NCBI GenBank assembly: GCA_035048485.1
Contig: CM068583.1
Coordinates: forward strand, 29,760,841 to 29,824,840
Length of the DNA stretch: 64,000 bases
Direction: 5' to 3'
DNA from: Pteria penguin
Lineage: Eukaryota; Mollusca; Bivalvia; Pterioida; Pteriidae
Shown: one piece after another, positions 1 to 64,000 of the stretch
Position numbering within the stretch: the stretch's first letter is position 1
Layout of the letters: each line of letters begins with the position of its first letter
Translations under genes and position numbers: made by a program
The notes under the pieces: generated by a model
The model's database searches: none
Told to the model about the DNA's origin: nothing
What the model saw: only the letters and a program-made list of their open reading frames with translations

Positions 1-110
1 AGGTTAACATTTTTGAAAGAGAAATCTGAAATTGTACTAGATCCCTATATCGACCATAGTACTTCCTCAGTGATAATTTGAAACGTTCCTCAATATGAAA
101 AAATATAAAT
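1..110 (-). pseudogene. 3' end fragment of RT-B retroelement (reverse transcriptase tail)
   Basis: The reverse strand of about 13-85 translates to a short stretch around SLRKYYGRYRDLV. The same region in the larger RT-B relic near 29100-29160 reads SLRKFYGRYETY, and the DNA around the shared 'acttcctcagtga' is nearly identical. This is the region after the catalytic domain of the RT. The fragment is cut by the window edge and carries no complete gene. Confidence 0.55.
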
Positions 111-1035
111 GTCAGTGTCAGTAAACCCCTGGTTGTGTACTTGTGAAGTCGTGCAAGTAGGCTCAGTGTGTATCGTCCTGTATGGTTGCCAAGACCGAGC
201 TTGTGAATGTCGGAGTATCTGTGTGAACTCCATGTCTACGTGAAGACGTCTGTCCGTTCCAATTTCCTGTGTGGAATATCGCTGTGTAAGAAATATGTTG
301 CGTGGAACATGTATGGCGTGAGGGTGAGTGTTTATGCATGTTTATTGTTTTAGTTTATTGTCGTTTATTTATAATGTTCAAGCTGCATTTAATTAATTCA
401 TGTTACAGTTCATAATTATTATATTAATACTGTGCTATTGGCATTTATATTCACGAGGTACATACCAGAGGTCGGTATTGTGAGTCCGAGTCTTTTTAAA
501 CACTCGTATTGTACTTGTAGGTGACCATTGTACACTTATGTGAAGAGCTGATGGCTGTGAAGCTGTATTATTATTTTATTTGTCGTCGACGTCGTCTTTG
601 TGAATATACAACTGTATCTTTGGAACAAAAAGACTAGGACGCAGAGTCAGTCAAAATTCGTAAACTGAAATGTCACCAGTAAACTATGGAAACCTGTCAT
701 CGCTACTTAGTGTACTACTGTTGAAGGTATCCTTTAAATCCAGAACCTCGTGATTAATTCATTAGTTAACTTCGTATATTTACTGCAGAAACTTTCATAA
801 TATTTGGTTACAGTATACATTTGTTTATTCTTTAATAATATTTTTATATAAGTCAGTGTAAGTTTGTTTGTATGTGATTGGAGTGACTTAGTGTGATTTT
901 TGGGTGCGCGCGCAGTTTTGTAATTTACTATATGAATATGTTGTTCTTTTCTTTGTTGTAAATAAATTTCATATTTCATTTGATTTTATTTAATGTTCAG
1001 ATTATTTTGAATTGGACCGACTTCTATTCACACGT
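111..1035. other. No gene recognised
   Basis: AT-rich DNA without a convincing open frame, splice pattern or RNA gene. The short open frame at 734-979 (-) has low-complexity, lysine/tyrosine/threonine-rich composition and no recognised motif. Confidence 0.4.
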
Positions 1036-1039
1036 TTCA

Positions 1040-1190
1040 ATCGCAATTAACATTGTGGCAAAATGTCTAAAACGAGAAAAAGCAGCAGGTTTAGATACGA
1101 TGTCCCCTGAAATATTCGATGGCTGTTGTAACATTTTAGCGCGTAACATATTGTCAATATGGTTTCCAGAAAAAAGCAACTGTATTGAAT
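1040..1190 (+). pseudogene. Possible relic of a non-LTR (LINE) reverse transcriptase
   Basis: The + strand encodes a stretch with KREKAAGLDTMSPEIF followed by CCNILARNIL. The pattern K-x-x-K-A-A-G-x-D-x-x-x-P-E is the conserved start of many LINE-type RT domains (the usual form is 'KAAGLDGISPELL'). Only about 45 residues are recognisable, and no catalytic YxDD or endonuclease lies nearby, so this would be a dead fragment. The match rests on one motif, so chance resemblance remains possible. Confidence 0.4.
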
Positions 1191-1424
1191 TAATGGTTTT
1201 TTCTTTAAATGTCTAATTCGCCAAAACGTAGAATTTGTACCCCGCATTTGCAGACTTTGAAGAAAACAAAACAATATTTGATTATGTAGAGATAGAACAG
1301 CTTTTTTGGCAAAAGTATTGAAATCCAAAATTTAACTCTAAATGTGTCACTAGGTTAAGAGTTATCAACAACAATGTCAAATTATATATTCTATCTTAAA
1401 ATAATAAGTCTGAATTCATCCGAA

Positions 1425-1965
1425 AAGAAAACAGAAGACATCTGACAAAGCTGTTTGACACAAATTATCAAACACATGCACACTAAACATGATAATGGTA
1501 AAATATACAAGAAAAAACGACAATACAACAATATAAGATTGTGCTGCGGCTACGATACCGACTTGGGACGGTCAATTAAAGTAACAAACGTCACGCAATT
1601 GGTTTGGTTAACCGGTTTACGCAAAAGCAGCAGAATAAAAAGATATACAGTTAAAAATTTATAAATAATCCTCCATATAAAGAACAAGGATCGACAGGTT
1701 TCTCAAGACGACAGGTCATAAAATATCTACACCAAACGTAAAAATAAGTAAACCATGCTCAGCCAGTCTGTAAGCGAGCTCAGATCCTTGATCTATATGA
1801 GTCCCGACTGAAGGGACGAGACTAAGGACCTTGTCTCCTCTGAAAGTTTTGGACAGGGCCCGTCATAGAATTCCCATCTCCCTACTAGTTAGCGTGCAAC
1901 GCTCCAGTACAATACCAATACAAGACCAATGGTCTTAATGATAACTACTATTACGAAAACATTTG
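1425..1965 (-). repeat. RT-A element 3' end, first of two direct copies
   Basis: This segment repeats, with drift, the next ~500 bp (2100-2620). Shared landmarks in the same order are the block around 'taccgactt(a/g)ggacggtca', then 'cagccagtct/ctgccagtct', 'tgtctcctctgaaag', 'cccgtcata' and 'agcgtgcaacg'. In the second copy these run directly into the RT-A coding relic, so both are its 3' part. Two direct copies fit the tandem pseudo-LTR arrangement known for Penelope-like elements, or two independent insertions. The left part (1430-1620) also matches the solo copy at 21055-21290. Confidence 0.6.
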
Positions 1966-2034
1966 TATTGTAAAACCTCAGGTATTGTGAGTAATATAAA
2001 TAAAAAGTATGTTATTTTTTAAAAGAAAAAAGAG

Positions 2035-2530
2035 GAGTTACCGGCTCAGTTATGTGGTAGAAGTCACCATGGAGCTATACAATACATGAATATAAATAAT
2101 ATAATAGAACATTTAACACATTACAAAAATATTTGATTGTAGTGCAATTACGATACCGACTTAGGACGGTCATTTAATTTGACAAAAGCCAAACAAATGG
2201 TGTGGTTAACCGGTTTACGGGCCCACCTTCCCACTCACCGTAACAGCAGAACAATCAAAAGAGGTACATTTAAAAATTTATAAATAATCCTCCATGTAAA
2301 GAACAAGGGTCAACAGGTATCGCATATTGAGAGGTCATAAAAATATAAACAGGTAAGGTATTGTAAAACACATCATGGTATAAAAATGTATGCGACATCA
2401 ACATGATAAACCGTGCTCTGCCAGTCTGAAAGCGAGCTAAGACCCTAGATCTGTAGGAGTCCCAACTAACAGTCAGAGGGGACGAGGTTCAGGACCATGT
2501 CTCCTCTGAAAGAGGTTTGGACAAGGCCCG
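2035..2530 (-). repeat. RT-A element 3' untranslated end (second copy)
   Basis: Downstream, in element sense, of the RT-A coding relic. It holds the core 'accgacttaggacggtca' at 2155-2173, the block 'gaagtcaccatggagctata' near 2065, and an end near 2035 beside 'ggagttaccggctcagtt'. The same end in opposite orientation lies at 36436-36600 and, more diverged, at 6360-6530. A GTCCC/GGGAC stem at about 2459-2483 followed by GACGA resembles a degraded hammerhead core (see findings). Confidence 0.6.
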
Positions 2531-4960
2531 TCATATAGTCCCCACCGCCCTGTAAGTCAGCGTGCAACGTTCAAGTAAAAGTCTGCATAAGGCTGTAGAG
2601 GGGCCAAATACAAGACCTATAGTCTTTTTGATGATCTCAATATCATATTGTCTATTTAGGAGACGTTTGACTATTTTATTACATGATAAAATAACGTTAT
2701 CGGAGCCTTTTACTTTCCTTAGTTTATATACGAGATCACCGTAAAAATTAGGATGGGAAATTCCATTGGATACATACTGTTGAAAAGAAATATTTCCAAA
2801 TTTAGATAGAAGTTCTGAATAAGATCTGAAGAATTTGCCGAATGTTTTTCTTAGCTTGTGATATCTGTAACCCTGAGTTAAAAAGTTAGTAGTAATTTGT
2901 AAATTTCGTTTATGAAAGTCCAAAACATCGGTACAGCCTCTGACAAGTCGAACTAATTGGTATATATAGATACCATATGATGGGAGTCGAGGGACATCGC
3001 CATCCAAATAAGGGATATTTACAGTAGGAAATCCAAAATCCTCACGTTTATCATAAATATTAGTATATATTAGGTTGTTGATAATTTTGATGTTTAAATC
3101 TAAGAAAGGTGTAGATTTATCTCAAGTATTAGCTTTATTCAATGTGAGCTCTGGTGGATATATTTCTGATATAAATTGTTCGAAATCAGGGTTATCGATA
3201 ACCAAAATGTCATCCAGATATCTGCAAGTATTATTAAATTTGTCAATGAGGTCAAACGTTTTGATTTTTGAATAGAAACCATAAAATCCCTCTCATAACA
3301 ATAAAGAAATAAATCTGCTATCAGAGGCGCGCAGTTAGTGCCCATATGAATCCCAACTATTTGTTGATATATCTTGCCATCAAATTGCACAAAAATATTA
3401 TTCATGAGAAAATCTAGTGCTTTACATAATTCCTTGCAAGTCCAGTATTTATATGAAGTATATTGTTTGTTGGAAAAGAATCCGGAGTTATTGGAAGTAC
3501 ATATGTACGTTTGAGATTCTCTGTGAAAACACCATTGTATAAGAGACAGCAACTTGCTTTTAATCAAATCATGAGGCAGAGATGTATAAAGTGTAGAAAA
3601 ATCAAATGTAGAAATTTGAGTCGCTTTGAAATTTAGCGAAAGAAGTTTGTCTATAACTTCATGAGAATTTTTAATCGACCAAAAGTAATTGATGTTACTA
3701 TTATGAAATGCGACATCACAATATTTGATAATATGATCTTTTATAGCAGTTAGAGCAGATGTAATATGTTTCAATAGTACCGTAGTAGAGCAGTGGCTAG
3801 AATTAGATATGAAACGTGATTTATATGGACTTTTATGTAGTTTTGGGAGCCAATACATGGTTGGTAGATCAGATTTATCAGGTTTAATTTTGAAGTCGGA
3901 CATGGTCATGAGGAGATCGTGCAAGGTGCTTTCTTTTGAGGTAGGGCTTTCAACATATGTATGAGTGGAGTTTAATTCGTTTTTAAGTACTTCAATATAA
4001 TATAGTTTTCAAACAACTATTATGTTATTACCTATTTTATCAGCGGGAACAAAGACATACTAAGCATGTAAGTCAGCTATCTTCTTTTTAATAGAATTTG
4101 TCGTCAATGTATTAGGCTGTTGAAATAAATGCGGATTTTCCGTAAAGTTCTTAATACGGATATCGACAATTCTTAAAATCTCGAATTTCCAATCATTAAG
4201 AGCATGAACATTTACCTGTTTTTTACACCAACTTTTACAATATGTAGTTAAAGCATCTTCTATAACGTCACGGCATTTATTGAAATCTATCCTGGACGGT
4301 AACCTATATTTAGGTCCTTTTCCAAAAAGGGTGCGCAATTTCTTGTCCGAAATACAGTTTAGGTCACCAGTAATAACATGACCTGCCGGTTTATAAACAT
4401 ATTTAGAATTTTCACAAGAACACGACGAAGGAATAGAGTCTGAAACATCAGGGTTAGATGTGACTTTATTATAATTTAAAATAAGATTTCTTATAGGCTT
4501 TTTGTATGGTAACAAATAAGTGGAGGTTCTAAATTCTCAAAATATTGGGGGATTTTAGATGTGACTCTATGATCACGGAAAATATTAGAAATGTTAAGTA
4601 GATCGAAGCCTTTATTAATAAATTTAATTTTGAGAAATTGCTGCTTGGGTGGAAGAGACGGAATACGAGGAAAGAGTTTATTATATGAAAATAAAATAAT
4701 CAAATTGAGTTTATATCAATCAGAATTGCGTAAACTTCGAAGATCAGCTTCGTCCAGGATAGGTTTCAGTTTATTTACCGGAATAGAGGATAGTGCATGC
4801 AAAAGTTCATGACGGCCATTATTTTTTGCGATAAATAGAAGATCGTTTAATGACCTATTTAAACGATTACGTTTTCTGATGTTACGATTACGACGACGAC
4901 CATGTGACCTACGTTTTCTAATAGTTTTATGTCTTAATGTAAAAATATTGATCTTATTCT
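2531..4960 (-). pseudogene. RT-A: broken reverse transcriptase of a Penelope-like-type retroelement
   Basis: Pieces of one long protein follow each other on the minus strand. From the N-terminus they are: an arginine-rich segment (about 4945-4860, with GRRRNRN), a region ending LRSLRNSD then an in-frame TGA near 4717, a cysteine-bearing segment (4060-4515), the RT core (3139-3924) with FDFSTLYTSLP (catalytic Asp, motif A) and MGTNCAPLIADLF (motif B), then RYLDDIL (motif C) in another frame around 3200-3225, and a C-terminal part (2531-3007). The frame changes between pieces and a further TGA lies near 3119, so no intact protein is possible. The motif set resembles Penelope-like RTs. I saw no GIY-YIG endonuclease domain, so the exact class is inferred. 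The element would have copied itself through an RNA intermediate in the germ line. Confidence 0.75.
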
Positions 4961-5059
4961 GACGAGAAGAAATATTACCTTGTCGATATATTTGGTCGTT
5001 GAGACCAAGAGGGTATGGGGTTTGTAGTTGTTTAATCCAGTAAAAAGCAAAAATCTGAA

Positions 5060-6065
5060 AGACAAAAATCCTTTAACTATGAAATTTTAGTATTGTACAG
5101 TCGAAGACATAACCTATCTCGAAGTAACATTATCGAAAAATGGTAACATGACATCTGCAGTTTATGACCAAGCTACTACTACATTATTTTTGTTTTTCTA
5201 AAAATTATTTTCTATATTTATTATAACCACTAGAACGGTGTCACTGATAGTCCCCGAGGGCATCATAAGTCTAGTTTTCAGTGCTTTTGTACTGACGGTC
5301 TAAATTTCAGTGCGTTTGTACTGGCATGAGATATATACTTAAAATTTTCCGTCATGAAATTATACAATAATAATGCGCATCTGGTGCACAAAATTAGAAG
5401 GTATATGTGTTTTATTATTGAAAAGATGAATTTTCTTATATCTAAATGTAATTAAAGTTTCTATAATCAGTCATCTTATTTTTCCTATCGTGGTTTATGA
5501 ACCACATGAGAGCTATTCAATGTTTAAACACCAGATCAATTTTATGGAAATTATCCTTGTTCTAGTCACATGATATAAAACTGTTCGTAGAATTTAGAAA
5601 CAATTGTCAAGAGTTATATGTTATTTTGATTAATCAATTAAGAATTCATATTAAACTAAAAAGTGTTTTGCATAGCACATGTGACTTTTTGGCATATAAC
5701 AATTCCAGTATTATTTTCAAAGGTAAAGCGTGTACAACGTAGTCACTTTTTATAGTGAACATGTCGAAGTTGCACAGATCTTTACTTTATTAACATACAT
5801 CCATGCATGTCCATATAATGTCAAATAACAGAACATGGATTTTCATTACCATTGTCGAGCATCCTGTAACATGTCATGGTAACAAAGTACCAGAAACCCA
5901 TTTTATTCCCCACGTAATGTGATGGAAATTATTTCCACAGAAACATGAATTATAGTTTTAGAATACGGAAAGCCGTGGCGTATATTTCTTGTTCAACGCA
6001 TTAAAATATCAAATATCTAGAAATGCATTGATAAAATCTTTCTTTTGGAATTCTTTTAACATTGA
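5060..6065. other. No gene recognised
   Basis: AT-rich. The start may be the 5' leader of RT-A. A short direct repeat, 'cagtgcttttgtactg' then 'cagtgcgtttgtactg', lies near 5279-5325. No coding signal was seen. Confidence 0.35.
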
Positions 6066-6069
6066 TAAT

Positions 6070-6260
6070 AGCTCGACCTATATTACAGTATCATAGCGAA
6101 TGTGACCGGTCGGTAGTGGAAGCTTACTTCTCCTTTGCACCTGATCCCATCTGGATTTTTCTGGGGTCCGTGAATGCCTTTACTTATCATTTTGTCTATT
6201 TATATATCATTTTACATTACTAAGTATCTTCCTGTTTTACTTTTATGACTTAAACTGATT
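6070..6260 (+). repeat. Solo 3' end of RT-B retroelement
   Basis: The block 'cacctgatcccatctgg ... ggggtccgtgaatgcc' is the counterpart of the reverse strand of 28860-28920 ('gggcacctgatctcactcc'), which lies just downstream of the RT-B coding relic. From memory this block belongs to a repeat common in bivalve genomes. No coding part is attached here, so it is a solitary or 5'-truncated end. Confidence 0.5.
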
Positions 6261-6359
6261 ATCAGTGCGTAGAGGCCAAAAGATACTAAAAACTGCTAGA
6301 ACATCTTCGATATTTATCATGGGGCAAGGAGTACGCTGCAAAATTGACATTTACTGGTT

Positions 6360-6530
6360 AATCACCCAATTGAGTAACTAGCAGTATATCAATTAACCGT
6401 CCTAAGTCGGTTCAACTGCATTACAACTTAATTTTGTTGTGGTGTCTTTCTATGTCTTTACTGTTTGCTTTCTGTCTGTGATGACATTTGTAATACGACT
6501 GAGCCAGGTATCTTTATACTTTCCTTTTCC
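6360..6530 (+). repeat. Solo 3' end of RT-A retroelement
   Basis: Contains 'accgtcctaagtcggt' at about 6398-6413 and, ~95 bp on, 'acgactgagccaggta'. This is the order and spacing seen at 36441-36575 and, reversed, at 2040-2175. The stretch between is diverged, so it is an older copy. Confidence 0.5.
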
Positions 6531-7236
6531 TATTAGATCTAATTATAATTCATTCATTCATCTATTTCTCAAAAAATTATAGCTTGTTTATACAAGACAT
6601 TTACACTGTATTTTTTTAAAAAGTAAAACCTTTCATGATTATCTTACAGGGAGCCCAAACAGTGTTTTAGTTTAGGAAACATTTTATCATAAAAACGGAA
6701 CTGTTGTGAAAAATGTACCGTAGAGCGTTTCAATTGAGAATGTCATGTGATAATGTTTGAAAGTTGTCTGTTAATATATAAAGATATAACAATGACCTGG
6801 TGATTGCTTTCTCAGTTTAAAATTCATTTACAAGTTTGATTATGGAAGATCTTGTAAAGCTATATCTATTTTATATTCTCGTCGTCAAGATATTTAAGTA
6901 GTCCTACTTATGTTCGGTTACGACCATTCTTTCTCTTCTTATATATTTATTGTAGATTTAGTAGATTTATATTGGTAAAAATGCAGCAGCTCACCATCAC
7001 CTCTTCTTTTGTTTTGAGCAATACCTTAAGCTGAGTATAGAAGGTAAGAGTAAGAGTCGTTGCGTTTGTATTGAGGTTATGACCAGTTTCACACATTAGT
7101 TTAATTTCTCATATAACATTAGTCTTAGTGTAAAATTCTTTCTGAATATGTCCTTACCCCTAAAGTCTAAGCGTTGGTCTTAAGGTTCTTGGTGAATTTT
7201 GTACCAGGTATATGCCACCGAACACAAGACGGCAAA

Positions 7237-7293
7237 TGACATTCTTTTACTGATCTTATAAATTAAATTTATGAGATCAGTAAAAGAATGTCA
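7237..7293. repeat. Near-perfect 57-bp palindrome
   Basis: The left arm begins 'tgacattcttttactgatc'; the right arm is its complement, ending 'gatcagtaaaagaatgtca'. The centre is 'ttataaattaaatttatga', itself nearly self-complementary. The DNA or RNA would fold into one long hairpin. There is no associated gene; it may be a tiny foldback element. Confidence 0.75.
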
Positions 7294-7489
7294 ATATACA
7301 TGATTGTGTTCTAGAATACCATCTAACATTTTGATAGGGGGACCTCATGCTGTCCAACAATATCCTTGTATTGTATATCTTACTCAGTAACGATTTCTAT
7401 CCCTGTATGAGAAGGTCGTCTATCAAAACACTTATAAGTGTAGCATGCTCTGGCAAAGCGTAGTTGTGATATTAAAACGTCACTGAAAG

Positions 7490-7620
7490 GCAAAGACGGA
7501 ATATTATTATATTACTACATAGGAAGGGGAAATTAGTGATATTGAAGTTGAAATCTTCTCCTTTGTAATAAAGGGAGAGTTGTAACTGACCGTCTTTCAC
7601 GAAAGACATGAGTAAGTCTC
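7490..7620 (-). pseudogene. Fragment of RT-B reverse transcriptase
   Basis: The reverse strand near 7525-7592 gives QLQLSLYYKGEDFNFNITNF. The RT-B relic at 29300-29360 gives QLNTSLYDKRDDFNFAITNF in the same order. The region lies just after the catalytic core of the RT. The rest of the local open frame (to 7790) is not recognisable. Confidence 0.5.
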
Positions 7621-7799
7621 AGTATGAAGAAGATGTGTTTCTCCCTTTTGGGTTCCTGATATTTAGTTTTGCTAGTTATATTTGTTTGTACCCATTGGGA
7701 TGTCAACAATATGTTGAATTTTTCCCGTAAATAACACGAAAATATAATCAAAGAATAGCGTATAATAGAAGCAGAGATGTAGATAATCATTAATCATAT

Positions 7800-9019
<1,220 letters not shown>

Positions 9020-9296
9020 GCCGGCGTGGCCTAGTGGTATCGCGTCGGACTCCTGATCGGGAGGCCGGGGTTCGAGTCCCGCTCTGGTCATGCCGGTGTT
9101 CTGTCTTTCGGATGAGACAGTAAAAACCGAGTCCCCATGTCGTGGTATGCATGGCACGTTAAAGATCCCTCACTGCTTCGGGTGGGTCCGTTGCAAAGGT
9201 CAAAATTTGTATGCCCTGCATCAGGCAGATGCCGTCACCATATACGTGTAATATTCGTGGTGTGACGTTAAAACAAAAATCCAAATAAATAAAACC
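9020..9296 (+). mobile_element. tRNA-derived SINE, best preserved copy
   Basis: The head looks like a tRNA gene: an A-box 'tggcctagtgg' at about 9027-9037 and a B-box 'ggttcgagtcc' at about 9069-9079, the two internal RNA polymerase III promoter elements. The body carries 'ctttcggatgagacagtaa', 'ggcacgttaaagatccctc' and 'gatgccgtcaccatatac', and ends in 'gtgacgttaaaac' with an A-rich tail. It encodes no protein and would have moved with help from a LINE. Its landmarks recur at 10831, 22461 and 37435. It sits between two (TA)n tracts. Confidence 0.85.
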
Positions 9297-9473
<177 letters not shown>

Positions 9474-9479
9474 TTTGTC

Positions 9480-10825
9480 TTTATTGCGATATATTAAACA
9501 TGTTATTAATTTTTTAACATCAGGTCACCGATTTGAAACAGAAAACCACTCGGTTTTCCTTCTTATTTGTATTTGTCATAAATAGCAGCCATGAATGTGT
9601 ATATTATAATTGCAACGTGGTTTTAACAAGCACGTGCTTTGTCTCATGACGATTTGACTATGCTGCCAATAAACCGATTTATTGCATGATGTTTCTTTCT
9701 GATTAACTGCATATCTGACTCGTCTGCACTTCAGTACCACAACTGTGAGGTATTGAATGACGTAGCCGAGAAAGGAAATGTTAACAATAATGAAATTGAA
9801 TTAATATATCTTACTAACATGTTATTGATTTCGTAAACAGGCCGTTAACAATGTTTTTCTGCATGTGCAAAGTGATTATTTGTCGTCCTATTCAATTATG
9901 ATGGATACGATACATGTATTTAATAAGAGAAATGGCTTCCTGTGTCACGATATTTACCCATTGACTGTTGTTTTCTCACTAAACATCAATGGAAATTAAA
10001 AAATACCCTCATATTGGTCTCATTAGTAAACAACTCTTCGTCATTTGAGGTTGCAGGCTTTATTTAAATCTTGTCCAGATGAACTGCCTTCATAGTTTAC
10101 ACTTAACTTACATCAATACGACTACTTTTTATCAGTATTATTACTCATGAACAATGATAGAACACTTATTCGTGTTGTAGTAATGATGTTAGAATCACTT
10201 CTCGTAAGGTCTACGTCCTATCACCAGTAGTTATCAGGAATATTTCGCTTTTGAATTCTAATCATTTTCATAAATGCGTTGACAGGAGTAAATTATGTTT
10301 TAATATTACACAATGTAATATTCATCACGATCTATAAAATGAATTTGATGCCTTTTATTTACATTGCGATTTGTACTTATCAACTATATGCCAAATCGAC
10401 ACTCTGCTTTTAAAATATTTATTAAGTAATATACAGTTCAATCTATCTAGGATAATGTTGCCGCCGTGTTCCGAACATTTAATCGCTCTTGGAAAAAGAT
10501 ATTACAATCATGTGGAGAAAGCAACGACACACTATCATCTAAGTCCCAGAAGACATATAGAGAGAGTCTCTAAACCTAATCGAAAGGCTAAAAATAAATA
10601 AATTGTTCGTTTGACTTTTATCAACGTACCCCAATTTCCAGTGTAAATGATACTCAAACGCTGTAAAAACTGTATAGACAGCTGGTGCAAGACATGCACT
10701 TATCAATCAAAAGTTTTACAGCGTTTATAACTATTTCTGAAGATGAACTGATGTATTTGTTTTTCAAAATGTTTGTATCTTTTCGATTATATCAAACTTT
10801 TATTGTAACAAGCAGTATACATAAA
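9480..10825. other. No gene recognised
   Basis: Unique-looking AT-rich DNA. The open frame at 10371-10601 (+, 76 codons) has no recognised motif, and no splice context supports it. Confidence 0.35.
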
Positions 10826-10830
10826 AGTGA

Positions 10831-11065
10831 AGCCGGTGTAGCTGAGTGTTCGACTCGTGATTGAAAGGTTCCAAGTTCGACTTTTGCTGTTGGCACACCG
10901 GTGTTCTGTCTTTCGGATGAGATAGCGACAACCGACGTAAAATATCCCTCCCGGCTTCTAATGGGTCTGTTACAAAGGTATAAAATGCTATGCAATGCAT
11001 CTGACAGTTCTCTCCACCATATGCATCAAATAGTTTTGAAGTGATGTTAAACAACAATAAATCTG
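10831..11065 (+). mobile_element. Diverged copy of the tRNA-derived SINE
   Basis: Begins 'gccggtgtagctgagtg' and carries a decayed B-box 'ggttccaagttcga', then 'ctgtctttcggatgagata', 'aaaatatccctcccggctt' and 'tgatgttaaac' before an A-rich end. Order and spacing match the copy at 9020-9296. Confidence 0.8.
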
Positions 11066-11069
11066 AATT

Positions 11070-12640
11070 AAATTACTGACAACTTCTTAAGATTGCTTAG
11101 TGCTAAAAGCGCCAGTTTGTTTAATATTTATTTGTTATTAATATGTATATTTGAACATTCATGAACAACAATAATTGACACTTATGTAGACATTACTAGA
11201 AAGAAACTACAGATGAAAATTCATTCCACAATTACAGCCTTTGTCAGTAACACTTTGTTTCTTCGGTATTTCCCTTATTTTATTATTTGAGTGCAGTATT
11301 GGAGTAAATTTGTGCCATCTGTATGTTATGGGCATTTATGAAGAATGCAACCAGCCATTGACGAAATCTTTACTTCTTCATGGCACTTGGTCGCATCTAT
11401 GATTCTGAGGTACCCATGGGTACTACTATTCGATAAAATATCAGTGTTTACATTCGAATTAATTTTTTAGGAAAATTAAAACACATACATTACATTCCTT
11501 GTATTGTTGTAAGAGGTAACAGGTATGGCACTCACTCTAAGTCTCACCTTAGGAAATGGAATTCATACTCATTATTTACTGCTATTGTAAAATTCTGAAG
11601 TCGTGAATTGTGTAAATATTGCATAACTCTAGATCAATAAATCATATTTAATGATTGTGTACAATAAAATCCTAATGTCAGGTATTGTATGCTCAATCGA
11701 TATGATGATATATTAAATACGATTTACTTCCTCCTTGCATCATGTTCTTTAATGCAGTGACTTTGCTTGGCAAACACTGTTTATTTTTAATCGAATGAAG
11801 TAGCTCTCTCAACAAGAACGGAGCAACCGAAGCGAAACATTGCATGCAGTTCTTAATTGATTAATTCAGCCATGTTATTTGACCTTTATACGTCGGAACC
11901 GTCATTGCTATGTAATCGAATATGTTTGTAACATTCTATAAACGTAGATGAATTAAATGTGACTATGCAGAATTTATAGGGATTTATATTGGGTATTATA
12001 TATTTCAGCATAACGTCATTAGTTTTAACATTTCCATTATTAGTTAAAGAATTCAGAACAGTTACTGTAATTCATGACGTCATAGAATTCACCCAAGTTA
12101 AAATCCTCAATGCCAACACATTTAGATGAACGTCAGTCGTTATTTGTGGACAGTAGAACTTCAATATTTGTGTTAGTCGTCATTTACCAAGTTGGATATA
12201 ATTAGCCTGTTCGTGTTTAACAACAGTATCCATAATAAGAAATTTCTGGTATTGGTAGAGAAACAATATTATCATAAACTCCTGAGAAGAGTATAAAGTC
12301 CATTTAATTTTTAGAAATTAAATACAGAATTCCAGGGAGGAAGCAAAAGATATGTCTTATCATTATGACAGTATCTGACTATGCTCTACTATAAGAAAGA
12401 TGTATGATAACCAGATATTGGGGTTTAGATAGAAATTTGGTTTCCTCGGTATAGACCCCATATATTTTTCTGTGAGCTTGGCGCAGAAAAAAAATCCCAT
12501 ATATTGGAGACGTCTTTAAACTTTATCTGCATCTGATCATATCTACATTGGTGTCTTTGGGACGATTACAAATATTCAAGACGGCGGTAGATATCGCCAA
12601 CGATTATTACGCGGAACGCAGCACGGACCATGTACCACGT
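11070..12640. other. No gene recognised
   Basis: AT-rich. No convincing coding frame, RNA gene or repeat family was recognised. Confidence 0.35.
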
Positions 12641-12649
12641 AGGAATATA

Positions 12650-12795
12650 ACTTGTATTGTGTTTGTCCTCCTTATTTGTCGATTCCCGGATTGTGCCACT
12701 ATGATTAAGAGGTCGGTAACCTCCTGCTTCCATGTCGCGATATAACTGAAATATTGTTTAAAGAGATGTAAAATACCAATCAACCAACCAACCTC
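12650..12795 (+). mobile_element. SINE-like repeat, second family
   Basis: Matches the reverse strand of 46913-47055: both have 'cgattcccgg/ctattcccagg', 'tgccactatg', 'aagaggt..gtaacctc', 'gcttccatgtcgcgatataa', 'ctgaaatattgtt' and a tail 'accaatcaaccaacc'. The element encodes nothing. A B-box-like stretch near its head suggests a pol III-derived SINE, but this is less clear than for the 9020 family. Confidence 0.65.
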
Positions 12796-12799
12796 CTTG

Positions 12800-15735
12800 T
12801 TTGATTATTTGTAGACAATATTAACTTTTCAGCTATGGGCTTTCATAGTTCATTTGTGTATTTCTTGTGGTATGATACTGTCTCAGAATTTATGCTTTTT
12901 ACATTTCAACTATAAAACGAATTGATAACTTTGACTGAAATGAACCTATATTGACTTGAATAATGTAAACTATCAAATTTCGAACATGGGAAACGGGAGA
13001 TAATGTTTTCCAGTTTTTTAAGTAAAACAAAGAAAGGACTAATGCTGACTCATTGTATAACTCATGACAAGTTTCCAAGGAGGACTTTCATGAATCGATG
13101 GAAATCAGAGTTGAAACAAGATGCCCGGAGAGAGTAATGTATCGTTTTTAGCTAGTCACTGTCATCATGAACATCAATCCACGTTTTAAATATTTGAAGA
13201 GCGACCTTACTATGATATTGACCTAAAAGTAAGATCCAAATAAACAATTGTCAAGACTAATGTGGTAATAACTTGAGTCTGACCAGCCATGACAGGAGAA
13301 CAGACTGTACTGACCTTTCCCGAAAAATCCAACCAAGTGACATTTTCTGCGAAAAACGAAAGAGAAAGCCAAATATTTTTCTATAAGTCTGAAAAGTATC
13401 AACTATAGATTATTCACTACTACTTCCAATGTATGACTTTCTACAGAAATTGCTGATTACTTGTGCCAGCTGCAAAATGGACATGAACTTCTCAAAAATC
13501 TTAAAATCTCTTATAATATATAAATAACTCTTATAAGGGTATGTTGTCGCACTTCTCATTCCCAGGAGTCCATGAATGCCCACTGTGGTGTATGTGCCAC
13601 AGTAGCAATACACAAGTTTATGGTAAGTTCTTTGCCCTTTGCAGTAAAGATCTAGAAAGAAAGTTTCCTGCCGGGTTTGACTTGTGTTGGTATACCTTTT
13701 ATATAGCTGTTACATACCAGTATTGGTCTACAGCCATCTTATCACTGCAAAATTTAAATAATTTTATGATGTTTGTATCATTTGGATATGACGGATGAGC
13801 CTAGCCAAAAAGAAGACGCCCATTACTCCCGGGCAAATAGTCTCTCTTCTGATTATCAGGATCCTTGAATGTCCATTTTGATATATTGTTGCAAGTCACA
13901 AATTCACATGATAATGGTAACTTAAATATCATGAGAAACTGTAGAGGCTTTGATGCAGCAAGCCACGGAAGAATCGATATCATAACATATATACGCGTGT
14001 TAATTTAGAGCACCGTATGTAACATTTTGAGAATTTGTGTCACTTCAGTGATAATTGAGACCAAAACCGTTGAAAACGAACTTATACTTATTTAAAGAGT
14101 AGATAAATGACCCAAAAGTGAGCGCATATAAACCCATCTTAGGACAGAGCTATGCATGAGGGGGGTACATTTTAGTTTCAGAATAATTTACAAACTTCAT
14201 CACATTAAATTTAACATATAAATTTCTATGAGTACATATGTACTATGAAAACGATAATAAAGACTTTTGTGTTAATTATGGTGTATGGTAGTTAAGACGA
14301 GAAGCAAAAAGCCCAACTGACATCAAGCTTCAGATATTTGCAACGTCTACAGCATTTCCCATCACCAACTCTGATTCAGGTAGGTATGCCAATGCTCATT
14401 GTCAGGCATTCCGTTCAATTGCTACGTAAGAAATAATTTTGAAAAGAATTGGACCAAGGAAGCTGCCGTATTATGTTATGGAGTGTCAGATAATGAATCT
14501 AACGATGAAGAAATTAACTTGTCAAGACTGAGAAAAGATTTATGTTTTGAAGGGAGTTTTGAAAAGAATTTATTGATAGAAAGACCCATATCTATTCACA
14601 ACAAATTATCAGCATAGCCAAAGAGTTTTACAAAATATTACCTTACGGCATTAGAACCACTTATAAACAATAAAATTAACAGAAAAATATTTTGATAATG
14701 TATTATTGCCAATAGCATTAACAAATTATTTATATTCGGTGATTTAAAGTACCAAATTATGTAAGAATGACAAAAATGCATTTTCACGAAACACTATCAA
14801 TAACATTTTTAACACGTGAAACCTATCTCTGAATGATAAAATGTAACATTTACGGTATTTATTCGCTTTTAGTTTCTATCCGTTGTATTGGTCGTCTTCT
14901 GTTGCCGGTTTCACCTGGGGTGACTTGTTTGCATCAGCTAGTGTCTCATGACACAGCGAAGAACATTTTAAACTAAATACTCTACCCAGAGCACAATTCT
15001 GGATGCAGTCTAGAGCCCCATTTCGCAACCATACTAATACGATTGCGTGTTTGGAAAGTCTGTGCAAGTGCGCAATCAATTTTTCTATGGACTATTTGAC
15101 GTGCTTAAGGACAAGGAAATCCATTTAAATCAAAGACTTGATTATAAAAAAGTACTTTTTTAAACACATAAATATTTCCTTGAATATTTTAAATACATAA
15201 ACACAGGAAAAAGAAACACGTTACGTAGAGTAGTATATACTTTTTGACCGACTGTGAGGGATTTGATTTTTAAGATATCGACTATTTAGATAATTTTCGT
15301 CAAACGAATAATCCCCTTGCATTGTCCATTTCTTGTTATATATCAGTATACATGTATGTAGACTATGAATATCAACCCCGCCAACTAGTCGACTTCTTGT
15401 GATGCATGCCATGAGTATACGCGAACTAGTATTATATACAGTCATAGAAGTAAGAAACGGTACAGCCGTAGTCACATGATCACTATAATAGATTATTGTA
15501 AAATGGTAATGTAGACGACCTAACTACTCTGACATGAGGAAGTCGATATGTCAGACAACGATCTATCATGTGTGCAAATAAGATCTTCATAGCGACCGTA
15601 AGATTTGCGGGATGTTGATTTAAGGCGTGATATTGCATACCGGATCGTGTGAGACACATAAACACTATACGCAGTTGATAAAGGAATGCAACTACTTGTA
15701 TATGGAAACGTGAAATATTAAGTCTACCATCTCGG
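12800..15735. other. No gene recognised
   Basis: Several short open frames (for example 13541-13798 + and 14399-14617 +) have mixed, non-repetitive composition but no recognised motif or good splice flanks. I cannot support a gene here. Confidence 0.35.
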
Positions 15736-15739
15736 TCAA

Positions 15740-15890
15740 TATCAAGTGAAAGATCTATAAATGAAGCACATGTTACTTAGATACAGTACGTCATCAATAT
15801 ATCTGAAAGTGAAACTAAAGGTCAACTCCAATTGCTTCTTATTCTGACTTTCAAGTTCCGTTTTGTATGAATTTAGCTTTAATGCCGCCA
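15740..15890 (-). pseudogene. Fragment of a Penelope-like-type reverse transcriptase
   Basis: The reverse strand of about 15785-15870 gives NKKQLELTFSFTFRYIDDVL. This holds the catalytic motif C (YIDD) in the context seen in the RT-B relic at 29500-29550 (FNFTYRYIDDLL). Only this short region is readable, so it is a dead fragment. Confidence 0.5.
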
Positions 15891-15894
15891 AAAG

Positions 15895-17425
15895 GAAGAC
15901 TTGAGAATACAGACTTTACACAGTAGTAAACAACGAAGAATACCGAAGGGTAAACCATATTTACTTTGCAAAACAAATATCTAAACTGAAATATTTACAA
16001 GCTGCCTTTATACCCAATACTTGTTTAATGTATTATTTATTTCTCTATCATAAACTATGTCAATATCGTTTGAGGGTCGTTAGATATATGATCATTTTAT
16101 CAGGTTACATGCAAGACTTATCACAAAGTGAACCTCAGATTCTGTTGCTTCATATGACTGAGTAAGGGAACTTCACCAGTGGAAATTATTTTTGATTTAT
16201 CGACAAGCCTATTACCTATCACATGTACTGTTATGAAGCCAATAAATAAATACATTCAGTACAACCATGGTATAGAGAAGAAATTTAGAAGACACAGAAG
16301 AAGAAATTAGGTTTACTTGATAATTATTTATTTGTGTTAAAGTATGACATTTTAAAGAGTATCATAACCTTGAATAACGTGTGTAAACCAAAAATTATTT
16401 GGCATGTGTATTATTTCGGTTATAAGCTGCCATTATTATGGGTAAATGCGTAACGGAATAGAAGGTTTGTCAAATAAACGTCCAAAAAATAAACTCGCAT
16501 CCATTCCTAATTCCAATGGCTTATTAAAATTCAACCAAAATCCAGAAACAACAAACGAGAACTGTGTGGAATGTGGGAATACGGATCATCAAAAGATGAT
16601 GAGTTTGGGTTATCAGGATCAGTAAACATTCTTATAGGATGACCACGTTTGTCTTGTCTGATTATACATGCATAAACTGTTCAACATAAAGAAGAATTTA
16701 ATCCAAATTGTATTAGTCAACAAAATAATTAGTAACCATGCCATTGCAAGAGAACGTCACTAATATATAGGATTATCTAGGAGTGCAATTGTTCGGGAAT
16801 TTTTCGGTTAGATTTAGTAATTATGAAGGACATGATCAGGATTTTTTTTTAAAAAATATGCATGTAAACGGAAACGTATTAAGTTGTTTTACTACAAATA
16901 AACGATATAAATTTATGAGGAACTACTTCTATTGAATGACTAAACATGAAACGCATTCAAATGTTTATCCCTCCCTGAGATCGTATCAGATTCGGTCTCA
17001 GTGATCGTTTACATAATCAGTCAATCAGAGAATAAAATAGAAAACGCTAACCGAACCGAAAAATGCAAGTAAAACCAAACCATGGATTTTGGTAAACTAT
17101 TGAACTGCTGTGGTTAAGTTGTTTGTGGGCTAGAACTGCTGTGGGTTCAATTGTTTGTAGGCTTACCTTTTTACTTGGCGTAAAACACAGTAATCAAATA
17201 GATATATACTTTAGATTTGATAAATAAAATTCTTTACATCAACCAGAGACTAACGTAATTATTTAAACCACCAGTCTCACAAATCACGCTCCATGCATGA
17301 TGGAATTACATGCACGATATTTTTACATATACGTACACATATGTTAACTATATGTTACAAACACCATCATTCTAACAATCTAATGACAAATTATCCATAA
17401 ATATGTACTCAACTACAAATTTGAC
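15895..17425. other. No gene recognised
   Basis: AT-rich. The reverse strand near 16560-16660 has an open stretch with MFTDPDNPNSSSFDDPYSHI, rich in Asp, Ser and Pro, which I could not assign. Nothing else stands out. Confidence 0.3.
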
Positions 17426-17429
17426 TTAC

Positions 17430-17493
17430 TTTTATTCTCACAGATACTTTCATCGTGATGAAAATCATTGGAAAGACATTCTTCGTCCGACAT
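17430..17493 (-). CDS. Possible first coding exon of an unknown minus-strand gene
   Basis: On the reverse strand an ATG at 17491-17493 opens MSDEECLSNDFHHDESICEN, an acidic N-terminus, and the frame meets a good 5' splice site, AAA|GTAAGT, at 17429/17430. The combination of ATG, short acidic open frame and strong donor is what a first exon looks like. I could not find the next exon at lower coordinates, so this may be chance. The product is unknown. Confidence 0.25.
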
Positions 17494-17659
17494 GATAGTC
17501 CCGAAACTTTCCTACTGCTTTCAATCACTCTTCATTCCAAAATTAGAGAATAAGCTAACAATGCTACGACGTTGGTAGTCTTGCCGCCAATCGATGCCAA
17601 TGAAAAAGCTTTACAATCAGGAGGTATACTGCACATTAATCCCCTTCGCCAGATGGTCT

Positions 17660-19870
17660 ATTTTGTTATCTCCCCTTACTATCTATCTATCTTTTACTTT
17701 AAATCAATTTCCGTCTTAAGAGTTTATTCCTGTATCGTACATATATCTTAATCATGGAATCAATCTCTTAATTTGGTTTCCAGTATCATTTTTGTAATAA
17801 TATCAGCCAAGTTCTTTTCATGGTATTATCGAATGTTATGTTTGCACACAATCCACAGATCAATGTGTGATTGTTGTTCTATGAGTTTATCAATTAATTT
17901 TCTGTCTCCACTGATTTCTTTATCATTCTATAATGTATCTTTTGATATATCGCTTTGCTTGACTCGTATCATTATGAATCTTACACTGTCATGTCTACGA
18001 TGCCATCAGTCGTGTCAAGTAAAGGAAAATACGTTAAAAAATTCAAAACATATGCCAAACAACCTATTAGTGTTATCATGAGTATATTTATATTTTTTAT
18101 TTCTTCTATGTATATTTGAAATTTTTAATCTATACACGAATTTTGGTTTACTTTTATGATGCAAAGTTCTTTCTCATTTAGACAAGAACCTCATTCCAAA
18201 ATCATTGTTACGTCCAACAGATTGTATGATTTTTGTCCCTTCAGTTTTTTTAATATAAAAACAGCTGATTTACGTTGGATTTATCTACCTCAGATAAGTA
18301 CGGAATTCTTCACTACAAAGACCAAATATACCTGACACGGTACTGACCAGATATTTATAGACAGTGTTTTGCCAAGGAATTATCCAATTGTGATCAGCAG
18401 ACAAATGGTTGCATCGATAATTCATGTCCGCAAGTGTCATGACACCAATAGGATATTGATAAAAAATCTCTATTGATATGTAACGGAGTGGAATATCTCA
18501 CAAAACAGACATTCATTTAAGAAAAAACAATACTAACGAACAAACCCCAACCCACCCAGAAAAAAAGGGAAGAACCCCCATCAGCTAAAACTAATAAAAG
18601 AAACAAAGAATCATAAATCTTTCCAAATAATTGATTACTGAATTGACTGAGTATCTAATAACAAGATATATAAGAGTATGATTATGAATTCAGACAAAAT
18701 ATGTTATATACACGCAAATATAAAACCATCATTTATCAAATATTTCGTGCAACAATATTGTGATTCATGAAAACTATTAGTTGTATTATTATTCATTCTA
18801 TATTATCCCAAATGAGTTCCACTACCAAAGTCTGTAATTATCATTTTGTGCAATTCCTCTTGATTAATAATATTCCAACATGGATCACACATTTTGTAGT
18901 TGACGAGTCATTGCAATGTCAATACATTTGATAGCATAACGCATTGTTACATCTCGTAAAATAGTTGTAAAAAACGATAATATTCTGTATTTATGTATTT
19001 AGTTTGTTACACTGTCTTTATTTTTGATTATTTCTTTAATTTTACTTTTATTTCATTTTACTAAAATTTATTTTTAATTTATATATCTATCTATTTATTC
19101 ATTATTTATTTTTATGTATTTACTTTATTTATCATTATTATTATTACTTTTTGTTTTGCTTGTTTTAGGGAGAGGTTTACAAACTGATATCAACATTGAA
19201 GAATTTTCTTCACCCTTCAGTGAAGTCAAAGTCGAAAGATACATTTTAACAGACAAATAACTAACGAACGAAAATTACAAATAGACATTTTTCAATTTTC
19301 CAAATATATTCATGATCAGTGCAACACAATGACGCAATCTTCTATAATAAGTATGCAAATGTAATCAGGTAAATGTTTACATAACATGAAAGAGTAATAA
19401 TCAGTATGCATGAAGCAATATCAAAGAAACACAATAGGTAAAAACTCACAACACTCTTATACGAAGATCTATCATCTTGATATTATATACATTTGCATCA
19501 TCCATATTATTACATCAGACTACTTCATGTCATCTTTACCTTAACTGATGTTAGAAAGTTCCGAAGTCATCACGTAAAATTATAAACATTCAATTATTCA
19601 TGCTTGGTACAAACCCGCTACGATGATCAGTGGTTTCTATAAAAGTTCTGACAGTTTATTTATGGAGGTTTTTGATGGTCCATCAATCTTCTGTACATAG
19701 AATACCTAGTGACCAACAGTGAAATTAGGAAATATAAAAAGGTATATTTTTGTATGCCTTTTGATATACTACACGGAATGACAATATTCAGGTAGAAAGA
19801 CGCGCTGGACAAATATCGCTTTACACTTATTGACTGTAGTCCACTTGAGATCAAGTACGAAAAGTACGAG
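17660..19870. other. No gene recognised
   Basis: AT-rich and partly TTTAT-rich (19000-19150). The 102-codon open frame at 17773-18081 (+) is hydrophobic and Ser/Cys-rich but has no motif, and the local base composition makes it a weak candidate. Confidence 0.35.
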
Positions 19871-19873
19871 AAA

Positions 19874-19874
<1 letters not shown>

Positions 19875-19968
<94 letters not shown>
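19875..19968. repeat. (TG)n microsatellite
   Basis: About 94 bp of TG dinucleotide. Long open frames reading Thr-His across it are artefacts. Confidence 0.95.
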
Positions 19969-19971
<3 letters not shown>

Positions 19972-20302
19972 CACTTTCCCAATGAAGACGATGAATCACG
20001 TAAAGATTGAAGAAGATTATGAAAATTTGCAGTGACACATTCTATGAAGTGACGTCACATTTTGCAGGAACATGTACTGAATCGGCATAGTTAAAGTGTG
20101 TTGTGTTATGCGTTGCTGACCATCTATGACCTAAGTAATAAATTGGATTGTACTAAATGCCTTGAGATATTTTAATTTTCCTTTGCGATGTGCTGGGTTC
20201 ATTTCGAAGACATATGATTTCAGACATGTGTAGCGTTTACAGCCTTTGTCACACGTGATTCGGCATGGCTTACACTGATCATAATGTTTAAATCAAGCTG
20301 TT

Positions 20303-20528
20303 CTGGGTCCGGCGCCATAAACTGAAAAAATACTAAAGTCAATTATTTCAATTTAGTTTATTCCATAATCAAACGTTCAAATAAAGTGTCATGCAGAATG
20401 GTTTTATTCGATTTATCGAAAGAATTTAACTCAACAAAATTCAAATCCCTGTTGTCAATTCATTGTTGAACAAAAGAATATGACATAATGACTGAAGTAT
20501 TTTTTTCAGTTTATGGCGCCGAACCCTG
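20303..20528. mobile_element. MITE-like element with inverted ends
   Basis: The left end 'ggcgccataaactgaaaaaa' (20311-20330) is repeated inverted at the right end as 'ttttttcagtttatggcgcc' (20501-20520), extending outward with mismatches (gggtcc against gaaccc). The ~180 bp between has no coding capacity. This is the form of a non-autonomous DNA transposon of ~225 bp. Its superfamily cannot be told; the target duplication is not clear. Confidence 0.75.
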
Positions 20529-21054
20529 GTCTTCAGTGCGAGTGAAACTGTGTAAGTAATAATTGGTTTCTGTGCATTTGAATTACTGTGATAAAAGTTT
20601 GTAAATTATTTAGTATAATCAAGGAGTGCTTTCCTCGCCTTTTGCTCAGTCCTTGGATGGGATTTTTGGTTCTTACTTTTGAGTTATTCTGGTAATATTC
20701 CTTGCTCCATGAGACGTAAGTTGTTGAAATGCGAATTACCACAAAATCAATACACGTATTGCCATATCTTTCTACCTGTGTAATTTGTTTTATATAATTT
20801 GTTTGATTACTCAGTGAATTAGTGTTTATCAGTTTACCATTTAATGATCTGCGATATGAGCGACCCTTACTTTATCTTCAAAACATTTAGTACCAATGTC
20901 CTCGATATCAAATCTTTTATGTACAATATAGAAATTTAGCCTTACAGGTTAAAAACATAGAATGCTACCAACAGTAATGCCAAGTCTTTTTATCTGTCAC
21001 ATTTGTAAATATTACAAAGGGTGTCGCTTAGGGCTACAAAGTGTTCCTAAAAGA

Positions 21055-21290
21055 ATGTCCCAATACTGATTAAAATGGAGCCATTTCATATTTAGTGCAA
21101 AAGAGGAAACAGAAAACATCTGACAAAACTCTATGACACAAATCACCAAGGACATGCGCGCACTACATGATAATAGTAGAATATAAACGGAAAAACGACA
21201 TTACAAAAATATTCGATTTTGCTGCGATTACGATACCGACTTAGGACGGTCAATTGAAGTAACAAACGTCACTCAATTGGTGTGGTTAAA
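21055..21290 (-). repeat. Solo 3' end of RT-A retroelement
   Basis: Matches 1425-1620 in order: 'gaaacagaaaacatctgac', 'gacacaaatcacc', 'catgataatagta', then 'gattacgataccgactta' and 'ggacggtcaattgaagtaac'. No coding part is attached. Confidence 0.6.
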
Positions 21291-21502
21291 CAGATATGTG
21301 TCATTAACTGTACTGTGATAAAGTACAACTAATGGTATTGGTTTACTTTTAAGTAATTAATTCTTATAAAAATAGCTTTTGGTAGATGCCTGCATTACAT
21401 ATATATGTATATACATTTGTACTTAGATAGTATTACTCTTAATCGGTTATACTATCTCGAATTACAAAATTGGTTAATATACCTGTTTCAAGATGACATT
21501 AA

Positions 21503-21660
<158 letters not shown>

Positions 21661-21669
21661 TATTTTATA

Positions 21670-22455
21670 AAAAGAGTATAATTTAAAAATTGAATTAAGT
21701 GTTTTGACGCATGCGTTTCATCTGTTTACGGTTGTTTATTTTGCGTACACAAGTTGGGGTTGTCTTTCTACTATTAGGATCTTTTTATTTATTTCAAAGA
21801 ACTAATAGTGGTGATAATACTAATTATAACATATATAGGTTTATTAATTTAGTGTACCAAGTGCGCATTTCAAAACTTATGTCTCTTTAGTGATGCACAA
21901 TACTAAATCTGTGGAATTCCAAATTTTAATATACTTAAAGAGCACAGTAGCCACCAAACTAAGATGAAACTAAGATCCCATTAGGGCAAAGCTATGTGTG
22001 ATCAAGATATTATTTCGTTACAAATAATTACATAATTTTATCACAGTAAATTTGAAATCTAAATTAATGACTAAAACTTAACATGAAAGAGGTGGATTTT
22101 ATTTTCTTTTTGTAAAGTATCCCTTCCTTGCAATCGATAAGCACTTCAAATCAAATTTATAGAATATATATTAAATTTGTAGTAGGACACATTGACAATA
22201 ATGCCAAACGGCTAACTTTCAAACTTGCTACACAATGGTTTGATATTTTCAGGGTCTACCTTTAAAATTTATGAAAGACTTCGGAATCTTAAAATGGTTA
22301 TAGGTCACCTGTAATATTTTTATGTTTGATATCATTGGTAATTACTGTAATGTGTTTTTATCCAGCTTTGTGTTTAAAATGTTGTGTTCCGGCTATAAGA
22401 TACATACTTTTTCCTGATGGAAGATAATACCTCAAGTGTTAATTTACGTCACATT
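21670..22455. other. No gene recognised
   Basis: AT-rich, without recognised features. Confidence 0.35.
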
Positions 22456-22460
22456 CTTTG

Positions 22461-22725
22461 AGTCGACTCAGAGTAGACGGTAATGTGCTCGGCTATTCCC
22501 CAAAGGTATAGTGTGATTTTCCAACCTGCGGCATGTCGGTGCAATATGATACACTAAACACGAAGTCTCATGTCTCGATTGACGTTGTAACTTGAAATAT
22601 TCCTCACTGTTTCTGGTGAGATCGCGCATGTAGAAAAGGTATAAAATCTTACCCAATGTATCAGATAGATGACGTCACCGTACAAGTTAAATATTTTGTT
22701 CATCAGTTAAACCTAAAGTTAGGAT
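22461..22725 (+). mobile_element. Old copy of the tRNA-derived SINE
   Basis: The body matches the 9020 family: 'atattcctcactgtttctgg' (against 'agatccctcactgcttcgg'), 'aaaggtataaaatc', 'caatgtatcagatagatgac' and 'gtcaccgta'. The tRNA-like head is decayed beyond recognition. Confidence 0.6.
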
Positions 22726-22774
22726 CTATTCTGTGTGATATTATTTTGATAAGACATACTATCTAAGATTTTAA

Positions 22775-22840
22775 TATGCCGTCACCATATACGTGAAATA
22801 ATCGTGGAGTGACGTAAAACAATAATCAAACAAACAAAAA
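22775..22840 (+). mobile_element. Isolated tail of the tRNA-derived SINE
   Basis: 'tgccgtcaccatatacgtga', 'aataatcgtgg' and 'gtgacgtaaaac' followed by an A-rich tail match the last 70 bp of the 9020 SINE. This is a 5'-truncated copy placed just after another one. Confidence 0.7.
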
Positions 22841-22844
22841 ATAT

Positions 22845-25285
22845 GAATTATAAAAAAGAGAACACAAAAGAGGAACACCATTTATGTATGAAAGAATTTA
22901 GTGATATCTTGCACCGGAATTTGACTAAGGGACCAGAATTTGACAACGAAATTATATATGATGCTCAAAGAAAGCCAGCACAAGATGTTTACTTTTCCTA
23001 GGTATCTGAACTTATTGAAGTTTGAATATTGATGTATCCAAGCTCCTCTTTTGACTGCCTTCTTTTTTACTTTTAAATAAACATTGATGCTATATCGCTT
23101 TGATTTAATGTCCGTGTAGGGACCTTACTATTACATAACTGAATTGAATTTGCCTTAGATTGCGAGATAGTTACATGTATTGTACTTTGGGACCATTTAG
23201 TTCAGAGAAAGAAGCAGTTTCTACCAAGTCATCGTAGTGCCCACATATTAGTGAAAATTCTATATAAATGGTTGAAAGCGAGTAAAACTAAAAGATATAT
23301 TCATCGTATGTTTATTTCTCAACCTCATAATTCAATACAGAGAAGAGTTTTGATCACGATTTATGTAATGTATCAAACCCCACACATACAAGATATCTCA
23401 CAAAGACCATTATTTATTTTCAATTCTTTAGTTATAATTTCAAATCTCGATGAAATCAGATTGGCAATGTTTATTATCATTAAATGACCTGCTGTACATG
23501 AGTCATTTATTTCTTTCGATTACACGTCACTCTTAATTGAAAAAAGATGTTTTATTGTATTATCTGTATGATTTCTATTTCAGAGAAATTACTCTTTGAT
23601 TTTTGTTTTAAATAAGGAGGAATAGGTTGTCGAGAGGTTGACATATAACCGTCAATTCTAGCTCTTCCGTCTATACAACGATGTAATTCTTTTTGATTTT
23701 GAGGATAGAGAAGAATATAAAGTTATTTCTAATCCATTTTGTTATAATCATAGTGAGAAAATTTTATAAGAATGCATAACTTTGTAAATTATATATGCCT
23801 TTGTAAACATTTATCATTACAATAGGCTTATATATTTCTTTAATCTGTTTATAATTCTTCCTGTATTAAAACATTTTTTCATTATTATTTATCCAAGGAG
23901 ACATTTGAGATATGCATAGTTGCCTTGACTTTTGCGGTAACAATGAAATAATTCTGGCATGTTGAAAATATTATACAAACCACAACATGCAGCAAAAACA
24001 ATGATTTATCATAGTGACATAAATAACTGGTATTGTTGTAATTGTTGTGGTAAGAATGTAATTCTGGATTATATTTCATAAACAATAACATACATAGATT
24101 TGTTCTATAAGATTTTGTTTTTGCAGTTGTACCAACATATTAATGTTCAAGTGAAATTATGTTAATTTCCAAAGATGCATCGTCTTATATAATTTTTAAA
24201 AAGCACTTATATCATAATTGAAATGTTGGCTATTAAGGAACCCAAATAATTCGTCTCAACTTGCGGCTTTTATTTTGGATTTGTAGACTGTCGATTATCG
24301 GAATGTCATCTGTAGATTACTTCTAGAATTACAGTGTAATAATTCTCAGAACATATATACGTGTGACAATATATTTGATTTTATATATACGATTTTCACA
24401 TTAGAGGGGATTACCACTATCTATCAGTGTAAAGAATCTTATATACTATTAAGAAAGACGACACAAGGGAACATAAGTGTAAGAATAGGGTAATTGGTAT
24501 GAAAGTCACTGGTACATATCACAATGTTACTAATCAAAATCAGTTTGAATAAATAAGGTAATGGAAGAGTAATTGTCTTCTGTTGAAAAGCTTAACTGTT
24601 CGAGAATGCCAGATACATTCAGGAACACCACTTATAAAGTAGTACAAAACTATATAAAAATATAACAATATTGATGTATTGGACAATTGTTGTATTATAT
24701 CATCAATGATATTGGAAACTATAACTATAAAATATTGACAACAAACTTGCATCAAAAATGAACATATAAAAGAGTAAAACCTGTTCAATGACAAAGCTAT
24801 GCCTGAGGGTTTTACTCTTTATTGAATAACACAAAGTGCCCAAAAATGTAAAGCTCTTTTACCAACTATGATTAAATACAGTGAAAATGAATGTAAGGAA
24901 GAAAAAACATGTCCAAAAGCGTATAAAGTTAAATAATACAAAATATAACCGGTATTAGAATATGGATATGAGGTAATAGTATAGAGAGAAAAAATAGACT
25001 AAAATCTATTTGTGTGTTGGAAATTGTGGTTAAAGAAACGAATATATTAAAAGTGAAATATATAACATTTTAAGAAACTGAACTTTCCTTGAGAAAACAA
25101 AGCGAATTTAATTGATCATTGCATGTATGATAATTTCCCTACATTGTTTACAAGGTTATTGCAGCTGAGTGTTTTACTGAGTATGTCTATCAATCTTTAT
25201 TCATTATAATTAAGTAGCATCCTTTTTTGATTTTGAATTCGAAATTTCAATCGATCAGAGAAAAAAGAGAGAAATAATACAATCT
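22845..25285. other. No gene recognised
   Basis: AT-rich. Small open frames (23251-23487 + and 24540-24794 -) show no motif or splice support. Confidence 0.35.
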
Positions 25286-25289
25286 GAGG

Positions 25290-26010
25290 TGAATAAAAAC
25301 TGTAATATTTTACGAAACTTTCAGGAGTTCATGGTATCTGTAACTCTGAGTAAAAAGTTTAAAATAAAAATGGTAGGTTTTCATATAGAAATCCCAAACG
25401 ATGGTACAGTCTGAAACAACTCACCATGGGAAACTAGAGACATCGTCATCTAACCAAGAGAAATTTACTGTAGGAAATCTAAAATCCTCGTGTTTATCAT
25501 ACATAGTAGTATGTATATTCTTGTAGATAATGTGAATGAGTATATCAGAGGCAGTTGTTTCCTTACTAAATGCATTGACCTTGTTAAGTAGATGGAAAAA
25601 TGTTGCTATTTTACCTTAAGAGTTATCAAGTGTTTCTATATAATTAATATATCTAAATGTGTCACTAAAGTCGAAAAGTTTTGATTTGTGAAATCGGAGC
25701 ATACATTGGATAAAGACTGTCACAGTCACACAGATTTAGATCAAACTGAATTCTAATGGAATTAAATTACCATTGTAAAGATGTATTTCTCAGCATTCAT
25801 CATAAACAGATCAAGCACGATCAATAATGTAAAAGTATAAAACTATTATATGTGTATTATTCTCGAGTTTGTTTGCGTACTTGATAATACATTCCCGACC
25901 TTGTAAGGGTGCAAACATTCCTCCTTTATCTCTTATGAAATAATACATTAACTGATCAGACATCAAAATCGCATTTGTCTAAGATGTCATAGATATGACC
26001 AATACAATGC
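25290..26010 (-). pseudogene. Degraded RT-A reverse transcriptase fragment
   Basis: The DNA parallels 2860-3440 of the main RT-A relic in the same order: 'tatctgtaactctgagt', 'acgatggtacagtctg', 'agagacatcgtcatctaacc', 'tttactgtaggaaatctaaa', 'atcctcgtgtttatcata', then 'gtcgaaaagttttgattt'. All frames are broken. It covers the region around and after the RT catalytic core. Confidence 0.65.
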
Positions 26011-26019
26011 TGTAAAGTT

Positions 26020-27725
26020 TGCTAAAAGTTCTAATAATAATAACATCTTTGATTAATGAAAATATCAGTATGACAAAACACTGATCTGATCAAAGCCTCC
26101 TTTGATTGTACATCCAAATCTCTCTTCTTCTCCCTATATTACATATCCACCTAACCATAATACTTATATTTCATATATTAACTCTAAGATGTGGCTATAG
26201 ACTTGGCTATATAACAAAGGTATCTGGAGTGGCGACACCTATAAATGTAGTTTGAGTGTTCACAGCTTATTTGATGGTATACTTTCTATTGGTTATCTAC
26301 ATGTTATCTCTTATGATGATTTAAGATTATACACATTGCACTTTCATTACTTTGTTATCAATATCGTGGTGCCGTAACCATTTGGTCTCTTGTTATTCCG
26401 TTAAGTGATCTTTTAAATTGAGTTAATAAGAATTTAATATTTTCTCACACATGCATGTTATGTTAATTATTTTATTGTCACTAATTTAGTGATTGCTATT
26501 GATTTCCCCTGACCCTGATATAGAAATAAATGTGTAAGATACTGCACATAATAGTGATGAATCCATCCCTAGGCTTGATCCATGCACAAATGTGGCATAC
26601 GGCGTTATCTGTTCAAAGTATAATCCCTTTGTCCGCATTGATCAGTGTAAAAATTATTAAGTTTTTTTTTGTGATTAAGCATTGCATTAATAATTCATAT
26701 TTGTTATTGTAAGCCCCGAGGTTTAACATGTGGCTCTGTGATCCAACAGTATAATAGTACATTCAGTATAGTACATCAGGAACTGTTCTGTTTTGCATTA
26801 ATTAATTTAAAATACATTTACGAAGTAAATTTTATCGCTTCAGGTCATATGAGGAAATTTCAAAAACATGCCATGTAAAATTGAACATGAAAGAGAAACA
26901 CACAAATTATAACTTTAAGCTAATTTTTTCACAGCAAAGGCACTATAGTGTTCAATTCATATGTACGATATATATTTTAAAAAGGCAACATAAAGTTATT
27001 AGCATACTATTATGTCATTGCCTGTTCTAGATATTTGCACTCTTATTGCAGTTTTCTCTGCAATCTTCTTGTGTCAATAAATGATTTTAGCATTAATTAA
27101 AAATGCATTGATATTAGAAATAGCAAATCAAGATAATGCTTGCAATTGAGACTTGCAATAGCACAACTAAACCACACATACACATACATACATACATGCA
27201 GATAACTATTTTGTGTTTGTGTGTGTATGTGTGTGTGTGATTGTAAGGTTTTTTCTCACTTACGTTTATTCCTATTAAACGGCAAAATATTTAAAAGAAA
27301 TAAATATCAGAACACATATTCATAATAATCTTGTGCATCAGATGTATATTTTGACAACTCATGTCTCTTCAGTGATGCTCATGACCGAATGATTATTATT
27401 CTAATAATTTATAATTATTTGAAGAGCAGAGTTGTAATCACAGAGGCCAAAAAGTGAGCCAAAGAATCCATCTAAGGACAGATCTATGCATCAAGAAGAT
27501 ACTCCTTAGTTTTGGAGTGATGTAGAAAATTTCATTACTGAAAATTTCAAGAATATATTTTATATCAGTACAAAACACTGAAAACCAGATTTATGATGCT
27601 CCCGTGAACTATCAGTCCACTAGCAGTGACACCGGTCAATTGATTATAATAGATATTAGAACATAGAGACGTTTTCATAATTCATGAACCTTTAGAAACC
27701 ACTTCATTATGTAACTTTGCACCAT
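26020..27725. other. No gene recognised
   Basis: AT-rich. A short interrupted (CA)n/(TG)n stretch lies near 27175-27240. No coding signal. Confidence 0.35.
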
Positions 27726-27730
27726 GAAAC

Positions 27731-27733
<3 letters not shown>

Positions 27734-27796
<63 letters not shown>

Positions 27797-27815
27797 ATGT
27801 GTGTGTGTGTGTTTA
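27734..27815. repeat. (TG)n microsatellite
   Basis: About 80 bp of TG with one 'catg' interruption near 27796. Confidence 0.95.
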
Positions 27816-27819
27816 TCTA

Positions 27820-28845
27820 TATATTAAAATGATTTCTTTTACAATTTAAGGCAGGATTTTAGATGCAGAGGAAACTGCTTAACGAGTTCAGCTATCTTCG
27901 ATTTATAAATGCGCAAAATACATGAAAGTATATTTATATTTTGGGCGATCTAGGCTGTAGGTTCCCAAATTTTCCAAAAAAAAAAAAAACAACCGCAGCT
28001 GATTTTCCATAGATAAAGCTCGATCCAAGGAAATGCTTATGTTACCATAGCGTAATCTGGGAACATCCTAACAACCAAATAGTCACAACCACCTTTGCAT
28101 GAATAGCCGGCATCATCACCGCATAATCACATAATTTGCTGCCTTTTGTCGTTAGACCATATACTACCAATAAATGATGTACTTCTGTAAAGTTGTGAGA
28201 TTTTAAATGGGTTTTATGACTGAAATAGATCATTGTCTCGCTTCTTTTCAGATGACTATATATGTGTGTGTGTGTGTGTGATTAATTGGCAAGATTTTTC
28301 AAAACATTGGGATTATTGGGATAGCCATAGGCAGGGCACACCTAATAGAAGACCTGGTTTTACTATCATAAGAAGTATCTGAATAATCAACTTCAGAAGT
28401 TAGAACCTTCGAACTTATTGATATGCTCAGTTTAACCTTGGTAAATCTTCATATTTTATAATAATTAGTTTGAAAAGTGCATTCATGATATATATACACC
28501 AAAACTTTTATCTAATATAACAGAGGGAACTGTATGACCGGTCTTACCTAAATCATTTTAGAGCAGAAAATAGTTTATTCTGGCTGAGCATTAATCTAGA
28601 CTTACAAATCAAGAAATCAAGGAATCCAGGTCACGATTTGTTCCTTTTGATGCCACATTCTGTATCTTTTTTGTACTTAAGTTTAATTCCATGATATTAT
28701 CTGTTTATCATTTTACACCTCTGCCCCTAAGTAATGCAAAATGATGGATAAATCCAAGCCACAAGTCTGAAAATCATGAAACAAGAGGACATACAAAATC
28801 AGTGAAAATGAAAACGAAGTGGAAAATAACAAAATATGTCTACTT
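27820..28845. other. No assigned gene; one open frame of uncertain meaning
   Basis: The reverse strand at 28042-28233 is open for 63 codons with balanced composition (GLTTKGSKLCDYAVMMPAIH), unlike the surrounding noise. I do not recognise it and saw no clear splice sites around it. A short (TG)n lies near 28260. Confidence 0.3.
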
Positions 28846-28849
28846 GAAG

Positions 28850-31220
28850 AGCATATGTGAACCCCTATGATGGAGTGAGATCAGGTGCCCGGGGAAAGTG
28901 AGCATCTCCTGCTTGCTATCAACATCCGTCACATAAACCCAGTAGAAAAAGTCAAATCGTGTAACTTCCATATATTTTTATATATGGAGAAGTCAAATAG
29001 GTAACTTTCTAGTATAGAAGGTGTCAAATCTGTGTAAAATGATCGGACTCGGTCTCAGTCCAGAATAGCATTTAAAAGTCTGGATAACGAGATATCATAT
29101 GGAGTAATAAGTCTCGTAACGACCATAGAACTTCCTCAGTGACGTTGCTAGTCTAGCACATATATAACCCTGGTTGAGCTTATCTGAAAGTCGCCTAGCC
29201 CTCAGAACAAAGTCATTGTAATTTGAACATGCTCTGAAATAACGTATTAACTGAGATAAGAATACGCCGTATGCGGGCGATGATGGAATGTTGCTACATG
29301 TACTTATGAAAGGAAAGTTTGTGATAGCGAAATTGAAATCGTCACGTTTGTCATAGAGGGAAGTGTTCAATTGATCATTAATGTCAAAAAAGAACATAAT
29401 ATCTAAATACGAAGTAGAATTACTACTTTATGTGGTTTCTTTGACCTCCAGTTCACTTGGATAGATGATGCTAAGGTAATCCGCGAATGAAGGATTATTA
29501 ATTGAAAGCAAGTCATCTATATATCTGTAAGTGAAATTGAAGCCAAGAGCCAATTTTTTCTTTCCTTGCGAAAGCAAAGACTGAATAAATTCAGCTACGT
29601 ATGAGTAAAGGAATATGTTAGTCAGAAGCGGAGCACAGTTAGTGCCCATTGCCAGTCATTGCCGACAATTTGGTGAAAAACCTTTTCTCCAAACACCACA
29701 AAAATGTTATTGATAAGAAAGTTCAACATCTGGATGACATCTGTTTCAGTGTATTTATTTTTGGAATCAGAATTTTCCCTAACAAAGTAAGTTTTATCAT
29801 GGCCTATAACTCTATATTTGAATTTGCGGTTTCGGTTCTTACTAGTAAATGCATATTGAATAATAAGGCCAGATTTAATTTCTTATAATAGTTTTGTGAG
29901 TAGCATCGATGCAAATTTTGTAGAACACTTTGAGGAACCAGGTAAAAAGCGTTGTTTGTAAGGATTTTTGTGCATTTTTGGAATGCAGTACAAATATGGA
30001 ACTTCTAAATTTAATTCATTTTCTGTTAACACCAAACGTATTGAGGGGGACAGATTTATGATTCTCAAGTACTTCCGAAACCGAAAAGTTCGTGAGAGTA
30101 TTCAATCCTAATTCTTTCACTAGGCTGTAAAAGAAATATTTCTTACAAGTAAATGTATAATTATTAGGCGCTTTATCTGCTGGTGTAATGATATAATGTT
30201 CTTGGAGGAAGGCAAGTGTTCTGACAACATCAGGATCTTTAAAAATAGATTCGAATCTGGTGTTTACAGAGCCTTGTAATTTTCAATTTTTGATCTCAGC
30301 AGTACTGCAATAGATTTTATCCATTCCGAAAGAGTGTCGACCTATACTTTCTCTCTTTTTGCCCATCGTGTAGCATATTCCTCGCAGCAGTTCATAATAT
30401 TCTCAAAATTGTGAATGATCTGGGTTCTCTGTATTTTGGACCTTTAAGTAAAAGTTCTCTTAATTTGGTGTTTTTAACAATATCAAGATCACCAGTAATG
30501 ACATGACCACAAGGAGATTATACAAAATTAGATGAGGAATATTTACACTGTTGAAAATTGCATGCAGAGTTGCTAAGATCAAGACACTGTAGAAACCCGT
30601 TGTAATTATAAATTTTGGATGCAACTGATGGAGTGTAACAATAGGAAATACATGGCGGATCTTTGTTTTTGAAATATGAAAGTATTTTCTCTAATACAGA
30701 CTTATGATTTAAAATTTGGCAAAAATTTAAATAATCAATGCCTTTATTTGCAAATTTAATTTTGATGAAAGGGCGATTAAATTTTTCCATAGGTATATCT
30801 GACTTGACGGAACGAAAAAGTCTAGTGGTCGATATGTCCATAATAATGTGCCATCTAGTCTATACTCTGCAGAGCTTATATCAATATATACGGTGTCTTG
30901 ACGATACGTACAACTCGTGTGATTTTCTGAGTGAAATAGAATAAAGTTTTATACGAATGTGATGAAGACCCAAAGGTTTATTTATAAATGGCAAAAGAGC
31001 ATCAAATGAAATATTATGTATTTCAGGTTTTTTGTATTTGTACCATGACTTGGATGCCTCCTCTGACTTTTGTTGAATAAACGAAGTACGTTAACTGATT
31101 GACACGCAGGACTAGTTAGGTTACCAATACTACTAATATTGTCAATGCATCCATAGGGCTAAGCAGTGCCGAGACGTCTTATCCAGTATTCTTTTCTTTT
31201 TTTAACCTGATTTCATTGTT
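28850..31220 (-). pseudogene. RT-B: broken reverse transcriptase of a second Penelope-like-type element
   Basis: Pieces of one protein in N-to-C order on the minus strand: 30518-30841 (FIKIKFANKGIDYLNF, parallel to FLKIKFINKGFDLLNI in RT-A), 29883-30068 (PYLYCIPKMHKNPYKQRF, an RT palm motif), 29428-29649 (MGTNCAPLLTNIFLYSYVAE, motif B, then TYRYIDDLLSINN, motif C with YIDD), and 29095-29397 (SLYDKRDDFNFAITNFPF and SPAYGVFLSQLIRY). These pieces are separated by frame changes and stops, so the gene is dead. Its 3' end (28860-28920) matches the solo copy at 6070-6260. It shares domain order with RT-A but differs throughout, so it is a separate family. Confidence 0.75.
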
Positions 31221-31229
31221 TGTTGTTTT

Positions 31230-34200
31230 ATGAGATTAAATTACTGCTCGAACTACCTTGTCTGTTTGATTGTATTATTTTTGGGGCGCACTGAAAAGGG
31301 TGTCATTCGGTTTACAAAAAAGTCTCTTTTCCGTTGACTGTCGTTAAGGGTGTCGGCAGCGCACCTACATTACAATAAAATATCATGTTATATCTTTTTA
31401 GATATTGTTCCTTTTCCTTTGTGTACGTTTATGACGGTTTGGCGTACGATTTATTCAGGTTCTTTTCCTACCGTGTTGATTACCATGATTATCTATTGGG
31501 TCATTTTACATATGCCAAGTTCTCTCTACAAATGTTTCTACAAATGTTGGAATACTCACAATTTTTGCTTTGACCCTAACTAAAATGATATTATTTGTCG
31601 AAATGCGGATCTGATGTGTTCAAACGTTAGGAAATGTACTCATTAATATTATCACTGAATCGATACTCAGACTGGTGGACAGTCATGTCCTGAGAATATC
31701 ATTAACTCTGTTTTCAGTAATTCTCGACGGAATTGAAATTTATACTTTTAAAACAAAAATCATAAAATCAAAAGTGTCTCATACCCTCTGTTTTATTTAT
31801 TCACTTTCATCGTCTTCTTCTTCTTCCTTAACACGGAACATGAGAAATTTGTTTCTCGGTCACTCTTTCCAGACACTTAGTCTCATTCCATTTGGGAAAC
31901 GAAACTGATCTTGCCAAAGTCATCACAACCGAATTTGCAATATTTTAACTGGACTGCATACCGCATATCGAATGGTACTCTTTTGAATTTATACCGTTAA
32001 GGTAACTTCCATTAGCTAATAATCTACAAACGGTTTTCGGATTAATTTTAAAACTGAACTGTGTGTCTTCTATTACATTATAATTCAATTTATGATTTAT
32101 CTGTAACCTAGTTAGTGTAAAGTGTTAAGTTTAAATTAATATATAAGTTACGAAACCATAATGCTATAAGTGATAGCATCTCATTACATGGATGACAATT
32201 TAATGATCAGTTTATGAATACATGTATTACATATTAACTATATTCTCCTCTGTTCTAAATAAAAAATATCATATATAAGACAGACAAGATAAATAACAAC
32301 ATCTACCAATATTTCACACGAAATTGACAAAGATGTCTGCAAATGTATCTGGTCGACTTTCTGAGTAGTCAATATATCAAATGCCAAAATAAAATATATT
32401 ACATAAACTTCTGTCATTAAAATTCAGTAGCCGTTTTAAACAACTTACCCGCTACTACGGGAACAAAACTCATGGCGTCGGGCTTTCCTTGGAACGTTGA
32501 ATAAAGTCAATGAGAGATTTGGCAATTTTAAGGTACTTGGAAGACTGCTGCTATCTGATGGACTGATCCACATACAACACAAAATAACGCACTAATCTGT
32601 CAAACATTTAAGATTTACACATCTACTAGAGCAACATAATTGTTTTGCGTAAATGAAAGGTAGTAAACTGTAAATCATGGTCCCGTTATGAGCTAAAGCT
32701 GGCACTCTGAAGCATATAACCAGGATTGGTCATACAAAATTAATGTTAACTCGCCTTTCGTTTGCCGTTGTAATAAAGCTCCAGGATGTGCCCATGCTGG
32801 TTGGATCTTTTTATGGCTACTGAATTTAGTGATGATAGGGGAAGATCTGTAATATGCTGCAAATGATCGTGAGAAAAGTATCGGAAAATAAGATAAAGGG
32901 AATTACGTAGTCAAATTAGTGATATGATAAATGAATTGTGCTTTCAAGACAAATCTTACCGAGTTCATATTTCCCAGTCAAATCTAAATCATAGTTTGGT
33001 TTATCGGATTTATAAGACTCCTGTCAGAAAAAAAAAAACAAAAAAAAAAAAAAAGAAAGAAAATCAAAACAAAACGAAACGAAACCTAAAAATAACCCCC
33101 CACCCCCCCCCCCCCCCCGAAAAAAATAATATTAATAATAAAAAAAAAAAAAACACCGACAAACAAACAAACAATCAAACAAATAAACATACCCGCCAAC
33201 TATGAACTGTATATACTCAATAATAGTATACGTTTAAAAAGCTTACGTGACAAAAAGGTATGAAATCCTGGACAAAAATGGTAAGTAATATATATATTCA
33301 GCTCTATTCTATGCTATACTATACTACCCTTTAAAATTTATGGGAATTAATATTCATTAAGATCGTGTAGAGCGTACTTAAGGTCAAAGCATAGTAATTC
33401 CATTAGGTGATCCACCTTAATTTCGAGAAAATCATACCGGAATGGGGATGCCCCAAAAAATTGGTCAAAATTGAAATGTAAACAACCAACCCTTTTTAGG
33501 CCATTAATTTTTTACATGAGCGAAATGAGATAAAAATTCATGATTTTACAGCAGAATCAATCTTTCTTTATACATAGATCAAATAATTTCATCCAATCAC
33601 AGCTCCTGATACATATTGAAATAGTAGTCCCTCTCTCCCTACACCACATCAGCCAATCACGGCTCTCGTTAATTACCTTTCTTTGACCTTAAACTCTAAG
33701 CAATAAAGTAGAGACAAACGATACTAGATAGCACAGAATGGGGTAGCGATTTAAAATCGATCACAAATACGACATATTCTAAGTTGCTATCAGTACCCAT
33801 TGTCTAAACCCTGGAATTCCAATGATATCCAACAAATATGAGAGTTTCATAAGCTACAGTAATTTTATAGAAATGTGATTCATCGTTTACATACTATGAT
33901 GTCAGAAAATAATATTTCCCCATTGATGTCAAGGATACATGGCAAGACTTAATGCAAAATAGTTACAGATTTTAAAAATTCAAATGCAGGCATATATAAG
34001 GATGTGCATTGGACAAAGAAATGTATTCATTAGTTCCCTTTTACACATATTTTACAAAGTTTATTTTATAAGTAACGACAGTAGAAAAAGAAAGTAATGG
34101 ATTTGATTATACTCTATATTATGTAAAATTCAAGATACCAATGTATTTACAGTGTCGTAATGGAGATTCTAACACACAGAGGTAAACTCGGGAGGAGTGT

Positions 34201-35155
34201 CACCCGCCTGGTAAGCCGCATCCACCACATTTGGTAAATGATAAATCATTCCGCAACATAACAAGCTTCTTTTGACGTACTTGTACTTACATTTGCTGTG
34301 ACTCTATTGAATTATGCAGTTATAGTTTTATCGCATTTAACAGTGATTTCATGCCACATTTGTCGCTAGTCATTTTACCATGGTGTCGATCGTTTATATT
34401 GGTTTGCTTGGTGCATTTTATATATATACTATCTCAACATTGCAATATTCTAATCTCATTTTGGGGGAAAACATACGTAACGGTCTTTTGTATTCAAGCA
34501 TGGGAAAACTGTTAACCCTGCAAACTGTTTTGTAGCACCATTTTCATTTACCGTATTTGAGCCTATCATGGTGGATTTAGTCTTAGTTCTCATCCCTGTA
34601 GGAATTACTTTTTATCCTTGTATGTTAGAAAGTGGTACTTTGTTGTAATTACCACCTCAATATTACATTGGTTGCTTTTTATGTTTAAGACATCTAGATT
34701 AACATTGATTCACTTTTGGATTTCGAAATTCGAAAATAATTAACATTTTCGTGAGAAAGGATCGTGATCAAAATATGAAATCAATGTGTAAAATGTATAT
34801 AATCATGAAATATATTTATTGACACTGGAGTACACATGACCAATTTTAGAGCATAAAAATTTTTCATATTTGTGTCCACCATTTATTATTTACTCAATGG
34901 GCAGTATTTCTTTAAAGTGTGTTGTATTGATAAATATATTTCATTTAGTAGTTTTCAATACTTTAATTGTGTGAATTTCACCTGTTATGTATGTTCCCGT
35001 TTCATAATTAACAGAGAAATTGCACTGAAATTGATTTATTGTCGCGATACAACCTCTCGGGTTCTCGCACATTTCAAATTGTAAACTCAATTGGCATTTT
35101 ACTTATGTGAAAAGTGAATAATATGACATAACGAAGGATATTCAGTATAAACATA
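31230..35155. other. No gene recognised; A-rich low-complexity block
   Basis: Mostly featureless AT-rich DNA upstream of the receptor gene. At 33028-33165 a purine-rich low-complexity block holds poly-A runs, a run of about 14-16 C, and CAAA-type repeats; the 93-codon open frame across it is an artefact. No promoter element could be assigned for the gene at 35162. Confidence 0.35.
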
Positions 35156-35161
35156 GATAAA

Positions 35162-36367
35162 ATGCACAAACGGAATTCATTTTTCACCAATTTTCTATTG
35201 ATATATGCAACAATCGAATATGTGGACAGTCAGAGCAAAAGTGAAACGAAAGGATTACATGATTATCTATTTACAACCTTGAATTATGATAAAAATCTCC
35301 GACCTATAGACGACCAAAGTGAAGCATTGATTGTCAAAATATCTTATTACCTCAACAGCATTAAGGATGTGAACGAAATAACGTCAACTATGATAACAAC
35401 AGGTATATTAACGACAGAGTGGCATGATAGTGGCTTGATATGGGATCCTAATGCATTCGGCCATATTTACTACATATATGTACCACAAAATCAGGTTTGG
35501 AGACCCGACGTTGTCTTATCAAACGGTAACGAAAGAGCTTCAGCATTCGGTAATTCATTTTATAATGTAGCGGTGCAATGTTCAGGCTATGTCACGTGGT
35601 ATCCCTATGAACAATTTACAACGAAGTGCTCCTTAGACATGACATACTATCCATACGATAGACAGACATGTGACATTAGCTTCACGATCTGGAGCTATAA
35701 TTACACAGATGTGTATATTTCTGATGAATCTACTTTCCATGTTGCGGATATGAATGGACATAACATTTGGTTAGTAGAGTCTAGTTCATACCGAGTATGG
35801 TTTGATTCTGCTCTACAATCCCGGACTTTGTCGTTTCGGTTGAATCTAAAGCGGAAACCTGTCTTCTTTCTTCTGAATGTTCTTTTCCCAATTTTAGTAT
35901 TGAGCTGTGCAATTACTATTGTTTTTATAATTCCCGCAGACACTGGAGAAAAAATAGGATTTTCAGTAACCGTTTTTCTCTCATTTGCAGTTTTCTTGAC
36001 CATTATAAGTCAACAACTGCCGACAAATTCTGAGAACATTGCTCTGATAAGTGTATATATATTGATTGAAGTTATGCTCAGTGTGTTTGCCCTCATCATC
36101 TCGAGTTTCCAACTTCGTCTACGATATAGAGAACACATAGAAGTTGGTAGCAACTACAGGAAAATTGTTCTTTTTTCTCGAGCTATCACGCGTCAAAGAA
36201 AAGTGAAAGTAAATGATCAAGAAGAATCTGAAAAAAGAACTGAAACACTTGTAACATATTCTTGGGCAGATGTCACAAATGCAATTGATGTTATAGCATT
36301 TGTTTTGTTTACGATGACTAATTTTGTCTTGACAATTATTTCATTTGCTCTCCTGATATCCCACTGA
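35162..36367 (+). CDS. Intronless nicotinic-acetylcholine-receptor-like (Cys-loop) channel subunit, non-alpha type
   Basis: A 401-residue pentameric ligand-gated channel subunit of the cell membrane. After a hydrophobic N-terminus (about residues 5-24) comes an extracellular ligand-binding domain with W-x-P-D in VWRPDVVLSN, TEWHDSGLIWDP (loop D region), TIWSYNYTD (loop B region, with an N-glycosylation site), and the 13-residue Cys-loop between KC and QTC. TM1 begins at PVFFLLNVLFP. TM2 is GEKIGFSVTVFLSFAVFLTI with Glu at -1' and Leu at 9', as in cation-selective nicotinic receptors, but Gly at 2'. TM3 and a C-terminal TM4 follow, with a short cytoplasmic loop of about 60 residues. The paired cysteines of loop C that define alpha subunits are absent (SSSYRVWF), so it probably lacks a full principal binding face. 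There are no introns. Bivalves carry many such receptors, often intronless; the ligand cannot be told. Confidence 0.93.
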   Translation: MHKRNSFFTNFLLIYATIEYVDSQSKSETKGLHDYLFTTLNYDKNLRPIDDQSEALIVKISYYLNSIKDVNEITSTMITTGILTTEWHDSGLIWDPNAFGHIYYIYVPQNQVWRPDVVLSNGNERASAFGNSFYNVAVQCSGYVTWYPYEQFTTKCSLDMTYYPYDRQTCDISFTIWSYNYTDVYISDESTFHVADMNGHNIWLVESSSYRVWFDSALQSRTLSFRLNLKRKPVFFLLNVLFPILVLSCAITIVFIIPADTGEKIGFSVTVFLSFAVFLTIISQQLPTNSENIALISVYILIEVMLSVFALIISSFQLRLRYREHIEVGSNYRKIVLFSRAITRQRKVKVNDQEESEKRTETLVTYSWADVTNAIDVIAFVLFTMTNFVLTIISFALLISH

Positions 36368-36435
36368 TGGACTGAGAAAATATTGAGTATTTGCTAGAAC
36401 GATTTATCGTACTGTGGATTGTTTCTGTTACATAA

Positions 36436-36600
36436 TTAAATGACCGTCCTAAGTCGGTATCGTAATTGCACTACAATCAAATATTTTTGTAATGTGTTAT
36501 ATGTTCTAGTATATTATTTACATTCATGTATTGTATAGCTCCATGGTGACTTCTGCGACACAACTGAGCCAGTAACTCCTCTTTTTTCTCCTATACAATG
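36436..36600 (+). repeat. Solo 3' end of RT-A retroelement next to the receptor gene
   Basis: 'atgaccgtcctaagtcggta' at 36442-36461, 'gtagtgcaat' complement nearby, 'tatagctccatggtgacttc' at about 36534-36553 and 'actgagccagtaactcctct' are almost identical to the reverse complement of 2035-2175. It starts about 70 bp after the receptor stop codon, so it may be transcribed in the receptor's 3' UTR. An AATAAA lies further on at 36951-36956. Confidence 0.7.
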
Positions 36601-36604
36601 TTAA

Positions 36605-37430
36605 AGAATAGTTTATTTTATAAAGTGTGATTGATAGAAGCATTCCCAGCAGACATGTCTTACAAACATGAGATGCTTCCTTCTGATGACCTTACCTCGT
36701 CTCCGATTCCCAGGAGTTTTAAATTGTCAATTGTAGTACACGTTGAGAACGCCATTCACGTTGTACCAATTACACTCGTAGATTACACATATACAATTCT
36801 ATCAATTCAAAATAGAACTGATTTTTTCAACTATATGTATAATTCATATTTCTATGACATTACGAAAAATTCCTCGTGTACTATACAGTGCTTGCTAAAT
36901 GTTATATACAGTTAAAAGCAGAGCGAGTGTGTGTTTAATGTAACTAGAACAATAAATATATCTTTTACCACATGATTAATCATCTGTTATGTTATGGACT
37001 TGTATAGTTTTTATTATTTTCATTTTTATTGTAGTATGTTATCGAGTGCGTGATGTAATGGATTTTTAACTATTGGTTAAGTAATTTTATCTTAGTTTGA
37101 TTGTTGAATTACAAAATTCTTGCCTTCAGCTGACCTCATCATGATTTACAATGTTTTCATCACCCAATCAAAATCAAAAAACAAAGGGGGGATACCCTCT
37201 GAAAAATAAAAGGTTTTTGCACACTCAATTAATTTCAGATGTATAGATATACACTATAAAAACGGAATACGGACTGATCCGTCAAAACCAGATAAAAGAG
37301 AATTTACCTCCGTGTTTGCAATGAAGTGAATAATCGATATGAAAGAGATAAATCTATTGTGTCGGTCGCTCCAGTCAAAACAAATACTTCTCTAGTTTTG
37401 GACCAATACTCGTATACATGTACAAGTTTT
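36605..37430. other. No gene recognised
   Basis: AT-rich 3' flank of the receptor gene. The 94-codon open frame at 36631-36915 (+) shows no motif. Confidence 0.35.
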
Positions 37431-37434
37431 AGTG

Positions 37435-39295
37435 TCGGGAAAGAATTTAGGGAGCAGGTCGACCCACTGGGTACCGACGCTACGACTCCTGTTCGATTCT
37501 GGCTGTCGTGTCTGGGATAATTTATCATATTTTTCCCATTTGTCCTTCAAATGAGACAGTATAAACTAAGACTTGTGTCTTTGTATACGTTGGCAGATCA
37601 GACAGTATAAACCGAGACTTCTGTCAGTGTATACGTTGGCAGATAAGACAATATACACCGAGACCTGTGTCATTGTATACGTTGGCAGATAAGACAAAAT
37701 AAACTAAGTCATATGTCATTGTATACGTTGGCAGATCAGACAGTATAAACCGAGACTTCTATCAGTGTATACCTTGGCAGATGGGACAATATACACTGAG
37801 ACCTGTGTCATTGTATGCGTTGACAGATGAGACAGTATAAACCGAGACTTCTGTTCAGTGTATACGTTGGCAGATAAGACAATATATACTAAGACCTGTG
37901 TCAACGTATGCGTTGGCAGATGAGACAATATACAATGAGATCTGTGTCATTTATACGTTGGCGGATGAGACAGTATACAATGAAACCTATGTCATTGTAT
38001 ACGTTGGCAGATGTGACAATATACACTGAGACCTATGTCATTGAATACGTTGGCAGATGAGATAATATATACTAAGACCTGTGTCATTGTATACGTTGGC
38101 AGATGAGACAATATACACTGAGACCTGTGTCATTGTATACGTTGGCAGATGAGACAATATACAATGAGACCTTTGTCATTGTATACGTTGGCAGATGAGG
38201 CAGTATACACTGAGACCTTTGTCATTGTATACGTTGGCAGATGAGGCAGTATACACTGAGACCTGTGTCATTGTATACGTTGGCAGATGAGACAATATAC
38301 ACTGAGACCTTTGTCATTGTATACGTTGGCAGATGAGGCAGTACACACTGAGACCTGTGTCATTGTATACGTTGGCAGATGTGACAGTTTACAATGAGAC
38401 CTTTGCCATTGTATACGTTGGCAGATGAGACAATATACAATGAGACCTTTGTCATTGTATACGTTGGCAGATGAGACAGAATAAACTGACCTATGTCATT
38501 GTATACGTTGGCAGATGAGACAATATACACTGAGACCTGTGTCATTGTATACGTTGGTAGATGTGACAATATACACTGAGACCTGTGTCATTGAATACGT
38601 TGGCAGATGAGATAATATATACTAAGACCTGTGTCATTGTATACGTTGGCAGATGAGACAATATACAATGAGACCTTTGTCATTGTATACGTTGGCAGAT
38701 GAGGCAGTATACACTGAGACCTTTGTCATTGTATACGTTGGCAGATGAGGCAGTATACACTGAGACCTGTGTCATTGTATACGTTGGCAGATGAGATAAT
38801 ATACACTGAGACCTGTGTCATTGTATACGTTGGCAGATGAGACAATATACACTGAGACCTTTGTCATTGTATACGTTGGCAGATGAGGCAGTATACACTG
38901 AGACCTTTGTCATTGTATACGTTGGCAGATGAGGCAGTATACACTCAGACCTGTGTCATTGTATACGTTGGCAGATGTGACAGTTTACAATGAGACCTGT
39001 GTCATTGTATACGTTGGTAGATGAGACAATATACAATGAGACCTTTGTCATTGTATACGTTGGCAGATGAGACAGAATAAACTGACCTATGTCATTGTAC
39101 GTTGGCGGATGAGACAATATACACTGAGACCTGTGTCATTTTATACGTTGGCAGATGTGACAGTATACAATAGACCTATGTCACTGTATACGTTGGTACG
39201 TAAAAGATCTTTCCAGCTCCGGTATGGTCGCTTGCACAGGTTCAAATTAGGAGGTAATGCTTAAGGCAGGTGCCACCACAATACTAGAGATATCA
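37435..39295 (+). mobile_element. tRNA-derived SINE copy interrupted by an internal tandem array
   Basis: The left edge has a decayed B-box ('ctgttcgattctgg' near 37487-37500) and 'ttgtccttcaaatgagacag' (37540-37559), equal to the 'ctttcggatgagacag' of the 9020 SINE. The right edge resumes the SINE body: 'ggtacgtaaaagatcttt', 'gcacaggttcaaatt', 'taaggcaggtgcc' (39195-39280), matching 'ggcacgttaaagatccctc', 'gcaaaggtcaaaattt' and 'caggcagatgcc'. The array between replaces only the ~45 bp that separate these landmarks in the intact SINE. Confidence 0.7.
37545..39200. repeat. 46-bp minisatellite derived from SINE body
   Basis: About 36 units of ~46 bp: 'gttggcagatgagacaatat', 'acactgagacctgtgtcatt', 'gtatac', with variants such as 'caatatacaatgagacc' and 'cagtataaaccgagac'. 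The oldest-looking units, at the left (37560-37880), keep 'cagtataaaccgagac', closest to the SINE ('cagtaaaaaccgagtc'). Blocks of variants recur, for example 'ttgaatacgttggcagatga' followed by 'gataatatatactaag' at ~38042 and ~38590, so multi-unit duplications took place. Open frames across it are artefacts. Confidence 0.93.
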
Positions 39296-39299
39296 TTTT

Positions 39300-40440
39300 G
39301 ACATAGTGTATCATATACTTGAAATCTCTGAGACAAATATTTCCATGTCTAGTGTTATACATTGTAATAGTCGAAGTACTTTCATATATCAAGTATGTTT
39401 CAATACTGTACACACGGATGATAACAATTTATATTTGTATTTCTCATCCAGGAAGTAAAGTTCATGAACATAGGTCATCCATTGTCAACATTAAATATAC
39501 GGGTACCAAGTAGAGCGAGTTTGTCCCTCTTGCGGGAGAGAGGTTAATTTTCACTATAAACAAGAGGGACGTGTTATAGGGTTATATTCAATGTAGCCGA
39601 TTCCATTTCTACATACATCTGTACCTTTCATTTGCATAGAATGCCACTACATTTTTACTTGTTTTGTCTGTGATCAGACTAATGGGGATCTAAATACAGA
39701 ACAGAGAGAGGACAATGTATAACCAAGAGTTACAAACTTTAGCAAGACATATATGTAGCTATTTTCTTGATTTATCAAATTATAATCTTTTTATATGCAG
39801 ATCGACATGCTTTGAAAGGAACTTGATGTCTAATGAAAACGTATTCACAATGATGAAATAGATTCTTCTTCCACGAAGAGTCCCGTGACTCTCGTTTTAT
39901 CCGCAAATAGCGTAACATTGCTCATGTTTAATATCTTACATAAACATAGATTTAACTTTCTCCCTAAATGAATATTCGTCATCAGTAATTGCAGCTATTT
40001 TACTCGATGTTTATCAAGTGAAAGGTGTGACAATAGTACTGATTAGAGACTCAAATCATATGCTTCAAAATATACAGTGAAAATGTCTGCAAATTATGCC
40101 ACCAATGAGAATCTCCACCATGCTTCTCTCTGTCCTTTAATGGGTTCTTTAGATCTCACTTTTGGATCAATTTGGTAATGAGTTTTTGCCCTTCAAATAA
40201 CAATGCTTCACGTTTCCATTTTCGACTGAAGAGACATAAATTATTGAAAAGCTCTTATGGTGCGTAAGATTAATACATGTATACGTTTTGATCTTTATTA
40301 ATATATATACCATTGGTTTTCCAGTCTAACAAAAAGACATCAGTATTCCGTTTATAACTTGACAGTAGAAGTAGAACTGGAATTACAAATAGACGTATAT
40401 CATTTACATATTATTACTGTGACAACCAGTCTGAACGAAT
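39300..40440. other. No gene recognised
   Basis: AT-rich, without recognised coding or repeat signals. Confidence 0.35.
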
Positions 40441-40442
40441 AA

Positions 40443-40667
40443 GGGAGCAACCATTTGATTTTTATGGGGAGGGGGGAGGCAGGAAGACTTTCACCGGCCT
40501 GAATATTTTTTTTTTTTGCCAAATTTCAGAGCCGGATTATTTTTTTATTTATTTATTTTTATTTTTTTGCCGGCCCTTCGGGCCAGATTATTTTTATCCC
40601 CAAAATTTTGAGCTGGACTTCTTTTTTTGCAAAGTCTCCCCCCCCCAAAAATCAAATGGTTGCTCCC
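40443..40667. mobile_element. MITE with perfect inverted ends and TAA target duplication
   Basis: The left end 'gggagcaaccatttgatttt' is repeated exactly inverted at the right end ('aaaatcaaatggttgctccc'). TAA flanks it on both sides (40440-40442 and 40668-40670). The ~225-bp interior is T-rich with 'gccggcccttcgggcc', itself nearly palindromic. No coding capacity: a non-autonomous DNA transposon. The perfect ends suggest a recent insertion. Confidence 0.85.
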
Positions 40668-40726
40668 TAACTAGAATCAAATACATGTACTAACAAGTCC
40701 AGCATATATGGTAACCTCAGCTAGAG

Positions 40727-40986
40727 CAGTGCCGGACCCAGGATTGAGAGGTGGGTGCGGGGGTGGCACATGTTAAAGTCAAGTATTAGCCAAAATAATC
40801 AGCCATTTTTTTTTTTTTTGTGCCAAACCTGAAGTATAACTCATATTATTTCTGATTTCAATTTAATTGATATTCAAAAATAATAATAATATGTCTTTGT
40901 GCAGGGTTTTAGTGTTTTCAACCTTATTATCTATGTATGCCTGGTAAATTTGTCGCAAAAAGCACCCCCCTCTAAATCCGCTACTG
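40727..40986. mobile_element. Second MITE-like element, TAGAG target duplication
   Basis: The left end 'cagtgccggacccaggattg' is followed by 'agaggtgggtgc'. The right end, read inverted, is 'cagtagcggatttagagg' then 'ggggtgc', an imperfect inverted repeat. TAGAG occurs directly outside both ends (40722-40726 and 40987-40991). The 260-bp interior has poly-T and no gene. It lies only 60 bp from the previous MITE. Confidence 0.7.
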
Positions 40987-41247
40987 TAGAGCTTACTTTA
41001 AGTATTCATTCCCGATTCTCCATCCAAAGTATAACTTTAATATCACACATTGATAAGTACAATATGATATTGTATAATACAAAAATGAACTGATGAGACT
41101 ATGTGTATTATAGCGTGATACAAGGATACGAGCAACTGCGTATTTATTTCTGATTTCTGTTATTTGGATCAACCATGGGTCAATGCAAGTCAATAACGAA
41201 TAAAAGAGGTCAAATATAAAAGCACAAGAAAGCGACAAACGTCACTA

Positions 41248-41266
41248 AAAAAAAAAAAAAAAAAAA

Positions 41267-41299
<33 letters not shown>
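41248..41299. repeat. Poly-A followed by (TA)n
   Basis: A 21-base A run then (TA)n. Simple sequence downstream of the gene at 41456-42121. Confidence 0.9.
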
Positions 41300-41303
<4 letters not shown>

Positions 41304-41455
41304 CATGTTATAAGAACGAACTATGCTTATAAATCAAAGATTCATTTTTCTTTACAAATGTAAATATATACATATACGTCTCCCTGGTTTGCTACAAACA
41401 GCCAATTTCATCTATTGCTGATAGCTTTCTTTGTCTGATAGAGAACTGTGTAATG

Positions 41456-42121
41456 TTACATTATAAAGCAACCTTCTTTATCTTTTTTATTGTCCTTCGA
41501 TGCCTTTTGCTGCTCGGGCATTGACTGTCTCGTGCGTGAAGTACCGGAGGCAGCTGGTGGTAAAGCGGGTTCAGGCCTGGCTCGTGTCGTCGACTGCTGT
41601 GATGCCGGTCCTGTGATAGCTCTTGGTGCTGTCTGTCGTCCACGAATTCGGTCTGTCATTGATCTGATGCGGGATTCAAAGCTTTTGATTGGATCAAAAT
41701 ACCAGCAATCTATCCAGATCTCGTGAAAACACAGTATCTTCTGTACTCGTCTAGTCTGTCCTCCAATCAAAAGCTCAGGGGTAATGATGAAACGATCAGA
41801 AACTGCACTGACCTCAAAAAACTTATTCATATCCTCTCCGCACATTTCATTGTCCATAAATATACATTTATTCATCAGAACATCTGGCGAAAACAGAATG
41901 CACAGCACAATCAATTCATCTGTTTCTTCGTCGTTCAATGACCTGTACTTTGAAAAATCGCGTAATTTCCTTATATTTCTTTCGGATTTGTCAATGTCCA
42001 AAACGTAACATATACTGTCCAGATAATACATAAGTTTGGCCGTTGGGTTCTCGGGCACGTCTATCTCTCGGCCGAATTCTTTAAATCCTACTTGTGTTTT
42101 ACCAAACACCGCACCAGCCAT
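41456..42121 (-). CDS. Intronless gene for a 221-residue protein ending in a CaaX box; function unknown
   Basis: The protein starts MAGAVFGKTQVGFKEFGREI and has two parts. Residues ~1-155 are a compact, mixed-composition domain with several Cys and Trp residues (CFHEIWIDCWYFDP) and no membrane segment. Residues ~160-210 are a low-complexity linker rich in Arg, Pro, Ala, Ser and Thr. The end is KDNKKDKEGCFIM: a lysine-rich stretch and then C-F-I-M, a CaaX box whose Met favours farnesylation. This suggests a soluble domain tethered to the inner face of a membrane, as in small GTPases, though no GTPase motif is present. A possible 3' splice site (TTTGACAG) lies 12 bp before the ATG, so the 5' UTR may be spliced. 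I think similar proteins exist in other molluscs but cannot name the family. Confidence 0.75.
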   Translation of the reverse strand: MAGAVFGKTQVGFKEFGREIDVPENPTAKLMYYLDSICYVLDIDKSERNIRKLRDFSKYRSLNDEETDELIVLCILFSPDVLMNKCIFMDNEMCGEDMNKFFEVSAVSDRFIITPELLIGGQTRRVQKILCFHEIWIDCWYFDPIKSFESRIRSMTDRIRGRQTAPRAITGPASQQSTTRARPEPALPPAASGTSRTRQSMPEQQKASKDNKKDKEGCFIM

Positions 42122-42129
42122 ATCTATGT

Positions 42130-43790
42130 ATCTGTCAAACAGTACTCTTAAACAAATCGAAAATAGATATCATACCTGGTAATTTTCAGTGACGTACATA
42201 GGTGTCAGATATATATTAAATGAAAAGTAGATATATTTAATGCAAGGTTAATTATGCAGCGTAATTCCAGATCTTATTTTCATCACAATTTCAACGAAAA
42301 TAATGGACAAATACCGTGACACTTAAAAGAATTTTAAGATTAAGCATATTAGCGTTTTGTTTGCTTTCGTCAAGTATCATAAGTACACCATTTCTGTAAA
42401 GTACAAAACCAAGGAATGGAGAACCGGTTGGGGATTATTTAAATGATTATAGGAAAAGTGACCACGCCTCTTTTCTACGTTCTGAGCCAGAGGTCAGGAC
42501 TAAAGTCGTATACATGTATGCACAACTAGAGCACACACCAGACAAAGAAAGAGTGGTTGATTTTCTTTGCTGAAATGCTTCATTTGAGGGATAGTGATTA
42601 AAATTATTTGTTTTAAAAGTATTCAGCAGAGTTCAAACAGATATATAGAATTAAACTCATTCGTAGGTCGGCAACATGTTATTCCTGTGTCTGCAGTATT
42701 TTCTTACAAACTGACCCAAATTTAATCCGTGACATTAGTAAAATCGTACGCGTGTCACATACACCAGTAATTTACAAAGCCTTTGTAAGCCCATGATGAC
42801 ATGAACCTAAAACATTCATCAGAAGTTGCAGTGCATATTTTGTAATAGATTACAATGAAAATAGATCGTGTAGCAAATGTTTTCTTCTTGTGTCAGAATG
42901 TATCTCTAGCCTTATTGTAGAGCAAATATTTTTAAAGATCTTTCTTTGAAGATGCTCGATATCTAAGTTCAGAGACAATATTTACAACTATTAGATTCCA
43001 TTGTAGATTGTCGTTTTCCTCGTTTCATGTTTTCAAGCGTACATATTTTGAATGTGATTCAGGATATACCGATAATGACTATATCCAACCGGTTTGGTTA
43101 AAACTATAAGGCAACACACACCGAATGTAATCTGTAGGTAAGTGTCTAAGTGATGCATACTCTATCACCACATCCTATGATCCTGTCTGCGTTCGTCATT
43201 GTTAACATGTTCCTTACTGTTCAAATATACGTTGAGAATGTTTTAAAGAAATGTATTCACGTCTGATTTTAAATTTTAATGGATTTTATAAAAATTCGAG
43301 AAGTTTTGAAATTTCATGATACATGACTGGAGACTAAAAGGGGTTGGCCCAGAAAGTATCTTCATCAAAACTAAGTAGAAATCAGCACCTGCTCAAAAGT
43401 TTTGTTTTATGTACCAAATTTCAAAACGATCCTTTGAATAAACTTAGTAAAGCTTTAACCCAGAAAAGTTATTCTAGTATCCAAAAATTGAAAAGATCTC
43501 ACAACTAAAATTTATATCATTGTTTAGAAAAATTATTTGAACTTTTCCTTTTGTCAGAATAGAATGTATGTAATTTTCAGCCTCAATATCGACTTCTTTA
43601 TATCGGTTTTCTACGGAGTTGAGTCAAGAACAACGAGGAATCTCAGCTTTTCTACTTCCACAGCGAATTTGCGATCTTGATTTAAATTATCATTTAGTTA
43701 TCAAATCACACCAAACCCTCCCCACCCCCTTTCCCTAAGATAAAACATGTGACATCCACTGGTGACCATGATATTTAAAATTTCGGTGGA
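42130..43790. other. No gene recognised
   Basis: AT-rich 5' flank of the CaaX gene and beyond. The stretch 43330-43480 ('ccaaatttcaaaacgatcc' and neighbours) has the feel of an old interspersed repeat, but no second copy lies in the window. Confidence 0.35.
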
Positions 43791-43794
43791 TTCT

Positions 43795-44875
43795 TATTAT
43801 TAACACATATACATCATATACACTGCATCATACTTGCACAGAGACATCAAATACACTGCATCATACTAACACAGACATCACATACACAACGTCATACTTA
43901 CACGCAGACATCACATACACTGCGTATTACTTACATAGACATCACATACACTGTGTCATACTTACACAGTCATCACATACGTCATACAGACATTGCATAA
44001 TACTTACACAGAGACATCACATACACTGTGTCTTACTTACACAAAGACATCACATACGCTGCGTCATACTTACACAGAGACATCACATACACTGTGTCTT
44101 ACTTACACAAAGACATCACATACACTGTGTCATATTTACAGAGACATCACATACACTGCGACATACTTACAGAGACATCACATACACTGCACCATACTTA
44201 CACAGACATCACATACACTGTGTCACACATACACAGAGACATCACATACACTGCGTCATACTTACATAGAGACATCACATACACTGTGTCACACATACAC
44301 AGAGACATCACATACACAACGTCATACTTACAGAAAGATATCACATACACTGCACCATACTTACACAGAGACATCACATACACTGTGTCACACATACACA
44401 AAGACATCACATACACAACGTCATATTTACAGAAAGACATCACATACACTGCGTCATACTTACATAGAAACATCACATACACTGTGTCATACTTACAGAG
44501 AAATCACATATACTGCATCCATACTCAGACAAAGCCATCACATACACTGCATGATACTTACACAGAGACATCACATACACTGCATGATACACTGCGTCAT
44601 ACTTACAGAGACATTACATACACTGCATAATACTTACACAGAGACTTCACATACACTGCATGATACACTGCGTCATACTTACAGAGGCATTACATACACT
44701 GCATGATACTTACACAGAGACTTCACATACACTGCGTCATACTTACAGAGACATCAAAGACACTGCATCATACTTACACAGAGACATCACATACACTGCG
44801 TCATACTTACACAGACATACACTGTCATACTTACACAGAGACATCACATACACTGCTTCATATTTATACAGCTTG
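43795..44875. repeat. 33-bp minisatellite
   Basis: About 30 units of 33 bp or shorter variants: 'cttacacagagacatcacat' then 'acactgcgtcata'. Because 33 is a multiple of three and few units hold stops, open frames of 237 and 200 codons run through on one strand and 94 on the other. All three are repetitive (SHTLCHTYTET-type or DITYTVSYLHR-type) and start and end within the array, so I do not call a gene. Confidence 0.93.
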
Positions 44876-44879
44876 CAGG

Positions 44880-46905
44880 ACAAATGTCTCTGAGCTGATA
44901 CTGGAAAATTCTTAAAATGACCACTATCAAAAGGACTGGACTAAAACAATTTCTAAATGAAAATAACCCAATGGATCTGCCCTCTCTTTATCCTGAGCCT
45001 ATGTTGCTGACAAGGCGATAAACCTTTATAATTTAGGTTGAAAGCTTCTTGCTTTACTATGCATAGTTTTTCTTGCAGGTGTGCAAAAGTACATAGTAAA
45101 GATCGGTCAACTTTGACCCCCGCTCTTGATGTATTAGTATCATGAATTTCAGAACCATTCAATTAAAATTGTTTAATTGGGCAGTGTTACTTGAGAAACT
45201 GGGGTTACCTTGAGTCAAATGTTTCCCAATTTGTCTTATATCAAAAAACATTACAATTGTTTTAGCACCCCTGTTCTTTACAATAACATTTACATGTTTC
45301 TATTTAATATACCTTAAACAATGAAGTACACAAAAATCAATGGATAATTTGCACTTTACAATTTAAAAGAATCTGAAATAATCTGAGCATGAGGGAAATA
45401 ACCTGAGTGTGAAAAAAATAATTATGTCCCAAAAGATATCAGAAAGATCTCCATCCTGGATCAATTCCTTAATGAATCTGACTTCAAACAACACTTGTAG
45501 GGGACCTTGAGTACTTCATACCTACCAAGTTCCATGAAAATTCCTTCAGTGGTTCTGAAGCAGTTTGATATGTAAAAGTTAACAAATGGTGGGTTAACAG
45601 CCTTCAGCTCAACTGAGACAATAAAACAGCGACACATACATGCTCTTAAGTAAGGTGACAATCATAACTCAAAATATCTGGCCCAAATTTAATACTTTCA
45701 CTGGTGTGATATTTCAGACGGGGATGAACACTACACTTTGAAAGGGAAATTACAATTTTTCCATCATCATTTAAACTATCACTATAGATATTATTTATCA
45801 TTTATTCACTCAAATATCCAGTAAACAAAATTCAAGTAATTGAGATATGTAATGAAATGCCCCATCTGATGCTTATCAAAACAATACCCAAATGGAATTA
45901 AGCCATCACCAGAGATATACAGTTGTTCATAGCAAATGCAAACTGAAATTCAAGTATGAGTCTTATTCAGCACAACCTTACTTGATAACGGAGATAACAC
46001 TGAAATATTTCCCAATACAAGAATAAGTAACACCATTCTGGCAGCAGCTAAAACTTATGCTAAATTTTGTCTTTGGCTAAGGTTTTGTTAGAAGTGGGGA
46101 AATATACCCAGTCTAATTCATCAATAAATATTCAAACAAATGACAAATGCAACATTCGTATGTATATTTTCCTTGTCATTCTTAAATTGTACAACAGAAG
46201 AATTTCAATTTTCAAAGTACATCATTTTTCATCTTTTCTAAAGAAAAAAATGAAACAGGAAATACTGCACAAATACAACATAAACATTAGCTTAAAATTT
46301 TGGAAATCGAACATTATTTTTGAATTAATAGTTGTGACCAAATGATTAAAGACATACAAGATGTTTTCCTTAAGCTTATAATGTATGTATTGTGAATAAC
46401 TTTATAATAGATGTTTAGATGGTCAGACCTTCATTCCACAATATGCATAATATTCTATATAAACAAAAAAAAAATAAAATAACTATCAAACCTACATAAA
46501 ACAAAAATCAGCATTACATAGAAAGAAATAAACATCTGAAAAATATTACCTACACTAATATTCACACCATTATTAATAATGTTTTTTAAAATATACGTGG
46601 GTAACATAACTATGAATTCCAAGTGAACATAATCTAATCAGTTTAATTAGCATACATGTATAGATATATATCACCACACAATCATGAAGAAGATAAATAC
46701 TGAGTCAGTCGCTTACTGTTAACTGGTACCTTGTGATCAAATACATGACTATACACCTGAATCACATGTCAGAACAGGACAGCATTATCTCAACACATTA
46801 TCAATACAATACACCTAGCAAACATACACTACCAAACACAACATTAAAACACTTTTAAAATACAAATTCATAAAACATGTATATCATCAGTTTATCATAA
46901 ATAAA
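44880..46905. other. No gene recognised; 3' flank of ARMH3
   Basis: AT-rich. The part at 45420-45720 ('ccaagttccatgaaaattcc', 'ctgaagcagtttgatatg', 'aactcaaaatatctggccc') resembles interspersed repeats I associate with molluscan DNA, but this is from memory. No gene was found. Confidence 0.35.
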
Positions 46906-46912
46906 GAGAATA

Positions 46913-47055
46913 TTGGTTGGTTGATTGGTCTTTTTATGTTGCTTTCAACAATATTTCAGTTATATCGCGACATGGAAGCAGAGGTTACCAACCTCTTAAA
47001 CATAGTGGCGCAACCTGGGAATAGAACCCGGGAATACACCACGCCTGCCCCAAGA
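46913..47055 (-). mobile_element. SINE-like repeat, second family, reverse copy
   Basis: Opposite-orientation partner of 12650-12795, sharing 'ttatatcgcgacatggaagc', 'aggttaccaacctctt', 'catagtggcgca' and the tail 'ggttggttgattgg'. The head contains 'gggttctattccc', B-box-like, on the minus strand. It lies beyond a possible ARMH3 polyadenylation signal. Confidence 0.65.
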
Positions 47056-47741
47056 GAATATTGGCCAAGACGATGATAGAAGATGTATTTGAAGTATTTT
47101 TGTATCTTTCCCATCCCATACATACCATACTACATATCTGCAAATAACATTCTCTCAATACTATGAACATTACAACAGTTTCCAATATATCAACAACACT
47201 CTGTTTATTAACAAGGGACAATATTTAAACATGTACACTTATTTCTTTTTGAAACTTCTTTCCTCTTTTGTAATTTCACTTGAACTGGATACAAATTTAA
47301 TATAAGAATTTTTCACTCGGTATGACTATTCATAGTTATATATATACATATAATAAATACATACAGTCGCTCTCCTCCACTAAAACACCAATAACAAGAA
47401 TTTCCTGTAAAGTCAAACTCTCTTAAGAGTCCCAATTTTCTTTTCTACACATAAATATATATACCCCTTGCTCAAAGTCTGCTTAACATCAACTGTTTTA
47501 TGTTGTCCCTTCGAGTTCGGGTGTAATTACCTGTATATATGCACATTAATGAAGTTATCAGCTATCTACGCTATAATAATTACACAGACAATATTTAATG
47601 TTATCATTATCATTTATCTTTATATTATTTATGGATGTAATAATTGAAAATGAAAGCCCAATGGTAAGTGTGCTTATAATGTTCTGTACCATAATGTCTT
47701 GTAGAAATGAACACAACAAGCTACTTAAACATATGCTTTGT

Positions 47742-50700
47742 TTAAAGTTCTGCAATACTCTGAAGAATCTGATGATGGCACTGGGCAAGGTTGATGACCG
47801 ATTTTCTAACATCAAGAACTATTGATCTGTCCTGCAATCATGAAAGACAAGGAATATTTAAATCATACACTATTCTTAACAAAGATCTCTTTATATATAC
47901 ATATAGAGGAACTTTGATAACTCAAAGGTCCAAAACTTGAAAACCCATGAAAACTCATAGTAATCATGTGGTCCATACAACCTTTCTATTCAGTTAAATA
48001 ACAACATGAAAACATCAAAAACTCAAACCTTCCAAAACTAAATATTTCAAATGTCTCTAACGCTTCGAGTTATCAAAGTTCTACTGAGAAATTCAATTCA
48101 AAGCAATCAGAGATTTCAATGATTCCTTTAAAATGAACAACAGTGTTATTACCAGACTTGTGAAGAAAGCTGTTTCTCTTGGTTTCTCAGAATATCGTTC
48201 AAACTGGTCTAAACTGTCCTGTAACTTCAAGGTAAGTGTGTCATAGTTTGCCCTCACTACATCCAAAACCTAAATGAATCATCAGACAAAAATCTTTCTT
48301 TCAACCAGAATTCAACAATTAGAATATGTATTTATAAAGATCAGTACTTCTGAAACTAAATTCCTCTTGATATCAAAAATTACTTGAGAAAAGGGAAATT
48401 GTGTAATATTTTCGAAAATTATATTCATTTGTTACATTCATATTATCAATATAATTTGGATAAATTTTTCAACGAAATAAAAAATCCTTTTCAATGTATA
48501 TTTTTGTTTATCAATACTAAATAACATCATTAGTTTTTATTACTGTTACATTTGTCATTGTATATGAATACAATTTTTATTTTAGTGAAATACAAATGTA
48601 CAAATACCTTGTTATACAAATTACTAACCTGTTCCTCTGTTAAAGAGGCCAGTTGATTGGTCGCTGCCCATGCATCAACTTTTGGTGTAAAGTGATTAAT
48701 GATGGCTCTAAAATTATCCAAATATTCACTTACAATATAACAATCAATATTGGTGACAAATATTCACTTACAATATAACAATTAGTATTGGTGACAAATA
48801 TTCACTTACAATATAACACTCAGCGTTGGTGACAAATATTTTCGTACTTTTATGGAACTAAATCTTAATAATATGAGTGTATACTCAGTTATTTACTCTG
48901 TTGATACCTTTAGTTTGATCAGTGACGAATGACGATGATTAAATATGAAATGTATTTGAGTCAACTTCAAATATAAAAAATCTGTCATCAAAGGAGACTA
49001 TACGCTATAAATTAGTTTTACAAAACATGTATAAGATATTTACATAATTCTTTTTTGCATAAAGAAATTAATATCTATCAATTATAAATATTAGAAAAAC
49101 TCAGAATATATATTTTTTTTCAAATATAATGAAAATTCAATTGACATGCAATATGACGATAAGCTATAATTTAATGATATTACATATATCTTATATTGAA
49201 AAAATGATGGCATTAATGAGTTAAAAAATGTGATTTTATGATAAAAAATTTATGTGATATTGACTGAATGATTGATACTGATGAATAATATGCTGTGACA
49301 TACTACACTTGCCTAATATTGACCAGATGATTGGTATTAATGAATAATATGCTGTGACATTTACCTAATATTGACCAGATGATTGGTATTGATGAATAAT
49401 AAGCTGTGACATTTTACTACATTTACCTGATATTGACCAGATGACTGGTATTGATGAATAATATGCTGTGACATTTACCTAATATTGACCAGATGATTGG
49501 TATTAATGAATAATATGCTGTGACATGATACTACATTTACCTGATATTGACCAGATGATTGGTATTGATGAATAATATGCTGTGACATAATACTACATTT
49601 ACCTAATATTGACCAGATGATTGGTATTAATAAATAATATGCTGTGACATGATACTACATTTACCTGATATTGACCAGATGATTGGTATTGATGAATAAT
49701 ATGCTGTGACATGATAGAACACTTACCTAATATTGACCAGATGATTGGTATTGATGAATAATATGCTGTGACATGATAGTACACAATATTGACCAGATGA
49801 TTGGTACTGATGAATAATATGCTGTGACATGATACTACATTTACCTGATATTGACCAGATGATTGGTATTGATGAATAATATGCTGTGACATGATACTGC
49901 ACTTACCTAATATTGACCCGATGATTGGTATTGATAAATAATATGCTGTGACATGATACTACATTTACCTGATATTGACCCGATGATTGGTATTGATGAA
50001 TAATATGCTATGACATGATAGTACACTTACCTAATATTGATCAGATGATTGGCATTGATGAATGATATGCTGTGACATGATAGTACACTTACCTAATATT
50101 GACCAGATGATTGGTATTGATGAATAATATGCTGTGACATGATAGTACACAATATTGACCAGATGATTGGTATTGATGAATAATATGCTGTGACATGAAA
50201 CTACATTTACCTGATATTGATCAGATGATTGGTATTGATGAATAATATGTTGTGACATTTACCTGATATTGACCAGATGATTGGTAATGAGGAATAATAT
50301 GCTGTGACATAATATTACATTTACCTAATATTGACCAGATGATTGGTATTGATGAATAATATGCTGTGACATGATACTGCACTTACCTAATATTGACCAG
50401 ATGATTGGTATTGATGAATAATATGCTTTGACATGATACTGCACTTACCTAATATTGACCAGATGATTGGTATTAATGAATAATATGCTGTGACATGATA
50501 CTACATTTACCTGATATTGACCAGATGATTGGTATTGATAAATAATATGCTGTGGCATCATACTACATTTACCTGATATTGACCAGATGATTGGTATTGA
50601 TGAATAATATGCTGTGATATGATACTACATTTACCTGATATTGACCAGATGATTGGTATTGATGAATAATATGCTGTGACATGATAGTACACTTACCTAA

Positions 50701-53700
50701 TACTGACCAGATGATTGGCATTGATGAATAATATGCTGTGGCATGATAGTACACTTACCTAATATTGACCAGATGATTGGTATTGATGAATAATATGCTG
50801 TGATATGATACTACATTTACCTGATATTGACCAGATGATTGGTATTGATGAATAATATGCTGTGGCATGATAGTACACTTACCTAATACTGACCAGATGA
50901 TTGGTATTGATGAATAATATGCTGTGACATGATAGTACACAATATTGACCAGATGATTGGTATTGATGAATAATATGCTGTGACATGAAACTACATTTAC
51001 CTGATATTGACCAGATGATTGGTATTGATGAATAATATGTTGTGACATTTACCTGATATTGACCAGATGATTGGTAATGAGGAATAATATGCTGTGACAT
51101 GTTACTACATTTACCTGATATTGACCAGATGATTGGTGTTGATGAATAATATGCTGTGACATGATACTGCACTTACCTAATATTGACCAGATGATTGGTA
51201 TTGATGAATAATATGCTTTGACATGATACTGCACTTACCTAATATTGACCAGATGATTGGTATTAATGAATAATATGCTGTGACATGATACAACATTTAC
51301 CTGATATTGACCAGATGATTGGTATTGATGAATAATATGCTGTGACATGATACTATATTTACCTAATATTGACCAGATGATTGGTATTGAAGAATAATAT
51401 GCTGTGACATGATACTACACAATATTCACCAGATGATTGGTATTGATGAATAATATGCTTTGAAAGGATACTGCACTTACTTAATATTGACCAGATGATT
51501 GGTATTAATGAATAATATGCTGTGACTTGATACTACATTTACCTGATATTGACCAGATGATTGGTATTGATGAATAATATGCTGTGACATGATACTACAC
51601 AATATTCACCGGATGATTGGTATTGATGAATAATATGCTGTGACAAGATACTACATTTACCTAATATTGACCAGATGATTGGTATTGATGAATAATATGC
51701 TTTGACATGACACTGCACTTACCTAATATTGACCAGAGGATTGGTATTAATGAATAATATGCTGTGACATGATACTACATTTACCTAATATTGACCAGAT
51801 GATTGGTATTGATAAATAATATGCTGTGACATGATAGTACACAATATTGACCAGATGATTGGTATTGATGAATAATATGCTGTGACATTTACCTGATATT
51901 GACCAGATGATTGGTATTGATGAATAATATGCTGTGACATAATACTACATTTATCTAATATTGACCAGATGATTGGTATTGATGAATAATATGCTGTGAC
52001 ATAATACTACATTTACCTGACATTGACCAGTTGATTGGTATTGATGAATAATATGCTGTGACATTTACTGGATATTGACCAGATAACTGGTATTGATGAA
52101 TGATATGCTGTGACATGATACTACATTTACCTAATATTGACCAGATGATTGGTATTGATGAATAATATGCCTTGACATGTTACTACATTTACCTGATATT
52201 GTCCAGATGATTGGTATTGATGAATAATATGCTGTGACATTTACCTGATATTGACCAGATAACTGGTATTGATGAATAATATGCTGTGACATGTTACTAC
52301 ACTTACCTATTATTGACCAGATGATTGGTATTGATGAATAATATGCTGTGACATAATACTACATTTACCTAATATTGACCAGATGATTGGTATTGATGAA
52401 TAATATGCTGTGACATGATACTACATTTACCTGATATTGACCAGATGATTGGTAAGTCGAGCTGCTGAATCTTTGCTTTCATCATCATTGGTAGTGTAGC
52501 GCAAAGCTGAAATATAAAATGAAAATAAATCATAGTTCTGTAATTTAACACTTCAATAGCTATAACTTTCTCATGTACTTCAATGTGTATATATGTTTCT
52601 CCATTTACTTATCTATTTACAACTTATCAGAATATTAGTATCACATGTTTTTCTCAATCTAAACATAATAACACACCCATTGAGTAAAGGTTGTCAAATA
52701 CTTGATGCATTCTGATGATTTCGTAGTAAAGTTCATCATAGCTATTTGGATTTGGTAGAAAGGTATCACCATATGTGATGAACAGATTGAAGATGTTTAT
52801 AATCTGAAATAAATAAACATAAAATTTGTCATTATTGTTATCTGATACGACTTCAATCATATATGTAACAAGAGGTTACTCAGCTTGGTATCCCTTGGAA
52901 AGACAGTATAAAGACATTATTTATCCATTTATAACTGCAACTAGAATTACATCAAAATAATTTTTTCAGCAAAGGTTTTGAAAACCTTAATGCAACCTTA
53001 ATGTAACTCATATTGATGGTCAATGTTGATTCTCCATAGATTATATGTAGTAAATTTCTTCTATATTAGTTATTTCAAAAATAGGAAAATTAAGGTAGTT
53101 AAGTGGTATACAGAAAACAGACGACAAAATTGCAGCATTATTTGTACAGAATGGTTGACTCATAGACAAGACCTATCAACAGTATACATATATATTTTAA
53201 AATTGCAGAAGTGTTAAACAGCATTTAGGTATTATTAGTTGCATAATCATCAGGTGACTGGGTATGGGATGATACATGGTCAGTAAATTTTATACCTAGT
53301 TGAGGCAAAGCTGAACTGAATAATGACTATGTAAAGAAATAACCCACCAATGATCTAATACTTCAATCATCAATTTAATTTAAATAAGATTATTATTATA
53401 CTGGTATTGTTACTTCTTTTCTATCTTGTCTGCACTAAAAACAGAGAACTGTTTGGCCGCCATGTTTGTTTATGAATTGAATACACCCACGAGAGATAAC
53501 TCTTACTAATGATATTGAGCTGCTGGTCAATCCCGACATTATACCAACCATCTGGAAAATTGCAGGAAAGATTTGATGTCCCCGACGTTGTACAAGATTT
53601 GTCATTAGAGCTAGAAGCCATGTATAAGATATACTCAATCAGTACCTGGCAGCTCTAAGCCAGTCCCAGTCTGCAATTACATAACAATTTAGTCAGAGGT

Positions 53701-56700
53701 GGAGTAAATATAACATACATACCTTCGAGGCCAGATGGAAGATATTATTTTGTTTCTTCAGTAAATGGGACTCATTTGATAACAGGAATTTCAGCAAATT
53801 AATGAGAGCTGAAAAAGATATCATCAATTTAATACGTTGTCAAATTCAATAGATACAGGAGACAAAGTAGCAATGAGTATATTCATATAAATATACATGT
53901 ATAATCAAATCAATTTTCAATATCCCAGTGTTTCATACTTGTATATTTGATTAAAGTTGATTATATTATGAAAGACTGAGTTTTATATAATACAATAAGA
54001 AGACTACCTGTCCACATTTCTTTCCAAGAATACTGTAGGCGAACTCTGCATTTCTTCTGGTAACAAAGAACACGCTGAATGATACCAAGACATCGACTAA
54101 AACAAAGGAGAAAATCACAATGACTAAAATCACAGCTGATATTAACATTAATGTAGTGGTTATTCACTTTACTATGTTATACCCTGTCTATAAATGTCTA
54201 TAGATCAATCATATATTTACCTAGGAGAAATCAAAAAGCAACAAATTTGAAGACTTACTTGTAGAGAAGTATTGGAAATGCCTTCATCATATGGCTCATA
54301 GTAAATTCTACCATTAAATCTGTCAAAGCAAACAAAACTATCTATAATGGGTTTTTTTTAATCAACTGATATTAACAAATGTTTTATTAATTTGTATAAT
54401 GCAAATAAATTTACATCATACTGCACTGTCTTGAAAATTGCTTCTTGATGTTGTATTTATTCTTTTCACTTTATGCATAACAGGTTGCAATTAACCCATG
54501 TATTGTCAATATATCAAAAGAATTCAAAATACTTGTAATAAAAGAGTACAAACATGTCACACTCAGTATTGTAGTTTCCTACTGCCTAATTAATTATACC
54601 ACACATAACTTGCTTACAAAATGTTCAAATGAACTGGGATATAGATACAAAAATAAAAATAAAAAAATTCTTGTATACATGTACATACATGTACATATAC
54701 CAAATTTTGGTTGATATACACATGAAAATAAATTATTTATGTTTAATATAACCCTATCTTGTATGAACCTTGAACTGTTTAATCTTGTTACCAGAAACCT
54801 GAAGGTTTATCTTTTTAAACAATGTTCAATACCTTTGACCTTACAGCTATGTTTAGATTTATACGCATAATTATAGGCAAATTCTTTTATATTTTTGGCA
54901 TAAACTGACACATCATACAGAATAATTATCAACATAATCACTTTAATTTCAAAAGAGCTGAAACAGTTACTGATCTCCCCTTATGGAGCCAAAGATTACA
55001 AAGCAATAAGTAATCTCACCTAGAAGTGCACATACTAAGGGTCTAGAAGGTGTATTTGTTTCTCCTTTCATTTTTCTATGTCTCATAGGCTGGAAATTAT
55101 AAAATGATATATTATTACATTAAGTAATACTTTGGAGGAAAGGAACACCATTTAATCAAGAAGTTTGTTGTTTCAGAATATTATTCTTGTGTAAGTAGTC
55201 AGCTGTCTGATTTACTCATCAATGGTAGGATTATATATATATAAGACCATTATACATGTAGACTATTTTAACAACAGCAGTATGGTACATGTGTAAACAC
55301 GATACATTTGAAAGATGCTTATGTAGTTAATTGATTTGTAACTGTTCAAAACAAAACAAACTTTTTTCAGTCGTAGTTCTAGATTTCTATAATACAATTC
55401 TATCTTACTATCATACACTTATAACTATCTGTATAGAGCAGTATCACACTTACCATCCTATGTAAAGTGACTCGGAAGTTCATGTTGACATCATGCATCA
55501 ATGAGTTAGCATACTGATCCTGTTATGTACATAAATAAGCATTTACTATATGAAGTAAAAATGCAATGTAGTGTTCAAAGCAAAACATGTGGCCAGTAAA
55601 GACACTGTAACACATGTACCAGCATCTCCTTGACTCAGTAAACTTTGCAAATCATACAATATCAGATAAATGTTGAAAAAAATAATAAAAATAATAATTA
55701 AAACTTTAAAATCAACAGTACTTGTTCTCTGCTTTTAATAATAAAAAATGTGAAGTACATAAGATATAACATCATGAATAATTCAATTTTGGGATTTTCA
55801 TTTTACTTTTTTGAATACTGCAATAACTGTATTAAATGCATGACAAATATATTAAATAGATGAAATCAATCACTCATAAACTAAGTTTAATTAAAGTAGT
55901 AGATAACAAAAAGAGCAATATTCTTTATGTGTATCACTTGCATACCTATTGTAATTGCATAAAAAAAATAGTAATTTGTATGGGAAACTTTTTATCAAAT
56001 CAAGAAGGATAACTCTTGCACAGTTAGGCAACTTGCTCGGAAATGTAAATGTAAATGACCTCGGAATAATAGAAAAGCAAATTAATTATAGTTTGAAGCT
56101 ATAGCACTGACAAAATCTCTTCCAAATGAAGTTTTCATCCATAATATGCAGAAAAAGAAATTTGTACTACAATAAATACCTCTGATATGCAAGTCAATAT
56201 AACCAAACATAACTTGGCATTGTCTCTTCGAGTATCATCTGTAACAGAATGCATAACTTTTCTGTAAACATTATATTTATTACACAACTACAAACTTGTA
56301 GTAGTTCCATTATCTACAAGATACATACCTAATATAATACATCTCCCCATAGTTTGTTCATGAGAACATATCATAATATTTTCATTCAATGATAAAAACA
56401 AGGACAAAATAATGTTCCAAAACATACTTCAGTGTTCTATGATTTATTTTTCAAATGACTTATAAACAGACCACATCAAATTCCCTTCTCTAGAAGACAA
56501 ATTCCCATACCAAAACTATGTTTTTAATTAAAAACAAAAATGACCTTAAAGTTTTACTTGAATTCAAATAAGTTGTTTTCATCATCTCATAATTAGATAT
56601 ATCAGTCTTAATTCAATAACACTGGCTCATAAAAAAATGTTTTAACAAAATCCCAGGATTAATTTGATATTATTAGAATATTCAAATGAATGAATCATAT

Positions 56701-59700
56701 TATGACTTGAAAAAAATTCAATAATTACAGGAATTTATTCATATAAACTTTACTGATGAGTTTTCTTGATTATTTCTTTTATGCTCAGCATAATGAGTGT
56801 ATATACTTCTTTGTTTAAGAAATCATTTAATTTTATTCTAAAGAATGAAGGATTTCTTCAGGCTTTTTTGTCTGATAAGGCAGAGTTGATCTTTCCTTAT
56901 TTATTCAAAGAAATTACACTAACTTTAAGAAAATAAAAAAAAAAATTAACTGGCATGGTGACCTAAAAAATAATGCACATATCCTAACGAAGGTGACTAC
57001 TAGAATCTTCACTTACCTCAATCATGGGTAATAAGAATGAAAGAACACTTAACTTCTCAACAATTTCAGAATTTCATCATATTTTAATAGTACATTTTCT
57101 GTCGGTGTCCTTTTGTATTTCCTTATAATTCAAACTTTGCTAGTTTGTCCTTTTACATCACGTTCAGGACATCTGAATAGGGCTTAAAATGTGACCTGAT
57201 GCTAAGTGCCCTCACTGTGAGCAGAATGGAGCATGCTGTTAAGTCTGCTCATGTTAAAAATTATAATGCATATAATTTTTATTCAAATACTACAGTTAAT
57301 ACACTATTATCATTGTATGGTGTATTCAATTTGCAAGTTTATTATACCTATTGAAAAGGATATTCTACAGACACACAAGAGTACAGATATTGATTATATA
57401 TACCTTTAGTATCTTGCATTACTATAGAGCTGTATTCCAAAAATGTGACCAGTAAGTTAGTCGGCTGATTTGCATTTTCTAACATAGCTTTGTCTGGTAG
57501 ACTGGATGTATCTACAACACATTGTGTATTACAAGAGCTAATACATCATATGTAACCAATTCCTGCTGAATAGAAATAAACATAGAATGATTCTGCTTTT
57601 AGCTATTATGAATTATACTTTGAAATTTACAATTGGCAGCTTTCATTTTAAAATAAAGAAAAACAAGATGTGTCAGTGAAACAATATGCCCCCAGAAGGA
57701 ATATACATGTGAAATATGAAATGAAAAGTGATGAGCAAGGATTAAGTTTTTGAAATAAAGGTCAGATGTGAAGGTCAAGGTCAGAAGGTAAACAATTATG
57801 GTACAAATGCGAATGTCTTGCCACAAAAACTTCAATATGTGAAATATGAAGGCACAGATTCGTATGTTTAAAAATCATGTATGATGTTAAAGATGTCCAC
57901 AGACAGATGGAGAGAATGACAGACAAACAAGACAAAAGCAGTATGCCCCAATCTAGGAATATAAAAGAATATTAGTCTGATTTAATATCATATTCTTCTG
58001 TTTAGTTTGCTGGTCAAATGTTGACATTTAATAAATTTTTACATTTCAATTAACACTAAGTTGCCAATACAATGTATGGAAAATGGAAAGTATGCAAGAG
58101 TCCCATAGAAAAAAATTATTGAACTTTATATAGTATGCATTAAAGATACAATACATTTCTTTCTTCATTTAATAGTTACTTACCTGAAATTACACTATAT
58201 TACACACACTGAATTTTGATATGCATCTAGATATTGTGATTAAACGATATATTCTTTAATATAACACCTATCTATTCCTTTAACAGCATGTTCGCAGAGA
58301 AATTCTTCTAGACAAGATGAAGTTTGATATAAATTTACTTTGAATTTCAACTGATATTTGTTTAATATATAGAAGAGAATGAATTATATTTTTATTGCCA
58401 TACCTGTTAAGGGATTTGCCTGAGTTTGTACTGGAGAAGAAGGGGGAGTTGTCGGTTGAGATGAGGTATGTGTCTAAAAATGAATATAAAGAAAGCTTTA
58501 TAATCACTTGCTCTTTAAGTATGAAACCAATTTTTGAGAATGCAAATTTTGGATTTTACCAGCATTTTCTTCCTTTTACCTTCATTTTTTCACAGATTTT
58601 TAACAGCAATAATGATCTTAAAGGTTTGTTGAAATTCAGTTTCTGATTTTATAAAATGAACACATCAAAATAAACCATACATTATGTATTTACATGTTAT
58701 CTATCTTACATGTGTGAGAGCTGTTATGAAATTTCTGTTCAGATGAATGGCTTCATACAGTGCAAGCAACACAAGGTCATTTGCTCTGAAAAATAAAGTA
58801 TGAAACTCAATCAACAAAAGTCGTTTTCATCCAAAATTGTTAAAACAGTATTACTAGATTGCAAACTTTATACAGAATAAGAAAACTAATATGAGGACAC
58901 TCCCTCAAGTGTGTAAAACAAATCAATAAAGTAGTTCAAAGAAAATGGGAAATCATTGTCAACTTAAAGGTAAAGATCTTATATATAACAGAAGCTTAAA
59001 CACTGGGATCAAATGTACATAGTAGAGGTAGAGAATAAATGTGTTACCATCGTAACTATAATTTTTCTATTCAGTTGGACTTATTTGTTTTAATATTATT
59101 ATCAATTTTTTTTATTTACTCCTTTATTTTATTTATTTATCTAATATTTATCTTTTTTTTCGTTTTTGTTTCCATTTTGTTTTTATTGATTTATTTTTTT
59201 TGGGTGACATTTTATTGTATTGACAGGGTGACATTTCAATGCAAAGATCAGTTTTATTCTGCTGTATGGCAATTAATAAATATCATGTATGATATTTTTT
59301 CAATTGAGATAAATCATTTTAATACCTTACAGCAGCTACTTGTTTTTCATCTGGAACAAACATATTTCCAACCTGCAGAATTAATATATTGCAAGAGTTA
59401 TCTTTCTTTGTAAACAAGTTTTGTATAAATTGAACTCGACCCTTAAGAAGTGCTATTTCTCTCTTCATGAAGAGAAAAAATGAAGTTTAAATAATGCAGT
59501 ATACAATTTACAAACAGTAACAATATTTCATACGTAGATATAAGAGGTCACATGAGGCAAGTTGATACTATTAATTTTCCTTTATCTGTAAATTTAGATA
59601 AGCATAAGATTTCAACGTTTCCATCTAAACAACTATAAGAAAAAAATTAGCACTACTATAAAATTGGTAATGGACTTCTGGTTCATAACATATGATGAAT

Positions 59701-62700
59701 GGGTCTGTTCATGTGGCTACATGAAACATGTCGCTCCATTGTTACGCAAGGCATGTTACCCTTCTGATCCCAACCAGAAAGTCATTGCCTCCCATAATGT
59801 GAATAATACTTGAACCACCTTAAAGAAGAAGTACATTTAAGACAAATTCTTACAGATTTAATACAAAAACTTTGAGCAAGTCTCCAGTATTGAATACATG
59901 TATATTCATGACATCTCTTTTATTAAACACATAATACATACTCACCATACTTGCAAAAGCTGAGAACCATCCTGTTTGATTTTCAATACTACGCATATTG
60001 TAATCCCTGAAAAAAGTAAAACATTCATTGATTTCAGGGTTACAAATCAGTGATTAAATCGTCAAAAACAACTTGCTATCTTCTCTGGCCATCGAACATT
60101 CCAATCAATATCATCTAGGTAATCGAGATTTCTTTTAAAATTGCTCATTTGATAACCAGAAATTTTCCCGAATTTTGAACCCTGAATATATACACCTACT
60201 TTTTATAGATGATGTATGCCAATGATTAGCAGTAGATATATGTCCATTAAACTACAACTTAACTTAATGTTAAACATCGCTGACGTCACGTCAAAATTAA
60301 CATAGAAAACGCCCTATCTAAAATGATTTTTTCCCTATAAAATACGAATGCTTCTTCATAGAAACATATAACATACACTAAAAGTTACAACTAAATAAAA
60401 TCTGTCGATTGATAATTTTGTAAAACTACTTTAAAGATAAATAAGTGAAAATCCAGATTTTTCGGTTTACAAAGTGAGTGGCATGGACAGTAAGTTATAC
60501 TCTTTATATATTCTCTCATGATTCAAATACATATGTAGTTCTGACTAGGTGAACTATAGACTCATTCATGTTACTACTGGGACTGATGTTTTGAGTGGCA
60601 AATAGTAATGTAGAATAAATTACATGCTTATATTTGTCAAGTAATGTCATTTTGCCATTAAATTACGAAATTCTTATTAATAAAAGGTATTTTAAAAATT
60701 AGTTTATACACTGTCAGGTTCAACCTCAAAATAGTCTGTTTTAAAATCAATTAAATAAGAGAGTAATAATGTGTATATAATGTTGAATTCTCTATTAGCT
60801 TGATAATAATCAACTATATAAAATGCCATTTTTTTTTATAGAAGTTTTATTTGTTTTCAGGTATTCATACACTAAATTAGTATTTACTTTTTTATCTATT
60901 ATATATACTGTTATATACATAAACAATATGTTCCAAAGAGATGATAATTTTTTTATAACTTACATATTAAATGCTGCTAGTGCTTCATGTACCACTTGTG
61001 CATAACCCTGGAAATTCAATTCAATTATTACATACCTATGCTACAAACTATACATTTTCTTTCAGAAACTACATACTATCACATAAATATGAGTAAATTA
61101 ATCCCATGTGAAAAACAACAATAATCAGCCAATCAAATGAAAAGTACCAACTTAAAATATTTTTGCATTGTCATATACCACAGACATAAAAGGCAATTAC
61201 AGTGGTTCTTTAACTTGTGAAATAATGGTTCCATATCCAACTTAACAAGAACCACTCTATACTTATTTATAAGTGAAGTCCTTGTTACCAATATTGGTTT
61301 ACAAATGCAATCTGTCTCTTGGTTGATGAAACGTCTACTTTGAAATAAAACTTCAATCAGGCTTTCTCAACCCTTTTACAAGTTTGATTTCTTTGAAGCC
61401 TCTAATACATTAAATCACTTATATGGTGACAATCATTATTTAAGTATCCTTAAAGAAAGAAAACAACAGAACAGGATTTTTACACATACAGGCTACACTG
61501 GCTTAAAGTGCAGCATGCACAAGACCTAACTGAATATGCATGAAAAGTATCAACAATACTGTTCAAAGTTAGTAATGACTGTACATTTCAGTTGATGTTA
61601 AAGAATTATTAACAAGGTATATACACAGTATAATACAGCATAAAGAATTTCATTATATCTGCAACCACTTACTGTAAGAGCTAGTTCATCATCCAGAATC
61701 GAAAGTTTAACAATATATGGATTGGCAGACTGTAAAATAAATAATCTTAATAAAACTTTTAAGCTAAATGACAAGACTAATTTATACTTCAATAGATAAT
61801 ACATACTGGTACCCCAGTTAATACATACAAATAAAATTGTTTACCTCAGTGACTTTATGTGTTATTAGGGAAAGTATGATATCAAATAAAACACATGGAC
61901 AAAAAGATTATGTAAATGGCTCTAATAGGATAGTGATGTTTCACATCACTTTAAACAATTTTTTAATTTTCATCATGATATGTAAGCATGAACTTTTTGT
62001 GATCTTGCATATTAGACATGGATTGCTTGCATCACAAACGAACTACACTAGGTTTGCTCCTGTATAACTGATAAATACCTTATTAGTGGATACTGTACAA
62101 TATAAAGACTTCTATGTCATGATAGTATATACACTGATATTCCATAATACTTTTTTAAGAAGTAGAGTTCTGAATATAGCTTTGGTATACCTCATATTTC
62201 CTGTATTGCACTAACAATGTGAGAACCAGAATGGCATCATGCCCCAGAGTCTGTCTCAAAGACAAAGTTCCTAAAATCTGAAAACATTGCAATGAATGTT
62301 ACTTAAAAATTATACAATAATTATGATGAATTATAAAGCAATATATTTCACATTTATACTATGTCTTGTGTTTTAAGTGAACATTATATATAATGTATAG
62401 TTTACAAGATCATGTATTTCATACTGATCCATTCAGTGTCATTTTATATTGAACAGGCTGATCATTAGGTGTGTATATTAAATCTGAGCCATTCAACATA
62501 TTTAAATTGACTCTAAATCATTTAACATACCTTTAAATGCTTGTAAATGATTCAGAGCATCCAATGAACTATTTTCTAGAACCATTGTAGTTTAGAGCCA
62601 TCAGTAATGAATATTCTTATGAGAGTACATTTTATTTGTAAATAATCACCATGGATTATGTATGTGTACATGATGGTGTTTGTTAAAGCTTGTGTCTATT

Positions 62701-63905
62701 TTTAGGTTTATCAACCCTATTCATTTTCTTTAATTAAAGTCTGAATCAAAAGATGTCACCTTCTACTTATATAATAAGAACCAGTACTGAGCGATGGCTA
62801 AAAACACTGTGTAAACCACCACTTTTTATCATCTAAACTGACTGAGCTTTCCACTTTATATCTGAATGGAAACAAGATTAAACCCTAGATTATTAGAGAT
62901 AAAAGTATAAAGTGGGTTTTCAGAATGTTCCCTTAGTCCATACTGTTCTGAAAGCATCTTATAAATGTATACCTGAATCAGTGACTCAAAAAGGCTGTTA
63001 ATCATAATGTATTCCAATAATGTATTTTGACTGATGTTATCTGCAGCCTATAAAAACAAAGACATACTATTATGTTTTCCTCTTAAACACCAAAGCATGA
63101 TTATTCCATTGATAAATCATGTCTAAATTGTATGTTTACCCTAACATGCTATTAGTTAGCCAAACACAACACTTTATCCCTGTCCCGAAAGCAGATACAT
63201 GATTTAGATGTAAATCGTAACATATCATAGCACATTATCAAATTTTGAGAGAGCAATCTGTATCATAAGAGTAACCAGTACATTTACACCAAGTAATTTT
63301 AAATTCTAATTCATTTTGTTTGTAACACACATTCTGATTGGTAAACATTTAAAAAACTGCAAGGGGATTTACATTGCACTGCAATTTTCACTATGATGTC
63401 ACATGCCCCTTAGCAATGTCGTTGATGACATCATTCAAAACTAACGTGTGTAAGCTTTTTTCAGGTCAAAACATTAAACTAGGGTTACCATGCTAATGTT
63501 TTACAAAAACTGACAGGGTATCAGTGATTCTCCTGTCAGAAATATCTGTTTCACCATGAGGCATTAGCCTCAGAGTGAAACTCAATTTCTGACAGGGAAT
63601 TCACTGATACCCTGTCAGTTTTTTTTAAAACACTTACATGGTAACCCATAATTAAGCCTTCATTGAAAGTTATATATAGTAGATATAGTTATGCACCAAA
63701 TGGTAAATAGAAAAAGTAACATTATCTTATAGACAAATAAAAGTTTATCAGTATTACATTTAAAGGTTTTGGAACATGAAATTATGATTTCTTTTTCGTG
63801 TATACTACTTACTGTAGAGAGTACCATAAGGAATTTCAACACTTGCTGCTTTAACATTGTTGGTTTTTCTCCAAGTAAGATTCCATTTAGATTCTCAGTT
63901 AAGGT
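47742..63905 (-). CDS. ARMH3: ARMH3 (C10orf76) homologue, 21 C-terminal exons; 5' end beyond the window
   Basis: Armadillo-like helical cytosolic/Golgi protein; the human protein binds PI4KB and GBF1 and supports Golgi PI4P. Exons, 5' to 3': 63813-63905, 62973-63047, 62191-62277, 61673-61729, 60964-61007, 59946-60006, 59326-59372, 58710-58785, 58404-58473, 57404-57511, 56180-56238, 55454-55519, 55020-55089, 54259-54319, 54008-54096, 53723-53808, 52677-52803, 52431-52506, 48629-48707, 48153-48269, 47742-47831. All have GT-AG borders and join in one frame (1638 bp, 545 residues, stop TAA 47742-47744). Recognised conserved blocks: [86 protein letters not shown]. The human protein is about 689 residues, so roughly 140 N-terminal residues are missing here. 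The C-terminal half corresponds to the DUF1741 region. A TTTATT at 47204-47209 could be its polyadenylation signal. The largest intron (48708-52430) is filled by a minisatellite. Confidence 0.95.
48721..48835. repeat. Three 38-bp direct repeats beside an ARMH3 acceptor
   Basis: Units start at 48721, 48759 and 48797 ('aatattcacttacaatataa' and on). They begin 13 bp upstream, in gene sense, of the 3' splice site at 48708, so they may duplicate the branch-point region. Each unit contains GTAAGT on the gene strand. Confidence 0.9.
49257..52454 (-). repeat. Intron minisatellite built from an ARMH3 exon end and its 5' splice site
   Basis: Roughly 50 tandem units, usually ~62 bp with ~52-bp and ~58-bp variants. 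On the gene strand each full unit contains 'ACCAATCATCTGGTCAATAT' then CAG|GTAAATG or TAG|GTAAATG, then 'TCACAGCATATTATTCATCA'. The first part and splice site are the last ~24 bp of the exon at 52431-52506 (encoding TNHLVNI) plus its donor. The exon end is itself the terminal unit. Units near the exon are clean; those at the far left (49257-49330) are diverged. At least six units (near 49785, 50147, 50939, 51418, 51598, 51839) have lost the GTAAAT segment. Confidence 0.95.
57656..57960 (+). repeat. Interspersed molluscan-type repeat in an ARMH3 intron
   Basis: 'aagatgtgtcagtgaaacaa', 'tatgcccccag', 'ggtcaaggtcagaagg', 'cttgccacaaaaac', 'gtgaaatatgaaggc', 'gacagatggagagaatgaca' and 'agtatgcccc' in this order are, from memory, the landmarks of a repeat widespread in mollusc introns. 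It carries no gene. There is no second copy in the window to compare. Confidence 0.5.
63482..63648. mobile_element. Foldback MITE in an ARMH3 intron
   Basis: The left arm starts 'gggttaccatg' and the right arm ends 'catggtaaccc'. Inside, 'aaaactgacagggtatcagt' pairs with 'actgataccctgtcagtttt', then 'cctgtcagaaat' with 'atttctgacagg', down to a centre at 'catgaggcattagcctcaga'. The whole 167 bp folds into one hairpin with arms of about 80 bases. Non-coding. Confidence 0.85.
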
Positions 63906-64000
63906 CTGAAATTATCAAAACTATTCGTATGCATTCACTTTACGTAAATTATTATATTCCATAGTTCATAAAGGGAAAGAAAATTCAACAAAGTAGTAAA

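Follow-up and report, generated by a model that had tools for sequence, protein, structure and literature searches.

Minisatellite-like tandem duplications that extend over an exon/intron boundary have been described in amphioxus as mirages (PMC3087553, PMC3902484). In the available portions of these reports they occur in Adh3, in the globin genes BflGb6 and BflGb9, in troponin C and, in imperfect form, in PGBD5, and regular splicing is reported as undisturbed. In human ABCA7, a VNTR of intron 18 flanks an exon and includes its splice donor; the accessible text reports that VNTR length affects splicing and that an isoform keeping one VNTR unit is out of frame (PMC5954066). For IFI6, donor use at two of the downstream repeat units is reported (PMC4526556), and tandem-repeat changes at exon-intron boundaries, with units of 30 bp on average in four copies, are described in the available part of a report on human segmental duplications (PMC2812944). 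Here we describe an array of this kind in ARMH3 of the bivalve Pteria penguin, within a window of 64,000 nucleotides. The original prediction that no case of such an array had been described is contradicted by the mirages, the ABCA7 VNTR and the IFI6 minisatellite, which are close relatives in kind. What is new is an exon-boundary donor array in a bivalve, together with its recurrence in one genome; the kind itself is already known from lancelets. A literature search with most subscription papers outside its scope gave no such array in a mollusc among the matches listed, and neither the minisatellite of an abalone intron nor the intron of an earthworm metallothionein is described as a boundary array in the available text.

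The features of the locus are collected in Table 1. The protein spliced over the predicted junctions matches the Pfam domain ARMH3_C with an E-value of 4.4e-55, and the segment LVNI/RAIINHF across the junction of the array intron (slashes mark junctions throughout) is also present in the human protein P0011, which reads ALVNIRAIINHF. Both observations bear out the predicted exon end at 52431/52430. In an alignment of 120 listed of the 299 ARMH3 relatives found, the residues encoded at the exon end (T, N, H, L, V, N and I) are identical in fractions of 0.33, 0.56, 0.07, 0.89, 0.62, 0.93 and 0.66, respectively, and past the junction I99 is identical in 0.94 and H102 in 0.97. Judging from this conservation, the coding exon 52506-52431 is old, except for the residues T and H. 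Since the exon is conserved in relatives, it is the source from which the repeat was copied. The last coding exon (47831-47742) resembles the human ARMH3 tail at chance level; several relatives align to 99-100% of a query that takes in this exon. With the last coding exon at this position, the array intron is the third from last. A sequence search found no PDB relative of the ARMH3 protein, and no ARMH3 relative was found in the searched collection of genome contigs. For a neighbouring single-exon protein the best named match is from Pinctada imbricata (59%), and its 28 matches include oyster (Saccostrea) and scallops, which would fit a pteriomorph bivalve.

Table 1. Features of the ARMH3 locus (positions in the window, in order of transcription).
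Feature	Position	Strand	Basis
ARMH3 exon upstream of the array-source exon, ends ...LYSM	52677..52803	-	sequence; within ARMH3_C match
ARMH3 exon, 76 nt; 3' end ACCAATCATCTGGTCAATATCAG = repeat source	52431..52506	-	reading frame, ARMH3_C match, relatives' alignment
True 5' splice site CAG/GTAAATGTA (junction 52431/52430)	52422..52433	-	protein continuous across junction; U1 duplex -8.3 kcal/mol
Whole array-bearing intron, 3,723 nt, GT...AG, array = 85%	48708..52430	-	
Array, 53 units of 52-62 bp (exon end + donor region + intron), unit 1 overlaps exon	49277..52453	-	TRF; unit table
Degenerate copy or copies, far end of array	49150..49276	-	segment 54; sequence
ARMH3 exon next after the array intron	48629..48707	-	sequence; within ARMH3_C match
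Penultimate ARMH3 exon, ends ...FFTSL	48153..48269	-	sequence; within ARMH3_C match
Last ARMH3 coding exon, up to stop	47742..47831	-	splice signals + frame

TRF reports a single array at 49357-52454, with a period of 62, 51.5 copies and 87% match. Cutting at the exon-derived motif yields 54 segments, the first being the real boundary, segments 2 to 53 clear copies (52 copies at 52391-49277) and segment 54 a degenerate tail. On the minus strand, GTAAATGTAG directly follows the exon end ACCAATCATCTGGTCAATATCAG, and each unit joins a stretch of 23-24 bp from the exon's end to about 38 bp of intron. As predicted, the unit therefore holds the exon end and the donor: 23 of the 24 bp counted back from the junction match the TRF consensus, with a score of 21.5 against a maximum of 7.5 at 971 random upstream positions. 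Also, the dozens of further copies expected after the true donor are present. The 53 units share a mean pairwise identity of 0.87 (gaps included), and the commonest spacing of identical units is a lag of 13 (3 of 40 pairs), a recurrence that would be expected from block duplication inside the array and that we read as a sign of it. The units contain AG dinucleotides, including the one adjoining each donor, and no strong pyrimidine tract was seen in them by eye. When the exon end plus donor was used as a query against the genome (838 Mb in 49 contigs; one candidate region scored, repeat counts being lower bounds), at least 52 matches were recovered at E <= 0.001, all of them at the ARMH3 locus, so that a dispersed repeat family is not supported. 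A 29-base pattern had no exact match among viral contigs.

By its structure the ARMH3 array qualifies as a mirage, and it adds a mollusc member to that kind: its unit spans the boundary, with exon end, donor and intron; the authentic boundary lies inside the array, unit 1 being the ARMH3 exon end; and many but not all repeats carry AG/GT, 42 of the 52 downstream copies keeping AG/GTAA[A/G]T. We consider it probable that the array is a tolerated mirage in a minisatellite-rich genome, born by tandem duplication over the ARMH3 exon/intron boundary and with the exon-proximal donor winning. A tandem duplication across this boundary would have given rise to a minisatellite, and unequal exchange or slippage would then have extended it into the intron. 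The degenerate far-end copy and the internal block duplication count for this explanation. The short exon would be defined between the acceptor 76 nt upstream and the first donor, and the array may be tolerated because of this definition; the exon-proximal donor would normally win and the surplus donors would be removed with the intron. By analogy with amphioxus, such arrays need not disturb splicing; the unit retention of ABCA7 and the downstream donors of IFI6, on the same kind of comparison, would count against exclusive use of the first donor.

Any splicing at a later donor reads ATC AGG TAA, with TAA directly after the old junction, in agreement with the in-frame stop that had been predicted. 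With splicing from donor 2, this stop falls 59 nt short of the new junction, and two further junctions lie beyond. A premature stop upstream of exon junctions exposes an mRNA to nonsense-mediated decay, which is therefore the expected fate of these transcripts. A slip to a later donor would thus place the premature stop upstream of three exon junctions and lead to destruction of the mRNA; such slips would cost some ARMH3 mRNA and yield no full protein.

The strength of the donors was taken as their pairing energy with the 5' end of U1, position-weight scores being set aside. The prediction of many near-equal donors stands in part when units are scored in this way: 20 of the 52 copies share the nine bases of the true donor (CAG/GTAAAT), while 13 are stronger (TAG/GTAAGT), nine weaker (TAG/GTAAAT) and ten broken or altered, six of these ten through a 6-bp loss. 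The true donor pairs at -8.3 kcal/mol and the TAG/GTAAGT copies at -11.6 to -12.4 kcal/mol, so that a quarter of the copies (13 of 52) look better than the real donor; the four other placed ARMH3 donors range from -5.1 to -9.8 kcal/mol (one of them scored with its register off by a single base; exon annotation extending up to 53.8 kb). Given that these 13 copies out-pair both the true donor and the four others, some splicing from later donors would be expected if strength alone decided, a point against the tolerated mirage. CAG/GTAAGT is absent among the 43 intact donors, an absence that was given no weight because the units descend from few types.

The same stronger copies form the basis of an improbable alternative, in which the surplus donors are functional decoys and array length sets ARMH3 output: the TAG/GTAAGT copies would draw U1 and divert some transcripts into premature-stop mRNAs. 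The stop that follows any later donor is in line with this regulatory role, as is the effect of VNTR length on splicing in ABCA7, where an isoform retains one unit (PMC5954066, available text). Donor positions +1 to +6 also show slightly fewer distinct substitutions per column (0.50) than the exon part (0.70, 23 columns) or the rest of the unit (0.91, 33 columns), but the donor value amounts to three distinct substitutions over six columns, numbers too small to show selection among units that are not independent. The ten broken or altered donors also speak against decoys.

Very unlikely is the possibility that the intron itself arose by tandem duplication of an AGGT-bearing exonic segment, as in the Rogers model, the array being a remnant. 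AG/GT is present in most units, and the available part of PMC4974935 describes fission-yeast genes in which arrays of 24-bp AGGT units are removed by splicing, as introns are. However, after AG the unit continues as GTAAATG, which differs from the AGCCATC with which the next exon opens; the exon was therefore not simply split inside a duplicated AGGT, and the simple form of the model, in which a duplicated AGGT supplies both splice sites, is rejected. We give slightly less credence still to a role as a U1 sponge against premature termination, whereby 42 extra U1-pairing sites (13 copies of AGGTAAGT and 29 of AGGTAAAT in the array) would shield the intron from premature polyadenylation: AATAAA occurs nowhere in the array or the remaining intron, so there would be little to protect against, the single ATTAAA lies outside the array, and the intron is merely 3.7 kb long. 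An artefact of assembly or repeat collapse is hardly credible, for although tandem arrays are error-prone in assembly and the array length may be off, the differences among units are structured, the array begins at a conserved exon end and the assembly consists of large scaffolds (838 Mb in 49 contigs).

In order to assess recurrence, the 838 Mb were searched for donor triples, defined as three CAGGTAART spaced 20-50 bases, one array yielding many matches. There were 1,420 donor triples (856+564) versus 245 (123+122) for the reversed motif, and 14,460+14,001 single CAGGTAART versus 7,448+7,255. The 100 donor-triple matches listed correspond to 16 arrays, all within the initial 90.85 Mb of contig C1 (a pair of adjacent blocks at 66.99 Mb being treated as one); counted as arrays, the reversed motif gives one on C1 and five on C1-C3. 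Corrected for single sites, donor arrays are in excess by a factor of about 4.4 to 5.1 (p of 0.0016 to 0.0005 in a binomial test), provided that the lengths of C2 and C3 fall in the range from C4 (74.1 Mb) to C1 (93.6 Mb), and with the caveats that the reversed motif is an imperfect control, that array copies inflate single-site counts and that the test was framed after the data were seen.

At six of the 16 arrays (L042, L043, L048, L049, L051 and L052) the border donor closes a frame that on visual inspection resembles an exon; the border of L043 was set by eye at a donor earlier than the script's choice, and other open frames up to the first donor (e.g. 80 aa at L039, 55 aa at L044) were left uncounted as not exon-looking. 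Pfam matches above cut-off were obtained for two of the six flanks (L048, TSP_1, 8.8e-10; L049, ERMP1_C, 3.9e-8) and below cut-off for two (L051, RRM_1, 0.028; L052, FF, 0.052); the exon-like frames of L042 and L043 had no Pfam match, and a C2 domain (1.2e-17) was obtained when segments lying downstream of the L043 array were joined manually. The exon end is found within the unit above the random maximum in five of the six (L052, 36 bp; L048, 23; L049, 19; L043, 18; L051, 9), narrowly so for L051 (9 versus 7.5), and falls short in L042 (4 versus random 6). Beyond the 16, the array at C1:1382900-1384400 has 38 bp (35 matching) in common with an exon-like flank, a value that carries no random control. 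On this basis some other genes of the P. penguin genome seem to carry arrays built like that of ARMH3. The ten of the 16 inspected arrays at which no exon was evident count against the mirage reading.

As to whether donors are favoured in particular, the genome is rich in minisatellites: the 16 loci and the window, about 211 kb in loci picked for holding an array, contain 27 further arrays with a period of 15-120 and four copies or more; the donor motif occurs in two of the 27, one being the ARMH3 array. For acceptor-like triples (TTTTNCAG) the counts are 3267+3685, and for their reversed motif 712+1053, an excess that runs against a donor-only reading, though a dispersed element swamps the 100 matches listed: among these, mostly that element, about eight acceptor-bearing arrays lie in the first 12.9 Mb of C1. 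As acceptor-bearing arrays also occur, a preference for donors is suggestive only, and a difference between 5' and 3' boundaries is not established. Random seeding over exon ends explains much of the recurrence. We put forward only tentatively, as doubtful, that 5' splice sites are hot spots for minisatellite birth or survival in P. penguin, in which case many introns would hold copies of their own donor and splicing would routinely pick the first of many, sometimes weaker, donors.

The ARMH3 array is a natural construct for the study of donor choice by the spliceosome, since behind one donor stand 52 copies, of which 13 pair better with U1 than the real donor does. If the recurrence holds, it suggests that genomes rich in minisatellites commonly come to have them at exon boundaries, and that this is not a peculiarity of lancelets.

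The known systems, as far as their available text goes, differ in how closely they resemble this locus. Like the ARMH3 array, the ABCA7 VNTR takes in the splice donor of its exon and a retained unit breaks the reading; unlike it, the 25-bp unit opens with the GT of the donor, and that text describes no exon-derived portion. The VNTR is polymorphic and disease-linked and its splicing has been measured, whereas the ARMH3 array is known from one assembly. Turri et al. reportedly showed in 1995 that the minisatellite of IFI6 (6-16, G1P3) supplies multiple splice donors. The IFI6 minisatellite likewise multiplies a donor, its downstream donors being reported as used, whereas those of ARMH3 are predicted from sequence. 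The repeats of the human segmental duplications are exon-intron boundary minisatellites like that of ARMH3, but they belong to primate paralogues and some make novel introns. The amphioxus mirages come from a cephalochordate and the present array from a mollusc; splicing is reported for the former and predicted for the latter. Amphioxus Adh3 units measure 10-72 bp, and the amphioxus duplications affect 5' or 3' boundaries. The BflGb6 haplotypes hold six and three units, versus 52 extra copies in ARMH3; mirages and ARMH3 array alike span an exon/intron boundary and carry AG/GT in many of their units.

In the L052 array, one of the donor-bearing arrays inspected on contig C1 of the same assembly, the exon end is common to the repeat unit over 36 bp, and the reading frame stays open across several units (repeats of VSQQYYMGHNKSYDQ). 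Each later donor would therefore add 15 residues to the product, with no stop.

Within the main ARMH3 array, CAG at positions -3 to -1 and GTAAGT are each common and never occur in one copy, no copy in the array joining the two. Together they would form CAG/GTAAGT, the strongest donor of this type.

At the opposite end of the array-bearing ARMH3 intron, a second small tandem repeat sits directly ahead of the acceptor; its copies contain GTAAGTGAA, and one holds the branch-point-like motif TACTAAT. The window also holds a 33-bp and a 46-bp minisatellite. The 33-bp one lies beyond the last coding exon of ARMH3, on the downstream side, and has the unit TGTAAGTATGACGCAG when read on the ARMH3 strand; within this unit, GTAAGTAT is complementary to U1. 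The donor motif is absent from the 46-bp one.

Coordinates of the repeats and loci described
Feature	Location	Strand	Unit	Copies
Main ARMH3 array	window 49277-52453			
Acceptor-side intron repeat	window 48719-48840		38 bp	3.2
33-bp minisatellite	window 43803-44871		33 bp	
46-bp minisatellite	window 37551-39196		46 bp	~36
L052 array	G000:C1:82166500-82175500 (array at 4448-5123 of locus)		45 bp	
L055	G000:C1:1382900-1384400	minus		
Dispersed element	G000:C1, near 0.25, 5.74, 12.36 and 12.39 Mb			

A dispersed element is also present on contig C1; its TTTTTCAGAGTTTTGCAG-type repeats lie in opposite orientation with ~4 kb between them. At L055, a further array locus on this contig, what is likely a small exon is flanked upstream by an acceptor-like repeat (TTTGTTTTGTAGGTGATTTTAGTAATGATATG) and downstream by a donor-bearing array.
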